Origin: an uncultured Flavobacteriales bacterium
GTDB taxonomy: Bacteria > Bacteroidota > Bacteroidia > Flavobacteriales_D > Sanyastnellaceae
Direction of reading: 5' to 3'
NCBI GenBank assembly: GCA_905478325.1
Contig: CAJQIB010000005.1
Location: 1 to 64,000, forward strand
DNA length: 64,000 nucleotides
Made by a program: the position numbers and the translations under genes. Positions 1-64,000 of the stretch are shown in pieces. Positions within the stretch are counted from its first letter, which is position 1; the number at the start of each line of letters is the position of its first letter. The notes beneath the pieces are model-generated. The model was not told the DNA's origin and made no database searches. It saw nothing but the letters and a program-made list of their open reading frames with translations.

Positions 1-2117
1 TGACAGACGGTACAGCAACGTTAAGCAGTGGTGCACTTTCAGGCGCTACTACAGTAACGGCAAGCGGAGCTGTAACGGGTGGCTCTTTGACAGACGGTAC
101 AGCGACTTTGACAGGTGGTGTGATGTCAGGGATAACAGGGATAAATGCTGGTGGGGCATTGGGAATGACTGCGGCTTCGTTGACTTCCAACACCACAGGC
201 AATACTTCGATTACTGTGGATGATAACGGCGTTGCTCTGTTTTCCAATGCAGCTGGTGATGCTGGTCTTCAAATTGTTGCCTCTGCCACCCCCGCCGCTG
301 AAATGATTTATTTAGTGAACACCGCTGGTACGGATAATGGTGCACTAACCATAAAAGCTACTGCAGGTGGTATTGATATGGAATCTGGGACGCAGACTGA
401 TATCATTGCCGGAACACATGCTCAGATAAAGGCCACTACAGGATTTGCCACCCTCGATGGATTTAGTGGAGTGAACATTAAGGGCAATGCTGCTGAAGTG
501 GACGTAACGACCACCGGCGCAGTGGATATCAATAGTGCAAACTTTACATTAGATGCGTCTGGCTCCTTAGACATTACGTCAGCAAATACGGCTTTAACGG
601 TTGCTTCAGGAACGGGAACAATGAATATCTCGAGCGACGCTGCAGCCACAGCAGTGAATATTGCAACAGGTGCTGGAGTAAAGGCATTGACATTGGGCTC
701 GACCAATACAACAAGCTCAACAACGATTCAAACCGGTACGGGTGCAATGGCCTTTATAGGTGGCGGTGCCTTGACGTTTGACGGCGCGTCGGTTTCAATT
801 GACGGAACAGATGATTCGAACTTGACGATGACAGCAAATGCGGCATCAACAAAGACCTTAACTATAGCGGCTAGCAATAGCGGAGCGGGTGTTGCTGACA
901 TTGATATGGATGCAGACGGAGCGGTAAAGGTTGATGCGCCAGCCATTGATTTGACAGGAGTCACCACCTTATCAGGTACACTGAACTTACCAACGACAGT
1001 AGCGAATACTGCAGCGACAACACACACGGTTGTCGACAATACGGCATCTGCTTATTCAATTGGTTCAACAGGTAAGACTGACATTTTGAAGGTGGTTTCA
1101 ACGGATGCCGGTGAGGGCGTGACTATGAGCGGAACGTTAGGTGTAACCGGTTTGTCTAGCCTGCGAGGAATTGACAACGCCCACAATGGCATTGCGAATA
1201 CCGGGGTAATCACTCAAGTGACGAGCATTTCAACGGCCGCTGCCGCTACGGCTTTGCCGATTACAGCGACCGGTATTTTGACTTTGGATGGAAATGGTGG
1301 TGTCAATGTAGTGGGTAATGCTGCTGAAGTAGACGTAACGACGACCGGTGCAGTTGATGTGAACGGTGCCGCGATTACGATGGATGCTTCAGCAGGAATG
1401 AGTCTTGATGCTGCTGCCGCCTCAAATCTTACGACGAGCGCTGGTGCTTTGACATTGGATGGAGCTGCAGGCTTGAACATCGGGACGAACGCAGATCAAC
1501 CCATCGACATCGATGCGTCGACCCTGGATATCGACGCGAGCGGAGCCATCACCATTGATGCGACCTCCACGACATTTGTCGGTAACGTTGTCGCCCCGGT
1601 GGTGTCGAGCTTAGCTCCGTATCATGCAAGTGCTAAGATTGTTAAAACATCGCACGCTCAAAATCAGACTGTTGGGGTAAGTACTGCTACGAGACTTGTG
1701 CTTTTTCCAGAACCTGGTACCGCGTTAAATTTCTCGTCAGAATTATCTCAAACTGCCACAGATATCCCTGGAATGTTCACATTTGCTGGAATATCTGATG
1801 GAGATATTACAAATGATAACATCTTACTTCAAAGCGCGGGCTTTTATAATATTCAATTGAACATGGAGGTTGAGGGAAGTGGTAGTGATGCTTTTGCTGT
1901 CGTTCGAGTAATATGCGATGATGGTATTACCGCGAAAACGGTTATGACACTTTCAGCAGAGTTATACTCTGGTTTTTCGGCTTTTAAATTTATCAACGGT
2001 TCCATGCTCTTCGAAGTTGCTGCCGGTGAGGAAGTCTATTTAGAGATGGATGTTACCGGTAGTTCTGTCGAATTGCCATCGTTCAACTTTGCAATTTCTC
2101 GAATAGGAGAAGAATAA
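1..2117 (+). CDS. Repetitive adhesin or fibre-like surface protein, 5' end outside the window
   Basis: Open reading frame entering from the left edge (first full codon at base 3) and ending with TAA at 2117, so the N-terminus is missing. The visible 700 or so residues are very rich in Thr, Ala, Gly, Ser, Asp and Val, with short alternating motifs such as LTDGTATL, GAVDIN and TLDASGSLDI, as expected of a beta-helical or fibrous repeat shaft. A 29-residue unit is seen twice at the left edge (from bases 1 and 88), and the GNAAEVDVTTTGAVD module occurs twice, 277 codons apart. The last 160 residues (from about base 1620) are non-repetitive, more AT-rich, and look like a compact jelly-roll head of the C1q/TNF type; that fold call is inference. 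A surface fibre, adhesin or tail-fibre-like role is likely but unproven. Confidence 0.6.
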   Translation, partial: TDGTATLSSGALSGATTVTASGAVTGGSLTDGTATLTGGVMSGITGINAGGALGMTAASLTSNTTGNTSITVDDNGVALFSNAAGDAGLQIVASATPAAEMIYLVNTAGTDNGALTIKATAGGIDMESGTQTDIIAGTHAQIKATTGFATLDGFSGVNIKGNAAEVDVTTTGAVDINSANFTLDASGSLDITSANTALTVASGTGTMNISSDAAATAVNIATGAGVKALTLGSTNTTSSTTIQTGTGAMAFIGGGALTFDGASVSIDGTDDSNLTMTANAASTKTLTIAASNSGAGVADIDMDADGAVKVDAPAIDLTGVTTLSGTLNLPTTVANTAATTHTVVDNTASAYSIGSTGKTDILKVVSTDAGEGVTMSGTLGVTGLSSLRGIDNAHNGIANTGVITQVTSISTAAAATALPITATGILTLDGNGGVNVVGNAAEVDVTTTGAVDVNGAAITMDASAGMSLDAAAASNLTTSAGALTLDGAAGLNIGTNADQPIDIDASTLDIDASGAITIDATSTTFVGNVVAPVVSSLAPYHASAKIVKTSHAQNQTVGVSTATRLVLFPEPGTALNFSSELSQTATDIPGMFTFAGISDGDITNDNILLQSAGFYNIQLNMEVEGSGSDAFAVVRVICDDGITAKTVMTLSAELYSGFSAFKFINGSMLFEVAAGEEVYLEMDVTGSSVELPSFNFAISRIGEE
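482..1358 (+). repeat. Diverged direct repeat pair inside the fibre gene (482-527 and 1313-1358)
   Basis: Two 46-base segments share 41 positions. They lie 831 bases (277 codons) apart in the same frame. All five differences fall at third codon positions and are synonymous, so both copies encode the same GNAAEVDVTTTGAVD module. The protein motif is conserved while its DNA has drifted, which suggests an old structural repeat rather than a recent duplication. Confidence 0.8.
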
Positions 2118-2135
2118 TCACCTGAATTGGATAAT

Positions 2136-2174
2136 AAAAAGGCCCCATGCACGATCGTGCATGGGGCCTTTTTT
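2136..2174. terminator. Perfect bidirectional terminator hairpin
   Basis: A perfect inverted repeat with 14-base GC-rich arms (2141-2154 and 2155-2168), flanked by A5 on the left and T6 on the right. The arms meet in the sequence CGATCG, so the loop closes from within the palindrome. It lies between the convergent ends of the fibre gene (plus) and aroA (minus) and can act as a rho-independent terminator in both directions. Confidence 0.9.
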
Positions 2175-2197
2175 ATTTCAATCAAGTAACCGGACAT

Positions 2198-3493
2198 TCA
2201 CTTCGACACCCACTCAATCCGCACGCCCAACACCTCGAGATCATCAAAGAAAGCGGGGTAGCTCTTAGCCACGCATTCCGCGTCTTCAATTTCAATGGCT
2301 CCAACACCGGCTATCGCCAAAACGGCAGCTGCCATTGCCATGCGATGGTCGCCATGACTCGAAATGCGAATGGGTTTTGAAGTGGACGTTCGATTCCAGG
2401 GGTGAATGCGCAATTGGTCCCCGGCTTCATCATGCTCCACGGCAATGCCCAATTTCTTAAATTCCGTGATGAGCGCCTGTGCTCGATTGGATTCTTTGTG
2501 GACCAAGCGATGGGCCCCTCGCAGCACACTAGGTTTCTTTGCAAAGGCCGCCAAAACGGCCAGAGGAGGAAAGAGATCAGGGGAATCGGTTAAGTCCAAG
2601 TTGAACGCCCTCACGGGACGTTGCGCAATTTGCACTCCATCGTCCGAACCGGAAAGCGCTCCCCCAGCAAATAGCAGGGCTCCGCGAATTGCTTCGTCTG
2701 CCTGTGGGTACAACGAATTCAGACCTTGAATTTCAATGGACGTCTCTGCGGCTAACATGCCAGCGACGAGCAGGAAAGCCGCTGCTGACCAATCACCATC
2801 TACCGTCGTTTCAAAGCCTTTAAACGTCTGTTTGCCCGGGATTTCAAAAGCGTCAAAGGCATCATTGACACTCACGTCAATGCCGAAATCTTGCATGATG
2901 GCAATGGTCATTTCGATGTACGGTTTGCTGACCAAGTTGGTCACGGCTATAGAGGAGTCATGATCTGCTGTGGCCAAGGTCATCAAGAGCCCCGTCAAAT
3001 ATTGCGAGCTGACAGAACCGTCAATTTCCATTTGACCACCCTTGAGTGGTCCCGAAACCAAAAGAGGACAGCGGCCTTCAGTGCTAACGAATGAACCTCC
3101 CAATGCTTCGATGGGCGCTTTGAGAGCGTCCATGGGTCTTTTGTTTAGGGTTCCTTGTCCTTCTATCCGGATTGGCGCGGCCGCAGAGGTCGCTACCGAT
3201 GCGAAAAGTCGAGCGGCCAATCCTGATTCTCCGGCATCGATGGTGTTTGAGCGGTTGTGCAAAGGCACACCATGGCCTGTAATCCGCACGCTGGACTCTC
3301 CAAGCTCGATATCCGCTCCCAACGTGGCAGCCATATGCAATGCTGCTGTGCAGTCATCCGAGTCGGAAACATGGTGAAGCGTGGTGGTGCCTTTGGCCAA
3401 CAAGGCGCCAGCAATTAGCCGCTGCATGACCGACTTGGAAGCCGGCGCTTGAACGGCGCCAGTAAGTCGGGAGGGCCAGACGCGCAAAATCAT
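2198..3493 (-). CDS. aroA: 3-phosphoshikimate 1-carboxyvinyltransferase (EPSP synthase)
   Basis: Transfers the enolpyruvyl group of PEP to shikimate-3-phosphate, the sixth step of the shikimate pathway, in the cytoplasm. Seen: the substrate-binding lysine in APASKSVMQR near the N-terminus, the PEP loop IDAGESGLAARLFA, the SSQYLTGLLM shikimate-phosphate segment, GDWSAAAFLL, and HGDHRMAMAAAV near the end. The ATG at 3493 is chosen because it overlaps the menG stop codon as ATGA and gives 431 residues, a normal family length; an in-frame start at 3559 would run 22 codons into menG. Last gene of the operon aspC-rfaE1-trkH-menG-aroA, closed by the hairpin at 2136-2174. The other shikimate gene here, aroC, lies 30 kb away. 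Confidence 0.95.
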   Translation of the reverse strand: MILRVWPSRLTGAVQAPASKSVMQRLIAGALLAKGTTTLHHVSDSDDCTAALHMAATLGADIELGESSVRITGHGVPLHNRSNTIDAGESGLAARLFASVATSAAAPIRIEGQGTLNKRPMDALKAPIEALGGSFVSTEGRCPLLVSGPLKGGQMEIDGSVSSQYLTGLLMTLATADHDSSIAVTNLVSKPYIEMTIAIMQDFGIDVSVNDAFDAFEIPGKQTFKGFETTVDGDWSAAAFLLVAGMLAAETSIEIQGLNSLYPQADEAIRGALLFAGGALSGSDDGVQIAQRPVRAFNLDLTDSPDLFPPLAVLAAFAKKPSVLRGAHRLVHKESNRAQALITEFKKLGIAVEHDEAGDQLRIHPWNRTSTSKPIRISSHGDHRMAMAAAVLAIAGVGAIEIEDAECVAKSYPAFFDDLEVLGVRIEWVSK

Positions 3494-4254
3494 GGAAGCA
3501 TCGGTTTTGTGCCGGTATAAATCGAAGCAATGCCGCCAGTCAGTTTGATTTGCCGACACTCTTGGTATCCCGCTGTACCCATCCGGGTCATGAACTCGGG
3601 GCCTTCAGGGAAGGCGGCAACGCTTTCGGGCAAATACGAGTAGGCCGCGGCATCTTTGGAAACCAACCGTCCTATGGTGGGCATGATGAATTTGAAGTAC
3701 AGCCCAAAGAGCTGCTTCATCGGAAAGGTTTTGGGCTTCGAAAACTCCAAAACCAGTCCCATTCCACCGGGTTTAAGTACTCGGAACATCTCCTTCATGC
3801 CTTGATCGAGGTTTTCAAAATTGCGCACGCCGAAAGCGACGGTATAGGCGTCAAAGGTTGCGTCGTCAAAAGGAAGGTCGGCGCTATCTCCTTCAATCAG
3901 TTCGATGCGATCATCCCATCCGCGTTTGGTGACCTTTTTACGTCCAACCTCGAGCATCCCAGGGGAGATGTCGACCCCTGTGACGCGGGTGTCTTTGAGG
4001 TTCATACGCAACGCCTCAATGGCAAAATCGGCGGTACCGGTGGCCATGTCCATCAGTCGGAAAGGCCCCGCATGTCCAATCCAATGCTGCTTCAGAATCC
4101 GGATGGTTCGCTTTCTCCATAAGACATCAATGCCAAAAGAGAAGAGGTGGTTTAGAAAATCATAACTGTGCGCAATGTTGTCAAACATCCGCGCGACTTG
4201 CTGCTTTTTGGATTCGGCATCCGCAGAAGCATAAGGTGTGACTGGTGTTCCCAT
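3490..4254 (-). CDS. menG: Demethylmenaquinone methyltransferase (UbiE/MenG family)
   Basis: 254-residue class I SAM-dependent methyltransferase. It carries out the final C-methylation of demethylmenaquinone to menaquinone, the usual respiratory quinone of Bacteroidota. Visible signatures: the N-terminal VARMFDNIAHSYDFLNHL of this family, SAM motif I MDMATGTADFAIEAL, the acidic post-I strand GVDISPGMLEVG, and RVLKPGGMGLVLEFSKP near residue 160. It starts 8 bases after the trkH-like stop and overlaps aroA by ATGA. Ubiquinone methylation by the same family is possible in other bacteria but not expected here, because this phylum makes menaquinone. Confidence 0.92.
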   Translation of the reverse strand: MGTPVTPYASADAESKKQQVARMFDNIAHSYDFLNHLFSFGIDVLWRKRTIRILKQHWIGHAGPFRLMDMATGTADFAIEALRMNLKDTRVTGVDISPGMLEVGRKKVTKRGWDDRIELIEGDSADLPFDDATFDAYTVAFGVRNFENLDQGMKEMFRVLKPGGMGLVLEFSKPKTFPMKQLFGLYFKFIMPTIGRLVSKDAAAYSYLPESVAAFPEGPEFMTRMGTAGYQECRQIKLTGGIASIYTGTKPMLP

Positions 4255-4262
4255 TCAGTGAG

Positions 4263-6089
4263 TTAGCCAACCATGGTGTGGCCTGCTGGGTATTTGATGT
4301 GACGTTTGATGTATTTACCGCCCAACGCAAACGCAACGGTGAGGGTGCCAACACGACCTATGAACATACTCAAAATGACAATCACCTTTCCCGCATTGCT
4401 TAGCATGGGGGTGATCCCTGTGCTCAATCCAACGGTACCAAAGGCACTGATTTCTTCGAAAATAAGATCCAAAATTCCGCGGTCAGGCATGTCTAAAATG
4501 GATGATTCTGTAATGGTTAACAGAAAAATAGCGATGGTGTTTCCTGCCAAGAAAAAGAGCAAGACACTGTATGCTCTTGACCGTAAAATTTCAGGGACGG
4601 TTCGCTGGAACAATTGGACGTGATCCAAACTTCGAATCGTCCTCCACACATCAGCCAATACGATAGCGAACGTTGATGTTTTGATACCGCCGCCAGTGGA
4701 ACTAGAGGATGCGCCGATGAACATGAGGATGATGAACAAGAACAGCATGGGGATACCAACCGTTCCGATATTCACGGTGCTAAAACCGCTGGTTCTTGTG
4801 GTGCTTTGGAAAATAGCAGTGGTAAACTGTCCAAAATAACTCATGCCACTCAGCGTGTTTTCTTGCTCTAAAAACCAAAATCCAACCGCGCCAAAAGCAA
4901 CCAAGCCAATGGAAAAGTAAAGCGCAATTTTGGTGGCAAAGTCAATCTTCTTCCAGGGCTGAGCCATGCGTTCTCTCAGCCTAGCTGGATCAAATAAATC
5001 GAATATGGCCACCATGCCCAACGCTCCGAAGAACACCAAAAAGGTAATAACCCAGTGAACAGACCAATTTTGGACAACAGATTCGTTGACGAATCCGTCT
5101 GTGAAAAGGGTGATCCCGGCGCTATTGAAGGCGGAAATGGAGTGGAAAATCGAATGAAAAATGGAGCTGCCGTTGTGTTGGAAAGTCACGCCTGGTCCCC
5201 AGGAGAGATACAAAGCCAAAGCTCCAATCACTTCGATTCCCAAGCACCAGAGGAGCACTTTGCTCAACATGCTCGACCCGGAATTGTAATTGTCTCGATG
5301 GACAAAATCTTCAATGACATCATGCTGCTTTACGCCGAGGCCAAATCGCGCTGCGAGCATGAGAAAAGAGCCGAATGCAATCAAGTTTAAGCCGCCCAAT
5401 TGGATGAGTAGCAGCAGGACGACTTGTCCTTTGAATGTAAAAAATGTTGCGGCATCTTCAACCATCAAGCCCGTGACGCAGGTTGCACTTGTGGAAGTGA
5501 AAAGAGCGTCAATGAACGCCATGCTGTTGGCAGCGACGGTCATTTCAGGGAGCATCAGGAGCACAGTACCGATGGTGATAATTCCAAAAAAACTAAGGAT
5601 GAAGATCAACGCAGGATTCAAACGAAAACGCGGCAAGACACGTCCCTGTCGCAGCAATTCAGCAGCAACAACCGTGAAGAAATACCCTTGAATGAACAGG
5701 GTGTAAATGTCTTGAATGGAGCCAACTCCAAGGCCCTGAATGAATCCGCCAATAAAGAGTTTTCCAGTCAAAAGGTCGCTCGTCCCTTCAATGATGAGGA
5801 TGCTCATCACCAAACATTCGAACCAGGTTTTTCGAATGAATTGAACGGGATGAAATTCGTACAGCACCTTCGTGACATACTGAAAAACGTAGAAGAAGAA
5901 CGAGGTCTTGACCCAAGAAAGAAGCAGCGTAGCTGTTTCACTGTCATTTGGAAAGCCATAGTACATGGCCAAAACGACGAGTGTAGAAGCGGAAACGAGG
6001 AGGTTGAGAATTTTTAATAGGGAGAGTACTTGCTCTTTGGAGCTGTACAAAACGACATTGACCCGTTCTCTGAATTCCTGGAAGTTCAT
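4263..6089 (-). CDS. TrkH/KtrB-family potassium uptake membrane subunit
   Basis: Inner-membrane K+ translocating subunit, 608 residues when started at the ATG at 6089. That ATG overlaps the rfaE1 stop as ATGA; the longer in-frame start at 6131 would lie inside rfaE1. The four pore-loop repeats of the TrkH/KtrB fold are visible, around TSATCVTGL, FNSAGITLFTDGF, TRTSGFSTVNIG and ISAFGTVGLSTGI, each with the selectivity-filter glycine. About 60 extra N-terminal hydrophobic residues per KtrB length give additional membrane segments before the core. These proteins normally need a cytoplasmic RCK regulator (KtrA/TrkA); none is encoded next to it. Confidence 0.88.
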   Translation of the reverse strand: MNFQEFRERVNVVLYSSKEQVLSLLKILNLLVSASTLVVLAMYYGFPNDSETATLLLSWVKTSFFFYVFQYVTKVLYEFHPVQFIRKTWFECLVMSILIIEGTSDLLTGKLFIGGFIQGLGVGSIQDIYTLFIQGYFFTVVAAELLRQGRVLPRFRLNPALIFILSFFGIITIGTVLLMLPEMTVAANSMAFIDALFTSTSATCVTGLMVEDAATFFTFKGQVVLLLLIQLGGLNLIAFGSFLMLAARFGLGVKQHDVIEDFVHRDNYNSGSSMLSKVLLWCLGIEVIGALALYLSWGPGVTFQHNGSSIFHSIFHSISAFNSAGITLFTDGFVNESVVQNWSVHWVITFLVFFGALGMVAIFDLFDPARLRERMAQPWKKIDFATKIALYFSIGLVAFGAVGFWFLEQENTLSGMSYFGQFTTAIFQSTTRTSGFSTVNIGTVGIPMLFLFIILMFIGASSSSTGGGIKTSTFAIVLADVWRTIRSLDHVQLFQRTVPEILRSRAYSVLLFFLAGNTIAIFLLTITESSILDMPDRGILDLIFEEISAFGTVGLSTGITPMLSNAGKVIVILSMFIGRVGTLTVAFALGGKYIKRHIKYPAGHTMVG

Positions 6090-7105
6090 GCGCTTGGGCG
6101 AGAGGGGATCGGTGTGTGATTCGATTCCCACTCTGAGATGAGTTGCTCCTTGTTGATGGGGACAACACCTACTTTTTCACAAACGAGACCTCCGGCTAAG
6201 TTGGATACTGCAGCGAGTTGGTCAGCGGGAACATGCATCGCGAGCATGAGAGAGGCCACGGCTATAACGGTGTCTCCAGCTCCACTGACATCGTTGATTT
6301 CTCGCTGAAAAGCAGGGATGCGTTTGTGGGAAACCCCTTGATGAGGCGCATGCATCCAGACACCTCGTTCGCTAAGTGTCACCAATACATTCTGAACGTT
6401 GAGTTGGGAGGTCAATTGGTCAATGGCCGCTTCAATCGCTTGATCGTCTTCTTTTCCAATCAACGCATTCAGGCCTTCTCGCAGTTCTTTCAGATTGGGT
6501 TTGAACAAGTCAACCCCGCGATACGCGTGAAATTGCTTGAATTTTGGATCGACCGTCACAGGAATATTCCGTTGATGAGCAGCCTCAATTAAGGCTGCAA
6601 TTCCTTCCGGAGTAAGCACGCCTTTGTCATAGTCTTCAAAAATTACCACATCGATGGTCGCAGAATCGAACAATTGAATGCATCGACTCACCAGTGTAGC
6701 ACTGATTTCAGCGTGAATGGGAACAACGGTTTCTTCGTCCACACGAAGCAACTGCTGGCCATTGCTGATGACCCGTGTTTTGATGGTCGTTGGTCGCGAT
6801 GAATCAGCAACGATGCATGAATCGCCAATGCTGAGATTATCGAGTAAACTTCGCAAATGTTCGCCTGCCTCATCCGTTCCAATGACCGATGCGAGATGCA
6901 CCTGAGCCCCCATAGACAACAGGTTTTTGGCGACGTTAGCAGCCCCTCCCAATCGCCTGTCACGGGACTTCACATCCACCACGGGGACAGGGGCTTCTGG
7001 TGAAATGCGATTGACGTCACCAATGAGGTAGGCATCGATCATGACATCTCCGATGACCAAGGCGGTCAAATTTCGGCACTGTTGAAGAGCTTGACTGGCG
7101 TCCAT
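6086..7105 (-). CDS. rfaE1: D-glycero-beta-D-manno-heptose-7-phosphate kinase (RfaE domain 1, PfkB family)
   Basis: Phosphorylates heptose-7-phosphate at C1 in the synthesis of ADP-heptose for the LPS inner core. 339 residues covering only the kinase half; the nucleotidyltransferase half of bifunctional HldE is absent, so a separate rfaE2 gene is expected elsewhere. Seen: the VIGDVMIDAYLIGDVNRISP start typical of RfaE kinases, PfkB signature 1 with LGGAANVAKNLLSMGA, and signature 2 with the catalytic aspartate in DVSGAGDTVIAVASLML. It follows aspC by 23 bases and overlaps the trkH-like start by ATGA. Confidence 0.9.
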   Translation of the reverse strand: MDASQALQQCRNLTALVIGDVMIDAYLIGDVNRISPEAPVPVVDVKSRDRRLGGAANVAKNLLSMGAQVHLASVIGTDEAGEHLRSLLDNLSIGDSCIVADSSRPTTIKTRVISNGQQLLRVDEETVVPIHAEISATLVSRCIQLFDSATIDVVIFEDYDKGVLTPEGIAALIEAAHQRNIPVTVDPKFKQFHAYRGVDLFKPNLKELREGLNALIGKEDDQAIEAAIDQLTSQLNVQNVLVTLSERGVWMHAPHQGVSHKRIPAFQREINDVSGAGDTVIAVASLMLAMHVPADQLAAVSNLAGGLVCEKVGVVPINKEQLISEWESNHTPIPSRPSA

Positions 7106-7128
7106 GAAGCGAAGTTAAAGCAGGGAGG

Positions 7129-8325
7129 TCATTGGAGCACAGATACCGCTTCTGCGATTCGACGCACAGCCTCTAAGAGTTGTTCTTCGGAGGCAGCATA
7201 TGAGAGGCGAATGCACTCGGGAGTGCCAAAGGCGGATCCCGCGACTGTCGCTACATGCGCCTTTTCAAGTAAGTACAGGGAGAAATCTGACGCGTTGGCA
7301 ATGGTGCCTCCAGCATGTGATTTCCCAAACAACGAACTGACATCTGGAAAGAGGTAGAAAGCGCCCATTGGACGGTTTACTTTAAATCCAGGTATGCTGG
7401 ACAGTCCGTCAATCACGAGGTCTCTTCTCTGAAGAAACGCAGCTTTCATTTCATCTGCAATGCTCGGGTCGGCATCCATCGCAGCTCCAGCAGCCACTTG
7501 AGCAATGCTGCAAGGTGCGGAGGTTACCTGGCCTTGAATTTTTGTACAGGCTTTAGCGATCCAATGTGGAGCGCCGATGTAGCCCAAACGCCATCCGGTC
7601 ATGGCAAAGCCTTTGGAGACCCCGTTCACCGTGATGACGCGGTCTTGAATGCCTTCGATGGCTCCCAATGAAGCGTGTTTTCCTGTGAAATTAATCAATT
7701 CGTAAATCTCATCTGAGATGACAAAAACATGGGAGTTTCGAATCAACACCGCTGCCAAGGCATCAATCTCTTCTTGCGTGTATACGGATCCGCTTGGATT
7801 GCAAGGCGATGAGTAAATCAGCAGTCGGGTGTTGGCATTGATGGCAGCTTCCAATGCCTCGGGGTTGATTTTAAAATCTTCTTCAATTCTCGTCGGGAGG
7901 ATGACTGTTTTACCTCCAGCAAAAGCCACCATATCGGCATAGCTCACCCAGTACGGTGCCGGCAAAATGACTTCCTCTCCGGGATCAACCAATGCCAAAA
8001 CCACATTGGTTATACTCTGCTTTGCTCCATTGGAGACGACAATTTGATCGGCGTCAAAATGCAGCCCGTTGTCTCGTTTGAATTTGCGGCAGATGGACTC
8101 TCGTACGCTGAGGATTCCGGGGACGGGGGTGTAATGGGTGACGTTGTTCTCAATGGCCTGAATCCCCGCGTCTTTTATCGGTTGTGGTGTATCGAAATCA
8201 GGCTCTCCAAGAGATAAAGAAATGACGTCAACACCGGAGTTTTTGAGCTCCGTTGCTTTGCGCGCCATGGCAATCGTCGCGGATTCTGATAAACGATTGA
8301 GAAGGGAGGAAGGACGTTGATCCAT
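7129..8325 (-). CDS. aspC: Class I pyridoxal-phosphate aminotransferase, aspartate type
   Basis: 398-residue fold-type I aminotransferase of the bacterial Ib aspartate aminotransferase group. It exchanges amino groups between aspartate (or a similar amino acid) and 2-oxoglutarate in the cytoplasm. Seen: VISLSLGEPDFDTP at the N-terminus, YSSPCNPSGSVYT, VISDEIYELINF with the pyridine-binding aspartate and tyrosine, the PLP lysine in NGVSKGFAMTGWRLGY, and the carboxylate-binding arginine in ECIRLSYAAS. First gene of the five-gene minus-strand operon, behind a clear TAACTTTG promoter box. Exact substrate preference cannot be read from sequence. Confidence 0.9.
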   Translation of the reverse strand: MDQRPSSLLNRLSESATIAMARKATELKNSGVDVISLSLGEPDFDTPQPIKDAGIQAIENNVTHYTPVPGILSVRESICRKFKRDNGLHFDADQIVVSNGAKQSITNVVLALVDPGEEVILPAPYWVSYADMVAFAGGKTVILPTRIEEDFKINPEALEAAINANTRLLIYSSPCNPSGSVYTQEEIDALAAVLIRNSHVFVISDEIYELINFTGKHASLGAIEGIQDRVITVNGVSKGFAMTGWRLGYIGAPHWIAKACTKIQGQVTSAPCSIAQVAAGAAMDADPSIADEMKAAFLQRRDLVIDGLSSIPGFKVNRPMGAFYLFPDVSSLFGKSHAGGTIANASDFSLYLLEKAHVATVAGSAFGTPECIRLSYAASEEQLLEAVRRIAEAVSVLQ

Positions 8326-8347
8326 TGAGTCGATTCAAATTGAGACA

Positions 8348-8355
8348 CAAAGTTA
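8348..8355 (-). promoter_or_regulatory. -7 promoter element (TAACTTTG) of the aspC operon
   Basis: Exact match to the Bacteroidota -7 consensus TAnnTTTG, 22 nt before the aspC start. A TTTG sits 23 nt further upstream and may be the -33 element, slightly wider than the usual spacing. It is the only good match in the 99-base gap before aspC. Confidence 0.65.
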
Positions 8356-8424
8356 AATCCGGTCAAGATGCGCACGTCCAAAGCACATCCTTTTTTCATG
8401 ACACCGTTGTGGATGAAACACTTT

Positions 8425-9930
8425 TTACAGCCGGGGTTTTATTTCGAGGGAAATCAGCCAAAGGCCGATGCACGTGAACAGTCCGTTGACCGGCAGTAAA
8501 GCGAATCCAAAACTGAACCCGTAGCGACTCTTTAGCCAGGATTCTAACATGAAGCACAGAAAAGGGGATAGCAGTGCAACCAACGGAATCCACATGTCCT
8601 TTGGTGAGCGTTTGTTGATCAAACCAAAGGCAAACAAACCAAGTAACGGGCCATATGTGTAGTTGGCTGCAGTGAAAATCGCAGAGACTACTGAGGTATC
8701 TTCAACCGAAGAAAAGGCCATGATGACACCAAACAAAACCACTGCGACCAGGCCGTGTACCTTTTTACGGATCGCATTTCCACGGGATGGCTCCATCGAT
8801 TCCGTTTGAATCAAATCCACACAGACAGAAGTGGTCAAGGCAGTCAAAGCGCTGTCTGCAGAACTGAACGCCGATGCAAGCAGACCAATGAGAAAGGCGA
8901 TGCCCACACCCACACCGAGCGAAGCATTCAAAGCGATGGTTGGGAAAAGTCCATCTGCTCGTTCGACATGCAGTCCGGTTTGTTCCGCATAGGCATAGAG
9001 CAGGACACCGAGAGAGAGAAACAACACGTTTACACCCACCAAAACCAAAGAAAACGAGCCCATGTTCCAACGGGCTTCTTTGACGTTTTTACATGCCAGG
9101 TTTTTCTGCATCATATCCTGGTCCATGCCGGTCATGGCGATGGCGACAAAAGCACCCGCTAAAAAATGCTTCAGTGCATGGTTAGGCGCTTTCCAATCGT
9201 CTAGAACCCACCAATGACTCCAAGGGGTATCACGAATGTGGCCGGGAAGCTGTCCCAAGTCCCAATTGAGCTCACGGGCTAAGACCACCACGGCGAGCAC
9301 CACGGCGATCAACATGGCAGCCGTTTGAAGTGTATCCGTCCAAATAATGGTGCCGATCCCGCCTTTGCGCGTGTAGCCATAGATGACCCCTATGATGGTA
9401 GCGACCGCCAAGGCCAATCCGATGGGGACTTCTCCAATGATGGGCAGTGACCAATGAACATCCCATCCCAACGGGGTGAGGACAAACATCTGAACCACCA
9501 AAGCCACCAAGAACAATCGAAAAGAGGCGCCAATGATGCGCGATAGGATGAAAAAGGATGCTCCCGTGCGGTATGCTCTTGGCCCAAATCGACTTTTGAA
9601 ATAGCCATAAATACTGGTCAACCCCAACCGATAATAAAGCGGAAGCAAAACGGCCATGATGAATGCGTATCCCGCGAGATAGCCCAATACCATTTGCATG
9701 TAAGTGAACCCTTGGGTACCCACCCAGCCAGGAACACTGATGAAGGTGACACCGCTCAATGATGCCCCTAACATGCCAAAGGCTACGACATACCATGGGG
9801 CGCTTCTACCGGCGAGAAAAAATTGCTCAGATTCGGAAATACCGACCGTTTGTTTGCTTGTTCGATGTGCGATGAACAGCAAGAGCATGACATAACCGAC
9901 GAAAACGGAAAGGACCAAGATTGGATTCAT
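8425..9930 (-). CDS. Sodium:solute symporter (SSS family)
   Basis: 501-residue inner-membrane transporter with about 13 hydrophobic segments and the family hallmarks FFLAGRSAPWYVVAFGMLGA near residues 37-56 and GLLASAFSSADSALTAL in the second half, where serines and aspartate contribute to the sodium site. SSS proteins couple Na+ entry to uptake of sugars, amino acids, sialic acid or other organic solutes. No catabolic genes adjoin it, so the substrate is unknown. It diverges from recR with only 35 bases between start codons. Confidence 0.85.
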   Translation of the reverse strand: MNPILVLSVFVGYVMLLLFIAHRTSKQTVGISESEQFFLAGRSAPWYVVAFGMLGASLSGVTFISVPGWVGTQGFTYMQMVLGYLAGYAFIMAVLLPLYYRLGLTSIYGYFKSRFGPRAYRTGASFFILSRIIGASFRLFLVALVVQMFVLTPLGWDVHWSLPIIGEVPIGLALAVATIIGVIYGYTRKGGIGTIIWTDTLQTAAMLIAVVLAVVVLARELNWDLGQLPGHIRDTPWSHWWVLDDWKAPNHALKHFLAGAFVAIAMTGMDQDMMQKNLACKNVKEARWNMGSFSLVLVGVNVLFLSLGVLLYAYAEQTGLHVERADGLFPTIALNASLGVGVGIAFLIGLLASAFSSADSALTALTTSVCVDLIQTESMEPSRGNAIRKKVHGLVAVVLFGVIMAFSSVEDTSVVSAIFTAANYTYGPLLGLFAFGLINKRSPKDMWIPLVALLSPFLCFMLESWLKSRYGFSFGFALLPVNGLFTCIGLWLISLEIKPRL

Positions 9931-9934
9931 GGTT

Positions 9935-9942
9935 CAAAGATG
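9935..9942 (-). promoter_or_regulatory. Candidate -7 element (CATCTTTG) of the symporter
   Basis: Matches TAnnTTTG except for the first base, and ends 4 nt before the symporter ATG, which predicts a leaderless transcript. It lies 10 bases from the opposite-facing recR element. No -33 box was recognised. Confidence 0.45.
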
Positions 9943-9952
9943 CGGCAAGCCG

Positions 9953-9960
9953 TAACTTTG
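9953..9960 (+). promoter_or_regulatory. -7 promoter element (TAACTTTG) of recR
   Basis: Exact TAnnTTTG match ending 5 nt before the ATG at 9966. This decides the recR start, because an in-frame start at 9921 lies upstream of the box, and it predicts a leaderless mRNA. Confidence 0.6.
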
Positions 9961-9965
9961 TCGGC

Positions 9966-10586
9966 ATGGAATTGCCTTCTCGTCTTATGGAAACTGCTGT
10001 GGACCACATGGCGTCCCTTCCGGGCATCGGTCGAAAGACTGCGCTGCGGCTGGTGTTGAACATGTTGCGGAGGTCTGAAGAACAGGTGGAAGCTTTTGCA
10101 GAATCCCTGGTCTCATTGCGGCAGGGGATACGTGGATGTCAAATTTGCCACAACCTCACTGAGCAGGACCAGTGTTCCATCTGTGAGGACGCAGCCCGAG
10201 ACGATCGATTGATTTGTGTTGTGGAAGACTTGAGAGATTTATTGGCCATTGAAAGCACGGGGCAATTTCGCGGGCTATACCATGTGCTCGGGGGTGTCAT
10301 TAGTCCCATGGACGGAACGGGCCCCAATGATTTGAACATCGAATCACTCGTGGATCGGGTCACTTCATCTCCAATCGAAGAAGCCAAGCAGCTCGAAATT
10401 ATTTTTGCCTTGCCCACGACCATGGAGGGTGAAACCACCGCTTTTTATCTTTTCCGGAAATTAGCGTCCTGCGATGTACAGGTGACTGCGATTGCACGCG
10501 GTGTGGCTGTAGGCGACGATTTACAGCATGCGGATGAAGCCACTTTGGTGCAGAGTATTCGACAACGTTTGCCCTACACGCAATGA
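9966..10586 (+). CDS. recR: Recombination mediator RecR
   Basis: 206-residue RecR, partner of RecO and RecF in loading RecA at gapped DNA. Domains in order: helix-hairpin-helix LPGIGRKTALRL, four-cysteine zinc finger CQICHNLTEQDQCSIC, Toprim domain beginning ICVVEDLRDLLAIEST, and the YHVLGGVISPMDGTGP Walker-like segment. The ATG at 9966 is preferred over 9921. It gives the normal family length, starts just before the HhH helix, and sits directly behind a -7 promoter box; the longer version would overlap the divergent symporter. Confidence 0.95.
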   Translation: MELPSRLMETAVDHMASLPGIGRKTALRLVLNMLRRSEEQVEAFAESLVSLRQGIRGCQICHNLTEQDQCSICEDAARDDRLICVVEDLRDLLAIESTGQFRGLYHVLGGVISPMDGTGPNDLNIESLVDRVTSSPIEEAKQLEIIFALPTTMEGETTAFYLFRKLASCDVQVTAIARGVAVGDDLQHADEATLVQSIRQRLPYTQ

Positions 10587-10611
10587 GCAACTGTGGCTGT
10601 GCGTTGTGGTG

Positions 10612-10619
10612 TAAATTTG
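10612..10619 (+). promoter_or_regulatory. -7 promoter element (TAAATTTG) upstream of the GT2 fusion gene
   Basis: Exact TAnnTTTG match in the 74-base gap between recR and the glycosyltransferase gene, 41 nt before its ATG. No convincing -33 box. Confidence 0.5.
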
Positions 10620-10660
10620 AAGCATGTGCCGTCTCCTTGATTTGTTAAGCGACTAAGTTC

Positions 10661-12643
10661 ATGGACCTTTCCATTATCATCGTCAATTACAACGTCGAGC
10701 ACTTTCTTGCTCAATGTTTAGCATCCGTCCGAAAGGCAACGGATGTGTTTGAGGCCGCCGGCTTTCAAGCGGAAGTGTGGGTGGTAGACAACCGCTCCGT
10801 CGACGGTTCTTGCGGCATGGTTCGGCGGGACTTTCCAGAGGTTAAACTGCTCGCGTTGGAAGAAAACGTGGGGTTTTCAAGGGGCAACAATGCGGCTGTG
10901 CGGCAGTCAAGTGGAGAGTGGGTGCTGCTTCTCAACCCGGACACCGTCATCCCTGAAGATGCATTGGTTAAAACTCTTGCTTATGCTCATGCCCACCCAC
11001 AACTGGGAGGACTGGGTGTTCCCATGGTGGATGGCCAAGGCCGGTACCTTCCTGAATCAAAACGTGGACTTCCATCTCCATGGGCTTCGTTTTGTAAGAT
11101 CTCGGGAATCTATCGATTGGCACCGAAGTCATCTCGTCTGAATCAGTACTACCAAGGACATTTATCGCGAGATCAGGATGCCCAAATCGAGATTTTAAGC
11201 GGTGCGTTTATGTGGATGCGCCGCAAAGCATTGGATCAGGTTGGTTTGTTGGATGAGCAATACTTCATGTACGGAGAAGACATCGATCTCAGCTGGCGCT
11301 TGCTCAAAGGAGGTTGGGAGAACCACTATTATGCGGGGACTTCGATCATTCATTACAAGGGAGAAAGCACCAAGAAGGGGTCGTTGAATTATGTGTTGGT
11401 CTTTTACAAAGCGATGCTCATTTTTGCCAGAACGCATTTTGAAGGCAGTGAAGGGAAGGTGTTGTTGGCCTTGATTCAAATGGCGATTTATTTCAGGGCG
11501 GCTTTAGCCATTTTTTCGCGCGTGGTCAAAAAATGGGCGTTGCCAGCAATGGAGCTTTCGTTGATTTTCGCAGGATTGGTAGCCTTGATGCAAGTCTACA
11601 GCGCCCAATCGGGTATTGTGTACCCCTGGAGATCGGCAACGGTAGCTTTAGCGATATATGCTTTAACATGGATGACTTCGGTGTGGTTAAGCGGTGGCTA
11701 CGATCAACCATGGCGGGGTACGCGTATTCTGAAGGGTGTTGCCTTTGGTAGCTTGGTGCTATTTGCGGTCTACGGGCTGCTTCCCGAATCGTTGCGGTTT
11801 AGTCGAGCCATTTTATTGGCCGGTTCAGGAATTGCTCTGACGGTGTTCATGGTCTTTAGAAAAATAGTGGGCGGCCCAAATTGGAAAAATCAACAAGCCC
11901 ATAGAAGGTTGTTTGTGTCTGGGCCTGAGGACATAGAGTATTTGGTTGACCTGGTTGATTCAGTTGAGTTGCGCGGGACCGCTGATTCGGCGATGTGGGC
12001 GCTACTCCCGGATGAAGTTGATCCGGCTATTTTGGCCAAGAAGAGCGGGTTGAATAACATCCAATGGATCGGTTCAGCAAAGGATTTGGACGAGGCTGTT
12101 CGAGTGCATCGCATCAACGAAGTGGTATTGAGCGGCCATGATTTGACTGCATTTAGCATCATTCATTTGATGAGTCGTGTGGCAGATAGTCGCGTTCAGT
12201 TCCGAATAGCGTGGTCGGAAACCGGCAAAAACAAAGGGCATATCATGGGGTCGGGAGGTCCAGAAATGGCTCCCATTACAGAGTTGTACCGGGCCATACA
12301 GCGTCCGGGTTCCAAAAGAACGAAGCGACTTTTCGATATTATTTGTTCTTTGGTAGTTATGGTCACACTGCCGGTGTGGCTCCTTTTAGCACGGTTTTCT
12401 TGGGTTCAAGGAGCACTGGAAGTCTTGCTCGGAAGGGCCACATGGGTGGGGTTTTCTTCAGAAATAAAAGAACTTCCTGGACTGAAGCGACATCTGTTTA
12501 GTTGCTCTGAATCAACGAATTCTCGTGTGCGACAACGCATCAATTTGACCTACGCTCGAGATTATCGTTGGACGACAGACCTTGGAGTCATCCAGGAAGC
12601 CCTAATTTCGCGTCGCGCAATACATCGCCATGGCAACAATTGA
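10661..12643 (+). CDS. GT2 glycosyltransferase fused to a membrane domain and a degenerate sugar-transferase-like tail
   Basis: 660 residues in four parts. Residues 1-245 are a GT-A family 2 glycosyltransferase of the rhamnosyltransferase type: LSIIIVNYN start, ENVGFSRGNNAAV, LLNPDTVIPED metal-binding region, and YFMYGEDIDLSWRL. Residues 265-405 hold about five membrane segments. Residues 410-540 are a soluble alpha/beta region like that of WbaP/WcaJ-type proteins. Residues 555-660, beginning KRTKRLFDIICSLVVMV, resemble the membrane-anchored polyprenyl-phosphate sugar-1-phosphate transferase domain, but the catalytic Asp-Glu segment is shortened or absent. Role inferred: assembly of a polysaccharide on a lipid carrier at the inner membrane. 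It overlaps the following E2 gene by 14 bases. Confidence 0.75.
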   Translation: MDLSIIIVNYNVEHFLAQCLASVRKATDVFEAAGFQAEVWVVDNRSVDGSCGMVRRDFPEVKLLALEENVGFSRGNNAAVRQSSGEWVLLLNPDTVIPEDALVKTLAYAHAHPQLGGLGVPMVDGQGRYLPESKRGLPSPWASFCKISGIYRLAPKSSRLNQYYQGHLSRDQDAQIEILSGAFMWMRRKALDQVGLLDEQYFMYGEDIDLSWRLLKGGWENHYYAGTSIIHYKGESTKKGSLNYVLVFYKAMLIFARTHFEGSEGKVLLALIQMAIYFRAALAIFSRVVKKWALPAMELSLIFAGLVALMQVYSAQSGIVYPWRSATVALAIYALTWMTSVWLSGGYDQPWRGTRILKGVAFGSLVLFAVYGLLPESLRFSRAILLAGSGIALTVFMVFRKIVGGPNWKNQQAHRRLFVSGPEDIEYLVDLVDSVELRGTADSAMWALLPDEVDPAILAKKSGLNNIQWIGSAKDLDEAVRVHRINEVVLSGHDLTAFSIIHLMSRVADSRVQFRIAWSETGKNKGHIMGSGGPEMAPITELYRAIQRPGSKRTKRLFDIICSLVVMVTLPVWLLLARFSWVQGALEVLLGRATWVGFSSEIKELPGLKRHLFSCSESTNSRVRQRINLTYARDYRWTTDLGVIQEALISRRAIHRHGNN

Positions 12644-13973
12644 AATCCTCCTTCCAAAAATGGGTGAGAGTGTGGCAGAAGCCACCATCACCAAACTTGT
12701 CGTTTCACCGAGTGAGTTCGTCGAGTCCGATGAGCCCCTCGTTGAAATAGCTACGGATAAAGTAGATAGTGAAGTTCCGGCTCCAGAGGACGGGACGCTT
12801 GTTGAGTGGTTGGTCGCTGAAGGGGATGTTGTGGCTGTTGGGCAGGCCATCGCTCGATTTGAGATCGGCGGAGAAGCAACGGTTGCTGCGGCAGCGCCCT
12901 CTGCGCCCGCGGCAGTTCCGACTCCCGCGGTCGTGGAAGGACCAACACGCGTGGAAGCACCAGTCCCATCGCCTGCAGTATTGTCTGCCGTTTCGGCTCC
13001 ATTGGAAACAATGCCCGCACGAACGGGTGCTGGAGGACGATTTTATTCTCCTCTCGTTCGAAGTATTGCAAAATCTGAAGGCGTAACGACCTCTGAATTG
13101 GAGGCGATTGTAGGCTCTGGTTCAGAGGGTCGTGTGACGAAAAAAGATATTCTGGCCTACGTCTCCACGCGAGGAACGGCTGCGGTGAAGACTTCTGTAC
13201 CGGCAGCGGCTGCTCCTAGATCGGTAAGTGCGTCTGTTGCTCCTCCGGTTGTTGTGTCTGGTGAAGATGAAATCATTGAGATGGACCGCATGCGCAAAAT
13301 GATCGCTGATCACATGGTGCGCTCTGTACAGACAAGTCCGCATGTTACCAGCTTTGTTGAGGCGGATGTGACCAGAATGGTACAATGGCGCAGTAAAAAC
13401 AAAGCGGAATTTGAAAAGGCACATGGGACGAAATTGACCTTTACCCCATTGATCGCGGAGGCGATCGTGAAGGCGATTCGGGATTTCCCGGGGGTCAATG
13501 CGACCGTAGACGGTGATCGGATCATCATTAAGAAACAAATCAACCTTGGCATGGCCGCTGCGCTGCCTTCAGGCAATCTAATTGTGCCTGTCATCAAAAA
13601 TGCAGACCAGTTTAGTCTGGTCGGTTTGGCGAAGCAAGTCAATGACTTGGCGGATCGAGCTAGAAGAGGAAAGTTGAAGCCCGATGACACGGCTGGTGGA
13701 ACGTATACCATGTCCAATGTTGGCACTTTTGGCAATGTCATGGGGACTCCGATTATCAATCAGCCCCAGGTTGCCATTTTGGCGTTGGGAGCGATTCGTA
13801 AAAAACCGGCTGTTTTGGAGACTCCTGATGGGGATGTGATTGCTGTTCGTCACATGATGTTCTTGAGTCATAGCTATGACCACCGTGTGGTGGATGGGAT
13901 GTTGGGAGGGAGCTTTGTTCGCAGGGTCGCTGATTATTTAGAGGCCTTCGATCCGGAGCGTCCAGTGGTGTAA
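12630..13973 (+). CDS. 2-oxo acid dehydrogenase dihydrolipoyl acyltransferase (E2)
   Basis: 447-residue core subunit of a 2-oxo acid dehydrogenase complex, moving acyl groups from the E1 active site to CoA. Order: one lipoyl domain with the lipoylated lysine in EIATDKVDSEV (near residue 43), an Ala/Pro/Val-rich linker, an E3-binding domain at about 133-170 (YSPLVRSIAKSEGV and GRVTKKDILAYV), a second linker, and the catalytic domain ending in SHSYDHRVVDGMLGG with the active His and Asp. The lipoyl motif fits branched-chain or 2-oxoglutarate E2 better than pyruvate E2. E1 and E3 are not adjacent, so the exact substrate is unresolved. Confidence 0.9.
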   Translation: MATIEILLPKMGESVAEATITKLVVSPSEFVESDEPLVEIATDKVDSEVPAPEDGTLVEWLVAEGDVVAVGQAIARFEIGGEATVAAAAPSAPAAVPTPAVVEGPTRVEAPVPSPAVLSAVSAPLETMPARTGAGGRFYSPLVRSIAKSEGVTTSELEAIVGSGSEGRVTKKDILAYVSTRGTAAVKTSVPAAAAPRSVSASVAPPVVVSGEDEIIEMDRMRKMIADHMVRSVQTSPHVTSFVEADVTRMVQWRSKNKAEFEKAHGTKLTFTPLIAEAIVKAIRDFPGVNATVDGDRIIIKKQINLGMAAALPSGNLIVPVIKNADQFSLVGLAKQVNDLADRARRGKLKPDDTAGGTYTMSNVGTFGNVMGTPIINQPQVAILALGAIRKKPAVLETPDGDVIAVRHMMFLSHSYDHRVVDGMLGGSFVRRVADYLEAFDPERPVV

Positions 13974-14024
13974 AACCAGCCAAAGATTGCGAGTTGAGCA
14001 GTCACAGGTATGGTCGGAATGTTC

Positions 14025-14031
14025 GAACTTG
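14025..14031 (+). promoter_or_regulatory. Candidate -7 element (GAACTTG) before the DnaQ-like exonuclease
   Basis: Resembles the 7-base TAnnTTG variant seen at hutI and the DUF4199 gene, with one mismatch. The same bases CGGCC then ATG follow 5 nt later as at the DUF4199 gene. It favours the start at 14037 over 14010. Confidence 0.35.
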
Positions 14032-14036
14032 CGGCC

Positions 14037-14873
14037 ATGAATTTTTCTATGCTTCATTTGAAGAAACCGTTGGTCATTTTTGACTTGGAAACGACAGGGA
14101 CAGATTTGTCCAAGGACCGCATCGTGGAATTGGCGATGATCAAGGTCTCACCTGATGGGACCGTTGAAAAGAAGCCAGAGCAGCGCGGACCTGAACATCG
14201 GGTATTGATCAATCCTGAAAGGCCCATTCCAATTGAGACAAGTCTCATTCATGGTATATACGACGCCGATGTTGCAGACAAGCCAACATTTCGTCAATAT
14301 GCCAAGAGCATGTCTGAATTTATTGAAGGATGCGATCTCGGAGGATTCAATTCGAATCGATTTGATGTGCCGTTTCTAGCCGAAGAATTTTTGCGGGCAG
14401 GCATCGATTTTGGGGTAGAGGGACGAAACTTGATCGACGTCCAGAACATCTTTCATATGATGGAACAACGCACCTTGCGCGCTGCTTTTCGATTCTATTG
14501 CGACAAGGAATTGGACGGTGCACACGAAGCCCTTCCGGATACAGAGGCTACACTTGAGGTGCTGTTGGCGCAGTTGGAACGCTATGAGACCACAGTGGTC
14601 AAAGCGAGCAATGGAGATGATATCGGTCCTGTTCCTGTTGATATGGACGCTTTGCATATCTTCTGCCAACGACAACGTTTTGCGGACCTGGCTGGTCGAT
14701 TTGTCTATGATGATGCGGATCAGGTCTTGTTCAATTTTGGACAGCACAAGGGCAAGACAGTGGAGTCCATTTTACGTGCGAATCCAGGCTATTTTGGCTG
14801 GATGATGGGGGCTGACTTCCCGGAGTACACCAAGCGTGTTTTGCGCAAGGTTCAAGAGTCGATGAAATCCTAG
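14037..14873 (+). CDS. DnaQ-like 3'-5' exonuclease with C-terminal DUF3820-like domain
   Basis: 278 residues if started at 14037; in-frame ATGs at 14010 and 14049 are alternatives. The N-terminal 170 residues are a DEDDh exonuclease: VIFDLETTGTDLSKDRIVEL (Exo I Asp and Glu), CDLGGFNSNRFDVPFL (Exo II) and HEALPDTEATLEVL (Exo III His and Asp). The C-terminal 70 residues, containing FNFGQHKGKTVESIL and PGYFGWM, match the DUF3820-type module often joined to such exonucleases. It could be a stand-alone proofreading or repair nuclease rather than the replicative epsilon subunit, because it is longer and has this extra domain. The GT4 gene follows it closely. Confidence 0.82.
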   Translation: MNFSMLHLKKPLVIFDLETTGTDLSKDRIVELAMIKVSPDGTVEKKPEQRGPEHRVLINPERPIPIETSLIHGIYDADVADKPTFRQYAKSMSEFIEGCDLGGFNSNRFDVPFLAEEFLRAGIDFGVEGRNLIDVQNIFHMMEQRTLRAAFRFYCDKELDGAHEALPDTEATLEVLLAQLERYETTVVKASNGDDIGPVPVDMDALHIFCQRQRFADLAGRFVYDDADQVLFNFGQHKGKTVESILRANPGYFGWMMGADFPEYTKRVLRKVQESMKS

Positions 14874-14902
14874 CCTCGTTGACAACGCGGAGCAATAAAC
14901 GA

Positions 14903-16015
14903 ATGGTGGTGCTGGTCTCCAATGACTTAGCCCACGATCAACGTGTCGCCAAAACATGTTCTACACTGGAAAAGGCGGGGTGGGAGATTTTTCTTTTGGG
15001 TCGGATGCTGCCGGATTCAGTTCCGTTTAAAACAGCTCGATTGCATCACCGGTTTAAGCTGCCTTTTCACACGGGAGTTGGTTTTTATGCATGCCTTCAA
15101 TGGTCCTTGTTTTGGAAGCTGTTGTGGATGCCTTATGATGCCATTTGGGCCAACGATTTGGATACGCTTTTGCCGGCTTTTTTAGTGAAAGTTCTCCGAA
15201 GAAAGCCTTTGATTTACGATAGTCATGAATACTTCACCGAGGCAGCAGGTCTCACAGGTCGGGCATTTCAACGCGGTGTTTGGCTTGCAGTGGAAAAGTG
15301 GCTATTCCCTCGGTTAAACGCCGTCATTACAGTCAACGATGCCATTGCGGACGCCTACCTTGAGCGTTACCCAAACGGCGCTGCAGGCCGGCCTCTCGTC
15401 GTTCGAAACATGCCGTTGTCTCAGAAAAGAGAAGAGCGAGATGATGCACTTTGGGCGGACTACAACATCCCATGCACTCGACCCATTTTCATCTTGCAAG
15501 GTGCCTTTTTGGATAAAGACCGCGGAGTGCGAGAAGCTGTTGAGGCGCTCGATTCCATAGCGAAGGGAACATTGGTGGTGGTGGGAGCCGGAGTGGAGTT
15601 TGAATGGGCTTTGGAACAAGTGGATTCCGCAAAAGGAAGATTGTTTTGTTTGCCTAAGCTTCCGTTTGAGTCGCTGCGAAAATTGACGGCATCAGCGGAT
15701 GTTGGTTTGAGTTTAGACCGGGGTGTTCATGGGAATTATTGGATGAGCCTTCCCAATAAACTATTTGATTACATCCATGCGGGTGTTCCTGTGGTTGTGA
15801 GCCCTATGCCTGAAGTCGCGCGAATCGTTGAACAATGGCAAATTGGTGCGGTCATTGCGGACCACCAACCGGAATCCATTGCGGATGCGATCGAGCGTGT
15901 GTTGCAGGTCCCGAATCCAGAATGGAGGACACGCTGCGAATTGGCCGCTTTGAGTTTGCATTGGGAGGCAGAAGAGCAAAACATCCAGCACGCATTGAAG
16001 CAAGCAGGCGCTTGA
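14903..16015 (+). CDS. GT4-family glycosyltransferase
   Basis: 370-residue GT-B fold glycosyltransferase. Seen: VVLVSNDLAHDQRVAKTCST at the N-terminus (acceptor domain), IWANDLDTLLPAF and LIYDSHEYFTE in the first Rossmann domain, and in the second FCLPKLPFESL, SLPNKLFDYIHAGVPVV and a glutamate-containing MPEVARIV segment that normally binds the nucleotide-sugar donor. The ATG at 14903 has a GGAG ten bases upstream; a TTG at 14879 is an alternative. It is convergent with another glycosyltransferase, ending one base short of its stop codon. Cell-surface polysaccharide or LPS synthesis is the likely pathway. Confidence 0.82.
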   Translation: MVVLVSNDLAHDQRVAKTCSTLEKAGWEIFLLGRMLPDSVPFKTARLHHRFKLPFHTGVGFYACLQWSLFWKLLWMPYDAIWANDLDTLLPAFLVKVLRRKPLIYDSHEYFTEAAGLTGRAFQRGVWLAVEKWLFPRLNAVITVNDAIADAYLERYPNGAAGRPLVVRNMPLSQKREERDDALWADYNIPCTRPIFILQGAFLDKDRGVREAVEALDSIAKGTLVVVGAGVEFEWALEQVDSAKGRLFCLPKLPFESLRKLTASADVGLSLDRGVHGNYWMSLPNKLFDYIHAGVPVVVSPMPEVARIVEQWQIGAVIADHQPESIADAIERVLQVPNPEWRTRCELAALSLHWEAEEQNIQHALKQAGA

Positions 16016-16016
16016 T

Positions 16017-16778
16017 TCACGCAGGCACGGGCCACCCTGATTTTTTAAAGACGTATTTGACCAAAAGCCATAGGGGGTGCACCCATTTTGTGGGGCCTTG
16101 AAGCACCGACTTTTTAACCTTCCACTCTTCTCGGTAGAGGTTGGCATTGAAGCGCCGCGATACACCGCCTGCTTCAACCTTGCAAATGGTCTGTGGATGC
16201 AGCTGCGCTTCGATTCCTTGTTGGAAGAGACTCAAATGCAATCCATAATCAGCTAGAATGGAATGCTCAACGTTGAAGGCGTGAGCCTTGAGTTGTTCCG
16301 CCGGATAGATCACGCCTTGATGGTGGGTCGTATTCCTCCAAATCATACTGCTATCCCATCGTGCTGGATAATGAGCTGGAACTCCACTTTCGGGACTTTC
16401 AATGGCAACTCCATGAATCTGAAGTTGCTGTGTGTCCCACGTTTTGATGGAATCTAATACCGTACACAACGTTTCTTGATCAGGGGTGTCACCAGCGCCT
16501 AAAAACCAGATCCACGGGGCGTTTACGGTATTCTTGCCATAGTTCATGGCGTCATAGACACCATTGTCCTTAGCAGAGCGAATGTGCTCAATCCGATGGT
16601 CTTGCAGCAGAAGCCAGTGGCTCGTTTCCGGACACGTGCCCGCGTCGACGACCGCAATTTCCACGTGTTCCGAAATGGCGGTCTTTTTCCAGAGAACTTC
16701 CAGTGTTTTTTGAAGCCCTTGGAAGTTGTCCTTGACGGGAATTACTACCGCGAGCTGTTTTATTTGCTTCGGGGTCAT
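16017..16778 (-). CDS. GT2-family glycosyltransferase
   Basis: 253-residue GT-A fold enzyme: LAVVIPVKDNFQGLQKTL start, EIAVVDAGTCPETSHWL, DNGVYDAMNYGKNTV and WIWFLGAGDTPD, the last giving the metal-binding acidic residues in a GAGD motif like that of colanic-acid-type transferases. One C-terminal hydrophobic stretch (PLWLLVKYVFKKSGW) may hold it at the membrane. Its ATG overlaps the stop of the FtsE-like gene by ATGA, so the two are translationally coupled, although no functional link is obvious. Confidence 0.8.
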   Translation of the reverse strand: MTPKQIKQLAVVIPVKDNFQGLQKTLEVLWKKTAISEHVEIAVVDAGTCPETSHWLLLQDHRIEHIRSAKDNGVYDAMNYGKNTVNAPWIWFLGAGDTPDQETLCTVLDSIKTWDTQQLQIHGVAIESPESGVPAHYPARWDSSMIWRNTTHHQGVIYPAEQLKAHAFNVEHSILADYGLHLSLFQQGIEAQLHPQTICKVEAGGVSRRFNANLYREEWKVKKSVLQGPTKWVHPLWLLVKYVFKKSGWPVPA

Positions 16779-17476
16779 ACGGCCAGGGAATCAAGCTGTT
16801 CGATTCGTCCTTGAGCACACCGGATGACTCTACCGGGATGTCGTTGAAATGCGGCGTGGTCATGCGTGGCCATGATGACCGAACGGTCATTTCGCACCAA
16901 TTCATGTAACAATTCGAGGATGCCTTCGGTGGTATCTGGATCGAGATTGCCTGTCGGTTCGTCAGCAACAATAAGCGGAGGCTCATTGAGCAAAGCGCGT
17001 GCGATGGCCACCCGTTGTTGTTCACCGCCTGAAAGCGCATGAGGCATTTTGTATCCTTTTGTACCGAGGCCGACCTGGTCCAAACATGTCTGAACCCGCT
17101 GATCAATCGCTGACTGTTCGCTCCATCCTGTTGCTTTCAGCACAAAAGCGAGATTTTCGGCGGCCGTTCGATCGGGCAAGAGCGCAAAATCTTGAAAGAC
17201 CATGCCCAGATCGCGACGTAAACTGTAAACGTTGTGACGCGTTACTTTGAGAAGGTCATGCCCGCAAACATGGCCTGTTCCAGAGGCCAATGGAATCTCT
17301 CCGTAGAGGGCTTTGAGCAAGGAACTTTTGCCAGAACCTGTTTGCCCGATGAGGTAGACAAACTCTCCAGGGTGAACCGTGAGGTTCACATCTTGAATGA
17401 TCCAATGTTCGTCTTGAGCGACGGCGATGTGATCGAGTTGGATGAGAGGTTCAGCGTGTGATGAGGTCGTTTCCAT
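16775..17476 (-). CDS. ftsE: FtsE-like ABC transporter ATP-binding protein
   Basis: 233-residue ABC ATPase with Walker [16 protein letters not shown]-loop [20 protein letters not shown], signature [17 protein letters not shown], Walker [14 protein letters not shown] and H-loop MATHDHAAF. The [10 protein letters not shown] segment and size are those of FtsE, which with FtsX regulates cell-wall hydrolases at the division site. No ftsX adjoins it; in Bacteroidota the two genes are often apart. It starts 3 bases after the M16-like gene and overlaps the GT2 gene by ATGA. A MacB/LolD-type ATPase is a less likely alternative. Confidence 0.75.
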
Positions 17477-17479
17477 GAT

Positions 17480-19573
17480 TCAATTGTCGTCAAAGAGGTT
17501 GGATGAAATCCGCCCGTTGAGGGTAGTTTTGCTCACGCGAAGGGTCATGCCTTGGCCATTGGTCATTTGTACGGTGGTCATTGGAAAAGACAATCCCTGT
17601 ACCCATTGGTAGTCTGAAAAGGTGCTTTCTATTTCCACAGGGCCTGCCGGGCCTTTGCGTTCGCCGACTGATTTCACCAGCAGATGTGACCCGTTGTGAA
17701 AATACAGCGTTTCATATGGCTCACCATGGGATTGGATTTCAACCACATAGTGTGGTCCATCTTGAGCGCGATCCATGCCAAGAAGTTTGGCCGTCAAGTT
17801 GAGGTCCGTCAAATGCAAAAAATGGGCGGCATAAAGATGTTGACTCAGTTTTTGGAATTCTGATTCAGGCAGGGTTTTGGATTCGCCATTCATGCGATTG
17901 ACACCTCCAGACTTCGTTATGATTTGTTCCATCATAAGGGTGCCATTCATCGATGCTTGAGTCAAGATGCCAACACCATATTGGGTCTTGATTTCCACTT
18001 CAATTTCAATTTCGGCACCTGCACTCGCATCAGCAATTTGCACAAGAGACTCGAGTGATTCAAATGCTTCGACTCCGCCGCGAGCGGTGTAGTAATCGAT
18101 AAATACGGTCTCTGCCGTTTCTCCAGTTGGTGCTGGGTCGAGTTGCAAAACACGCTTGCCAAGGGCGTCAAAAAACTCAATTTCTGAATGACCGCTCAAA
18201 CGGCTTAAGCCTTCTGGAATCAGCGAACGGTCGCCAGCAACGGAAATGATGAGATTGGCAGGACGTAAATACTGAATGGCGACCCGTTGGATATCCGATG
18301 GGGTGACTGCTCGCAACGTCTTCAAAAAAGCGCGTGGCCCTTCCGAATCTTCTCTGTTCAAAATGGCATCTTGCCAAGCTTCCATGTATTTTTCTGCTTC
18401 GTGGAGTTGCATGTCAGCGATTACGGCCTCGACGGCTGATTGAACCAATCCGGTATCCACTCGATTCAGTGTAAGGTCCTGCATGGATGCGATGGACTTC
18501 TCGATGAATGGAATCACGTGATGGGGTGATTCCAAGGATTGGATTCGAAAGCTCCCTAATAAATCATCCGCACGTACGCTTGAAGTGAGCATAGGGGAAC
18601 ACGGCGGGGTGGAGCAGTTGGTGTCAACAAGAGATCCAGGAAGCGTTGGGTGCGTGAGTATGGCATTTAAAACAACACATGCGGCTTCATCGGAATGTCC
18701 CGGTTTTAATGAGACGGTGTGAGAAAGTTCCAAAGCCATGAGGTGTTCGCCAGGAATTTCTCCAAAGCAAACACGGTTTTGAAGCGGCTTGGTTGGAACG
18801 CTGTGGCGGACAATTGGAATTTCACGTGGCAACCAATCGCCCAAAGCAGCTTCAATCCAAGTGCGGGTTTCTTCATGAGTCAAATCTCCGGTAACAGCGA
18901 TGCTTGCATACTGAGGGCGGTAGTGCAGGGCATGGTGTTGTATCAAATCAATGTGAGAAATGGAATCAAGCGATGAAGGAGAGATCGTTTCTCCATAGGG
19001 GTGTTTCTTGGTGAATACCCGTTGCTGACTCAGTTGATGAACGCGGATTTCGGAGCTGTTCTCATTTGTGGACAGGGCGAGGCGATAGTGCTCTAAGGCC
19101 TCATTGACAGCCGTTTCGGTAAAGGCTGGATAACGTAAAACCTCCACGAGCAATGCCAACGTTTCTTGGGCATACGCTTTGGGGCTGGAAGCACGCAACA
19201 GGCCTTCAGTGGTGATGATTTCGGCGTCATACGCATCCAATAGAACGTCCAAGGAATCGCTCGACCGCAGTGCTGTTCCTGAGCGCATGATTTCCCCGGT
19301 CAATTGAGCAACCCCTGTGCGTTCCAATTCCAACGCTAGAGGAGTCTTCAATTTTATCGACCAGAAAACACGATTTGAGGCTGTGTCAGCTATCGAAACG
19401 AGGCGCAGTCCATTTTCCAACGTGTTCAGCTCAACAGAGATAGCGGTATCTCGAGTATCCGACCTGCTCATTTCTTGAGAAATTACAGGAGAACAAAAAA
19501 AGCTGACTAAAGATAAAAGGAACACACACTTTTGAGTGGTTTGTTTGGGGCGTATCGTAATTGAAATCGACAT
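17480..19573 (-). CDS. M16-like (insulinase fold) secreted protein without the zinc motif
   Basis: 697 residues from the ATG at 19573, which gives a good signal peptide (KCVFLLSLVSFFCSPVIS); the longer reading from 19624 adds 17 unneeded residues. Residues about 45-470 follow the M16 layout, including the YRPQYASIAVTGDLTHEET segment typical of these domains. The catalytic HxxEH motif expected in the first third is replaced by GVAQLTGEIMRSGT, so no zinc binding is likely. The last 190 residues form a separate beta-rich domain resembling lipoprotein-sorting (LolA-like) folds. Such inactive M16 subunits usually pair with an active one; none is adjacent. Probably periplasmic. Confidence 0.75.
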   Translation of the reverse strand: MSISITIRPKQTTQKCVFLLSLVSFFCSPVISQEMSRSDTRDTAISVELNTLENGLRLVSIADTASNRVFWSIKLKTPLALELERTGVAQLTGEIMRSGTALRSSDSLDVLLDAYDAEIITTEGLLRASSPKAYAQETLALLVEVLRYPAFTETAVNEALEHYRLALSTNENSSEIRVHQLSQQRVFTKKHPYGETISPSSLDSISHIDLIQHHALHYRPQYASIAVTGDLTHEETRTWIEAALGDWLPREIPIVRHSVPTKPLQNRVCFGEIPGEHLMALELSHTVSLKPGHSDEAACVVLNAILTHPTLPGSLVDTNCSTPPCSPMLTSSVRADDLLGSFRIQSLESPHHVIPFIEKSIASMQDLTLNRVDTGLVQSAVEAVIADMQLHEAEKYMEAWQDAILNREDSEGPRAFLKTLRAVTPSDIQRVAIQYLRPANLIISVAGDRSLIPEGLSRLSGHSEIEFFDALGKRVLQLDPAPTGETAETVFIDYYTARGGVEAFESLESLVQIADASAGAEIEIEVEIKTQYGVGILTQASMNGTLMMEQIITKSGGVNRMNGESKTLPESEFQKLSQHLYAAHFLHLTDLNLTAKLLGMDRAQDGPHYVVEIQSHGEPYETLYFHNGSHLLVKSVGERKGPAGPVEIESTFSDYQWVQGLSFPMTTVQMTNGQGMTLRVSKTTLNGRISSNLFDDN

Positions 19574-19660
19574 GAAGAAATTCGTGTTGTGGAGGTTCAG
19601 AACGATGGATGTTCGTTTCCGCATTCGAATATACAGCGTTCAATTCGGACCCAATGGCAT

Positions 19661-19667
19661 TATCTTG
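19661..19667 (+). promoter_or_regulatory. Candidate -7 element (TATCTTG) of hutH
   Basis: TAnnTTG-type box ending 22 nt before the ATG at 19690. It lies inside the longer open frames that begin at 19609 and 19654, and so supports the 19690 start. Confidence 0.45.
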
Positions 19668-19689
19668 GTGTCGTAAATCAGCACACGAT

Positions 19690-21183
19690 ATGGATTTAAA
19701 TTGGTGGACTTTGGAGGATGTTTGGAGAAAACTCCAATCGGAACATGTGGGTGAATTGGCAGATGATGCAAAAGAGGCCATTGAAAAGTGCTACGGTTTT
19801 CTCCAGGAAACGATAGCCAATGCCGATGAAGCCGCTATTTATGGGGTGAATACAGGATTTGGTGACTTGGCGCACACCCGCGTGGATAACGATTCGTTGC
19901 AAGCATTGCAGCGCAACATCCTGGTGTCTCATGCCTGTGGAGTGGGAGAGGATGTTCCCAAATTGATTGTGCGCGCGATGCTGCTGCTTAAAATCAAATC
20001 GCTGTCCAAGGGGCATAGCGGAGTGCAATTGGTGACAGTAGAGCGTTTGTTGACGCATCTAAATGAAGGAGTGCTTCCTGTTGTCCCTTCGCAAGGATCG
20101 TTGGGTGCAAGTGGAGATTTGGCCCCATTGTCGCATCTCGTATTGCCCTTAATCGGTGAAGGGGAGCTTGTGGTAGATGGCGCTGTGGTTCCGTCATCAA
20201 CGGTTTTGAAGGCAAAGGGTTGGGATCCAATTGAATTGGGTGCCAAAGAAGGGTTGGCGCTCATCAATGGAACACAGCTGATGCTGGGTTACGGGATTAT
20301 GGCGGTTCAGCGCATGGATAAAATTGCGGCATGGGCTGACGCTTTGTGCGCATGGTCTTTGGAAGCATGGAATGGACGACCTGAGCCGTTTGATGCTTCC
20401 ATTCATGAGGTTCGAAATCACAAAGGAGCTCAAGAATCTGCTGCGAACATCCGCCATTGGATCAAGGATAGCACCTGGCAAGACTTGCCGCGTGAACAAG
20501 TGCAAGATCCGTACTCTTTTCGTTGTTCTCCCCAAGTACATGGTGCCTCTCGTCATGCTTTAGGTGTAGCACGTGAAGTCTTTGAAAATGAGGTGAATGC
20601 TGTTACTGATAACCCGCTAATATTTCCAGAATCAGGCCGTATTTTGTCTGGAGGAAATTTTCATGGACAACCCTTGGCATTGCAGTTGGATCAGCTGGCT
20701 TTGGCCGCCCATGAATGGGGAAGCATTTCGGAACGGAGAACCTTCAAGTTGCTATCTGGCAAGCATGGTTTGCCTCCGTTCTTGGTGTCCAACCCTGGGC
20801 TGAATAGTGGATACATGATTCCTCAATACACAGCGGCCTCTCTGGTTTCGCAGAACAAGCAATTGTGTATGCCGGCATCTTCAGACACAATCGACAGTTC
20901 CAATGGTCAAGAAGATCACGTGAGTATGGGAGCCAATGCCGCATTGAAATTGTGGCGTGTACTGGATAATGTGGAGCAAGTCTTGGCTGTGGAGTGCTTA
21001 GTAGCAGCTCAGGCCTGTGATTTGAAAGAGGGAGATGGACTCGCTCCGCGCCTAGCCAAGCTTCAGGATTCGTTGCGAAAGGAAGTTCCGTTTGTAGCGG
21101 AGGACTGCTTTATGCAGCCGCTCATGTTAGGGGCAAGGGACTGGATGTTTGGAGGAACAGCGAGCCCTTCCCCGGAAAACTAA
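19690..21183 (+). CDS. hutH: Histidine ammonia-lyase
   Basis: Deaminates L-histidine to trans-urocanate, the first step of histidine breakdown. 497 residues from 19690, the family norm. The self-forming MIO cofactor comes from Ala-Ser-Gly at residues 140-142 in GSLGASGDLAPLSHL. Also seen: YGVNTGFGDLA with the catalytic tyrosine, AVTDNPLIF and SGGNFHGQPLALQLDQLA. An earlier in-frame start would overlap the M16-like gene promoter region. hutI and ftcD, later steps of the pathway, are 13-16 kb away on the same strand; urocanase is not in the window. Confidence 0.94.
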   Translation: MDLNWWTLEDVWRKLQSEHVGELADDAKEAIEKCYGFLQETIANADEAAIYGVNTGFGDLAHTRVDNDSLQALQRNILVSHACGVGEDVPKLIVRAMLLLKIKSLSKGHSGVQLVTVERLLTHLNEGVLPVVPSQGSLGASGDLAPLSHLVLPLIGEGELVVDGAVVPSSTVLKAKGWDPIELGAKEGLALINGTQLMLGYGIMAVQRMDKIAAWADALCAWSLEAWNGRPEPFDASIHEVRNHKGAQESAANIRHWIKDSTWQDLPREQVQDPYSFRCSPQVHGASRHALGVAREVFENEVNAVTDNPLIFPESGRILSGGNFHGQPLALQLDQLALAAHEWGSISERRTFKLLSGKHGLPPFLVSNPGLNSGYMIPQYTAASLVSQNKQLCMPASSDTIDSSNGQEDHVSMGANAALKLWRVLDNVEQVLAVECLVAAQACDLKEGDGLAPRLAKLQDSLRKEVPFVAEDCFMQPLMLGARDWMFGGTASPSPEN

Positions 21184-21200
21184 ACGTTCTTGATTTCGTT

Positions 21201-21998
21201 TTAGCGAACTGCCGCCTTCCGAACGATGATGCGCAGCAAACGCGGTGCAAATCGTTTGAGATAGGCAGCTATGAGCTCAGTGCGACCAATCAGGACTTGA
21301 TGTTTTTTACGTCCGACAGCCCGGATCATTTGCTTGGCACAGGCCTCCGCGGTAATACCGGCTCCTGTTTTTGCGTCCATGGTTCCTTGTTGACTGCCAT
21401 CGCCCACCATGGCATTGACAGAGATTGAGGTTCGAATAAAGCCAGGACAGACCATGGTCACGTCAATGTTGTCGTCGTGATGCTCCGCACGAAGCGCTTC
21501 AAAAAAGCCATGCAAGGCATGTTTGGCAGCACAATAGCCGGACCTTAAAGGAGCGGAGAAAAGCCCCATGAGGCTCGTCACTACGACAAAATGGCCTGAT
21601 TGAACGCGTGCGAATTCAGGCAGAATAGCCTTCGTAAGCGCCAACGTTCCGAAATAGTCAATTTCCATAACGCGGCGATCCACTTCAAGACCCGTGTCAA
21701 TAGCGAGTGACCGTTGACTAATGCCACCGCAATGCACGACAACATCAATCTTACCCTTCCACGCCAAGGCCTGCTTCGCTAGACCTGGTATGAGCGCTGG
21801 TTCACCTAAGTCCAATGGCAAAACCAAAGCACGGAGTTGTTCTGCTTCATTCCATGTAGAAGTCACTTCTTCAAGTGCTTGTTGACGACGAGAGGATAGG
21901 ATGACATCGGCGCCGAGACGCGCCCATTCAGTAGCAGCAGCGCGTCCGATTCCACTACTAGCTCCTGTAATCCAGACGCATTTTCCTTCCCAGTTCAT
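21201..21998 (-). CDS. Short-chain dehydrogenase/reductase (SDR)
   Basis: 265-residue classical SDR with the nucleotide-binding TGASSGIGRAAATEWARLGA at the N-terminus, the structural NxxG-like VVHCGGISQRS, catalytic serine in VVTSLMGLFSAP, and YCAAKH supplying the YxxxK tyrosine and lysine. The C-terminal region VCPGFIRTSISVNAMVG and a hydrophobic-basic tail resemble the DHRS7-like group that acts near membranes. Substrate unknown. It follows gyrB by 33 bases on the same strand and ends 17 bases from the convergent hutH. Confidence 0.85.
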   Translation of the reverse strand: MNWEGKCVWITGASSGIGRAAATEWARLGADVILSSRRQQALEEVTSTWNEAEQLRALVLPLDLGEPALIPGLAKQALAWKGKIDVVVHCGGISQRSLAIDTGLEVDRRVMEIDYFGTLALTKAILPEFARVQSGHFVVVTSLMGLFSAPLRSGYCAAKHALHGFFEALRAEHHDDNIDVTMVCPGFIRTSISVNAMVGDGSQQGTMDAKTGAGITAEACAKQMIRAVGRKKHQVLIGRTELIAAYLKRFAPRLLRIIVRKAAVR

Positions 21999-22031
21999 GG
22001 CATATAGCGTGATGACGTGATTCCAGTGAAA

Positions 22032-24059
<2,028 letters not shown>

Positions 24060-24074
24060 TTAAAATTTGGTAGT

Positions 24075-24086
24075 GTCGCTAGCGAC
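24075..24086. promoter_or_regulatory. 12-base perfect palindrome in the gyrB leader
   Basis: GTCGCTAGCGAC is a perfect two-fold palindrome between the predicted gyrB -7 box and the gyrB ATG, inside the predicted untranslated leader of about 43 nt. It could be an operator for a dimeric regulator or a short mRNA hairpin. No repeat of it was noticed elsewhere in the window. Confidence 0.35.
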
Positions 24087-24098
24087 GCAATCTACCTT

Positions 24099-24106
24099 CG
24101 AATTTA
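24099..24106 (-). promoter_or_regulatory. Candidate -7 element (TAAATTCG) of gyrB
   Basis: TAnnTTCG, the one-base variant of the consensus that also precedes aroC, yidC and the TPR gene. It lies 48 nt before the gyrB start in the 141-base gap after the outer-membrane protein gene. Confidence 0.4.
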
Positions 24107-24191
24107 CGCATGAAAGGCCTGCAAATGCTCAGAAATAGCCGTTTTAAAGCGCCACTTATTCACAAAAAACAACCGGGTTGCTCACAAGTGT

Positions 24192-25958
24192 TTAGAACGC
24201 ATAATTCATGCCCATTTGAAACCTGAATCTTTGGCTGTTGTAGCCCGGTAGAAACGGGTTGGCCTGGTTGAGGAGGTTGTTCAGGTGAATCCAGCCACTC
24301 AAGCGACCATTGTAGAGGTACTCTAACTGCATGTTCCACAAAGCCGTTGCTCCCAATGGGGTTTCAAACCCTACCAATTCGCCTTGGCTGTACAACGGGT
24401 TCGACTCTTCTACCGACCACGATTGGAGGGTGTTTCGACCCGTTAATAATTCGATTTGACTGCCGATGCGCACTTTTTCTTCCCAGGTGTATACAGCGCC
24501 CAATTCCGTCTGTAACGTCGGTAAGTTCCAAGGACGGTTGACTTCGTCATCATCTGATTCAAAGGAATACGCGTTTTGTTGAAGGCTTCCTGTGAGCGTG
24601 AATGCAGATCCAAGTCTCCACGAGGCATCCGCTTGAAGGGACGTTTGGTTGAAGCGCGCGTAAAGTGGAGTAAATGTTTCTCCGCGAAGGCTTTGAGCGT
24701 CAGCTCTCCAGAGTAAAAATTGATCGAAGCGCTGGTGATGTGCACTCAGGTTGAATGTAAACGCCTTGGTAATGGATCCTCGAAGACCGATTTGTAGGTG
24801 GATGTTTTCATAGGTGTTGTTGAGTGAATCCGTGTTGGTGGAGAGGAAGGGATTGGTGTCTAAGAGCTTCTGATAGCGATTTTGTTGAACACCGCCACCT
24901 ACTTTGAGGTACGGGATGAAGAGATCCCGTAAAAGGCTTGTAGAAGCTTCTATTTCAGGGACAATCATAAAGGGCTTCTTGCCTTGGGCATCTATCCAAA
25001 AAGCGATTCCTGCGGTCGTTTTCCAGTTTCCGAATGTTTTACTCAAGCGGGGGTGTAGATCAAAAATAGCTTGTCGTATGGTCGGAGTTTCGGAGCCCTC
25101 AATGGAGCGTGTGAGCCGATCGATGTTGGCGTGTAGTAGGAAGGATATGGGTAGATTTTTCACACCCAACCCAACCCCAAATTTGCTTGGCGTTTCGTCA
25201 TTGGGCTTCACCTCCACCTGCAGATCAACATTGTGTTCTTGCATTCCGCCATCGTTTAAAAGCTGATAGGATGCTTTGAATAGATGTTGGAAGCTCTTAT
25301 TCTTTGTTTCAAAATTGTGCGCATCAACATGCACTCCCCAAACGTTATAAATGCGATTTGTAGAAGAAGCCGTTCCGAGTATATCCGGAGTGCCTCCAAA
25401 CAAACTTACCCGCTGTCGGCTCCAATCGCTGGAAACTTCAACAGATTCAGATCCGAGGAAACGCTTTCCCCAGCAGGCAATGCTGCTCGTGCTGAACACA
25501 TCTTCAATGCTGTCGACGGATGCGTACCCCCCTTGGCTTGAGTCGTGCCCACCTCGAATGCCCCATGTGCCTTCTCGGGATCTCAAATCGGTGAAGCTGA
25601 AATGGACAGTCGGGCTGATGAAATTGCCCAATCCAGCTTGGATGTGTCCTTTGTAGAGTCTTCGCAACGGTTCGCTTACCCGAAGGCGAACGGGGCCGTT
25701 TTTAGACCATTCGGGTTGAACATTCATCCGCTTGGAGAGCATAGAATAGGAGAATGTAGGTTTTGTCGTTGTGAGTTGCGCGGGCTCTGGCCAGTGCAAT
25801 TGTTTGTGTGCGTCCTGGAGTAAAATCTCACGATCTCCTATAAAGGTGACATCCAAGTCCAATGTGTCACCAGTAGCAAACACGGGGGTTGAAGCGAAAA
25901 GACTCCCAATGATAGCCCATGCGATGAATGGGTGGTTTTTGTTTGAAGCGTAGTTCAT
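24192..25958 (-). CDS. Outer-membrane beta-barrel protein, partner of the TPR gene
   Basis: 588 residues from the ATG at 25958; a TTG at 25967 overlapping the TPR stop is an alternative start. A signal peptide is clear (FIAWAIIGSLFASTPVFA). The rest consists of alternating amphipathic strands with many aromatic residues and ends in FQMGMNYAF with a terminal Phe, the usual signal for insertion by the BAM complex. There is no TonB box or plug domain, although the C-terminal half (LNNLLNQANPFLPGYN) resembles TonB-dependent receptor barrels. Function unknown. Immediate coupling to the large TPR protein suggests the two act together in the envelope. Confidence 0.65.
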   Translation of the reverse strand: MNYASNKNHPFIAWAIIGSLFASTPVFATGDTLDLDVTFIGDREILLQDAHKQLHWPEPAQLTTTKPTFSYSMLSKRMNVQPEWSKNGPVRLRVSEPLRRLYKGHIQAGLGNFISPTVHFSFTDLRSREGTWGIRGGHDSSQGGYASVDSIEDVFSTSSIACWGKRFLGSESVEVSSDWSRQRVSLFGGTPDILGTASSTNRIYNVWGVHVDAHNFETKNKSFQHLFKASYQLLNDGGMQEHNVDLQVEVKPNDETPSKFGVGLGVKNLPISFLLHANIDRLTRSIEGSETPTIRQAIFDLHPRLSKTFGNWKTTAGIAFWIDAQGKKPFMIVPEIEASTSLLRDLFIPYLKVGGGVQQNRYQKLLDTNPFLSTNTDSLNNTYENIHLQIGLRGSITKAFTFNLSAHHQRFDQFLLWRADAQSLRGETFTPLYARFNQTSLQADASWRLGSAFTLTGSLQQNAYSFESDDDEVNRPWNLPTLQTELGAVYTWEEKVRIGSQIELLTGRNTLQSWSVEESNPLYSQGELVGFETPLGATALWNMQLEYLYNGRLSGWIHLNNLLNQANPFLPGYNSQRFRFQMGMNYAF

Positions 25959-25963
25959 GGCCT

Positions 25964-28900
25964 TCAAGGTTTCTCGGTGTTCAAGGTGTCAAAAGGCAGG
26001 GATGTAGCTCTTGCAGGAATGGCTGGGATGCTATCGCTTTCTATGACTTGGAGGAGAATCTCTTGCTCCAAACGGTCAATGCGTTCTACTTGAGCTAAGG
26101 CTCGGTTTTGAACCCATTCCAATGCGACGTTTTCTAAAATACTCTGTGCGGTGGTTCGGGCTTGGAACCAATCTTCCATTTCGATGTAGGCATCGACAAG
26201 CAATAAAAACGCTTGGAATTTCCACTCGTCATATGCCGCAAATTGATCAATGAGTAGAAATATAGAGGACTCCGTTGCCTGATAATCCTTGCGGTCAAAA
26301 TTGATTTTACACAAGAGATATTGGCTTTCAGCGCCACGCTCGCCGCCAAAGCTGGCGATGGTTTTAAGATCCACAGATGCCTGGATCTCATCGCCTCGTT
26401 CCAATAAGATCTTGCCCCTCCAATAGACAGCGGTTCGTTGAATGTCTTCGGGAGTTTGACTGTCTTCTAGTACAAGGTTGGCATAGGTCATGGCTTCCTC
26501 GTTGTTTTCGAGGAGGTATAAACAGCGCATCAAGCCAATGCGTGCTTCGAGCACGTTTTCTTTGAGCATACTAACGGACTCAAGTGCTCGATAGTGAACC
26601 AATGCTCCAGCCCAGTCTTCAGCGTTCCAAGCGATCGTTGCTGCACCCAGCGCTGCAAGTTCTGTGTAATCGCTAACGGGTTGATTCAAAACATATTCGA
26701 AAGCAGCACGGGCTTGATTGACCTGGTCATCATCGAAATAGCAGTTGCCTAAGAAAAAATGAGCTTCCGTCAAAAAGCGTCCTTGATCATACGATCGAAT
26801 GTACTCGCCGAGACGGACAATGCCCTTTTCACACAGTCGCTCTAAAGCCAAAGATCGCGCGGCATTGAACAGTCGCTCTTCAATTTCATCGCCGTTGAGA
26901 CCTACACCTGAGGGGATATTGTCGAGTAAACCACGATCAATGAGAATGGGTTCTACAACATTAAAAGCATCTCCGGCGATGGCATCTTGTCCATAGTCAC
27001 GGCGAATGATTTCCCAGATACCAAGGACATCTTCATCGCGTCCTTCCTTGACACCGATTAAACACAGATCAACCAAGGCGTACTTGAAACGAGCCGAATT
27101 GGGGAATTCGCTTTGCATGCGTTCCATGGCGTTCCTTGCTTGCGGGAGTTGGTTGGTCTCGATATAGCTGCGGCCCAACGAATACAGAGCTTCAGGAATA
27201 TAGCTTGATTGAGGGGCTCGAGCAATCATCTCTTTGAGTACATCAATTTCTTCCATGGGTCGATCCAATGAGCCGAAGCATTCAGCCAGTTGCAATCGAG
27301 CATAATCCTCTGTTATATCGCTCGAGCCAATGACTTCGCTGTAGTACCGCGATGCGGCTTCGAAATCCTTCTTCGAAAAGAAACAATCGGCAGCACGAAG
27401 CTTGGCATCCCGTGTCTTGCTTGCATTTGCTTCAGGAGCAGCCTTGAGATAGGAGCGGAAGGCGCTCAGGGCATCCACATACAATTTGCGCTTGAAGAGT
27501 GCGTAGCCTCGGGCATAGATACCGTCGGCATAATGGCTGCTTTGATAAGCTCCTGGAGAGGATTCAAAGGCAGCGTAACGGCCTGTAGCGTCCGTGTATT
27601 TTTTCAGGAGGTAATTCAATTCTCCCTGCCAGAAATACGACTCGGCGGTGAGGAGCGGGTCTACAGGGTAAGTCCTCACAGCATCAAAATACTGCAGGGC
27701 TTCCTGGTAGTTGCCTGTTCGAAACAACTCGACACCACGGTTGTACGCAACCAGTTGAAATGCCTGCTGAACGGGCAGTGTTTTTTCTTGAATCAATTCC
27801 AAAGCCTCCAATGCGCGATCATAATTTTTGGAGGACATATACACCTCGAGTAAGAAGCCGTAAGCCTCCTCCTTTCTTTTGGATTCCGGGAAATCTCTGA
27901 GATAGCGCTCTACGGCTCCAATGGCATCATCAAAAGGATTGTAGGTGAGCTCGTAAGCAAGCTTTGCATAACTAAAGAGGGCATCTTCTTGAATGTCGCG
28001 GTCGAAATCCAGTTGTGATGCCTTTTTAAAGGTCGTGCGCGCCTTGTCTTTTTCACCAAGACTGAGATAACAGTCCGCCATGTGGTACATTCCATTTTGG
28101 GCCATGGAATCTTCCTCGCGAACTGACAAGGTGAAGCAGTTTAGTGCTTTTCGATAGGCTTTTTCTTTGTAGTAAACGTAGCCCATTTGATAGGCAAATT
28201 CACGGGTGCGATCCCGACCACGGCTGAAAGTGTATGCTTCTTCCAGATAAGGCAATGACGCTTTGAATCGTTGCTGCCGGTAGTAAGCATCTCCCACCAA
28301 ACGAGAGACATCGGCACGTTGCACCTCGTTGATTCGACTGTCCTCATGGAGGACGGTGGGGGCGTATTCAATCAAGGCATCATACTGCTCAGTTTCATGC
28401 AGCAATTGCGCAATGTAAATGGGGACAATTTGGTCGAATTCAGGATTAGAAGCCAAAGACTGGAATCCTGATAACGCAACCTGAGGTTGTCCTTTGATAT
28501 AGGAAATGTGGCTAAAGTAGTACTGTGCATTCGCTGCAAACTTGCCAGACTCTTCAGGGTTCTCCATCACGGCGAACAAATCCAATCGGGCATCTTCATA
28601 CCGTTCCAATTCAAATTGTGCGTGTCCCTTTTTGAATTGGAGCTCTCGTTTTTGTGCAACGGGCATCCGGGTTGTGCGAATGGATTCGAAAGCCGCTATG
28701 GCATCGTTCCAATCGCGCTTGCGGTAAAGAAAGTTGGCATACATCCATTGGGCTTCTTGCACCAAAGGAGACTCAGGATAGGACTCCATAAAGTTTTGAA
28801 TGCCGTTTTCCGCATCGGCATGCTGCAACTCTATTGCGCAAGCGGCCAATCTAAAGTTGGCCAATGCAGAAAGCGAAGGCTGATTCTCGTTATCGGATTG

Positions 28901-29092
28901 AAGCCAACGGCTGTAAAGGTTCATGGCCGAACCGTATTGATGGTGCTCCCATTCTGCTTCGGCCTGCATCCACAAACGCTGGGAGTCAAAAGGGCTTTGA
29001 TCCCACTGACAGTAGCTCGTTAATTGTGCAGATACAAGAGCCAAAAACAACAGCGTGCGAATCCGAAAAAAGGGGGAGATAGCTTGCGACAT
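25964..29092 (-). CDS. Large secreted TPR-repeat protein
   Basis: 1042 residues with a signal peptide (RTLLFLALVSAQLTSYC). The remainder is a nearly continuous array of tetratricopeptide-like helices with A/Y/F/L patterns such as KAYRKALNCFTLSVREE, NYQEALQYFDAVRTYP and DQVNQARAAFEYVLNQP, so it is predicted to be a long helical solenoid in the periplasm or at the outer membrane. The individual repeats resemble those of YbgF/CpoB and BamD type proteins. It precedes the beta-barrel gene with only 5 bases between stop and ATG. A scaffold for an envelope complex is a reasonable inference; no direct function can be assigned. Confidence 0.75.
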   Translation of the reverse strand: MSQAISPFFRIRTLLFLALVSAQLTSYCQWDQSPFDSQRLWMQAEAEWEHHQYGSAMNLYSRWLQSDNENQPSLSALANFRLAACAIELQHADAENGIQNFMESYPESPLVQEAQWMYANFLYRKRDWNDAIAAFESIRTTRMPVAQKRELQFKKGHAQFELERYEDARLDLFAVMENPEESGKFAANAQYYFSHISYIKGQPQVALSGFQSLASNPEFDQIVPIYIAQLLHETEQYDALIEYAPTVLHEDSRINEVQRADVSRLVGDAYYRQQRFKASLPYLEEAYTFSRGRDRTREFAYQMGYVYYKEKAYRKALNCFTLSVREEDSMAQNGMYHMADCYLSLGEKDKARTTFKKASQLDFDRDIQEDALFSYAKLAYELTYNPFDDAIGAVERYLRDFPESKRKEEAYGFLLEVYMSSKNYDRALEALELIQEKTLPVQQAFQLVAYNRGVELFRTGNYQEALQYFDAVRTYPVDPLLTAESYFWQGELNYLLKKYTDATGRYAAFESSPGAYQSSHYADGIYARGYALFKRKLYVDALSAFRSYLKAAPEANASKTRDAKLRAADCFFSKKDFEAASRYYSEVIGSSDITEDYARLQLAECFGSLDRPMEEIDVLKEMIARAPQSSYIPEALYSLGRSYIETNQLPQARNAMERMQSEFPNSARFKYALVDLCLIGVKEGRDEDVLGIWEIIRRDYGQDAIAGDAFNVVEPILIDRGLLDNIPSGVGLNGDEIEERLFNAARSLALERLCEKGIVRLGEYIRSYDQGRFLTEAHFFLGNCYFDDDQVNQARAAFEYVLNQPVSDYTELAALGAATIAWNAEDWAGALVHYRALESVSMLKENVLEARIGLMRCLYLLENNEEAMTYANLVLEDSQTPEDIQRTAVYWRGKILLERGDEIQASVDLKTIASFGGERGAESQYLLCKINFDRKDYQATESSIFLLIDQFAAYDEWKFQAFLLLVDAYIEMEDWFQARTTAQSILENVALEWVQNRALAQVERIDRLEQEILLQVIESDSIPAIPARATSLPFDTLNTEKP

Positions 29093-29112
29093 GTTCAGAA
29101 GTTGGGTCCTTT

Positions 29113-29120
29113 CGAAATTA
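29113..29120 (-). promoter_or_regulatory. Candidate -7 element (TAATTTCG) of the TPR gene
   Basis: TAnnTTCG variant ending 20 nt before the TPR protein ATG, in the 168-base gap downstream of the DUF4920 gene and its terminator. Confidence 0.4.
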
Positions 29121-29200
29121 AGGGAGCTTTGCGTGATGAAAAGCGGTGCCCTCTGAAGTTCTCAACGCGAAGCTGTGCCTATTTGTATGGCGATACTGCC

Positions 29201-29237
29201 AAAAAAAGAGACAGCCCCACATTTTCTTGGAGCTGTC
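29201..29237 (-). terminator. Rho-independent terminator of the DUF4920 gene
   Basis: Read on the minus strand: a stem of GACAGCtCC with GGgGCTGTC (29237-29229 and 29218-29210) closing an 10-base loop, followed by TCTTTTTTT. It lies 24 bases past the DUF4920 stop codon and insulates the TPR promoter. Confidence 0.8.
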
Positions 29238-29260
29238 ACAATTCGAACCTGAATGCGATT

Positions 29261-29785
29261 TTATTCCCCGGCCATTGGAGCTCCTTCTGGAACATCGGCA
29301 ATCTGAACGCCTGAGGCTTCAAACGCCAATTCAAAAACAGGCTCAGATACGGCATCGATGGCCGCTTGATCAGCCCCGGCATCTTCCAAGAGGTGCTTCT
29401 GAAATTCGACAGATAGCGTGTCATAATAGGCTTCACCCGAGAACAACGCTCGTTTTCCTTGCACGCTGTCTTTCGGAACAAAGAAAGCGTGGTCCTTCAT
29501 GAAGACCATGACGGTGTCTCCTTGTGGCCCCTTTACGCTCATCCAGCAGCCCATGGTCATGCAGCTCTGAACAATTTCTGCGTCAAATAGCCCTTGACCA
29601 CTTCCTCCTGCATCCATCAAGGTGACAACTTCGCTTGCTGAAACAGGCGTGGAAAGATCGGCAATGGGTTCCCCATATGAAGTCCAAACGGTTGTGTCAT
29701 CTTTTGATGCTGTTTGTTCAGAGGAATCTGAATTGCAGCTTGACAAGCAGGCCAACACGAGGAGGAGGAGAAATGCATTTTTCAT
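29261..29785 (-). CDS. DUF4920 lipoprotein
   Basis: 174 residues with a lipoprotein signal: hydrophobic FLLLLVLACLSSC with the acylated cysteine at about residue 17, then a Ser/Asp-rich linker. The mature part carries a YGEPI segment and a Cys pair in IVQSCMTMGCWMSVKG followed by TVMVFMKDHAFFVPKD, the pattern of the DUF4920 family found mainly in Bacteroidota. The fold is thought to be OB-like; the function is unknown. The Cys-x3-Cys could bind metal or form a disulfide, which is inference. Single gene with its own terminator. A box TAATCTTA ending 4 nt before the ATG may be its promoter. Confidence 0.75.
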   Translation of the reverse strand: MKNAFLLLLVLACLSSCNSDSSEQTASKDDTTVWTSYGEPIADLSTPVSASEVVTLMDAGGSGQGLFDAEIVQSCMTMGCWMSVKGPQGDTVMVFMKDHAFFVPKDSVQGKRALFSGEAYYDTLSVEFQKHLLEDAGADQAAIDAVSEPVFELAFEASGVQIADVPEGAPMAGE

Positions 29786-29829
29786 GACGTAAGATTACGG
29801 TTTTCTAAGGAAAAGAACGGTCTCCAGAG

Positions 29830-31890
29830 TCAGTTTTTCAACGTGATTTCAAATTCAGTTCGTCGATTGATGGATCGCGATGCCGCATCAATATTGGGTG
29901 CGAGGGGATGGGATTCTCCAAGTCCTTGCGAGGTGATGCGCGCCACAGGAACTCCATAGTTGGCAAGAGCGGTGGCAACGGCCAATGCACGACGCTCGGA
30001 GAGTACTTGGTTCTCGCGTTCAGCGCCGACATCATCCGTGTGACCAATAATGTGAACGCCAAGGGCTTCGTTCCGTGTGAGATATGAAGCGAATGCTTCC
30101 AAAATAATGATGGAAGTCCGCCCAATTTCCGCGCTATTGGAAGCATACTGAATGTCTCCGATTTCAAACGCTTCCCCATTGAGCGGTTGCTGCAATACGA
30201 TGGGAGCGACAAGGGCGTCCGAATTGGGAGGCGTTTGCTCGATGTCCACCACGACGCTCGCTTGAAATGCCAATCCCTCAGCTTCAGATATGAGCAAGAC
30301 ATCTTCGCCTTGGTCTAGACGAACAATGGAAGCGAAACGGCCATCATCTTCATTGATTTCGATCGTTTCGATGCGCTTCGATTTCGCATACTGTAAATAG
30401 AGCTTAGCGCCAGGAGGGATGCCGCCGTCAGTAGCTTGAAGTGTTCCCTTCACAATTCTGACTTGCTCTGGTTTAAATTCTTCAGGAACCGGGAATCGAA
30501 GGAGGTCCAATCCCTTTGTACCTGTTCGCCTACTCGCGAAAAAAGCCTCTTCGCCATCTGTACTCACCACCAAGCCATGCTCGTCGCCATCCGTGTTGAT
30601 CGGAGCTCCTAAGTTTTTGGCGTCCTCCCAACGGCCTGTGGAGTCACGGTGGCAGTACCAGATGTCATAGCCGCCGCCGCTCGGAGATCGGTCGCTTGAA
30701 AAATAAAGGGTGTTGCCGTCGGGATGAAGAAACGGAGCCTTGTCGTTGGAAGTCGAATTGATAGGGCGTGGAAGCAATTCAGCCGGCCCCCAGTCTCCAT
30801 CCTCAGTTCGTTCGGACATCCAGATGTCCATGGTGCGATTTCCCGATGCATCCACCAAGCTCTGCTCATTGACAGATGCAAAATACAGCTGCTTTCCATC
30901 GGAGCTAAGCGCAGGTTGAGCTTCCCATCCAGATGCGCTGTTGAGGTTTTCCAACGGTTTGAGAGCACCCCACAAGTAAAGGTAATTGCCGTCATCATCG
31001 CGGTCCAGTACCTCATACTGCGTCATGAAGAGATCGATGTTTTCAGGAAATGCCGCTGTTGGATTTTGAGCTGCGATGTACAATTCCAAATTGTCAACAG
31101 AGATACTCGCTCCGCCATAGCGCAAGCCCTTATTGAAGGGAGACTCTAAAGCCACGTCGGATGTAAAGCGTTGTGTTTCATCCGAACGCAAGGACATGTT
31201 GAACGTCTCAACGTCCCGCGTGAGAATATCGCCCTTGGCTTTTTTCTTTCCTCGTCGTGTGAAAAACAACAAAGAACCATCGGGAGAAAGGGCAGGAAGG
31301 AACTCATCCTCGTAAAAACTGACTTCCTTGATGATTTCGAGCGTGATGTCGTCCTCATACCGATAGAAATCCAGTTGAAACTGAATCAAGCTTGATACGT
31401 TTTCGACCTCAGCAAGTTGTTTGGCGTAGCGCTTTCCCAGCTTGTCAAGCTGATCGGAAGGGAAGTCTTGATAATCCGAAAAATAGTCTTTGGCTTCTTG
31501 ATAATCTCGATCGGCATATGCCATTGCTCCCATGATGTACAGGGCGTCAGCGTGGTAGTGGGGGCAGTTTGCTAAAAGCTCCCTCAACGGTTCTCTTGCA
31601 GCATAAAAACTGGCTCCTGTTTTCTTCGCTGCGGCAAACTCGAGCTTTCCCCACTCGAGAAGGCACGCCATGCATTCTTCGTCCTTGCTGTAGGCCAGCT
31701 CGATGAAGGCAATGCGCTCAGCTCGATCGTATTTCGAGGAGTTTTGGGCTTTCTCCAATAAGCGGACAACCTTCTCGTTGCTGTAGTCCAAGCACGAATC
31801 ATCTTGTCCCGCGACGCAGTTCGCCATTCCCGCTATCACCACAATGGTTAAGCCGATGTTCGAGGAAATCTTAAGCCTGCTCCAGTTCAT
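29830..31890 (-). CDS. OmpA-family protein with TPR, beta-propeller and CRD-like domains (PorE-like)
   Basis: 686 residues from the ATG at 31890, which gives a signal peptide; a longer frame from 31974 is rejected because it lies deep in the symporter gene. Domains in order: TPR-like helices about 35-165; a PD40 beta-propeller about 190-470 with blades such as LSPDGSLLFFTRRG, LSSDGKQLYFAS, LHPDGNTLYFSSDRSP and VSTDGEEAFFASRR; a CRD-like beta-sandwich about 475-555; an OmpA C-terminal peptidoglycan-binding domain about 575-686 with HIIGHTDDVGAERENQVLSERRA and SINRRTEFEI. This is the domain order known for PorE, a peptidoglycan-linked T9SS component. Other OmpA/PD40 paralogues share it, so the T9SS role is probable but not certain. 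It overlaps the symporter gene by 20 bases. Confidence 0.8.
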   Translation of the reverse strand: MNWSRLKISSNIGLTIVVIAGMANCVAGQDDSCLDYSNEKVVRLLEKAQNSSKYDRAERIAFIELAYSKDEECMACLLEWGKLEFAAAKKTGASFYAAREPLRELLANCPHYHADALYIMGAMAYADRDYQEAKDYFSDYQDFPSDQLDKLGKRYAKQLAEVENVSSLIQFQLDFYRYEDDITLEIIKEVSFYEDEFLPALSPDGSLLFFTRRGKKKAKGDILTRDVETFNMSLRSDETQRFTSDVALESPFNKGLRYGGASISVDNLELYIAAQNPTAAFPENIDLFMTQYEVLDRDDDGNYLYLWGALKPLENLNSASGWEAQPALSSDGKQLYFASVNEQSLVDASGNRTMDIWMSERTEDGDWGPAELLPRPINSTSNDKAPFLHPDGNTLYFSSDRSPSGGGYDIWYCHRDSTGRWEDAKNLGAPINTDGDEHGLVVSTDGEEAFFASRRTGTKGLDLLRFPVPEEFKPEQVRIVKGTLQATDGGIPPGAKLYLQYAKSKRIETIEINEDDGRFASIVRLDQGEDVLLISEAEGLAFQASVVVDIEQTPPNSDALVAPIVLQQPLNGEAFEIGDIQYASNSAEIGRTSIIILEAFASYLTRNEALGVHIIGHTDDVGAERENQVLSERRALAVATALANYGVPVARITSQGLGESHPLAPNIDAASRSINRRTEFEITLKN

Positions 31891-33268
31891 TTTCAGATGC
31901 AGCGATGATTGAAGAAACGGCACCATCGCCTGTGACATTGACGACTGTGCGGCACATGTCAAGAATGCGGTCAACAGGGAAGATCAAGGCAATCCATCCC
32001 GGGTTGAGACCTACGCTTTCTAAAACAATGATCATCAGGACCAACCCGGCCGAAGGGATGGCTGCAGCTCCTATGGAAGCGAGGGTGGCGGTCAAAACAA
32101 TCACAGCTTGCTGACTCCACTCCAAATCGACCATGTGAAATTGAGCAAGGGCAACGACGGCGATGGCTTGGTACATGCTGGTGCCGTCCATATTGACAGT
32201 CGCTCCAATAGGAAGGACAAAGGACGATGTACGTGTGCTGACGCCTAAATTTTGATTCACACACTTCATGGTGACGGGTAGGGTCGCCACAGAACTCGAT
32301 GTTGAAAATGCTGTGATCTGCGCATCGCGCATGCCGGCCTGAAATTGTTTCCATGTCATCCCCTTAACGACAAGATGAACAAGCATGGGGTAAATGACGA
32401 ACACCATCAAAGCCAGCCCCAAAACAACCACCAAACTATAGCGCAAAAGGAAACTAAGAAGCTGCTGGAACATAGCCGGGTCTGTACCGGCAGCTTTGAC
32501 CACCTGTCCGGCCATCAGTGCAAAAACAAAAAATGGCATCGCCTTCATGACCACCCAGACCATTTGAACAAACACCTCATTGAGGGCATCCATAGCGCGC
32601 ACAATCGGACCCTTTTTGTCTTCAGGTAGACCGACGACAACGACGCCGAAAAAGATGGCGAAGAAGATGATTTGCAGCATGCTCATATCCGCAAGCGCTC
32701 CAAAAATATTTTTCGGAACAACATCAACAAGTGGCTGGAGCGGCCCTGTCGACTTGGTTCGTTGCGCTTTTGTGAGTTTGTCTTCAACCCAGTCATTCGC
32801 TTCAGGTGACTCGAGTCTCAAGCGTTCCACCAGGGCTGCATTTTCTGGGATTTCGGAATAATTCAGCGCATCAAGTGTCTGAATTCCATTGGCATCTCGC
32901 CACAATTCGTATCGGATTCGATTGGCTTCAAGGAGCTCTCCATCCGCACCTGAGCCTGGGCTAAAGGCATTGACGAGAACCAATCCAACCACCACGGCCA
33001 TCATGGTTGTTCCGACATAAATCAAAAGCGTTTTGAGTCCCATTCGACCCAGCTTTTTGATGTTGCCCAAACTCGTGACACCACTGATAATGCTGAACAA
33101 TACCAAAGGCACTGCAATCAGTTTCAGTAGGTTGATAAAGATGTCGCCAAAGGGCTGGATGTAGTCCAGCGTAAATTGATTCCACCCAAAAGCTACGCTC
33201 ATCCAAGCGTAAACCAAGCCAACAACGAGTCCAATGATCACTTGCCAGTGCAGCGCGAGTCCCTTCAT
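31871..33268 (-). CDS. Dicarboxylate/amino acid:cation symporter (DAACS family)
   Basis: 465-residue inner-membrane transporter of the GltPh fold. Seen: PFGDIFINLLKLIAVPLVLFS near the N-terminus, the serine-rich hairpin ITAFSTSSSVATLPVT (HP1), NMDGTSMYQAIAVVALAQ (the TM7 NMDGT motif), HP2 around AAIPSAGLVLMII, and VDRILDMCRTVVNVTGDG (TM8 with the conserved Asp, Arg and Asn). It imports glutamate, aspartate or C4-dicarboxylates with Na+ or H+. A hydrophilic insert of about 60 residues lies between TM3 and TM4. Its 3' end overlaps the PorE-like gene. Confidence 0.9.
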   Translation of the reverse strand: MKGLALHWQVIIGLVVGLVYAWMSVAFGWNQFTLDYIQPFGDIFINLLKLIAVPLVLFSIISGVTSLGNIKKLGRMGLKTLLIYVGTTMMAVVVGLVLVNAFSPGSGADGELLEANRIRYELWRDANGIQTLDALNYSEIPENAALVERLRLESPEANDWVEDKLTKAQRTKSTGPLQPLVDVVPKNIFGALADMSMLQIIFFAIFFGVVVVGLPEDKKGPIVRAMDALNEVFVQMVWVVMKAMPFFVFALMAGQVVKAAGTDPAMFQQLLSFLLRYSLVVVLGLALMVFVIYPMLVHLVVKGMTWKQFQAGMRDAQITAFSTSSSVATLPVTMKCVNQNLGVSTRTSSFVLPIGATVNMDGTSMYQAIAVVALAQFHMVDLEWSQQAVIVLTATLASIGAAAIPSAGLVLMIIVLESVGLNPGWIALIFPVDRILDMCRTVVNVTGDGAVSSIIAASENELEQA

Positions 33269-33272
33269 GTTC

Positions 33273-33280
33273 GAAAGTTA
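33273..33280 (-). promoter_or_regulatory. Candidate -7 element (TAACTTTC) of the DAACS symporter
   Basis: Matches TAnnTTTG except for the last base and ends 4 nt before the ATG at 33268, the same spacing as at mnmA and aroC. Confidence 0.4.
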
Positions 33281-33309
33281 ATGAGAGCAACGAGAACCGC
33301 CGTGTTAAA

Positions 33310-34392
33310 TCAGAGCTGTGCGCTGTTGTTTTTCAACGAATGATCCGCCAATACTAACAGAACCATAGCTTCTACCAATGGCACAGCTCGAGGCAGTACA
33401 CACGGGTCGTGTCTTCCGCGTCCTTCTAGCTGAATGGGTTCGCCGGCCTCGTTTACCGAGTCTTGGGTTTTAAGCAGTGTCGATACGGGTTTGAATCCCA
33501 GTCGAATAACAATTTCTGACCCATTGGAAATGCCTCCTTGAATGCCTCCAGAGTGATTGCTCGTAGTTTCAAATTCTCCTTCCTTGGTTTGAATCCACGG
33601 GTCATTGTGTTCTGATCCGTGCATGTAGGTCCCTTGCAGCCCGCTGCCTAGCTCCATTGATTTCACTGCAGGAAGACTCCACAGCGCATGAGCTAACGTG
33701 GCTTGGAGTTTATCGAAAACAGGTTCACCAAGACCAGCGGGGACTCCGCGAGCAACGACAACAAGCGTTCCGCCGACCGTGTCTCCTGCCTTTTTTGCCT
33801 GCAAAATTCTATTTGCCATGGCCTCCGCGAGTGCAGGGTCTGGGCATCTTACGGCATGAGCATCTACGTCCTCTCGCTTGTAAAATTGGGGGGCACTCAC
33901 CATTCCCGTGTCGTGCACGCGTTCAACATACGCACTGACTTCAATGCCCAAGGGTGCCAAAAACTGACGCGCTATGGCACCGCCGGCAACGCGTGCCCAC
34001 GTTTCTCGAGCAGATGACCGACCACCACCGCGGTGGTCTCGGATTCCATACTTCGCCCATGTAGTGAAATCGGCATGCGATGGACGAAAGGCCTTCTCCA
34101 AATGGGCATAGTCCTCCGTTCGGGCGTCCTGATTATGTGCAATGAAAGCAATGGGAGCTCCTGTTGTCTTTCCTTCATATAACCCGCTCAACCAGTGGAT
34201 TTCATCGGGCTCTTGTCTTCCGGTGGTCAGCGATGATTGTCCGGGCTTTCTTCGAAGCAATTCGGCTTGAACGGCTGGTAAATCCAATTCCATTCCCGCC
34301 GGACATCCATCCAAGACGCCGCCAATGGCTTTGCCGTGGGATTCGCCAAATGTGGTCAAACGAAAAAGTGTACCAAATGCATTGCCTGCCAT
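33310..34392 (-). CDS. aroC: Chorismate synthase
   Basis: Converts EPSP to chorismate with reduced FMN, the last shikimate-pathway step. 360 residues, the normal length. Seen: GNAFGTLFRLTTFGESHGKA with the first catalytic histidine, the FMN-binding KYGIRDHRGGGRSSARETW, and RHDPCVLPRAVPLVEAM near the C-terminus. Alone on its transcript, diverging from hutI with a 45-base gap. The EPSP synthase gene aroA is in a separate operon at the left of the window. Confidence 0.96.
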   Translation of the reverse strand: MAGNAFGTLFRLTTFGESHGKAIGGVLDGCPAGMELDLPAVQAELLRRKPGQSSLTTGRQEPDEIHWLSGLYEGKTTGAPIAFIAHNQDARTEDYAHLEKAFRPSHADFTTWAKYGIRDHRGGGRSSARETWARVAGGAIARQFLAPLGIEVSAYVERVHDTGMVSAPQFYKREDVDAHAVRCPDPALAEAMANRILQAKKAGDTVGGTLVVVARGVPAGLGEPVFDKLQATLAHALWSLPAVKSMELGSGLQGTYMHGSEHNDPWIQTKEGEFETTSNHSGGIQGGISNGSEIVIRLGFKPVSTLLKTQDSVNEAGEPIQLEGRGRHDPCVLPRAVPLVEAMVLLVLADHSLKNNSAQL

Positions 34393-34396
34393 GCCG

Positions 34397-34404
34397 CGAA
34401 GTTA
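34397..34404 (-). promoter_or_regulatory. Candidate -7 element (TAACTTCG) of aroC
   Basis: TAnnTTCG variant ending 4 nt before the aroC ATG. The segment resembles the recR start region (CGTAACTT, then 5-6 bases ending in GGC, then ATG). Confidence 0.45.
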
Positions 34405-34425
34405 CGGAAGCACAGTTCGTGTTGC

Positions 34426-34432
34426 TACCTTG
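34426..34432 (+). promoter_or_regulatory. Candidate -7 element (TACCTTG) of hutI
   Basis: TAnnTTG variant ending 5 nt before the ATG at 34438, with the same TGCTACCTTGC context as at the DUF4199 gene. It decides the hutI start, because the longer frame from 34336 begins upstream of the box and inside aroC. Confidence 0.5.
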
Positions 34433-34437
34433 CAGGC

Positions 34438-35697
34438 ATGAGGCGTCTATTCAAAAACATTAAAGGACTCGTGGGTTGCTACGAGGCTCCTCCGGAATGG
34501 TTGGCCGGACAATCCATGGCTGAATTTCCGGTTTTGGAGAATGCTTGGTTGGCTGTAGAGGAAGGCCGCATTGCGGCTTTTGGAAGCATGACAGATTTTC
34601 CTGGAATAACGGATTGGTCAGGCTTAGAGATTGAAGATTGTGAAGGTCGCTATGTGCTGCCCGCCTGGTGCGATAGCCACACACACTTGGTGTATGCGTC
34701 AGACCGTGGAGGAGAGTTTTTGGAGCGACTTCAAGGAAAAAGTTATCAGGAAATTGCCCAATCCGGAGGGGGTATTTTGAATTCAGCACGATCGTTGCGC
34801 GCGCTTCCAGAATCCACCTTGTTAGCAGATGCCCAGCATCGCTTGCAGCACGCAATGGACCAAGGCACAGGAGCCATGGAAATTAAAAGTGGCTATGGCT
34901 TGACCCTGGAGGGAGAGTTGAAGATGCTGCGTGTGATTCAAGCCTTGAAAGAAGAAAACACCATTCCGATCAAGTCAACACTGTTGGCATGTCATGCTAT
35001 TCCTGAAGGAGATTGGGATGCCCCACGATGGACCGCAGAGGTCATCCAGCATTTACTTCCTCAGGTTGCTTCAGAGGGGCTTGCAGACTATGTCGATGCC
35101 TTTTGCGAAGAGGGTTATTTTGGTGTGGACGAGCTGAACGAATTGTTAGAAGCAACGCAACAGATGGGCTTGAGAGCCAAAGTGCACGTGAATCAATTTA
35201 CAGCGTTGGGAGGTGTCGCGGCGAGTGTGCATGGGAATGCGCTTTCAGTGGATCATTTGGAGCAGCTCACTGCGGAGGACATCACCGCTCTGCAGGGCGG
35301 ACTCAAGAACGATCAGGGTCCTGTATTTCCTGTTGCTTTGCCTGGATGCTCTCACTTCTTGAGCATTCCATATACGCCTGTGCGCAAACTCATTGATGCA
35401 AACCTGCCTGTTGTTTTAGCATCTGACCACAATCCGGGAAGTGCTCCATCGGGTAACATGACGTTGGTTGTGCAATTGGCGATGGTAAAAATGGGCATGC
35501 TGCCCTTAGAGGCCATCGCAGCAGCGACAATCAATGGTGCGGCAGCCATGGAGTTGAGTCATGAGGTGGGGGTAATCGCACCGGGTTGGCGGGCAAACGT
35601 ATTGGTAACGACTCCCATGACTGGATTGGAAGAAATCGGATATCGATTTGGTGACAATCCGGTTGAAAAAGTGTTCATCAATGGAATCTTGCGTTGA
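34438..35697 (+). CDS. hutI: Imidazolonepropionase
   Basis: Hydrolyses 4-imidazolone-5-propionate to N-formimino-glutamate, the third step of histidine degradation. 419 residues from 34438. It is an amidohydrolase: zinc-binding HTH at residues 81-83 in CDSHTHLVYASDRGGEF, then EIKSGYGLTLEGELKML, LACHAIPEGDWD, KVHVNQFTALGG (third metal histidine), and LASDHNPGSAPSGNM with the catalytic Asp and His. ftcD follows 57 bases downstream and uses its product, so the two are functionally paired. Confidence 0.94.
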   Translation: MRRLFKNIKGLVGCYEAPPEWLAGQSMAEFPVLENAWLAVEEGRIAAFGSMTDFPGITDWSGLEIEDCEGRYVLPAWCDSHTHLVYASDRGGEFLERLQGKSYQEIAQSGGGILNSARSLRALPESTLLADAQHRLQHAMDQGTGAMEIKSGYGLTLEGELKMLRVIQALKEENTIPIKSTLLACHAIPEGDWDAPRWTAEVIQHLLPQVASEGLADYVDAFCEEGYFGVDELNELLEATQQMGLRAKVHVNQFTALGGVAASVHGNALSVDHLEQLTAEDITALQGGLKNDQGPVFPVALPGCSHFLSIPYTPVRKLIDANLPVVLASDHNPGSAPSGNMTLVVQLAMVKMGMLPLEAIAAATINGAAAMELSHEVGVIAPGWRANVLVTTPMTGLEEIGYRFGDNPVEKVFINGILR

Positions 35698-35719
35698 CGG
35701 ACCTCGATCGCGTTGGTCT

Positions 35720-35726
35720 TATTTTG
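35720..35726 (+). promoter_or_regulatory. Candidate -7 element (TATTTTG) of ftcD
   Basis: TAnnTTG-type box in the hutI-ftcD gap, 28 nt before the ATG at 35755. The gene could also be read through from hutI. Confidence 0.35.
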
Positions 35727-35754
35727 CTTCTTTATAATCCCATCAGATTTCACC

Positions 35755-37446
35755 ATGGATAGACTCATTGAATGTGTGCCAAACATCTCGGAAGGGAGAC
35801 GAGACGATGTGATACAAGCCATCGCTGCAACCGTCGAAACGGTTGACGGAGTGAAGTTGTTGGATGTTGATCCAGGACGGTCGACCAACCGCACCGTGAT
35901 CACCTTTGTTGGACCCCCAGAAACCATTGGAGAGGCCGCGTTTCGTTTGATCCAAAAGGCCGCTGAGTTGATTGACATGTCGAAGCATCGCGGGGAGCAT
36001 CCGAGAATGGGAGCGACTGATGTATGTCCGTTTGTCCCGGTACGTGGAGTCGATATGTCAGAGTGCATTGCCGTGGCGCATGCATTGGGAAAGCGTGTAG
36101 GAGAAGAACTCGGAATTCCAGGCTATTTCTATGAAAATGCGGCTCTTATACCAGAACGTAAGAATTTGGCCGTTTGCCGAAAGGGGCAGTACGAGGGACT
36201 GGCTAAATTGACGACAAAAGAGGGCGCCCCTGATTTCGGGCCGGCTTCTTGGAATGACCAAGTGAAACAATCTGGAGCGACTGGAATTGGAGCTCGTGAT
36301 TTCTTGATTGCGTATAACATCAACTTGAACACCACGAGCGCGCGCCGTGCCAATGCCATAGCGTTTGACATCCGGGAGTCGGGTCGGGTGAAGCGAGAAG
36401 GGGGTGCGGGCAGTCCCATTGTAAATGACGCAAACGGAGAACCTTTGCGGGAGCCCGGTTCGTTAAAGGCTGTCAAAGGCATTGGCTGGTACATCGAAGA
36501 GTATGGTGTGGCGCAGCTTTCATTGAATTTAACAGACATTCAAGTGACCCCGGTGCACATCGCGTTTGACGAGGCTTGCCTCCGAGCTCGCGAACGGGGC
36601 ATTCGCGTAACAGGAAGTGAGCTGGTAGGATTGCTGCCCCTGAGGGTGTTGACGGATGCAGCAGACTTTTACTTGTCGAAGCAAGAAAGGTCTTTGGGCA
36701 TTTCAGACACTGAAAAAGTCAAGATTGCAGTCAAATCCTTGGGCTTGGATGATTTGGCATCCTTCAACCCACAAGATCGGGTCATCGAGTACATCATTGC
36801 AGACAAAGGAAAGACGCCGCTTTTAGAGATGGATTTGAAAGCGTTTGCTTTGGAAACGGCATCGGAATCTCCTGCGCCGGGCGGAGGCTCTATCGCAGCA
36901 TATGCCGGTGCATTGGGTGCTTCTTTGGCCACGATGGTAGCCAATTTGTCGGCACACAAACGCGGATGGGATGACCGATGGAAGGAATTCAGCGACATCG
37001 CTGTCCGTGGCATGGCTTTACAAGGGCAGTTGCTGGGGCTAGTAGACGCCGATACAGCGGCATTCAACGGCATCATGGATGCCTATGGGCTGCCCAAGGG
37101 TTCGGACGACCAGAAGCGTGCGCGCTTAGAGGCCATTCAAAACGCGACGCGGCACGCAATCGATATCCCGATGGAAGTTGCGCGGATTTCATTGCAATCG
37201 ATGGAGATCGCGGAAAAAATGGCTGACTTCGGAAATCCAAACTCCATCACAGATGCAGGAGTTGGAGCCATGGCTATTCGGGTCGGTGTGATGGGGGCCA
37301 TTTTAAATGCCCGTGTGAATGCAAAAGATCTCACAGACCAGCGTTACGTCGAAGAAACCCTTCAGGAATGCGACGCCATGTGGCGTGAAGTCAACTCCCG
37401 AGAAGCGGCAGTGCTGGATCGCGTGGGTGAGGTCCTGGGGTCCTAA
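35755..37446 (+). CDS. ftcD: Bifunctional glutamate formimidoyltransferase/formiminotetrahydrofolate cyclodeaminase
   Basis: 563-residue fusion of the mammalian FTCD type. It passes the formimino group of formiminoglutamate to tetrahydrofolate and then releases ammonia to give 5,10-methenyl-THF. Formiminotransferase part: MDRLIECVPNISEGRRDDVI, and KHRGEHPRMGATDV, where His82 aligns with the catalytic histidine of mammalian FTCD; GIGARDFLIAYNINL follows. The cyclodeaminase part begins near residue 360 with ETASESPAPGGGSIAAYAGA and is all-helical. The ATG at 35755 starts exactly at the family N-terminus. Downstream lies a terminator shared with rplS. Confidence 0.93.
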   Translation: MDRLIECVPNISEGRRDDVIQAIAATVETVDGVKLLDVDPGRSTNRTVITFVGPPETIGEAAFRLIQKAAELIDMSKHRGEHPRMGATDVCPFVPVRGVDMSECIAVAHALGKRVGEELGIPGYFYENAALIPERKNLAVCRKGQYEGLAKLTTKEGAPDFGPASWNDQVKQSGATGIGARDFLIAYNINLNTTSARRANAIAFDIRESGRVKREGGAGSPIVNDANGEPLREPGSLKAVKGIGWYIEEYGVAQLSLNLTDIQVTPVHIAFDEACLRARERGIRVTGSELVGLLPLRVLTDAADFYLSKQERSLGISDTEKVKIAVKSLGLDDLASFNPQDRVIEYIIADKGKTPLLEMDLKAFALETASESPAPGGGSIAAYAGALGASLATMVANLSAHKRGWDDRWKEFSDIAVRGMALQGQLLGLVDADTAAFNGIMDAYGLPKGSDDQKRARLEAIQNATRHAIDIPMEVARISLQSMEIAEKMADFGNPNSITDAGVGAMAIRVGVMGAILNARVNAKDLTDQRYVEETLQECDAMWREVNSREAAVLDRVGEVLGS

Positions 37447-37507
37447 TTAGAAGGGCTGAAGAGGGAGCCGCATCCTTTGCGAATCGTAGCTCAGAAAATC
37501 TTGAAAT

Positions 37508-37543
37508 GAAAAAGGGCCTACACAATGAAGTGTAGGCCCTTTC
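37508..37543. terminator. Bidirectional terminator between ftcD and rplS
   Basis: Stem GGGCCTACAC (37514-37523) with GTGTAGGCCC (37530-37539) and a 6-base loop. A5 on the left and T3 on the right extend it. The U-run is longer on the minus strand, so it works best for rplS, but it also closes ftcD. Confidence 0.88.
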
Positions 37544-37571
37544 CGTTTAAGTGAGTTCGCAAAAGCGAAGG

Positions 37572-37934
37572 TTATTTTTTTGCCACAGATCGGCGCTTCT
37601 CTTTGATTCGAGCTGCCTTTCCGGTCAATTCGCGCAAGTAGTAAATACGTGCTCGACGTACTTTTCCTCGCTTCGTAATTTCGATGTTATCTACCAGTGG
37701 GGAAGCGATAGGGAACACGCGTTCCACGCCAACTCCAGAGGCCATTTTACGAACGGTGAAAGTGGCTGTATTGGCCTTTCCACGACGTTGTATAACGACT
37801 CCTTGGAATTTCTGCAAGCGCTCCTTGCTTCCTTCCCGTATTTTAATGGTAACGGTTACAGTGTCTCCAGCGCCAAATGCCGGCCACGCTTTTGTTTCCA
37901 CTAACTTGCTTGCGATTTCCTGAATGCGGTCCAT
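37572..37934 (-). CDS. rplS: 50S ribosomal protein L19
   Basis: 120-residue ribosomal protein at the interface of the two subunits. Typical features: [59 protein letters not shown] and [20 protein letters not shown], with a lysine/arginine-rich end. It lies 75 bases after trmD on the same strand; the trmD-rplS order is common, but the rpsP and rimM genes that often precede them are missing here. Confidence 0.96.
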
Positions 37935-38009
37935 TGTATCAACGTTGTTCTACTCCCGTTTATCGGGGTGCAATATTACGAAGAATCCCCGTACGTTCAC
38001 TCGTCTTTT

Positions 38010-38693
38010 TCAGGAATCTTCACCGAATAAATCTGGTCGACGCTGCTGGGTCCGTTCAAAAGCCTGTTTCTCTTGCCATTTTTGAATGGCTGCGTGGTCT
38101 CCAGACCTCAGGATGTCGGGTACAGTCCATCCGTTGTATTCTGCCGGACGGGTATACACGGGTGGGGCCAATAGACCGTCTTGAAAACTGTCGGTCAACG
38201 CGCTTTGTTCGTCTCCGATTACCCCCGGTAAAAGGCGCACGATGGCGTCAGTAAGCACGGCTGCAGCGAGTTCGCCTCCAGAGAGAACGTAGTCACCAAT
38301 GGACACTTCGCGTGTGATGAGATGGTCTCGTACGCGTTGGTCGACGCCTTTGTAATGGCCGCACAATAAAATCAAGTCGCCTCCAATGGAGAGGGTGTTG
38401 ACCAATGATTGGTTCAAACGTTCCCCATCAGGAGTGAGGTAAATGATCTCTGCGTAGTCTCTCTCAGCACGCAATGAATCGATGGCATCTTCAATGGGTT
38501 GGATGGTCATGACCATCCCCGCGTTGCCTCCAAAGGGAACATCGTCCACCTTTTGGTGAGTGTCTTTGCTCCAGTTTCGGATATTGTGGACATGGATCTC
38601 AACCAATCCTTTGTCTTGTCCTCGTTGCACAATGCTGTCAGCAAATGGTCCCTCGAGCAGTCGGGGCACTACGGTGAGAATGTCGATGCGCAT
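38010..38693 (-). CDS. trmD: tRNA (guanine-37-N1)-methyltransferase
   Basis: 227-residue SPOUT methyltransferase that makes m1G37 next to the anticodon and prevents +1 frameshifts. Seen: [17 protein letters not shown] start, [15 protein letters not shown], and the trefoil-knot SAM site [16 protein letters not shown] with [14 protein letters not shown]. The ATG at 38693 lies just after a TACCTTTG promoter box; a frame from 38735 would begin upstream of it. Cotranscribed with rplS and divergent from ppc. Confidence 0.95.
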
Positions 38694-38717
38694 GATCAAA
38701 AAGTAGTTCGTAGAAAC

Positions 38718-38725
38718 CAAAGGTA
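38718..38725 (-). promoter_or_regulatory. -7 promoter element (TACCTTTG) of trmD-rplS
   Basis: Exact TAnnTTTG match 24 nt before the trmD ATG. It faces away from an identical octamer serving ppc 39 bases away. No clear -33 box. Confidence 0.6.
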
Positions 38726-38764
38726 GTGACCACAAAGCGCCGAGGATTGGATGACTTCAAACTG

Positions 38765-38772
38765 TACCTTTG
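38765..38772 (+). promoter_or_regulatory. -7 promoter element (TACCTTTG) of ppc
   Basis: Exact TAnnTTTG match 25 nt before the ATG at 38798. It lies downstream of the possible GTG start at 38726 and so argues for the shorter ppc protein. Confidence 0.6.
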
Positions 38773-38797
38773 TAAGGACGTAGAAGAACAGAAATTC

Positions 38798-41353
38798 ATG
38801 AGGGATAGAAAGGAATACAGCGCGGTCGTAAGTCATCCGTTTCAAGTTTTTAATGGCATCTTTTTGACTTTGCCATTGGATGGGATACGGCAGACGGGCC
38901 TTCGCGTGCCGTTATTGCAGGAAGCGTGCGACGAAGGACTCGATCGTTCCGAAACGCCTCAAGAGATCATCGAACGGTTTTTGGACCAACAGGTGTTTGA
39001 CTCCATGGCGCAGAAAACAGACCTGCTCTTTCGAATCATACAATATGTAGAACGCCAGGTGGTGTTGGTTGATGCCTTGGAAGACGCCCGATTTGCGCAG
39101 CTCAACGATCTTGGGGGAGCAGAGTCCTTATCAAGCTTGATGCAACGAGTCCGTCGCCATGGCAAGGAGGAAGAACTAAAAAAACTCTTAGGAGATTATG
39201 CTGTTCGCGTTGTTTTAACAGCGCATCCAACACAATTCTATCCAGGCAGCGCCTTGGCCATCATTACGGATTTGGCGACGGCGATGGAAGAAAACGACCT
39301 GGTCAGCATCCGCAAGTTGTTGCACCAATTGGGGCTCACACCTTTCTTCCAATCGGAGCCACCAACGCCTTATGACGAAGCGGTTCGCCAGACATGGTAT
39401 CTGGAGAATGTGTTTTATCACGCAGTGCCAGACTTGTATGCACGAGTAGCTCAAGCGATGGACGATGCTGCCGCAGAGAGCATCTGTTCTTCCTTAATCG
39501 GAATTGGATTTTGGCCAGGTGGTGACCGAGACGGGAATCCATTTGTTGACGCACAAACCACGTGGCATGTTTCAGAGCGGTTGCGTGCAACGTTGCTCCG
39601 TTGTTATCGTCGTGAAATTCGCGACCTGAGAAGGCGGATCACCTTCAAGCACGTGGCTGCGATTTTGGATCAATTGCAAGACCAAATCGAATTTGCGATG
39701 CTTCACCCCGAAGACGGGAGGCTCTCTGTGGCAGATTTGACCTCGCGCTTGGAAGAGGTGGCCGCTTTGGTGTTGGAGCAGTCAAACGGTTTGTATATCG
39801 ATCGCGTCCGTGCGTTTCTCTTTAAACTGCGGCTGTTCGGATTGCATTTTGCAAGCATGGACGTTCGGCAGGATAGCCGGGTCATCCGGTCCGCAATGGA
39901 TTCCGTGCTGACTGCTTCAGGTGAGGATGTGCTTTCGTTTCGATCCTTGTCTGTGCAAGAACAGGCTGATCGGTTGTTTGCTTGGACAGGGCGTGAGGAC
40001 CTCGGAAAGTTAGATGTTGAGCGGCACCAAGATGTTCTGGATTCATTGCGTGTGATGCGCAAAATTCAAAAACAAAACGGAGAGCGGGCTTGCCATCGTT
40101 TTATCATAAGCAATTGCAGAGGCATCCTTGATGTCGCTACCATATATGCGTTATCGCGTGCTACGGGAGCTGATGAGGATGTGGCTCTTGACATTGTGCC
40201 ATTGTTTGAAACCATTGCCGATTTGGAACGTTCATCCAAGGAGATGGATGCGATGTATGCTCATCCCGTGTATCGGAAGCATTTGGAGCATCGAAAAGAT
40301 CGACAGACGGTGATGCTTGGGTTTTCTGATGGCACCAAAGACGGAGGATATCTTCGTGCGAATTGGGCCATTTATCAAGCGAAACAGACACTGACGGAGG
40401 CTTCCAAGGCTGCTGATGTAACCGTTGTATTCTTCGACGGTCGCGGCGGGCCTCCGGCACGTGGAGGTGGAAATACGCATCGTTTTTATGCGTCATTGGG
40501 TCATGATATTCAGAACGATGAAATTCAAACAACGATTCAAGGTCAGACCATTAGTTCCAATTTTGGCATTCCCAAGTCGGCGGGTTTCAATTTGGAATTG
40601 CTGCTAACGGCAGGATTGCAAAACCGTTTGTTTGAAGATCAAAGTAGCGAGATGTCTGTGGGTCAATCTGCATTGCTTTCTGAACTCGGAGAATTGAGCT
40701 ATCGCCATTATTCTCTTCTGAAAGAGCATGATCAGTTCATGAATTACTTGCAGACGTGGGGAACTTTGAAGTACTACGGACAAACCAATATTGGCAGTCG
40801 CCCAACCAGCAGAAAGGGTGGAGGGAAATTGAATTTTGAGGATTTGCGCGCGATTCCTTTTGTCGGTTCTTGGACCCAATTGAAGCAGAATGTTCCAGGA
40901 TTTTATGGTGTAGGAACGGCGCTTGAAATGATGGAGAATGCGGGGCGCTTGAACGAGGTGTCTAGCTTATATGAGAAGAATCTATTCTTCCGTTCTCTGA
41001 TCGAGAATAGCATGCAGAGCATGGTCAAAAGCGACTTTCGTTTGACATCTCATTTGGCTCAGGATCCCGTTTTTGGTGGGATTTGGAATCAAATCCATGA
41101 GGAGTACGAACGGACGGAGCGACTTGTATTGGCGATATCGGGTCAAACGACCTTGATGCAGCGAAATCCGCACATCAAAGAGAGCATTTCATTGCGTGAT
41201 GGAATCATCCGTCCGTTGTTGGTCATTCAGCATTTTGCTTTAAGCCATCTAGCCGAAGAGCCTTCCGCTTCAAGTTGGGACCCAGAAGTGATGCGTCGAT
41301 TGGTCGTCCGTTCGATGTTTGGAATCATCAATGCCAGCCGTAACGCAGTTTAA
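38798..41353 (+). CDS. ppc: Phosphoenolpyruvate carboxylase
   Basis: Carboxylates PEP with bicarbonate to oxaloacetate, an anaplerotic reaction of central metabolism. 851 residues from 38798. Seen: RVVLTAHPTQFYPGS with the catalytic histidine, GGDRDGNPFVDAQTTW, MLGFSDGTKDGGYLRANWAI, the glycine loop FFDGRGGPPARGGGNTHRF (in place of FHGRGGxxGRGG), and NPHIKESISLRDGI near the C-terminus. The protein ends SRNAV and lacks the usual terminal QNTG. An upstream GTG at 38726 would add 24 residues but precedes the promoter box. Closed by the bidirectional terminator at 41395. Confidence 0.93.
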   Translation: MRDRKEYSAVVSHPFQVFNGIFLTLPLDGIRQTGLRVPLLQEACDEGLDRSETPQEIIERFLDQQVFDSMAQKTDLLFRIIQYVERQVVLVDALEDARFAQLNDLGGAESLSSLMQRVRRHGKEEELKKLLGDYAVRVVLTAHPTQFYPGSALAIITDLATAMEENDLVSIRKLLHQLGLTPFFQSEPPTPYDEAVRQTWYLENVFYHAVPDLYARVAQAMDDAAAESICSSLIGIGFWPGGDRDGNPFVDAQTTWHVSERLRATLLRCYRREIRDLRRRITFKHVAAILDQLQDQIEFAMLHPEDGRLSVADLTSRLEEVAALVLEQSNGLYIDRVRAFLFKLRLFGLHFASMDVRQDSRVIRSAMDSVLTASGEDVLSFRSLSVQEQADRLFAWTGREDLGKLDVERHQDVLDSLRVMRKIQKQNGERACHRFIISNCRGILDVATIYALSRATGADEDVALDIVPLFETIADLERSSKEMDAMYAHPVYRKHLEHRKDRQTVMLGFSDGTKDGGYLRANWAIYQAKQTLTEASKAADVTVVFFDGRGGPPARGGGNTHRFYASLGHDIQNDEIQTTIQGQTISSNFGIPKSAGFNLELLLTAGLQNRLFEDQSSEMSVGQSALLSELGELSYRHYSLLKEHDQFMNYLQTWGTLKYYGQTNIGSRPTSRKGGGKLNFEDLRAIPFVGSWTQLKQNVPGFYGVGTALEMMENAGRLNEVSSLYEKNLFFRSLIENSMQSMVKSDFRLTSHLAQDPVFGGIWNQIHEEYERTERLVLAISGQTTLMQRNPHIKESISLRDGIIRPLLVIQHFALSHLAEEPSASSWDPEVMRRLVVRSMFGIINASRNAV

Positions 41354-41394
41354 ATTTGGTGGATTCCTCATGAAGGGACCGCGCAATGAAGCAT

Positions 41395-41428
41395 AAAAAA
41401 AGGCCGCTGACATAGCGGCCTTTTCTTT
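41395..41428. terminator. Bidirectional terminator between ppc and the S46 peptidase gene
   Basis: Stem GGCCGCT (41402-41408) with AGCGGCC (41414-41420) and a 5-base GACAT loop. Seven As precede it and TTTTCTTTT follows, so U-runs form on both strands. Confidence 0.9.
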
Positions 41429-41444
41429 TGAATAATCAGTGTGA

Positions 41445-43625
41445 TTAGCGCAAGCCAGACACGAAATCCATTTCTTCGATGAGGTTGTTGGCCCCTGCGA
41501 ACTTGTCTAAAATCCACATGATGTAGCGAACGTCTACAGAGATCGTCCGTTGCAAATCGTGCTCGAAAGCAATGTCACCACTCATCGCTTCCCAGTTGCC
41601 ATCAAATGCCAAACCGATGAGGTCTCCGTTGCCATCGATGACAGGAGAGCCTGAATTGCCTCCTGTGATGTCTGTTCCATGGATAAAGCATACGGCCAGC
41701 TCTCCATTCTCGTCAGCGTAAGGTCCAAAGTCACGCGAACGGATCAATGCGTCTAAGGCGTCCGGAACAACGAATTCAGGATTGCTGTTGTCTTTCTTTT
41801 CTAGAATACCATTGGCTGTGGTGATGAAGTCATAGTTCACAGCATCGGCGGCCTTGTAAGGAGCGACCTGTCCAAATGTCAAGCGCATGGTGGAGTTGGC
41901 GTCAGGAGCAATGGCCTGATCGGAATCCATTTCACGAATTCCTTTTACAAGCAAGCGATATCCGCGGTCAAATTTCGCTTGTGCAGGATTCTGCATGCCC
42001 GCGAAATACGTGTTGATGGCGCTTTTACCCACAGTGATTGCGAGGTCCTTTTCGAGTTTCTTCATGGAAGGGTTGGCGATGAATTCAGAACAACGGTCAG
42101 CATCTACGAGAAAGCTGTTTGCATACATTTTGTCTGCATACCGGTTGAAATCGTTCTTGTACTTATCCTGCACCAATTGGAAAAAGGAGGGGTGGTAAGC
42201 AGTTTCGATATCATCGCGGAATTTGGTCATCAAGTTCACAAACAAATCCCGGTCAGTGCTTTGGTCGTATTCTCGATAAAAACCAGCGACGTAGTCTGTA
42301 AGCATTGCCTGTGTAGCAGCCACTTCTTCGGCATCTTCGCTGAATAAGCCTGCAGCCATGCGATTGAACCGGAAAGCAAACAAGGAGATGTCTGACCCGA
42401 TCAATCCTGCTTCTAAGGCGTACACCTTGCCTTTGACTGAAGCGTCGGTGTCGGCGTAATAGCCTTCAATCAATTCCAGTGCCTCCCCATATTCAGAAAG
42501 ACGGTTAGCATCTCCATTCACCCAGTCTGTAAATCGCGCTTCCAATTCAGCTTTTTCGGACTGAATGTTGAGGCGCTTGAGACCTTTGGATTGACCGATA
42601 TAATACTTCCAGTAGTTCGCTGTTTGCGCATACTTCGCAGCATACTGAATACGAACGGCAGGATCGGCGTCCATGTGCTTTTTCATGGTCGTCAACTTCA
42701 TGTCTCGAACTTCCACGACAGAGGGGTTGTACAAGCTCAGTGCTTGTTCGACACCCCAGCTGCTCAAGAACCGATCCGTGCTTCCAGGATACCCCATGAC
42801 CATCGTGAAGTCGCCTTCAGAAACCCCGTCCATGCTGATGCGCAAATGACGCTTTGGCTGGTAAGGAACGTTTGTTTCGCTGTAGTCAGCCGGTTCGTTG
42901 TTCTCATCGGCATAAATGCGCAGCATGGAAAAATCACCGGTGTGACGAGGCCACATCCAGTTGTCGGTATCGCCACCATATTTCCCGACACTTTCTGGCG
43001 GAGCTGCTACGAGACGAATGTCTTTGAAAGACTGATATTCAAACAAGTAAAATTCATTTTCGTAGTAGAAGCTTTTCAAATCCAGCTCCTTGGTACCTTC
43101 AGGATTCATGAGGGCGAGGAATGCCTTACTGGCTTCAGCAATCGTGGCTTGTCGGGTCGTCTCGTCCATGTCTGCAGTCACGTCCGCCAGTATGCGATCA
43201 GAGACATCGTCGATGCGAACGAGGAAACTGATGTAGAAATCCTCAATGTGTTTTTCTTGGCCTTTTTCCAAAGCGAAGAATCCATCCGTGAGGTAATCAT
43301 TGGCGGTAGAACTGAAACCTTGGATCGCATCATAGGCACAGTGATGATTGGTCAAAACCAACCCTTGTGACGAGATGACCTCACCCGTGCAAGACCCTCC
43401 ATTCAAGCGCACAATGGCATCTTTAAGTGAAGCATTGTTGATGTCGTAAATCTCTTCCGCAGTGAGGTTGAGTCCCATTTCCGACATTTCGGCCATGGTG
43501 ATGCGATTCAGCATATTGACCAGCCACATGCCTTCATCGGCGCGCAAGCTTGGTCCCTGAATAAACATCGCGGCCAGGAGGCCAATGGAGAGCAAATATT
43601 TCATATTCATGTTGATTGATTTCAT
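41445..43625 (-). CDS. S46-family dipeptidyl-peptidase, DPP7 type
   Basis: 726 residues from the ATG at 43625, which overlaps the DUF6438 stop as ATGA and gives a signal peptide (YLLSIGLLAAMFIQGPSLRA). S46 enzymes remove N-terminal dipeptides in the periplasm of Bacteroidota that live on peptides. The split chymotrypsin fold is visible: catalytic His near residue 95 in LVLTNHHCAYDAIQG, Asp in GGDTDNWMWPRHTGDF, and Ser in TGGNSGSPVIDGNG. In LAFDGNWEAMSGD the residue 18 after the catalytic serine is Gly, as in DPP7 (broad hydrophobic preference), whereas DPP11 (acidic P1) has Arg there. The specificity call is inference from that residue. Confidence 0.9.
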   Translation of the reverse strand: MKSINMNMKYLLSIGLLAAMFIQGPSLRADEGMWLVNMLNRITMAEMSEMGLNLTAEEIYDINNASLKDAIVRLNGGSCTGEVISSQGLVLTNHHCAYDAIQGFSSTANDYLTDGFFALEKGQEKHIEDFYISFLVRIDDVSDRILADVTADMDETTRQATIAEASKAFLALMNPEGTKELDLKSFYYENEFYLFEYQSFKDIRLVAAPPESVGKYGGDTDNWMWPRHTGDFSMLRIYADENNEPADYSETNVPYQPKRHLRISMDGVSEGDFTMVMGYPGSTDRFLSSWGVEQALSLYNPSVVEVRDMKLTTMKKHMDADPAVRIQYAAKYAQTANYWKYYIGQSKGLKRLNIQSEKAELEARFTDWVNGDANRLSEYGEALELIEGYYADTDASVKGKVYALEAGLIGSDISLFAFRFNRMAAGLFSEDAEEVAATQAMLTDYVAGFYREYDQSTDRDLFVNLMTKFRDDIETAYHPSFFQLVQDKYKNDFNRYADKMYANSFLVDADRCSEFIANPSMKKLEKDLAITVGKSAINTYFAGMQNPAQAKFDRGYRLLVKGIREMDSDQAIAPDANSTMRLTFGQVAPYKAADAVNYDFITTANGILEKKDNSNPEFVVPDALDALIRSRDFGPYADENGELAVCFIHGTDITGGNSGSPVIDGNGDLIGLAFDGNWEAMSGDIAFEHDLQRTISVDVRYIMWILDKFAGANNLIEEMDFVSGLR

Positions 43626-44122
43626 TCTTGAAGTTGCCATTCCGAGGAGGCAATGAGTTGTTCTAAAACGGTGTACAGTTCACTTAAGTCAGGGCCTCGG
43701 TAGCGATTCACTACGCGATGTCCGTTGATTTCAAGTATGGTCGAGGGAAGGTCCGTGACCATCGGGCTGTCGTAGAGGGCATCCAGCGTAGAAAAGGAAG
43801 CGAGTTCCTCAGCTTCAGTAATTTTCGCATTCCATTGCTTGGCCTCCTTGGTGCTCAATGTCGCGCGGTAGCTTCCAAGTGCCAGGTTGGCTAAAGCACC
43901 ATCTCGAAACGGACGTGTGATGGTCAATGAAATGACGGTATCGGCGTCCCATTGAAAGACAAAGGCTGGACACCGTCCAAAGCAAGCTGTTTTCTCGAAA
44001 TAAACAGGCAATCCGATTGTTTCAACGACTGCGTCGTTGGAAGCTAAGGCTGCAGTGGGCTCTTGATTTGAACAAGACACCAGGGCAATCACAACCAGCC
44101 AGAATCCGATTTTTCCTGTCAT
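43622..44122 (-). CDS. DUF6438 lipoprotein
   Basis: 166 residues with a lipoprotein signal (FWLVVIALVSC, acylated Cys near residue 17). The mature domain has the DUF6438 pattern YFEKTACFGRCPAF followed by TVISLTITRPFRDG and a Tyr/Asp-rich C-terminus; the two cysteines of ACFGRCP probably form a disulfide or bind a ligand. Function unknown. It starts 10 bases after yidC and overlaps the S46 peptidase by ATGA, so it is made together with a periplasmic peptidase. Confidence 0.72.
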   Translation of the reverse strand: MTGKIGFWLVVIALVSCSNQEPTAALASNDAVVETIGLPVYFEKTACFGRCPAFVFQWDADTVISLTITRPFRDGALANLALGSYRATLSTKEAKQWNAKITEAEELASFSTLDALYDSPMVTDLPSTILEINGHRVVNRYRGPDLSELYTVLEQLIASSEWQLQE

Positions 44123-44132
44123 ATCACGGAGC

Positions 44133-46022
44133 TTATTTGTTGCCTTTTTTGCCTTTAATTTCCTTGGTCTTAGCAGCTTGTTCCTTCTGCATTTGTTCCA
44201 AACGTTCTTGAAAACCAGACTTCTTCTTTTTCGGCTTTGCCTTATTCACTTCAATCTTCTCACGAATCTTATTCTCGTCAATAAACCATGCCTTGATGGC
44301 AACCATTTGCCCAAGGCTGATGACGTTGGCAGCGAAGTAATACAAACTCAGTCCCGAAGCATAGCGGTTAAAGAAAAACAGCATCATGAACGGAAAAATC
44401 TGCTGAATAACTTTCATGTTGGGCATTCCAGCTTGCTGCGGTTGCGGAGGCTGGTTGGCCATGGTCATGCGCATGTAGAAGAATGTACTGGCTGCCATCA
44501 TCAGGGTGAAACCACTCACGTGGGCTCCATAAAACGGGATTTCAAATGGGAGGTCGAGAATGCTGTCGTACGCGCCCAAGTCGTCGGCCCAAAGAAACGA
44601 TTCACCCCGCAGAGCAATGTTGGATGGAAAGAACCGAAACATCGCATACAAGATGGGCATCTGCAAAAGGCCCGGGATGCATCCAGCGAGTGGGTTGACT
44701 CCGGTTTCCCGATACAGGGCCATGGTCGCTTGTTGCTTCGCCATAGCGTCGTCCTTATGCTTCTCGTTGAGCGCATCGATCTCAGGGCGGAGCATCTTCA
44801 TCTTGGCCGAAGACTTGAAGTTTTTCCACGTAATTGGAGACAACGCGAGCTTGATAATCAACGTGATTACCAGAATGATGATGCCCGCAGAAGCCATGTA
44901 TTGCGTTAGAAACGAATAGAGAGGAAGGATTGCATGGCGGTTGACCCATCCAAAAATCCACCAACCATAATCCGTGATGCGGTCTGCTTCTTCCAATTCC
45001 GTGGCTTCAAGGGCCATTTGCTCATTGGGGCCAAAATAGAAGGTGAGATCAGCTGACGTATTGGAACCGACTTGCGACCCCTTCAATGGCAGTGCAGCGC
45101 TGTACAACATGGTGGCTGAGGAGTCCTCTTCAGCCAATACCGTTACAAGTTCAGCGCCAACACCAAAGCCTTCCGGTGTTGCCACCAAAGCGGAGAAAAA
45201 ATTCTGTTTGAAGGCCATCCATTCAAGTGGAAGTTCTGTGGTCAACTCATCGGAACGGCCATCTGAGAGGTAATCCCGGCCCATGCCTTGTTCTTTGAAG
45301 TAGATAGAACTGTGCTGGACCTCCCACTCGAGCCCTTTTTCATTGTTCAAGCCGGTTGCTTCCCACACCAGAAGCATGTCCTCTTCGACCTCCTGATTCA
45401 AGCCTTCCAGAATCAATTGAGAGCTCAACTCATAGCCGGATATAGTATGGGTCCAAACCAACGATTGATTTTCAGATACCTGAGACGTCAAGGTCACCGT
45501 ACTATCGTTGATCTGATCACGATCAAAGTTGAGATCGGACAACGACACGGGGCCAATGGCACCGTCGACATCCAAGATCAATTCAAGGTTGCTTCGTTGT
45601 GGATCCCATAAGTTCACATCCTCCCCGCTGTGGTAGTTTTTGAATTGAGACAATGTTGCTTTTGTCGGCAATCCTCCGCGGCTAGCGAGGGATACATCAA
45701 GAAGCGAAGAACTCAGGAGGTAGGTCGTGTCGTTGCCTAACGCGCCGGCAGCTAGAGCGCCAAAACGAATACGCAAGGCATCATCGAGCAACTCGAATTG
45801 CTCGTTTTCTTGCGGTGCTAATGTGGCAGTCTCGATCCGAAGGGACTCTTGAAAGGCCATTTCATCAGCGTTCGCAATGCTGTCAAGGCGTGCAGTTTGT
45901 TCCGCTGCTTCCAGTTCTGCGATGGCCGCCTGTCGCTGCTCTTCAGTAGGTTGTGTATACCAGATATATCCGATGTACAAGCCCACCATTAAGATGATGC
46001 CAATGATGTTATTTCGATCCAT
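44133..46022 (-). CDS. yidC: Membrane protein insertase YidC
   Basis: 629-residue inner-membrane insertase and foldase. TM1 at residues 4-22 (NNIIGIILMVGLYIGYIWY), a periplasmic P1 domain of about 330 residues, then the conserved five-helix core from GWWIFGWVNRHAILPLYSFL through ETGVNPLAGCIPGLLQMPIL to FFNRYASGLSLYYFAANVIS. The charged C-terminal tail KAKPKKKKSGFQERL ending in GKKGNK is typical of YidC forms that contact ribosomes. In many bacteria it neighbours rnpA and rpmH; here it instead heads a unit with DUF6438 and the S46 peptidase. Confidence 0.96.
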   Translation of the reverse strand: MDRNNIIGIILMVGLYIGYIWYTQPTEEQRQAAIAELEAAEQTARLDSIANADEMAFQESLRIETATLAPQENEQFELLDDALRIRFGALAAGALGNDTTYLLSSSLLDVSLASRGGLPTKATLSQFKNYHSGEDVNLWDPQRSNLELILDVDGAIGPVSLSDLNFDRDQINDSTVTLTSQVSENQSLVWTHTISGYELSSQLILEGLNQEVEEDMLLVWEATGLNNEKGLEWEVQHSSIYFKEQGMGRDYLSDGRSDELTTELPLEWMAFKQNFFSALVATPEGFGVGAELVTVLAEEDSSATMLYSAALPLKGSQVGSNTSADLTFYFGPNEQMALEATELEEADRITDYGWWIFGWVNRHAILPLYSFLTQYMASAGIIILVITLIIKLALSPITWKNFKSSAKMKMLRPEIDALNEKHKDDAMAKQQATMALYRETGVNPLAGCIPGLLQMPILYAMFRFFPSNIALRGESFLWADDLGAYDSILDLPFEIPFYGAHVSGFTLMMAASTFFYMRMTMANQPPQPQQAGMPNMKVIQQIFPFMMLFFFNRYASGLSLYYFAANVISLGQMVAIKAWFIDENKIREKIEVNKAKPKKKKSGFQERLEQMQKEQAAKTKEIKGKKGNK

Positions 46023-46031
46023 ATTCGTTCG

Positions 46032-46039
46032 CGAAGGTA
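46032..46039 (-). promoter_or_regulatory. Candidate -7 element (TACCTTCG) of yidC
   Basis: TAnnTTCG variant ending 9 nt before the yidC ATG in the 49-base gap after kdsC, predicting a leader of only a few nucleotides. Confidence 0.4.
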
Positions 46040-46071
46040 ATAGGTTTTATAAGAGTGATAGCGCGGCTAGG

Positions 46072-46590
46072 TTACCACATTTCTTGGCCGTTTGCCATCC
46101 AAATGTTCCGCTGCTTCATCACCAATTCGATCAACTCACGAACGCACCCTTTTCCACCGGGCCTGGAGCTGATAAAGTCACACGCTTCAAGGACTTCGGG
46201 CGCTGCGTCAGCCGGGCATGCAGACAAGCCAACTTCTCGAAGCAACGGCAGATCAGGCATGTCATCTCCCATATACGCCACCTGTTCCATGGTCAACCCT
46301 TTGTGTGCTAAGATGGTTTTCATAACAGCGACCTTGTCGCTGCTTCCGATGTGAACATCGGTGACTCCCAAACTTTGCATGCGATTGATAATGGCCGTTT
46401 CGCGACCGCCAGTGATGATCGACAAGTCAATCTTTTGCTTTGAAGCCCATTGCACGGCATAACCATCTCGCACAAACGCTTGCCGCAATTGTCCACCGTC
46501 TGGCATCAGCAATACCGTGCCGTCAGTGAAAACGCCGTCGTAATCGAAGGCGAAGAGGGCAATTTTTGAAAAGTCAGGAATCGTGCTCAT
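46072..46590 (-). CDS. kdsC: KdsC-like HAD phosphatase (KDO-8-phosphate phosphatase)
   Basis: 172 residues from the ATG at 46590. HAD superfamily without a cap domain: motif I FDYDGVFTDGTV with the nucleophile Asp, motif II LSIITGG, the lysine in SSDKVAVMKTIL and motif III YMGDDMPDLPLLREVG. The GGKGCVRELIELVM end is characteristic of KdsC, which dephosphorylates KDO-8-P for LPS. The CMP-sialate pathway phosphatases are close relatives, so the substrate is probable, not certain. It overlaps DUF2520 by 17 bases and is the last gene of the ccm operon. Confidence 0.85.
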   Translation of the reverse strand: MSTIPDFSKIALFAFDYDGVFTDGTVLLMPDGGQLRQAFVRDGYAVQWASKQKIDLSIITGGRETAIINRMQSLGVTDVHIGSSDKVAVMKTILAHKGLTMEQVAYMGDDMPDLPLLREVGLSACPADAAPEVLEACDFISSRPGGKGCVRELIELVMKQRNIWMANGQEMW

Positions 46591-47374
46591 GGGAGGGGTC
46601 GCTATTTGAATCGTTTTGCGCTGGTTGTGCATGCATCCCTTGTATGCTGGTCGTCATGGCTTCATAGACAGCAAGCCATTCAGGGTTTGAGTTCAAGGCT
46701 TCTCGATGTGCTTGCAATACATGTTCTTCTCGCCGCAATGCAGGGCCAGTTTGTTGATTGAAAGACGCGCCGAGCGTTCCTTGCTCCAAAATTGTTTGGA
46801 TGAGGGGCTCGAACGTGGACCAGGGGAGTCTAGACTTTGCTGCCAATGCTTGCGCAATGGATAAGCTGTGGTTGCTAAAGTTGGAAGCAAAAACTGCAGC
46901 GAGATGAGCGGCTTTCCGTTCAATGTCTGACAAGCTATGGAGCTGTGAGGCGATTTTTTGTGCAAAGGGCATCAACAGCTGTTGTGCTTCGTCGTCAGTC
47001 GCGTTGAGGACCAACGGGAAAGTCGAACCTGCGCTATGACTTTCTTTGCGGATGGATTGAATGGGCCAAATGGCTCCTCCAGGTCGTGCTGGTAAGGGGA
47101 GTGACCCGCTAAAGTGCACAACCAACGGACCTACGGGCAAATTGGCAATGATCTCAAAAACGCTATCATCTGATGTCGCAACCAAAATGGCGTCCAATGT
47201 GTTCGGAAAATGTCTCGGAGATGCAAGGGGTTGGAGATCGGAATTCCAAGAGAGTGGCGATTGCTTGCGGTTATAACAGGCGACGATTTCGATGCCGTGT
47301 TCAAGCCAAGCACGACCCAGTGCCGTTGCAACGTTTCCTGAACCGATCAATCCAATGCGCCGAATGCTTTTCAT
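46574..47374 (-). CDS. Rossmann-fold DUF2520 protein
   Basis: 266 residues from the ATG at 47374, which overlaps the ccmF stop by ATGA; longer in-frame starts at 47404 and 47458 lie inside ccmF. The N-terminus RRIGLIGSGNVATALGRAW is an NAD(P)-binding Rossmann motif like that of F420-dependent NADP oxidoreductases and ketopantoate reductases. The second half, with KAAHLAAVFASNFSNHSL, is the helical DUF2520 domain. Such pairs occur widely in Bacteroidota, often next to kdsC as here. The reaction is unknown. Confidence 0.82.
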   Translation of the reverse strand: MKSIRRIGLIGSGNVATALGRAWLEHGIEIVACYNRKQSPLSWNSDLQPLASPRHFPNTLDAILVATSDDSVFEIIANLPVGPLVVHFSGSLPLPARPGGAIWPIQSIRKESHSAGSTFPLVLNATDDEAQQLLMPFAQKIASQLHSLSDIERKAAHLAAVFASNFSNHSLSIAQALAAKSRLPWSTFEPLIQTILEQGTLGASFNQQTGPALRREEHVLQAHREALNSNPEWLAVYEAMTTSIQGMHAQPAQNDSNSDPSHEHDS

Positions 47375-50154
47375 GCGCTCTTGGATTGTTGGTCCCTTTG
47401 CCATCGTGCTGCGACGGCTAAGAACGAACCGATGGCCATGAGGATACATCCAATCCAAAGCCAGTTGATTTGCGGAAAAATCACCGCCTGCATCACCACG
47501 AAATCACGTCGAACCGAAATGTGCTCCCAAACAGTCAATTCCAAGGTTTCCGCTTGCGGGTTGAACGATTCAATCCGCATTTGGACTCCAAAGTCTTCAG
47601 CCTCATACAGATCAGGAATGATGAGACTGTCCCGAACGATGTAGAGCGGTTCATGGGTCTGAATGCGTGTTTGGTTGTCCAGCTGAATGCAGGCAACGAC
47701 AGCCAAGTCATCATCCAAAAGTCCGCGAACGGGGCGTTCCTCATCCCGGATCGCTCGCAAGCTATCAACGGTAAGCAAGGTTCTCCCAACGAGCATGCTG
47801 TCGCCCACTTGAACGGTATGCGTTTTGCCTCCCATCCAACCGTTCTCATCGGTTTCGGGTGGTGTGACACGTCCCCATTTTATATGCGTATACAGGTCTT
47901 TGTGCAGCCAATGTCGCGTGTCCGGCTCAGGAGCGTTGCCCATTTGTTCATTGATCTGAATCCGGGGTTCGAGTGTGAATAGCTGTTCTCCAGCAATTCC
48001 AGACTTCCAAATTTGCGCTTGATTCGCTTGACGCTCATTGGGGAAGGGGATGAACATCCAATGGTCTTCCATGTCGTCCGAAAACAGCTTGGAAGCTTCG
48101 TGCGTTTCGTGGGCTTCAAAGACCATTCCATCAAAGAAAACGACATCACCAGGAGCATATGAATTCGGCACTCTTTCGAAGTAATCCATTCGAAATTTTA
48201 CATGTATTCCTTCTTGGTATTTTTCGCGGTAATGAACAAAATAGGGGCCCATTGAAAGGGTGTCACCCTCCATGATCAATAGGTCTTCTCGGTTGTTGAG
48301 TTCCTCATTGAGAGAACTGATGTCCCCAATCTGATTTTTAGAAATGATTTCTTTCTGGCTGGTACTGAGGACTGCACCAAAGAGGACGAGTCCAAAGCCA
48401 ACGTGGGCCAGAGGAGATCCGATTTTTCTCCAGTGGCCACGTGCGACGGTCAGCAAGTAATCGAGATTGGATGCTACGGCGAAAATGGCCGCAAAAAGCA
48501 AGGCAACCCGAGGGGATTCATACCACTCGTACGGGAAGAAATACAGGAGCATTCCTATGAGAACGATGGATGCAATCAAGGGCAAAAACAGGGACCGCAA
48601 CACCCGTTGAATATTGGATTGCTTGTATTTGAGCCATTGAGCAAAGCCCATGGCCAACAGAATCAAAACGGCCAACGGAATTTGAACCAAATGGTACGTT
48701 TGATCAAAGTCTGTTCCTGGCGCCAAATTGTGCTTGGCTAAATCCAGCAACATATCGCTGTTCCAGCGGGTTCCCAATTGGGTGAGTTGGTCACTCCACG
48801 GTTCAAGAAAGCGATTGAAAACGGGTAAGCTCGTTTGCCAAGTGATGTGCATCGCACTCACAAAAAGCAAGAGGGAGCCTACGAACATCCAAAAGTCGCG
48901 AGACCAGAGTGATTCTTCTTCTTCCGTTCTCTGGATGTCTTTTAGGTAAGCACGAATCCCCGCCGCAAACATGGTTGCAATGAACAAGGAAATGGCTTCG
49001 ATGGCCCACCCTTTCAGTGCCAGTAGAGTGAGCAATAGGCAGATGAAGAGCAAGGCGCGTCTCCATTTTTTTGACTCGACCAATGCGATGTGCGCCAAAG
49101 CAATGAAGCTGATGACATAGACCAATAGCTGAGGTAAAATACCACTATCGACAAAGCTGTGTACTGAGGTGTCCCCGAGTACGCCTGATTTGGTTAAAAA
49201 CGTACTGTAGAGTACGAGGATGAATGAGAGAAGGGGGAAATAATAGGTGCTAAATAACGCGGTGGGATGTTTGCGGTTCCTGTTGATGAGCAACAAGTGA
49301 GCACCAGCAACCAAAACGATCCATGGCACCAGAGAGGAGTTCTCAACAGGATCCCATGCCCAAAAACCACCAAAGCTGAGCGCTTCGTAAGCCCAGGCGC
49401 CTCCCATAAGGATGCCCGTACCCAAAATGCCCACACCGAAAAAAGACCAACGCAATGCAGGGCGCATCCAAGAGCGGTCCGAGCGGTTCATAAGCCCTGC
49501 AATGGCAAAAGCAAAAGGAACGGATGTGGAGGCAAAACCGAGAAACAGGGTCGGGGGATGAATGGTCATCCAATAATTCTGCAGCAACGGGTTCAGTCCT
49601 TGGCCATCTTGAAATAGCGGAAATGCAGTCAGGTAATCGGCTCGCGTGGTCCATGGCAATCCGAGATTGCTTGGAGCCTCACGAAGCAAAAGGAAAGGGT
49701 CAAGACCCAATTGAAAATCGCCGAAGTAAATTCCCAAGAGCATGGAAGTCAGAAAGACTTCAATCGCTGCTAAAACAGCCATCACTTGAGGCGTCCAAAT
49801 GGTTTTTTTACGGAGTAAAATCAGTCCAAGCACATTGTGCCAAAACATCCACAGTAAAAACCCGCCCTCTTGCCCGCCCCAAAACGCGCTAAAGATGAAG
49901 CGCATGGGCATCGCATTGTTCAGGTGCTTCCAGATGTATTGAAACTCATACCGGTGACTGGCAAACAAGAAAAACACCATACCGATGGTTGCAAACGTAC
50001 TCCAAGCATGCACTTGAAAGGCCCGTTTCCCCCACTGATACTCCCCACGAATGAGGGAAACGACAGAAACAAGAGATGAACCAAACGCTAAGGCAATCAG
50101 AAAGCGGCCGATCCATGCTGCTTCAATCCACTCACCACTGAATAGTGTTTCCAT
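47371..50154 (-). CDS. ccmF: Cytochrome c-type biogenesis protein CcmF
   Basis: 927-residue membrane component of the heme-apocytochrome c ligase. About 15 hydrophobic segments. Seen: FWGGQEGGFLLWMFWH, the heme-ligand histidine in YWMTIHPPTLFLGFAS, the WWD heme-handling motif in GGFWAWDPVENSSLVPW, and SVHSFVDSGI. A soluble extracytoplasmic domain of about 280 residues near the C-terminus is followed by a final TM (FPQINWLWIGCILMAIGSFL). It is larger than the usual 650 residues, which may compensate for the missing CcmH. Translationally coupled to DUF2520. Confidence 0.92.
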   Translation of the reverse strand: METLFSGEWIEAAWIGRFLIALAFGSSLVSVVSLIRGEYQWGKRAFQVHAWSTFATIGMVFFLFASHRYEFQYIWKHLNNAMPMRFIFSAFWGGQEGGFLLWMFWHNVLGLILLRKKTIWTPQVMAVLAAIEVFLTSMLLGIYFGDFQLGLDPFLLLREAPSNLGLPWTTRADYLTAFPLFQDGQGLNPLLQNYWMTIHPPTLFLGFASTSVPFAFAIAGLMNRSDRSWMRPALRWSFFGVGILGTGILMGGAWAYEALSFGGFWAWDPVENSSLVPWIVLVAGAHLLLINRNRKHPTALFSTYYFPLLSFILVLYSTFLTKSGVLGDTSVHSFVDSGILPQLLVYVISFIALAHIALVESKKWRRALLFICLLLTLLALKGWAIEAISLFIATMFAAGIRAYLKDIQRTEEEESLWSRDFWMFVGSLLLFVSAMHITWQTSLPVFNRFLEPWSDQLTQLGTRWNSDMLLDLAKHNLAPGTDFDQTYHLVQIPLAVLILLAMGFAQWLKYKQSNIQRVLRSLFLPLIASIVLIGMLLYFFPYEWYESPRVALLFAAIFAVASNLDYLLTVARGHWRKIGSPLAHVGFGLVLFGAVLSTSQKEIISKNQIGDISSLNEELNNREDLLIMEGDTLSMGPYFVHYREKYQEGIHVKFRMDYFERVPNSYAPGDVVFFDGMVFEAHETHEASKLFSDDMEDHWMFIPFPNERQANQAQIWKSGIAGEQLFTLEPRIQINEQMGNAPEPDTRHWLHKDLYTHIKWGRVTPPETDENGWMGGKTHTVQVGDSMLVGRTLLTVDSLRAIRDEERPVRGLLDDDLAVVACIQLDNQTRIQTHEPLYIVRDSLIIPDLYEAEDFGVQMRIESFNPQAETLELTVWEHISVRRDFVVMQAVIFPQINWLWIGCILMAIGSFLAVAARWQRDQQSKSA

Positions 50155-50160
50155 TAGGAA

Positions 50161-50571
50161 TTAGGATAGGGGGTCCTCGTTTTCTGAGAGAAGAACATGG
50201 TTGTTCTCATTGTACTTCGAAGGGCATTTCATCAGCATTTCCGTGGCATGAAATTCACCGTCTTTCATGGTGCCGTATAGATCAATGGACTCGCTGTTTT
50301 CGAGCCCTGTCGGCTTCGCTTTCAACAGTCTTACCGGGCGTCGGGCACCTGATTTGTCCTCCATGAGGAAAACGGTTAAGGTCGGGTCCGTTTCTGGGTC
50401 GTAAACGACGGGCTCTTCGCGTACCAAAGAACCCGAAATCTTACATTCTTCACCCACCATGCTCTCGGCTTCTATAAACCCTACAGAGCGACTTGTTGAT
50501 GTGAATGTCGCGATGAAAGTGCCCACCAATGCGGCGACTAAAATTAAGCTGACAATGTGCGATTTCTTCAT
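50161..50571 (-). CDS. ccmE: Heme chaperone CcmE, cysteine type
   Basis: 136 residues: an N-terminal TM anchor (HIVSLILVAALVGTFIATF) and an OB-fold domain on the periplasmic side. CcmE carries heme covalently from CcmC to CcmF. The canonical heme-binding HxxxY is replaced by CxxxY at residues 116-120 (KCPSKYN), the form described for archaea and Desulfovibrio (system I*). The segment GEFHATEMLMKC corresponds to the usual strand before the ligand. It sits 6 bases before ccmF in the operon. Confidence 0.85.
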   Translation of the reverse strand: MKKSHIVSLILVAALVGTFIATFTSTSRSVGFIEAESMVGEECKISGSLVREEPVVYDPETDPTLTVFLMEDKSGARRPVRLLKAKPTGLENSESIDLYGTMKDGEFHATEMLMKCPSKYNENNHVLLSENEDPLS

Positions 50572-50583
50572 GAAAATAATCCT

Positions 50584-50772
50584 TTAGTCAGACGGGGCAT
50601 TCTTTTTTGAATTCAACAACTTCTCCATTCGACTGAGTCGGTTTTCCGCGCGTAACAGCCACCACGCCATTCCAATGAGAATGACACAGGCTACTCCAAC
50701 GACAACGTAAGCCTTCCCTGACCCTATGAACCAACCTTCTAGTGGGTTTGTTTGCAAAAGAATAAACATCAT
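50584..50772 (-). CDS. ccmD: CcmD-like small membrane protein
   Basis: 62 residues from the ATG at 50772, which overlaps the ccmC stop by ATGA. One central TM helix (YVVVGVACVILIGMAWWLL) follows a short extracytoplasmic stretch, and a basic cytoplasmic tail (RAENRLSRMEKLLNSKK) ends the protein. Size, topology and position between ccmC and ccmE are those of CcmD, which stabilises release of holo-CcmE. Sequence alone would not identify it, so the call rests largely on context. Confidence 0.72.
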   Translation of the reverse strand: MMFILLQTNPLEGWFIGSGKAYVVVGVACVILIGMAWWLLRAENRLSRMEKLLNSKKNAPSD

Positions 50773-51821
50773 GGCAACAATTCGATTTGGCGGTTGACGC
50801 GCTTCATGCGCAACGTGACGAGATACATCCAGATTCCGAGCAACATCCATCCAACAATCGCCGGATAAAAGACCGCTCGCAACGCACTATTCAAGTCGTA
50901 CGTATTGAATCCTGGATTCCCGCCTTTTCCTGGATGAAGGCTTTCTGAGAATCGAGGGAGCACCATGAGCAAGATGACAAGGATCACAAAGGCAAACAGG
51001 TTGTACACAGCGGATAAACGACTTCGGAGTCGCTCATCTTCAACCGCTTGACGCAATACCATGTAACCAGAATACACCAACACCGTGACCAAAGCACCGT
51101 TGAGTTGCGGGTCATCTACCCACCAAGCGCCCCATGTAAACCGCGCCCACAGACTCCCTGTGAGAAGCCCTAGGACTCCAAACCAAAGCCCGACCTGAAC
51201 ACTCGCTTCGGCACGTTGGTCATCCAACTCATTCCGCGGATTGGAAAGTAGCTTGATCGAAGAAACGAATCCGATTCCCATCAGTAAGAACATGGTGAAC
51301 CACAAGGGGACGTGCAGCATCAAATTTCGAATCGTCTCGATGATTCTCGGCTGATAGGGGAAGTGAAAGCCCAAATTCCCAGGGTGCTCAACAAAGGAAG
51401 GTGCAGGCCACGTTGCCTGGGCATCAATGAAACGGTCCGAAAGAAAGAGCCCGTTTTCAAGGAGCAAGGTGCCGTCCACGGGGTGATTGATCAAGACATT
51501 CCAAGACTTTGCTGGCAAGGAGTAAGGCAATGTCAATCCGATGGTCGCATGGGTGGCGTCGTCCACTCGAATAACTTCCAAAGCGGCCAGTTGGCTTTTT
51601 GACTTGACAAACACCTGAAGTGCATCCGGCTCTTCATCCCAGTGAGTCCCATATCCGATGAGTTGGTATTCGGGTACAGAACGGTTTTCAGTCGCCGACG
51701 AAATGACGCGGTCAACATTCTGAAACTCCAATAAACCCGGGCCGAGAGGCACCAAAAAGGTGATGGCAAAAACATAGGCCAGGAGCAAAATCCCAAGTGC
51801 TTTCCAAAGAGTGTTTTTCAT
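50769..51821 (-). CDS. ccmC: Heme exporter protein CcmC with an enlarged periplasmic loop
   Basis: 350 residues, against about 240 in E. coli. TM1 is at residues 8-28. About 130 residues of extracytoplasmic sequence follow (beta-rich, HWDEEPDALQVFVKSK). Then comes the five-helix core with the histidine in HVPLWFTMFLLMGIG, the WWD motif in RFTWGAWWVDDPQLNGAL, and a later histidine in SESLHPGKGGN. CcmC attaches heme to CcmE. The insertion is the main oddity. A CcsA-like assignment is an alternative, but the flanking ccmB, ccmD and ccmE decide it. Confidence 0.87.
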   Translation of the reverse strand: MKNTLWKALGILLLAYVFAITFLVPLGPGLLEFQNVDRVISSATENRSVPEYQLIGYGTHWDEEPDALQVFVKSKSQLAALEVIRVDDATHATIGLTLPYSLPAKSWNVLINHPVDGTLLLENGLFLSDRFIDAQATWPAPSFVEHPGNLGFHFPYQPRIIETIRNLMLHVPLWFTMFLLMGIGFVSSIKLLSNPRNELDDQRAEASVQVGLWFGVLGLLTGSLWARFTWGAWWVDDPQLNGALVTVLVYSGYMVLRQAVEDERLRSRLSAVYNLFAFVILVILLMVLPRFSESLHPGKGGNPGFNTYDLNSALRAVFYPAIVGWMLLGIWMYLVTLRMKRVNRQIELLP

Positions 51822-51827
51822 CGCGAA

Positions 51828-52520
51828 TCAATCACGCCAAAGGTAAGGGAAGAGAATGAAGCCAAGGGCACCAATGCCACCAGTTAATGCTGCCAAGAAA
51901 AGCAAATGATGTGCGGTATCGATCCATAGAATGCCCTTCAGAATATCCGTTCCATAACGCGTTGAAATCAAAACAATTGGAATGATAAGAGGCAATCCCA
52001 AAACGGCGGTTAATCCAAATCCAGCACCTGCCCGCGAGGAGATTGCACTCAAGACACTCAGAAGCGAGGCAAACGCCAGCGCAGTGCACTCTAAGCCCAA
52101 AAGAAAAGACAGCCCTTGGCGTGGATTGAAATGTTCTGAACCCAAGAAGAGCGTGAATGAAAGGAAAATCAGGACTGACAACGCACTCAAAATAGCCGAG
52201 TAGAATGTCATTCGAGCCAGGATCCATTCTCCAGGTCGAAGTGCTGTCTTGAGATACTTGCGCATGGCTTCCGAGTCTTCTGGCCACGGTTTGGCCACTG
52301 CATTGAACGCAGAAAACATGAGGACGACCCAGGCCAAGGCATTCCACGTTTCAGATGAAGCCCGTCCGCCTGCAACTTGATAGCATGCATAGACAGATGC
52401 CAGTGCAAAAAGCAAGAGGCCTGCCAATCCGTGCTTTTGTCGCCATTCCATTCGGAATGCGTGGGCCGTTAAAAAGCGGTATCGGGACCAAGCAGATGAT
52501 CGGCTCATGTGTTCACTCAT
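51828..52520 (-). CDS. ccmB: Heme exporter protein CcmB
   Basis: 230-residue membrane protein with about six TM helices, the permease of the CcmAB ABC unit that drives release of holo-CcmE. The layout fits: FRMEWRQKHGLAGLLLFALA at the N-terminus, a charged PEDSEAMRKYLKTALRPGEW loop, and helices such as GFGLTAVLGLPLIIPIVLIS. The ATG at 52520 overlaps the exonuclease stop as TAATG. ccmA, its ATPase, is not in this operon or window. A second possible start lies at 52508. Confidence 0.85.
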   Translation of the reverse strand: MSEHMSRSSAWSRYRFLTAHAFRMEWRQKHGLAGLLLFALASVYACYQVAGGRASSETWNALAWVVLMFSAFNAVAKPWPEDSEAMRKYLKTALRPGEWILARMTFYSAILSALSVLIFLSFTLFLGSEHFNPRQGLSFLLGLECTALAFASLLSVLSAISSRAGAGFGLTAVLGLPLIIPIVLISTRYGTDILKGILWIDTAHHLLFLAALTGGIGALGFILFPYLWRD

Positions 52521-53074
52521 TAGTGCAAAAGGTTCATGGGTTTTGCAATAACTTGGAACAGTCGGGCCATGTTTCGGGCGTCTTCAATGGCGCGGTGTTG
52601 TGTTCCAGAATATGAAAGCCCCTCGAACTCCAAAGCCGACTTCAAACCGATCTGGTTTTTACTGCCCTTCCACTTGCTGTAGTGATGCTGTAAACACGCA
52701 TGATAACGCAGCCAAGGCATGTCAACGTCGTGCAATTTGCCGTCGTTTAACAACTGACGCTTGTCAAATTCACCCCAACTCATCAATACCGTGCGCACCG
52801 CATTTGGAGCCATCCAGTCTTCGAAGTCTTCAACGGCTTCATCGAATGGAGGTGCTCCGTCTACGTCACGTTGTGTGATGCTCGTCAGTTCGGTGCAGAA
52901 TGGGGATATTTTCGGGTGCAATTTGGGTTTGATAAAGGCACAAAACTCATCGATAATTTCGAGAGATTCGTTGACTTTAACAGCTCCAATTTCGATGACC
53001 TCCACGTGCTTCGGAGCTCGGCCCCTCCAGCATGTAGCTTCCAAATCGTAAATGATGAAATGGCGCTCCTCCAT
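52520..53074 (-). CDS. DEDDh 3'-5' exonuclease (ERI-1/KapD-like)
   Basis: 184 residues from the ATG at 53074. Exonuclease motifs: FIIYDLEATCWRG (Asp and Glu), EVIEIGAVKV, MSWGEFDKRQLLND (Exo II Asp) and QHRAIEDARNMARLF (Exo III His and Asp). Relatives in this branch trim RNA or act as oligonucleases; a precise substrate cannot be assigned. It is first in the operon with ccmBCDEF, coupled by TAATG, although no link to cytochrome c is known. The longer in-frame start at 53107 precedes the promoter box and is rejected. Confidence 0.82.
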   Translation of the reverse strand: MEERHFIIYDLEATCWRGRAPKHVEVIEIGAVKVNESLEIIDEFCAFIKPKLHPKISPFCTELTSITQRDVDGAPPFDEAVEDFEDWMAPNAVRTVLMSWGEFDKRQLLNDGKLHDVDMPWLRYHACLQHHYSKWKGSKNQIGLKSALEFEGLSYSGTQHRAIEDARNMARLFQVIAKPMNLLH

Positions 53075-53080
53075 GTGACG

Positions 53081-53088
53081 CAAAGATA
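53081..53088 (-). promoter_or_regulatory. -7 promoter element (TATCTTTG) of the exonuclease-ccm operon
   Basis: Exact TAnnTTTG match ending 6 nt before the ATG at 53074, so the operon mRNA is predicted to be leaderless. The same octamer precedes the SRP RNA. Confidence 0.58.
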
Positions 53089-53137
53089 CAATGCAGGGAA
53101 AAGCCATTCTTTAGAACTTGCCAACCCCAAGCACAGA

Positions 53138-53842
53138 ATGATGAACACTCCAAAAAAACTAGTGGTTTTAACGGGCGCAGGAATGAGCGCTGAAAGCGGC
53201 ATTCCTACCTTTCGTGGTGCAGATGGGCTTTGGGAGGGACACCGCGTTGAAGAGGTGGCAACTCCAGAGGCGTGGAATTCGAACCCTTCTTTGGTGCGGC
53301 ATTTTTACAACGAACGCAGGAAGCACTTGATGCAATGTCATCCGAATGCGGGTCATCACATCTTAGCCCAATGGGAACAATTCACCGATGTCCAGATTAT
53401 CACCCAAAACGTGGATGATTTGCACGAGCGTGCTGGCTCGACCAAAGTGCTCCATTTGCATGGTAAGCTCATCAATGCCCGAAGCACGGGGCCAGGTGCC
53501 GAGGCATTTGCCATGCGGGAGTGGGAGATGAAATCAACGGATCGGTGTGCAAAGGGGTTTCCAGTACGCCCGGACATTGTGTGGTTCGGTGAGGACGTGC
53601 CGGCGATGGATGCATCCATCGAATTGGTTCAAGCAGCGGATTGTGTTTTGGTGATTGGGACCTCATTGCAAGTGTATCCAGCGGCGCACCTCGCCTTTCA
53701 AGCGGCTGAGCATGTTCCAGTTCACGTGATTGATCCGGAAGCAAACAGTTTGCCTGCGGGCAATGCGATCCGCTGGCCCTTTGTTGCTTCGAAGGGGTTG
53801 GAAACCTGGGGCGCGAAGCACTTCCCTAAGAACCTGCTCTAG
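53138..53842 (+). CDS. cobB: Sir2-family NAD-dependent deacylase without a zinc-binding cysteine set
   Basis: 234 residues from 53138; ATG 53141 is equally possible. It removes acyl groups from lysines using NAD. NAD site: VLTGAGMSAESGIPTFRG; IITQNVDDLHERAG; the catalytic histidine 108 in LHLHGKL; VIGTSLQVYPAA. Tyr57 and Arg60 (FYNERRKH) form the YxxR pair of class III sirtuins, which prefer succinyl or malonyl lysine. The zinc module normally has four cysteines, but only Cys137 is present between residues 105 and 150. Its stop overlaps that of the convergent biotin carboxylase gene. Confidence 0.88.
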   Translation: MMNTPKKLVVLTGAGMSAESGIPTFRGADGLWEGHRVEEVATPEAWNSNPSLVRHFYNERRKHLMQCHPNAGHHILAQWEQFTDVQIITQNVDDLHERAGSTKVLHLHGKLINARSTGPGAEAFAMREWEMKSTDRCAKGFPVRPDIVWFGEDVPAMDASIELVQAADCVLVIGTSLQVYPAAHLAFQAAEHVPVHVIDPEANSLPAGNAIRWPFVASKGLETWGAKHFPKNLL

Positions 53843-55344
53843 TCAAAACGGCGTTCCTTCCATTTGGAAGGGGCGGTTTGGGAGCTCGGCTTAAGCGCTT
53901 TCGGTCGTTGCTGATGGATGAGCCCAACGGTCAATGCGGCCAGTTCAGAATCAGAGCAGCGGACCTCTCGATGCAATTGTTCTGGAGTGAAATGCGTGTC
54001 CACGAACTGCGTGTCAAAATCCCCGCTTCGGAATGCCGGGTGATTGATGGCAAAGCGACCAAATTGTAAAGTCGTGGCGACCCCTGTTATTTCGTAATCA
54101 TCGATTGCTTGAATGCAGCGCTCAATCGCCGCTTCTCGGGTAGGCCCATGAACGACCAATTTGGACAGCATGGGGTCGTAGTAAATGGAAACTTCTTGCC
54201 CTTCTTCAACGCCGTCATCCACACGGATTCCTGGTCCTGTAGGAGGGACATATCGACTCAAAACTCCGGTGTCTGGCAAGAAGCCCGCGGCAGCATTTTC
54301 GGCATACACCCGGACTTCAATGGCGTGTCCTCGAATTTCCAAGTCCTCTTGAGAAAAGGAGAGGGGATGGCCTTCAGCGATCCGGATTTGTTCATACACG
54401 AGGTCGATTCCTGTGATGCACTCTGTGACGGGGTGTTCCACCTGCAGACGGGTATTCATCTCGAGAAAATAAAAACGCTTCTCAGCATCCAATAAAAACT
54501 CGACAGTCCCAGCACCAACATAATCACAGCTGCGAGCCACTTCAATGGCCGCTGCTCCCATTTTCGCACGTAAAGCGGCATTCAAAACGGACGAGGGAGC
54601 TTCTTCAATCACTTTCTGATGCCTGCGTTGGATGCTGCATTCCCGATCAAATAGATGCACAACGGTGCCGTACATGTCCGCAAGAACCTGGATCTCAATG
54701 TGACGAGGAGAAGTGACAAATCGTTCGAGAAAGACAGCGCCATCTCCGAAGGAATTGATCGCTTCAGATACCGCACGTTCAAAGTGCGATGGCAATTCTT
54801 CAAGTGAATGCACGATGCGCATCCCTTTTCCTCCGCCACCGGCGCTTGCTTTAATCAACAAGGGGAATCCGATGGTCGGAGCGACTTCCAATGCTTGTTC
54901 CACCGTATGAACTGGAAAGTCTGTGCCCGGAACCAACGGTACATCAAATGGCTTAACATTTTCTTTCGCGGCCAATTTGGAGCCCATCGTCATCATGGCC
55001 CGTTCCGATGGCCCAATGAAAATCATTCCTGCGTTTCGGACGTTTTTCGAGAACTCCGGGTTTTCAGAAAGAAACCCATATCCGGGATGAATCGCGTCTA
55101 CTCCCAATTCCAAAGCGACCTCGATGATCCGGTCTCCGAGTAGATAACTTTCAGAAGAGGGTGGAGGGCCGATGCAAACAGCTTCGTCTGCGAACCGAGC
55201 AAAGGGGGAGTCTGAGTCGGCTTCTGAATAGACAGCTACCGTTGTTATGCCCATCTCGCGGGCAGTCTTCATGATACGCAAAGCAATCTCTCCACGATTA
55301 GCTACGAGTACTTTTCGTATGGACTGAATGGGTGTCTTCATCAA
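53839..55344 (-). CDS. accC: Acyl-CoA carboxylase biotin carboxylase subunit
   Basis: 501-residue ATP-grasp enzyme that carboxylates biotin on the carrier protein. Seen: KVLVANRGEIALRIMKTARE, IHPGYGFLSENPEF, the glycine-rich ATP loop KASAGGGGKGMRI, FDRECSIQRRHQKVIEEAPS, EFLLDAEKRFYFLEMNTRL and QVEHPVTECITGIDL. The biotinylated carrier domain is not fused. It is about 50 residues longer than E. coli AccC, with a divergent tail, so it may serve a propionyl- or acetyl-CoA carboxylase. The start is at 55344 or the next codon. It lies just downstream of the SRP RNA on the same strand. Confidence 0.9.
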   Translation of the reverse strand: MMKTPIQSIRKVLVANRGEIALRIMKTAREMGITTVAVYSEADSDSPFARFADEAVCIGPPPSSESYLLGDRIIEVALELGVDAIHPGYGFLSENPEFSKNVRNAGMIFIGPSERAMMTMGSKLAAKENVKPFDVPLVPGTDFPVHTVEQALEVAPTIGFPLLIKASAGGGGKGMRIVHSLEELPSHFERAVSEAINSFGDGAVFLERFVTSPRHIEIQVLADMYGTVVHLFDRECSIQRRHQKVIEEAPSSVLNAALRAKMGAAAIEVARSCDYVGAGTVEFLLDAEKRFYFLEMNTRLQVEHPVTECITGIDLVYEQIRIAEGHPLSFSQEDLEIRGHAIEVRVYAENAAAGFLPDTGVLSRYVPPTGPGIRVDDGVEEGQEVSIYYDPMLSKLVVHGPTREAAIERCIQAIDDYEITGVATTLQFGRFAINHPAFRSGDFDTQFVDTHFTPEQLHREVRCSDSELAALTVGLIHQQRPKALKPSSQTAPSKWKERRFD

Positions 55345-55392
55345 GCATGGGGTTCAATTCCGGAAGCAACCCCAATGGGAATGCAAGAAAAG

Positions 55393-55496
55393 AAAAGTGG
55401 GGCAAGCGATTCCTATCGCACCGCTACAACCGTCTACCCTTGCTGCCTTCCGGCCCTGGGGGAGTTGACGGGAGCTAGTCGTAAGAGACTTGCCCC
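55393..55496 (-). ncRNA. ffs: Signal recognition particle RNA (4.5S, small bacterial type)
   Basis: RNA scaffold that binds Ffh for co-translational membrane targeting. On the minus strand the apical hallmark GGCCGGAAGGCAGCAAGGG is present (near 55454-55437), containing the conserved GGAAG tetraloop side and GCAGC loop. The two ends pair: 55399-55406 with 55489-55496 (GGGGCAAG with CTTGCCCC). A T-rich tract ends it. A TATCTTTG promoter box lies three bases upstream of the paired 5' end. About 100 nt, the usual size. It directly precedes accC on the same strand. Confidence 0.93.
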
Positions 55497-55499
55497 GTG

Positions 55500-55507
55500 C
55501 AAAGATA
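55500..55507 (-). promoter_or_regulatory. -7 promoter element (TATCTTTG) of the SRP RNA
   Basis: Exact TAnnTTTG match whose last base lies 4 nt from the first paired G of the SRP RNA. It fixes the distance from box to transcript start at about 4-6 nt, which can be used to judge the leaderless genes. Confidence 0.65.
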
Positions 55508-55528
55508 CCATCAAATTGATGGGTGTGC

Positions 55529-55535
55529 TACCTTG
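55529..55535 (+). promoter_or_regulatory. Candidate -7 element (TACCTTG) of the DUF4199-GT2 unit
   Basis: TAnnTTG variant ending 5 nt before the ATG at 55541, in the same TGCTACCTTGC context as hutI. It rules out the GTG at 55523. Confidence 0.5.
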
Positions 55536-55540
55536 CGGCC

Positions 55541-56062
55541 ATGAATTTGAATTCTTTGACCCTGCAACAGGGTGCGGCAGCAGGAGGGCTGATAGTTCTT
55601 CTCCAGTTGATCGCCTATCTGATGGGAGTGGAAATGTTACTGGGTTCTTGGCTAGGCGCGGGACGCTTTATTTTGGTTGTTGTGGCGATGGTACTGGCGT
55701 GTATCGCAATTCGAAAAGAAGAAGGTTCGTTGACCTATGGACGTGCTGTCGGGCAAGCGTGGTTAGCCGGAGGGATCGCTTCACTGATTGGCGTTCTGTT
55801 CATGGTGATTATGGGGGTTTTTGATGGTCAATTGATCGATCATCTGCATGAAGCCACGTTGGTCAACATCGAAAAGGAAATGGGGTCTTTTGCATTTGCC
55901 ATGGATGACGGAGCGATGCAGGAAGTAGAGGACCAAACACGTTGGATGCTGGGCCCCACGGGACAGTTGCTTATGTGGGCAATAGGCATGTTGTTCTGGC
56001 TTCTTGTCGCGGCGATCGTGGGCGCTATTTTTAAGCGACCATCCCCACATTCGATTCAATAA
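55541..56062 (+). CDS. DUF4199 membrane protein
   Basis: 173 residues with four predicted TM helices: AAAGGLIVLLQLIAYLMGV, FILVVVAMVLACIAI, AGGIASLIGVLFMVIMGVF and LLMWAIGMLFWLLVAAIVGA. The pattern IRKEEGSLTYGRAVGQAW between helices 2 and 3 is the DUF4199 hallmark. Function unknown. In Bacteroidota this family is very often next to a GT2 gene of the dolichol-phosphate-mannose-synthase type, as here (30 bases apart), so a role in lipid-linked sugar transfer at the inner membrane is plausible. Confidence 0.8.
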   Translation: MNLNSLTLQQGAAAGGLIVLLQLIAYLMGVEMLLGSWLGAGRFILVVVAMVLACIAIRKEEGSLTYGRAVGQAWLAGGIASLIGVLFMVIMGVFDGQLIDHLHEATLVNIEKEMGSFAFAMDDGAMQEVEDQTRWMLGPTGQLLMWAIGMLFWLLVAAIVGAIFKRPSPHSIQ

Positions 56063-56092
56063 ATCTTCAGCTCTCAAAAAAAGATTGAATCA

Positions 56093-57079
56093 ATGACTAC
56101 GTTACAAGAATCGATAGACCTGAGTTTGGTCGTCCCGTTGTTCAATGAGTCTGAGAGTCTTGTTGAACTCAAAGTATGGATCGATCGGGTCTTAGCAGAG
56201 CGTGCCTATGAAGTCATTTTTGTGGATGATGGGAGCAAGGACAATTCCTGGGAAATCATCGAGCAATTGCATGCCGCCGACCCTGAGCGTGTCGTGGGCA
56301 TTCGCTTTTCCCGGAACTATGGAAAGAGTGCCGGTCTACAGAAAGGATTCGAGGCAGCTCGAGGTCGTATTGTCGTAACGCTCGATGCGGACTTACAGGA
56401 TTCCCCTGAAGAAATTCCGGGCATGGAACGATTGATTTTGGAGGAAGGTTATGACCTGGTGAGTGGGTGGAAGAAGAAACGCCATGACCCGCTGTCCAAG
56501 ACCATTCCAACCCGACTTTACAATGCGGCTACACGCTGGGTCAGTGGCATTTCCCTGCATGATTTTAATTGCGGATTGAAGGCCTATCGATTGGAAGTCG
56601 TAAAGGCCATTGAAGTCCAAGGCGAAATGCATCGTTACATCCCGATCCTGGCCAAAGATGCTGGTTTCAATCGCATTGGAGAGCAAGTAGTTCAGCATCA
56701 AAGCCGAAAATATGGGACGACCAAATTTGGCATGGAGCGGTTTATGAATGGCTTTTTGGATTTGATGACCATTGGATTCATGTCGCGTTTTTCGAGAAAG
56801 CCCATGCACTTTTTTGGGGCTTTGGGCGTGCTGCTGTTCTCCTTGAGTCTGATCGGATTTGGTCTCATCGGCGGGAACAAACTGTGGGCCATGTACCAAG
56901 GACTGCATGCACGGAACATTACAGAGCTCTCTGAGTTTTATCTGGCATTGATTGGCATGGTCATGGGGTTGCAGTTCTTCCTCACCGGCTTCTTGGCCGA
57001 AATGACATCCCGCACAGACGCTTCCCGAAGAGAGTATCAAGTCCATACAAAAATAGGCCGGACCAACCCTGAAAGTTGA
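56093..57079 (+). CDS. GT2 polyprenyl-phosphate glycosyltransferase (DPM1/GtrB-like)
   Basis: 328 residues: GT-A domain with LSLVVPLFNESESLVEL, EVIFVDDGSKDNSWEII, VGIRFSRNYGKSAGLQKGFE and the metal-binding VTLDADLQDSPEEIPGM. The end has two TM helices (FFGALGVLLFSLSLIGFG and LALIGMVMGLQFFLTGFLA). Enzymes of this type move a sugar from a nucleotide donor to undecaprenyl phosphate on the cytoplasmic face. The specific sugar cannot be read. Its 3' end contains part of the terminator hairpin of the convergent T9SS gene, and its stop codon lies in the hairpin. Confidence 0.87.
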   Translation: MTTLQESIDLSLVVPLFNESESLVELKVWIDRVLAERAYEVIFVDDGSKDNSWEIIEQLHAADPERVVGIRFSRNYGKSAGLQKGFEAARGRIVVTLDADLQDSPEEIPGMERLILEEGYDLVSGWKKKRHDPLSKTIPTRLYNAATRWVSGISLHDFNCGLKAYRLEVVKAIEVQGEMHRYIPILAKDAGFNRIGEQVVQHQSRKYGTTKFGMERFMNGFLDLMTIGFMSRFSRKPMHFFGALGVLLFSLSLIGFGLIGGNKLWAMYQGLHARNITELSEFYLALIGMVMGLQFFLTGFLAEMTSRTDASRREYQVHTKIGRTNPES

Positions 57080-57088
57080 CCCGGCCTA
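57049..57088 (-). terminator. Terminator of the T9SS cargo gene, inside the opposing GT2 gene end
   Basis: Stem TAGGCCGG (57054-57061) with CCGGCCTA (57081-57088), then an inner CAAC/GTTG helix (57064-57067 with 57075-57078). On the minus strand it is followed by TTTTTG. It lies 20 bases past the T9SS gene stop and covers the last codons of the GT2 gene. Confidence 0.82.
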
Positions 57089-57108
57089 CCAAGAGATTTC
57101 ACTATCGG

Positions 57109-60100
57109 TTAGTGCACTAAGAATCTTCCAGCTGCTTGCTGTTTGCCCTGGGTTCCCACGATTTGGTATAGACCGCTTGCCCATCCACTGACATTGAAAG
57201 CCCATCCAGAGGCGTCATCAAAGGGAATGAACGTTCGGCTAAACACGGCCTTTCCCGTGATGTCAAATAAATCAATACTGATTGGCAAATGAGCGTCAAA
57301 ACCGGAACCGTTGATGTTCACGATTTCTTCGGTTGGATTCGGGTATGGAGCAAAGCTGATAGGGTCGGGGAAGCTAAAGGGTGAGCCGCCCGTTCCGGGG
57401 TCACCACCTTCTCCTTCGCAATCGGTTCCAAGTCCGAAAACCATGCTGGAGGTCCATCCTGAATTCATCGAGGCCGTTTCCATCAATTCCCCATTCATCC
57501 AAACCTCGAGCCAGCCTCCATCCCAGCCATTTACATCACTGGCAAACAAGGTGATGTCATAGCAACCGTTGGTAAGGCAAGCTGTTTGTGTTTGACTTGA
57601 ATTAGCAGCGAAAGAACTTCCTCCTACAGCAGGGATGGAGTCTTCCGAGTTGCTCAGGTACCAGCCCATGCCTAGCCCGGTAGATGGCGTCACGGTAACA
57701 AACGTTACTTCATTGGTTGGGCAAAAAGTGAATTCACACGACCCGTCATCCTCAGAAGCCGCTGGATTGTAGTTGATTGCGCCAGAATCCATGCACCCTA
57801 CGATGGCATCGGGCTGGTCATTGCAATCAGCGTCGATGCCGATGGTGAACGTTTGAAGACCCCCTGTTTCAATGGTGAAAGTCTCCGTGTTATTCTGCCA
57901 AAGTACTGTTAGAGTATTTCCGTTCCAGCCATCTCCAAACGAATCCTCAAGAACCAAATCATAGCAGCCAGCCGCTAAGCAGCCCGTCGAAAGGGAATCT
58001 CCAAGGGATTCCAAGCCAGAACCGGGGAGCCAAGATTGACCGTTTTCATCCATGAAATACCAACTGACCTCCTCAACCCAAATGACTTCATTGAGTAACA
58101 CGGATACCGTGATCAGACCGTCGCAATCGACTTCTTCAAAACAACTGCCGTCATCAACGGTCGCATTGGGGTCATAATTGGCTGCGTTTTCATCCGTGCA
58201 ACCAAGGAGGTCACCGCAATTGCCATCCAATGAAAATTGAACGAGTTCCGTTGATGCGGTGTCCTCGAGGGTGTCATAGACCAACTGCATGCCCAAGCTG
58301 TTAACATAGAAATATCCATTTCCCCAGCCTGTGTTGTTGCCGATGTTACTCATGGTGGCCGTGTAGCATGCAGAAGGGTCAAGGCACAAGTCGATGTAAA
58401 CTATGGCAAAATCGCTATAGCCTTGTTGATCATAAACGACGTTTCCAGCATCATCAGTAATGGTCAATGCGACATCCGATCCGTTGCTGAATGTGCAGAC
58501 ATATAGGGAGGCTTCGATACCATCATCACAGACAAAGGGATAGTAGCACGATCCGTTGTCGGAAGTCGCTATTGGGTTGTAGTTCTGGGCTTCTGGATCG
58601 GTACAGCCCGGGATGGTCACTTCACATCCTTCGGTGTTTATGGCCAGGGGATACGTCGCTGTGTAATCGTTGACTTCGACTGCAAAAGTCTCGCTGTTGT
58701 CCCCCCAATTGGCGAGGATGCTTCCCGCTTCGCCGGTCCAGTTGTTGCTGTAAACGGTAAAATTGTAACACCCGTCTTCGATGCAGCCTAGATAGACCCA
58801 CTGATTTGCGTCATTCAGATATTGCGCCGTTGCATACCAAGGAGTTCCGTTGTCTAAAACGATACTGAAAGAAGCGCTAGGGTAAGGATCACTGCCAATT
58901 CCTTGTCCAAAAAGAGAATCGTTGTATAACGGTTCAATAATCAATTCTAGAATTTCGCTGTTCGCGCAAACGGGTTGGTAATAACATCCCGAGTCAATGG
59001 TGGCTTCCGGGTTAAAGTTCAACGCATCTTCATCCATGCAGCCGTATACGGGTTGATCAGAACAATCACCTTCCCAATAAAAATAAGCCCCGCTGCAGGC
59101 CAATTCACACATGTTATTGAAGGTGATCATTTCTCCTGTGTAGTAATCGTAACCGCAAACCGGTTCATACACATCGTCACAAACACATGGCGCCATGCAA
59201 CTGCCGTCATCCACGGTAGCAAGCGGATTGTAGTTCATGGCGTCTTCATCGGTGCAGCCGAACACATCACCACAAGTACCGTCTACACTGAAGTCAAAGC
59301 TCCATTCGTTTGTGTTATCGGGCAAAGTGGCATAAACGATTTGAGCTCCTCCACTGTTGATGTAGAAATACCCTCCATACCAGCTGTTGTCACCAGCAAC
59401 ATTGGTCAATGTGGCGGTATAACACCCGTCGTCGAGACATACATCCTGGTAAACGATGGCGAAATTATTGAAGTCATTTCCTTCGTAAAGAATGGTTCCG
59501 TCAGCATTCGCAATGGTTAAGGCCACATTCTGACCTTCACTAAAGGTGCAGAGGTATAGCAGGCCTGCGGCTACCGAGTCCTCACAAGCATACGTGCAAC
59601 TGCCATCATCTTCTGTTGCTGCAGCATTGTAATTGCTGGCCAATGGATCCGTGCAACCTGCAGCTTCAAATTCACTGCAGTCACCGTCACTTAGAATGAT
59701 GGCTCCGACACAGTTGGCGAGGCAAAGGTTATCAAACACCATGAACGCTCCCGTCGAAAGGTCAAGCGCGCAAACCGGGATGTCCAGCTCGTTATCACAA
59801 TCGCAATCAAATACATAGCTGCATGTTCCATCATCTATCGTAGCAAGGGGGTTGTAGTTGCTCGCAAAGGGATCTGTGCATCCTACGACGGATCCGTCAA
59901 TGGGCTCTCCACAATCATTCCACCATGGCAAGACCACGCTGCTTGTATTTCCTGATTCTAGCGTGAATTCGCCAATCATTAATCCAAGTTCAGGCAGATT
60001 GAAGCTGATCGATGCTCCATTCCATCCGTCCCCAAACGAGTCATACATATTCAATACGTAGCATGTCGAATCCAAGCAGATGCTCGCTAGATATGTCTCG

Positions 60101-60282
60101 TCATTCTCATAATCACTTCCTTCGATGAGGATGTTTCCATCAAAGTCCGATACATCCCAAGAGATTTCAGCCCCCCAATTGGAAGTGGTTACTTGGATTT
60201 CGGTAGAAAAGAGACAATCATCCTGGCCTACCGCAGGGAGTTGCCAAAGGAGTATTGCAAAAATGAACAGTATCGAGCGCAT
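57109..60282 (-). CDS. Large cysteine-rich T9SS-secreted protein with Kazal-like and GCTDxxAxNYNP repeats
   Basis: 1057 residues from the ATG at 60282, which gives a signal peptide (SILFIFAILLWQLPAVG). Seven copies of a motif close to GCTDPxAxNYNPxATxDDGSC occur between about residues 134 and 850, spaced by beta-rich blocks with the motif DSFGDGWNG. Two cysteine blocks (DCDCDNELDIPVCALD and CVCDDVYEPVCGYDYYTGE) resemble Kazal inhibitor domains. The C-terminus is a T9SS type A sorting domain: FAPYPNPTEEIVNI, IDLFDITGKAVF, ASGLYQIVGTQG and GRFLVH. It is expected to be exported and attached to the cell surface. Binding partner unknown. Confidence 0.87.
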   Translation of the reverse strand: MRSILFIFAILLWQLPAVGQDDCLFSTEIQVTTSNWGAEISWDVSDFDGNILIEGSDYENDETYLASICLDSTCYVLNMYDSFGDGWNGASISFNLPELGLMIGEFTLESGNTSSVVLPWWNDCGEPIDGSVVGCTDPFASNYNPLATIDDGTCSYVFDCDCDNELDIPVCALDLSTGAFMVFDNLCLANCVGAIILSDGDCSEFEAAGCTDPLASNYNAAATEDDGSCTYACEDSVAAGLLYLCTFSEGQNVALTIANADGTILYEGNDFNNFAIVYQDVCLDDGCYTATLTNVAGDNSWYGGYFYINSGGAQIVYATLPDNTNEWSFDFSVDGTCGDVFGCTDEDAMNYNPLATVDDGSCMAPCVCDDVYEPVCGYDYYTGEMITFNNMCELACSGAYFYWEGDCSDQPVYGCMDEDALNFNPEATIDSGCYYQPVCANSEILELIIEPLYNDSLFGQGIGSDPYPSASFSIVLDNGTPWYATAQYLNDANQWVYLGCIEDGCYNFTVYSNNWTGEAGSILANWGDNSETFAVEVNDYTATYPLAINTEGCEVTIPGCTDPEAQNYNPIATSDNGSCYYPFVCDDGIEASLYVCTFSNGSDVALTITDDAGNVVYDQQGYSDFAIVYIDLCLDPSACYTATMSNIGNNTGWGNGYFYVNSLGMQLVYDTLEDTASTELVQFSLDGNCGDLLGCTDENAANYDPNATVDDGSCFEEVDCDGLITVSVLLNEVIWVEEVSWYFMDENGQSWLPGSGLESLGDSLSTGCLAAGCYDLVLEDSFGDGWNGNTLTVLWQNNTETFTIETGGLQTFTIGIDADCNDQPDAIVGCMDSGAINYNPAASEDDGSCEFTFCPTNEVTFVTVTPSTGLGMGWYLSNSEDSIPAVGGSSFAANSSQTQTACLTNGCYDITLFASDVNGWDGGWLEVWMNGELMETASMNSGWTSSMVFGLGTDCEGEGGDPGTGGSPFSFPDPISFAPYPNPTEEIVNINGSGFDAHLPISIDLFDITGKAVFSRTFIPFDDASGWAFNVSGWASGLYQIVGTQGKQQAAGRFLVH

Positions 60283-60305
60283 GGTATCTATTTGAGTAGT
60301 AACTC

Positions 60306-60313
60306 CAAATATA
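60306..60313 (-). promoter_or_regulatory. -7 promoter element (TATATTTG) of the T9SS cargo gene
   Basis: Exact TAnnTTTG match 23 nt before the ATG, with a TTG 17 nt upstream that can serve as the -33 element. Confidence 0.6.
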
Positions 60314-60354
60314 TTGAAAAGGTTGATGACCAATATGTTAAAATACAAACGACC

Positions 60355-60379
60355 GCTTCAGCTGAGGATTAGCTGAAGC
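60355..60379 (-). terminator. Possible terminator hairpin downstream of mnmA
   Basis: Perfect 9-base stem GCTTCAGCT (60355-60363) with AGCTGAAGC (60371-60379) and a 7-base loop, 6 bases after the mnmA stop. The following tract on the minus strand (GGTCGTTTGTATTTT) is only moderately U-rich, so termination may be partial. Confidence 0.6.
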
Positions 60380-60385
60380 AAACCG

Positions 60386-61567
60386 TTAATCGGAAATCAC
60401 GCCAGAACCGATGCACTCGTCGCCATCGTACCATGCTGCGAATTGTCCTGCGGCGATACCTGCCTGAGAAAGTTCAAATTCGATGTAGTAGCCTTCTTCG
60501 GACCGTATGATGGTTCCCTGCTGCAAGGGTTGTCGGTACCGAAACCGGAAAGACCAGCTGGACTGTCGACTTCCGACTTCCATAGCGAGATCTTCCCGTA
60601 TCCAATGCACCTCATCTTCCTGCATGAAGAGGGCCTTGCGGTTCAGACCAGGGTGCTCGGCGCTTTGACCGACGTACAAATGGTTGGTGACAACGTCCTT
60701 AGCAAGCACAAATAAAGGGTCTGCTTTGCCGCCGACTTGAAGCCCTTTTCGCTGACCAACGGTAAAGAAATGAGCGCCTTGGTGGCGTCCGACCACTTGG
60801 CCTTGATCGGGACTGAACGCATACGCGTGCGCATCCATTTTTGGGGAATCAGCGCTTAGCACTTGCCGCTCAGCAAACATGGGGTGACTCTCCTCGATTT
60901 CAATGATATCGCCAGGCTTGACCTCTAGTTGCTGCTGTAAAAACTCAGGAAGGCGGACCTTTCCAATGAAACAAAGGCCCTGACTGTCCTTTTTCTGCGC
61001 GGTTGGCAATCCAATTTCTTCAGCGAGTGCCCGAACATCGGGCTTGAGCATGTGACCAATGGGGAACAAGGCTTGCTCAAGTTGGGCTTGATTCAACTGG
61101 CATAAAAAATAACTCTGATCCTTGTTCGGGTCTGCGCCCGCAATCAATCGATGGGTTTCGCCTTTCGGAGTATTGACCGTGTCCTTTTGGCAATAATGTC
61201 CGGTAGCCACAGCCTCTGCACCGATGCTTTTGGCTGCATCGAGGAACAAGTCAAATTTAATTTCCCGGTTGCATAAGATGTCTGGATTTGGAGTCCGTCC
61301 GGCTGCGTACTCATCAAACATGTAATTGACAATGCGCTCGCGATACGCGTCGCTGAGGTCGAGCACTTGAAACGGGATTCCCAGGTGCTCCGCTACGAGG
61401 ACTGCATCGTTGGCATCATCGATCCAAGGACAAGCGTTGTCTATGATCACCGATTCATCGTGCCAATTGCGCATGAAAAGTCCAATGACCTCATGTCCTT
61501 GCTTTTGCAACAAGTAGGCTGCCACGCTAGAATCAACACCACCAGATAGTCCGACCACTACTCGCAT
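60386..61567 (-). CDS. mnmA: tRNA-specific 2-thiouridylase MnmA
   Basis: 393 residues; adds the 2-thio group to U34 of Lys, Glu and Gln tRNAs. Seen: the PP-loop VVVGLSGGVDSSVAAYLL at the N-terminus, the catalytic cysteine in PNPDILCNREIKFD, the second cysteine in KKDSQGLCFIGKVRLPEFL, and the FTVGQRKGLQVGG segment of the central domain. It ends with a beta-barrel domain. Single gene with its own promoter; the start at 61567 is the only good one. Confidence 0.95.
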   Translation of the reverse strand: MRVVVGLSGGVDSSVAAYLLQKQGHEVIGLFMRNWHDESVIIDNACPWIDDANDAVLVAEHLGIPFQVLDLSDAYRERIVNYMFDEYAAGRTPNPDILCNREIKFDLFLDAAKSIGAEAVATGHYCQKDTVNTPKGETHRLIAGADPNKDQSYFLCQLNQAQLEQALFPIGHMLKPDVRALAEEIGLPTAQKKDSQGLCFIGKVRLPEFLQQQLEVKPGDIIEIEESHPMFAERQVLSADSPKMDAHAYAFSPDQGQVVGRHQGAHFFTVGQRKGLQVGGKADPLFVLAKDVVTNHLYVGQSAEHPGLNRKALFMQEDEVHWIREDLAMEVGSRQSSWSFRFRYRQPLQQGTIIRSEEGYYIEFELSQAGIAAGQFAAWYDGDECIGSGVISD

Positions 61568-61571
61568 GGAA

Positions 61572-61579
61572 CAAAGTTA
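61572..61579 (-). promoter_or_regulatory. -7 promoter element (TAACTTTG) of mnmA
   Basis: Exact TAnnTTTG match ending 4 nt before the mnmA ATG, predicting a leaderless mRNA. A TTTG lies 15 nt upstream. Confidence 0.6.
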
Positions 61580-61642
61580 GTTCGCGTGCAATTGCAAACA
61601 GCAATCAAAATCATCCACTCGATAAAGGGCGTAGATTGAATA

Positions 61643-61672
61643 TTTGCAATTCAATGGTTTGGTTATAAATTG
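61643..61672 (+). promoter_or_regulatory. Promoter of the ECF sigma gene (TTTG-N19-TAAATTG)
   Basis: TTTG at 61643-61646 and TAAATTG at 61666-61672 are 19 nt apart, the best -33/-7 pair noticed in the window. The ATG at 61727 follows 54 nt after the -7 box. Confidence 0.5.
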
Positions 61673-61726
61673 ACGTCGCACAGGCAACCCTCGTTTGTGC
61701 TTCACGTTATAACTACGGCGAAAGCC

Positions 61727-62290
61727 ATGTCTGAGACAGAACTCCGAAATCACATTGAAGGATGCAAGCGGCAAAATCGCTCTTCCCAAAAATGGTTGTT
61801 TGACCGGTACTACCGGTTGATGTTCGGGATATGTCTCCGTTACGCATCGGACCAAGATGCTGCTCAGGACATTGTGCAAGAGGGGTATCTCAAGGTGTTT
61901 AACAACATTGAAGGGTACACTTCGAAAGGTTCTTTTGAAGGTTGGATGCGGCGCATTATGGTGAATACAGCCATTGATGCGATCCGTCGAAATAAAGCTT
62001 CCGGATGGATTCTGGCAGATGAAAACGCGATGGATTTATTGGCCAATGAAGTTGTCATTGAAGAAGATGACACGGAGTTGGACTTTACGGTGCATGATGT
62101 TTTGGAGGCAATGGAACACTTGTCTCCAGTGTACCGAACCGTATTTAATTTGGCTGTTTTTGAAAATATGGGCCACCAAGAAATTGCCAGTCAACTGGAG
62201 ATTTCTGTAGGTAGCTCGAAGTCAAATTTGGCTAAAGCGCGTAGAAATATGCGGAGTATCTTAATGAAGAGTCGAGTTTCTAATGGATAG
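61727..62290 (+). CDS. ECF-type RNA polymerase sigma factor
   Basis: 187 residues from the ATG at 61727; an earlier frame from 61670 includes the promoter and is rejected. Region 2: LFDRYYRLMFGICLRYASDQ, DAAQDIVQEGYLKVFNNIE and GSFEGWMRRIMVNTAIDAIR. Region 4 near the end: HLSPVYRTVFNLAVFENMGH and QEIASQLEISVGSSKSNLAK, a helix-turn-helix for the -35 element. Length and the absence of region 3 place it in the ECF group. Its usual regulator would be a membrane protein in the same operon; the PKD protein 8 bases downstream has a suitable layout. Target genes unknown. Confidence 0.9.
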   Translation: MSETELRNHIEGCKRQNRSSQKWLFDRYYRLMFGICLRYASDQDAAQDIVQEGYLKVFNNIEGYTSKGSFEGWMRRIMVNTAIDAIRRNKASGWILADENAMDLLANEVVIEEDDTELDFTVHDVLEAMEHLSPVYRTVFNLAVFENMGHQEIASQLEISVGSSKSNLAKARRNMRSILMKSRVSNG

Positions 62291-62298
62291 AATGACGA

Positions 62299-63648
62299 AT
62301 GATAAAGAGTAGAATTGAAGATAGAATGACTGAGGCCTTTGAAGGCTTTGAACCTGAGGTTCAAGGCCAATGGAGTGACCTGGAACAACAGTTAGATGCT
62401 CAAGGCACTGTTCAAGATGTGGACATGGTCAAACGCGTTCGCTCTGCTGAACGATTTGCTATCGGCGCAACGGCTGTTGCCGCTGGTTTGACTTTGTGGA
62501 TGGCCTATCCGCTCATTTCGGAATCCACCGTGGATACAGGAGGGCAGGTTACGACCGTGGTCATCAATGAGGTTGAAGACGACGGATTGCCGACGGAACA
62601 CATTACGCGCTTTAACAATGATTTGGGGTGGGAGTCAGGCATGAAGATGGACCCTGAAGCTCCTGTGTCAGGAAGCCACGCACGGTTGATCTTTCCAGAT
62701 ATTTCGGCGCGAACCTCTAATTCTGTGAAGATGTCTGGTGTTGAGTTGGACGCCACGGAAGATGTGGTTGAAGTAACGCGAGTTCATCTCGTGGCAGAAG
62801 AAGATTTGAATGTCATTGAACCCACTGGTGCTTCACCTGTAACGACCTTGGTCGTCGAGGAACTGAATGAAGAAGTGAATTCCGTGACACTCGTGAGTTC
62901 TGTAAAGGAAGCATGCGAAGGGACTGAAGTGGATTTTGCGTTGGAAGAGTTTATGGATAGCGGATCTATTCTTTGGAATTTTGGTGACGGTGCGTTCTCG
63001 CAAGAACGAACTCCCTCCCATGTTTTTGATCGTCCTGGTTCGTATGACATTACGGTCTCTGTGCGATCGCATGACAATGGCTTTATTCGAACTAAATCGA
63101 TTGAAGATATGATTGTAGTGCGGCCGAAACCGGAGGCTTCGATGGATTGGGAATTTGGTTTGAACAAGGGCAATGGGGTGGAAGTTCAGTTGGTAGATGC
63201 CACTGAAAGAGCCAGTAGTTCCACTTGGGTGATGACAGATCAGGGGTTGAACGGCTCACGCATCACCATCCGTGAACCGGGAGCATATCCAGTCAATTTA
63301 GTCGTAAGCAATGCCTACGGATGCCAAGATGTCGCCATGGGGAGCATTGAAATTGGTGACCGCCATGATGCAGGAGCTCCGTCGATTTTTTCTCCAAATG
63401 GAGATGGGAGGTATGATACGTTTTTACCTGAAGCTGCAAATGATGTTTTTGCTCCTTGGCTGTTCACAGTATTCAATAGTGCCGGCGAATTGGTTTTCGA
63501 AACGAATGCGGTTGATAAGCCTTGGAAGGGTGAATTAATTGGAGGCGGAAAGGCTCGCTTAGGAGCACGCTATTTTTGGAATCTAGAGCAGACGAACCGC
63601 AACGGTTCCAAGCGCATGTACTCCGATGTTGTTCGGATCGATGGTTGA
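62299..63648 (+). CDS. Single-pass membrane protein with PKD and gliding-motility C-terminal domains; candidate anti-sigma factor
   Basis: 449 residues starting 8 bases after the sigma gene. Residues 1-50 are soluble and acidic, with FEGFEPEVQGQWSDLEQQL, the pattern often seen at the cytoplasmic N-terminus of membrane proteins behind ECF sigma genes in this phylum. TM at 53-73 (FAIGATAVAAGLTLWMAYPL). The external part has a PKD domain at about 200-278 (LWNFGDGAFSQERTPSHVF), a second PKD-like domain at about 280-352, and a gliding-motility/T9SS type B-like domain from 359 (PSIFSPNGDGRYDTFLPEA). There is no cleavable signal peptide. The anti-sigma role is inferred from position and topology. 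Confidence 0.72.
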   Translation: MIKSRIEDRMTEAFEGFEPEVQGQWSDLEQQLDAQGTVQDVDMVKRVRSAERFAIGATAVAAGLTLWMAYPLISESTVDTGGQVTTVVINEVEDDGLPTEHITRFNNDLGWESGMKMDPEAPVSGSHARLIFPDISARTSNSVKMSGVELDATEDVVEVTRVHLVAEEDLNVIEPTGASPVTTLVVEELNEEVNSVTLVSSVKEACEGTEVDFALEEFMDSGSILWNFGDGAFSQERTPSHVFDRPGSYDITVSVRSHDNGFIRTKSIEDMIVVRPKPEASMDWEFGLNKGNGVEVQLVDATERASSSTWVMTDQGLNGSRITIREPGAYPVNLVVSNAYGCQDVAMGSIEIGDRHDAGAPSIFSPNGDGRYDTFLPEAANDVFAPWLFTVFNSAGELVFETNAVDKPWKGELIGGGKARLGARYFWNLEQTNRNGSKRMYSDVVRIDG

Positions 63649-63741
63649 ATTTCCTCTTTAAATTTGGTCATTGTTGCTTTATGCGGAACTCTTGGTTAAT
63701 AGTCTGCAAGTTGTGCAACCAATATGTGGGTGTTTAGGTTA

Positions 63742-63749
63742 TACTTTTG
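63742..63749 (+). promoter_or_regulatory. -7 promoter element (TACTTTTG) of the last gene
   Basis: Exact TAnnTTTG match 26 nt before the ATG at 63776, in the 127-base gap after the PKD gene. No -33 element at the expected distance. Confidence 0.5.
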
Positions 63750-63775
63750 GTATGCTTGAACATTAAAATTACCTC

Positions 63776-64000
63776 ATGAATACATTCGAGTTGTTGTTTT
63801 CGAAGGCGTCATTTCAATTGCGATTGAAGTCACTTTTATTCGGGTTAGTGCTAGCGATGGCGGGGCAGGTAGTGCATTCTCAAGTCATGATTTCCGATGG
63901 AGGAACGGTTACGACTTGTGGCGATATTTTTTATGACGATCAGGTTGGTGCTGATGGTGATGGAGGTCCATATACCGACAATGATTATATTCTTACGTTG
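63776..64000 (+). CDS. Secreted protein, CUB-like start, cut off by the window edge
   Basis: 75 codons visible, no stop before the edge. An N-terminal signal peptide (LKSLLFGLVLAMAGQVVHS) is followed by MISDGGTVTTCGDIFYDD and DGDGGPYTDNDYILTL, the opening pattern of CUB-like domains common in large T9SS-exported proteins of marine Bacteroidota. The gene is probably long and ends in a sorting domain outside the window; that is inference. Same strand as the sigma/PKD pair but with its own promoter box. Confidence 0.7.
   Translation, partial: MNTFELLFSKASFQLRLKSLLFGLVLAMAGQVVHSQVMISDGGTVTTCGDIFYDDQVGADGDGGPYTDNDYILTL

Follow-up and report, generated by a model that had tools for sequence, protein, structure and literature searches.

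Why would a protein anchored in the inner membrane, and encoded immediately behind an ECF sigma factor gene, end in a domain that resembles the type B sorting domain of T9SS cargo? This question is raised by a locus near the end of a 64,000-nucleotide stretch (here, the window) of a contig from an uncultured Flavobacteriales bacterium. To our knowledge, how Bacteroidota monitor T9SS export is largely open. We propose, with a probability of about 0.82, that the two genes, carried by marine bacteria, encode an autoregulated ECF sigma factor and a predicted membrane-spanning anti-sigma factor with a periplasmic receptor half. The first 40 residues of the membrane protein would hold the sigma factor at the membrane, a hold supported by coevolution, and its outer half would stay in the periplasm as a receptor. 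A periplasmic change would then remove the anti-sigma factor, probably through its proteolysis, and release the sigma factor, which would use GGCAAC-N16-CGT promoters at its own operon, at a DUF5684 membrane protein gene and at a structured small RNA. The pair offers an anti-sigma factor whose sensor is seemingly derived from a cargo sorting domain. It also offers a specific predicted contact (Glu7-Arg172), a promoter suitable for reporter constructs and a conserved small RNA with no Rfam entry.

The open reading frames and their Pfam and NCBIfam matches confirmed the arrangement described in an earlier note on this DNA, an ECF sigma factor gene followed 8 bases on by a gene for a single-pass PKD/CHU_C protein (Table 1). 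The sigma factor matches Sigma70_r2 (7.6e-19) and Sigma70_r4_2 (6.7e-15) in Pfam and scores 94.7 bits against TIGR02937 (cut-off 42.9), which identifies it as an ECF sigma factor; among the best 25 of 109 models, the subfamily models, including TIGR02985 and NF058625, fell below their own cut-offs. Its neighbour matches PKD_4 (8.1e-15) and CHU_C (PF13585, 2.4e-9, 37.6 bits against a cut-off of 27), and hydropathy gives it a single clearly hydrophobic segment (residues 55-73). In an AlphaFold2 model of the 449-residue protein from a 53-row alignment (mean pLDDT 73.8, at least 90 at 209 residues), the PKD and C-terminal domains are modelled well and residues 70-172 appear disordered; this tether measures 93-174 residues across 46 proteins. 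The N-terminus had also been described as acidic, which is true of the window protein (net charge -5) but not of the family: net charge ranges from -9 to +3 among 46 proteins, the window protein included, and acidity was discarded as a defining feature. The promoter at 61683-61708 and the cargo gene beginning at 63776 were both absent from the earlier note.

Table 1. Features of the sigma/anti-sigma locus, in window positions
Feature	Position	Strand	Basis
ECF-type promoter GGCAACC...CGTT (-35, -10), predicted autoregulation	61683..61708	+	
ECF sigma factor, 187 aa	61727..62290	+	Pfam/NCBIfam matches; aligned to E. coli RpoE
Predicted anti-sigma protein, 449 aa: N-terminal domain, transmembrane segment, tether, two PKD domains, pseudo-CTD	62299..63648	+	
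Predicted anti-sigma domain (ASD), residues 1-40, helices 2-14 and 25-35	62299..62418	+	Alignment, AlphaFold2, coupling
Transmembrane segment, residues 55-73	62461..62517	+	Hydropathy; AlphaFold2 helix 43-68
Disordered acidic tether	62518..62886	+	pLDDT <50 over residues 70-172
Two PKD (Ig-like) domains, residues 197-354	62887..63360	+	PKD_4; AlphaFold2
Pseudo-CTD, residues 360-449: CHU_C / type B-like fold without RWG	63376..63645	+	
Start of 1280-aa PKD/CHU_C T9SS cargo, runs beyond window	63776..64000	+	

Conserved adjacency of the two genes is the first line of support for a functional pair. Matches, cargo included, were found in 59 of 60 genomes, counting the window's own. A first set comprised 50 loci from relatives, each with a strongly matching frame of roughly 400-510 residues (one per genome, two for G049; ORFs outside 380-520 aa or below 60 bits were dropped), and our count covers 50 loci, namely the window locus and 49 relatives; L039 was left out because the ORF caller missed its gene, and a contig of identical length in the named set described below, L153, contains the pair. 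The sigma gene lies directly upstream on the same strand in 46 of these 50, at gaps of -26 to +22 bases; the other four are three loci at contig edges (L041, L043 and L070) and one (L072) that lacks the N-terminal domain. For named genomes, the 36-row alignment held no stretch conserved enough to serve as a query, so ten closer rows were used and the best 80 of 407 candidate stretches were kept. The N-terminal domain occurs together with the PKD/CTD half in 67 of these 80, and the sigma gene is directly upstream in all 67 by a six-frame profile count, the greedy ORF caller having missed genes (54 of 77 with a sigma gene next door). Among the other named stretches, L111 gives no match to the N-terminal domain although its locus includes a sigma gene, L098, L148 and L165 are truncated at their beginning, and nine long frames (674-2356 residues) have neither the N-terminal domain nor a sigma gene in the locus. 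Named carriers are mostly Flavobacteriales, Crocinitomicaceae, Cryomorphaceae and unplaced Bacteroidetes MAGs, and include the isolate Cryomorpha ignava. A few carrier MAGs have other labels, among them 'Euryarchaeota', 'Salinisphaeraceae' and 'Chryseobacterium gleum', which may be wrong.

In a class-wide sample, the N-terminal domain profile matched 129 of 198 genomes, and a sigma gene adjoins 70 of 71 ASD loci (70 fetched, plus one from the window's own genome on contig C49), the exception being L234. Typed by profile score and length, the 71 loci comprise 30 of the PKD/CTD type, 6 shorter CHU_C-like proteins, 6 of about 250 residues in which no domain is clear, and a remainder of 29, mostly barrel-like from the appearance of the C-terminus. 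The earlier note had regarded routine separation of the two genes in relatives as evidence against its proposal; we looked for this in all three locus sets, which overlap (several named records are first-set contigs), and did not see it. The note's other refuting outcome was a lack of predicted contact between the N-terminus and the sigma factor, and the coevolution described below does predict such contacts. Together with this coevolution, the adjacency supports its proposal of a sigma/anti-sigma pair.

The N-terminal domain carries the second line of support. Most relatives have some 40-60 residues ahead of the transmembrane segment, and these contain a conserved motif resembling F/W-E..lK..l...E.P....W..l...L; Trp25 is nearly invariant. 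AlphaFold2 places two short helices here at moderate pLDDT (about 61-71). When a profile was built solely from PKD-type proteins, two low-E matches came from the window's own genome, namely the window protein itself and the C49 protein (E 2.6e-4), which has 495 residues, follows a sigma gene and apparently ends in a barrel, judging from its sequence by eye and from a sub-threshold match to OMP_b-brl (17.2 bits, cut-off 28.7). A third match in this genome (E 0.7) contains a stop.

Mean-field coupling analysis of 162 unique sigma/anti-sigma pairs of all types (effective number 122) ranked sigma 172 and ASD 7 first, which are Arg172 and Glu7 in the window pair. Their coupling of 2.55 exceeds both the best within-protein coupling (1.90, at least 5 columns apart) and the maximum of 1.35 from 20 shuffled pairings, a control that strips phylogeny as well and whose maximum is topped by only two couplings. 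The second, sigma 18 with ASD 29, which is Glu29 in the window protein, reached 1.65, and all others fell below the shuffled maximum. At 172/7, a Lys or Arg is matched with a Glu or Asp in 144 of the 162 pairs (K-E 75, R-D 37, R-E 23, K-D 9); at 18/29, such a match (Lys/Arg with Asp/Glu) occurs in 80 of 162, 74 of them Arg-Glu, which is weaker support than that for 172/7. Furthermore, when changes were placed on the sigma tree, position 172 ranked first of 131 columns for changes on the same branch as ASD 7 (mean 6.2, next 5.0).

Arg172 aligns with Arg178 of E. coli RpoE, a residue described as pairing with Asp11 in helix 1 of RseA in an ECF/class I study (PMC7406223). In the class II factor CnrY, according to the same source, helix 1 lies on sigma region 4 and the last helix on region 2. 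On the basis of the Arg172/R178 match and the CnrY helix arrangement, we read residues 1-40 as a short anti-sigma domain that is class II-like by form, with no homology to CnrY implied; a sequence search against solved structures returned four matches at E up to 1, and none was an anti-sigma factor, CnrY included. The computation supports a predicted contact of the first ASD helix with sigma region 4, and the second helix probably contacts region 2.

The outer half bears on what the pair might sense. The earlier note had called a T9SS type B-like domain odd on a protein anchored in the inner membrane, since such a domain usually directs export across the outer membrane, and our results lead to a different interpretation. 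The stricter type B model TIGR04131 gives the window protein 23 bits, below its cut-off of 35; of 36 anti-sigma proteins scanned, 28 matched CHU_C and 22 matched TIGR04131 at E 0.01 or better. The 1280-residue cargo encoded downstream scores 35.7 bits against the same cut-off. When 40 cargo CTDs were aligned with 45 anti-sigma CTDs of the same locus set, an Arg-Trp-Gly (RWG) motif proved invariant in the cargo CTDs. The anti-sigma CTDs conserve other residues, among them an invariant Trp and an invariant Pro that lies two columns past a conserved Phe. Across the three sets, RWG is present in 87 of 88 cargo frames longer than 600 residues versus 0 of 128 frames with an ASD, a count that left out frames open at a contig end and set aside 15 shorter CTD frames without an ASD match, five of which contain RWG. 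Given that RWG is absent from 128 of 128 copies, a look-alike fold that would remain in the periplasm is a better reading of the 'sorting domain' than a misplaced export signal, and the C-terminal domain is probably a periplasmic sensor rather than an export tag. Two cysteines of the PKD region, Cys206 and Cys342, are invariant. The pair also suggests that a CHU_C match does not necessarily imply export when the protein is anchored in the inner membrane, and that calling proteins of this kind a 'T9SS substrate' or 'gliding motility-associated' could mislead.

It is plausible that this outer half senses the surface or secretion state. Our guess at the most likely input, given the likeness of the sensor to the terminal part of T9SS type B cargo, is the state of such cargo or of its outer-membrane partners. 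A candidate for the client in question is the 1280-residue cargo encoded downstream. The next ORF is a same-strand frame of at least 745 residues in 31 of 46 loci, and terminator-like stretches were seen by eye between the PKD gene and the cargo gene in L046 and L049 (two other genera). No GGCAAC-type promoter was found before the cargo gene in the window; a TAnnTTTG box at 63742-63749, read by eye against the consensus as quoted in PMC9723704, suggests that this gene has its own housekeeping promoter. In a tentative elaboration, which we consider rather unlikely in this specific form, the decommissioned type B domain would compete with cargo ends for a T9SS partner, and backed-up cargo would displace the decoy and free the sigma factor, so that the RNA and the DUF5684 protein are made. 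If true, such a response would be a Bacteroidota counterpart of the sigma-E/small RNA envelope response, present in more than one order.

Comparison with known systems places the pair in a recognizable class. Its closest precedent is Dma1/Das1 and Dma2/Das2 of Bacteroides thetaiotaomicron (PMC13088901), which by layout, and within the same phylum Bacteroidota, share a neighbouring sigma factor, an N-terminal anti-sigma domain, a transmembrane helix and a long disordered tether. All four traits are present in the window protein and the C-terminal beta-barrel is absent: Dma, as described there, ends in an outer-membrane beta-barrel, whereas the window protein ends in two PKD domains and a pseudo-CTD. 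The class II pair CnrY/CnrH (PMC7406223) likewise has a short two-helix domain, and the window sigma factor matches CnrH at E 1.6e-4; compared with CnrY, the window protein has a different outer part and an ASD without a sequence match. In Porphyromonas gingivalis, PorA, signalling through PorXY to SigP (PMC7712824), is also a T9SS CTD protein that feeds an ECF sigma factor. However, PorA is described as a surface protein acting via a two-component system, while here the CTD-like domain lies inside the presumed anti-sigma factor itself. Homology to the SprC/SprD/SprB operon was considered and set aside; the remF-remG-sprC-sprD-sprB-sprF operon of Flavobacterium psychrophilum is listed without a sigma gene in the part of PMC9723704 that describes it. 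No anti-sigma factor with a PKD/pseudo-CTD outer half was found in the open literature that we searched. The pair is known in kind, through its Dma-like layout, and its sensor domain and RNA are new as far as we found.

The Dma precedent also raises a possible, though doubtful, alternative in which the protein is anchored at both membranes, its CTD-like domain docking in trans on a PorP-like barrel or translocon and reading a mechanical or assembly state. Dma1 and Dma2 combine an ASD, a transmembrane helix, a tether and a barrel (PMC13088901), our ASD occurs on other sigma-adjacent proteins that apparently end in barrels, one of them in the window's own genome, and type B CTDs are reported to bind PorP-like barrels (PMC9143113); the tether could in principle be long enough. 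However, the RWG motif is missing from every one of the 128 copies, and none of the five PorP-like genes of this genome is on the window's contig.

An improbable alternative is that the PKD protein binds the sigma factor as a positive co-regulator or scaffold rather than as an inhibitor. Sequence data yield a contact and not the sign of regulation, which leaves room for this reading, but the top-ranked contact matches a residue through which anti-sigma factors cover sigma region 4, and Dma1, which has the same front half, represses its sigma factor (PMC13088901). The least probable reading takes the PKD protein for ordinary type B cargo of the T9SS whose signal anchor stays uncleaved and whose gene lies beside a sigma gene by chance. 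In its favour are the CHU_C score above cut-off (28 of the 36 proteins scanned reach E 0.01 or better), the cargo-like PKD domains and the first rank of fragments of the Aureispira grappling hook surface protein GhpA in a Foldseek search against the PDB. Against it are the conserved sigma adjacency and coevolution, the conserved motif ahead of the transmembrane segment in most relatives, the sub-threshold TIGR04131 score and the lack of RWG.

Autoregulation of the sigma/anti-sigma pair is predicted from its promoter. The pattern GGCAAC-N15/16-CGT precedes the sigma gene in 41 of the 44 loci with enough upstream DNA, the window included (L024 and L026, cut upstream, were left out), and in 33 of these 41 a distance of 15-21 nt separates the end of the -10 element from the start codon, which was assigned by alignment. 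Two of the misses (L038 and L040) have AGCAACC at the same place, and the third, L050, probably reflects a wrongly assigned start codon. In the named set, the pattern occurs somewhere on the coding strand in 60 of 67 loci, versus 20 of 67 for the backwards pattern. None of five other sigma-like genes in the window's own genome has GGCAAC upstream; those on C30 and C12 have GCAACC.

Genome-wide, the strict pattern GGCAACC-N15-CGTC gave 61 sites in 22 genomes of the genus versus 46 for a reversed control, a weak excess, and 52 versus 16 in 16 more distant genomes; a looser pattern was rarer than its control in the window's own genome (10 sites versus 26). Because the sites are barely commoner than the reversed control, it is where the sites lie and how they recur, rather than how many there are, that supports the proposed regulon. 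We read 31 of the 61 sites in the genus; seven lie inside genes, and the other 24 precede the sigma gene (4), a DUF5684 gene (11) or an intergenic spot behind a response regulator gene that corresponds to the small RNA (9). The DUF5684 membrane protein was identified by Pfam in three proteins, one of them from the genus, and the other ten genus proteins were assigned because their first residues are alike. Reading 30 loci of the 16 more distant genomes showed sites ahead of sigma genes and of three DUF5684 proteins once more. Five secreted-looking proteins also lie behind such sites (L281, L282, L293, L297 and L299), and the remaining sites fall at the RNA, inside the response regulator gene or at places with no clear gene. 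DUF5684 did not come up in the open literature searched.

Promoters termed SM6 (ECF-type) in F. psychrophilum precede an ECF/anti-sigma pair, the small RNA Rfp11 and T9SS genes, and share a CGT -10 box with the window promoter (PMC9723704). In contrast to the T9SS genes listed in the SM6 set of that source, no T9SS machinery gene was recognized behind the window-type sites that we read. The RNA predicted here may be related to Rfp11.

The predicted RNA element is about 90 nt long. It starts with a hairpin whose sequence varies, continues with a core that is unpaired and closes with a second, terminator-like hairpin that has a T-rich end. In several other genera the core reads TGGTTTCAAAATTTTCCTTGCAGGTTT, and that of the window's own genus is four bases shorter; this 4-nt difference in length between genera led us to reject the reading of the element as a conserved peptide. 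Twelve sequences gave 17 base pairs, nine of which show changes on both sides in at least one sequence, a tally that counts sequences and not events, the rows forming two groups. The copy in the window's own genome folds at -32.3 kcal/mol (z -3.5). An Rfam scan of 11 loci returned one sub-threshold match, which lies away from the element. We also looked for base-pairing targets: among 41 cargo leaders, no complement to the core was significant (smallest p 0.025, own cargo 0.305), and 12-nt complements in 22 genomes showed no excess (44 matches, of which 20 are, by position, the RNA itself and 24 others, versus 31 in the control).

Sigma-E in enterics drives the envelope-stress RNAs MicA and RybB, and the role of the proposed regulon may be compared with that of these RNAs. 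The sigma-E/RseA system resembles the window pair in its membrane-bound anti-sigma factor, in its sigma-driven small RNAs and in the correspondence of Arg172 to RpoE Arg178, and differs from it in the anti-sigma domain, the sensor domain and the RNA.

A covariance model found the RNA in 43 of 60 genomes, including the window's own: 20 of 22 in the genus, 14 of 15 in the family's other genera and 9 of 23 in the rest of the order, one of these nine (G045, locus L344) being doubtful. In the class sample it was found in 6 of 198 genomes. Three of 53 matches (19-24 bits, on the opposite strand of stronger ones) were dropped, and 50 were read. By script, GGCAAC-N15-17 with a CGT-like box lies directly upstream of 43 of these 50; by eye, three more (L341, L346 and L354) have the promoter at a shifted place, and L317 and one of two matches in L351 have a one-base variant. 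L344 and L338, which have neither promoter nor core, were taken as chance matches. Three of the class matches (L336, L337 and L339) come from family f21, assigned to another order by the tool's grouping, and show a variant of the core behind the promoter. Their genomes also carry the ASD in frames of 416-435 residues, two of which are of the PKD/CTD type (L189 and L192).

Elements resembling the promoter before the window's sigma gene also occur elsewhere. In the uncultured bacterium's own genome, such a promoter precedes a conserved structured RNA of ~90 nt, which sits behind an OmpR-like response regulator gene, is present in 43 of 60 genomes including this one, and has no entry in Rfam. Five loci from other genera (L283, L287, L288, L290 and L304) carry an extra GGCAACC...CGTC site close to where the response regulator gene ends, ~80 bases ahead of the RNA's own promoter. 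A window-type promoter likewise lies upstream of a small DUF5684 membrane protein at locus L241 and its relatives (L248-L250, L254, L255, L259, L263-L265, L272, L285, L292 and L294), an arrangement that spans families; the DUF5684 assignment is by Pfam for L241, L285 and L294 only.

The own genome has further sigma loci. On contig C49, the anti-sigma protein is Dma-like, has 495 aa and apparently ends in a barrel. On contig C30, the sigma gene is followed by genes for three proteins: a single-pass protein of 184 aa, one of 308 aa, and one of 412 aa with a CHU_C-like end in which the RWG signature is present; the upstream sequence, GAGCAACC, is similar to the window promoter.

At twelve loci (L067, L068, L206, L214, L216-L220, L224, L228 and L236), proteins adjoining a sigma gene contain 2-5 tandem matches to the anti-sigma domain, and one such protein might hold several sigma molecules.

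Within the window, a 1079-aa protein shows, by eye, repeats of a GCTDP.A.NYNP-type segment and an end that resembles a sorting domain; it is perhaps a T9SS cargo of a different type.

Locations of the additional features
Feature	Location	Strand	Basis
ECF-type promoter, then structured RNA	G000:C4:76654-76772 (L239, L308), outside window	minus	
Second sigma/anti-sigma pair	L085 3531-5581, contig C49		
Sigma gene and three-protein series	L022 1079-4269, contig C30		
DUF5684 membrane protein	L241 1051-1494		
1079-aa protein	window 57109-60348	minus	by eye
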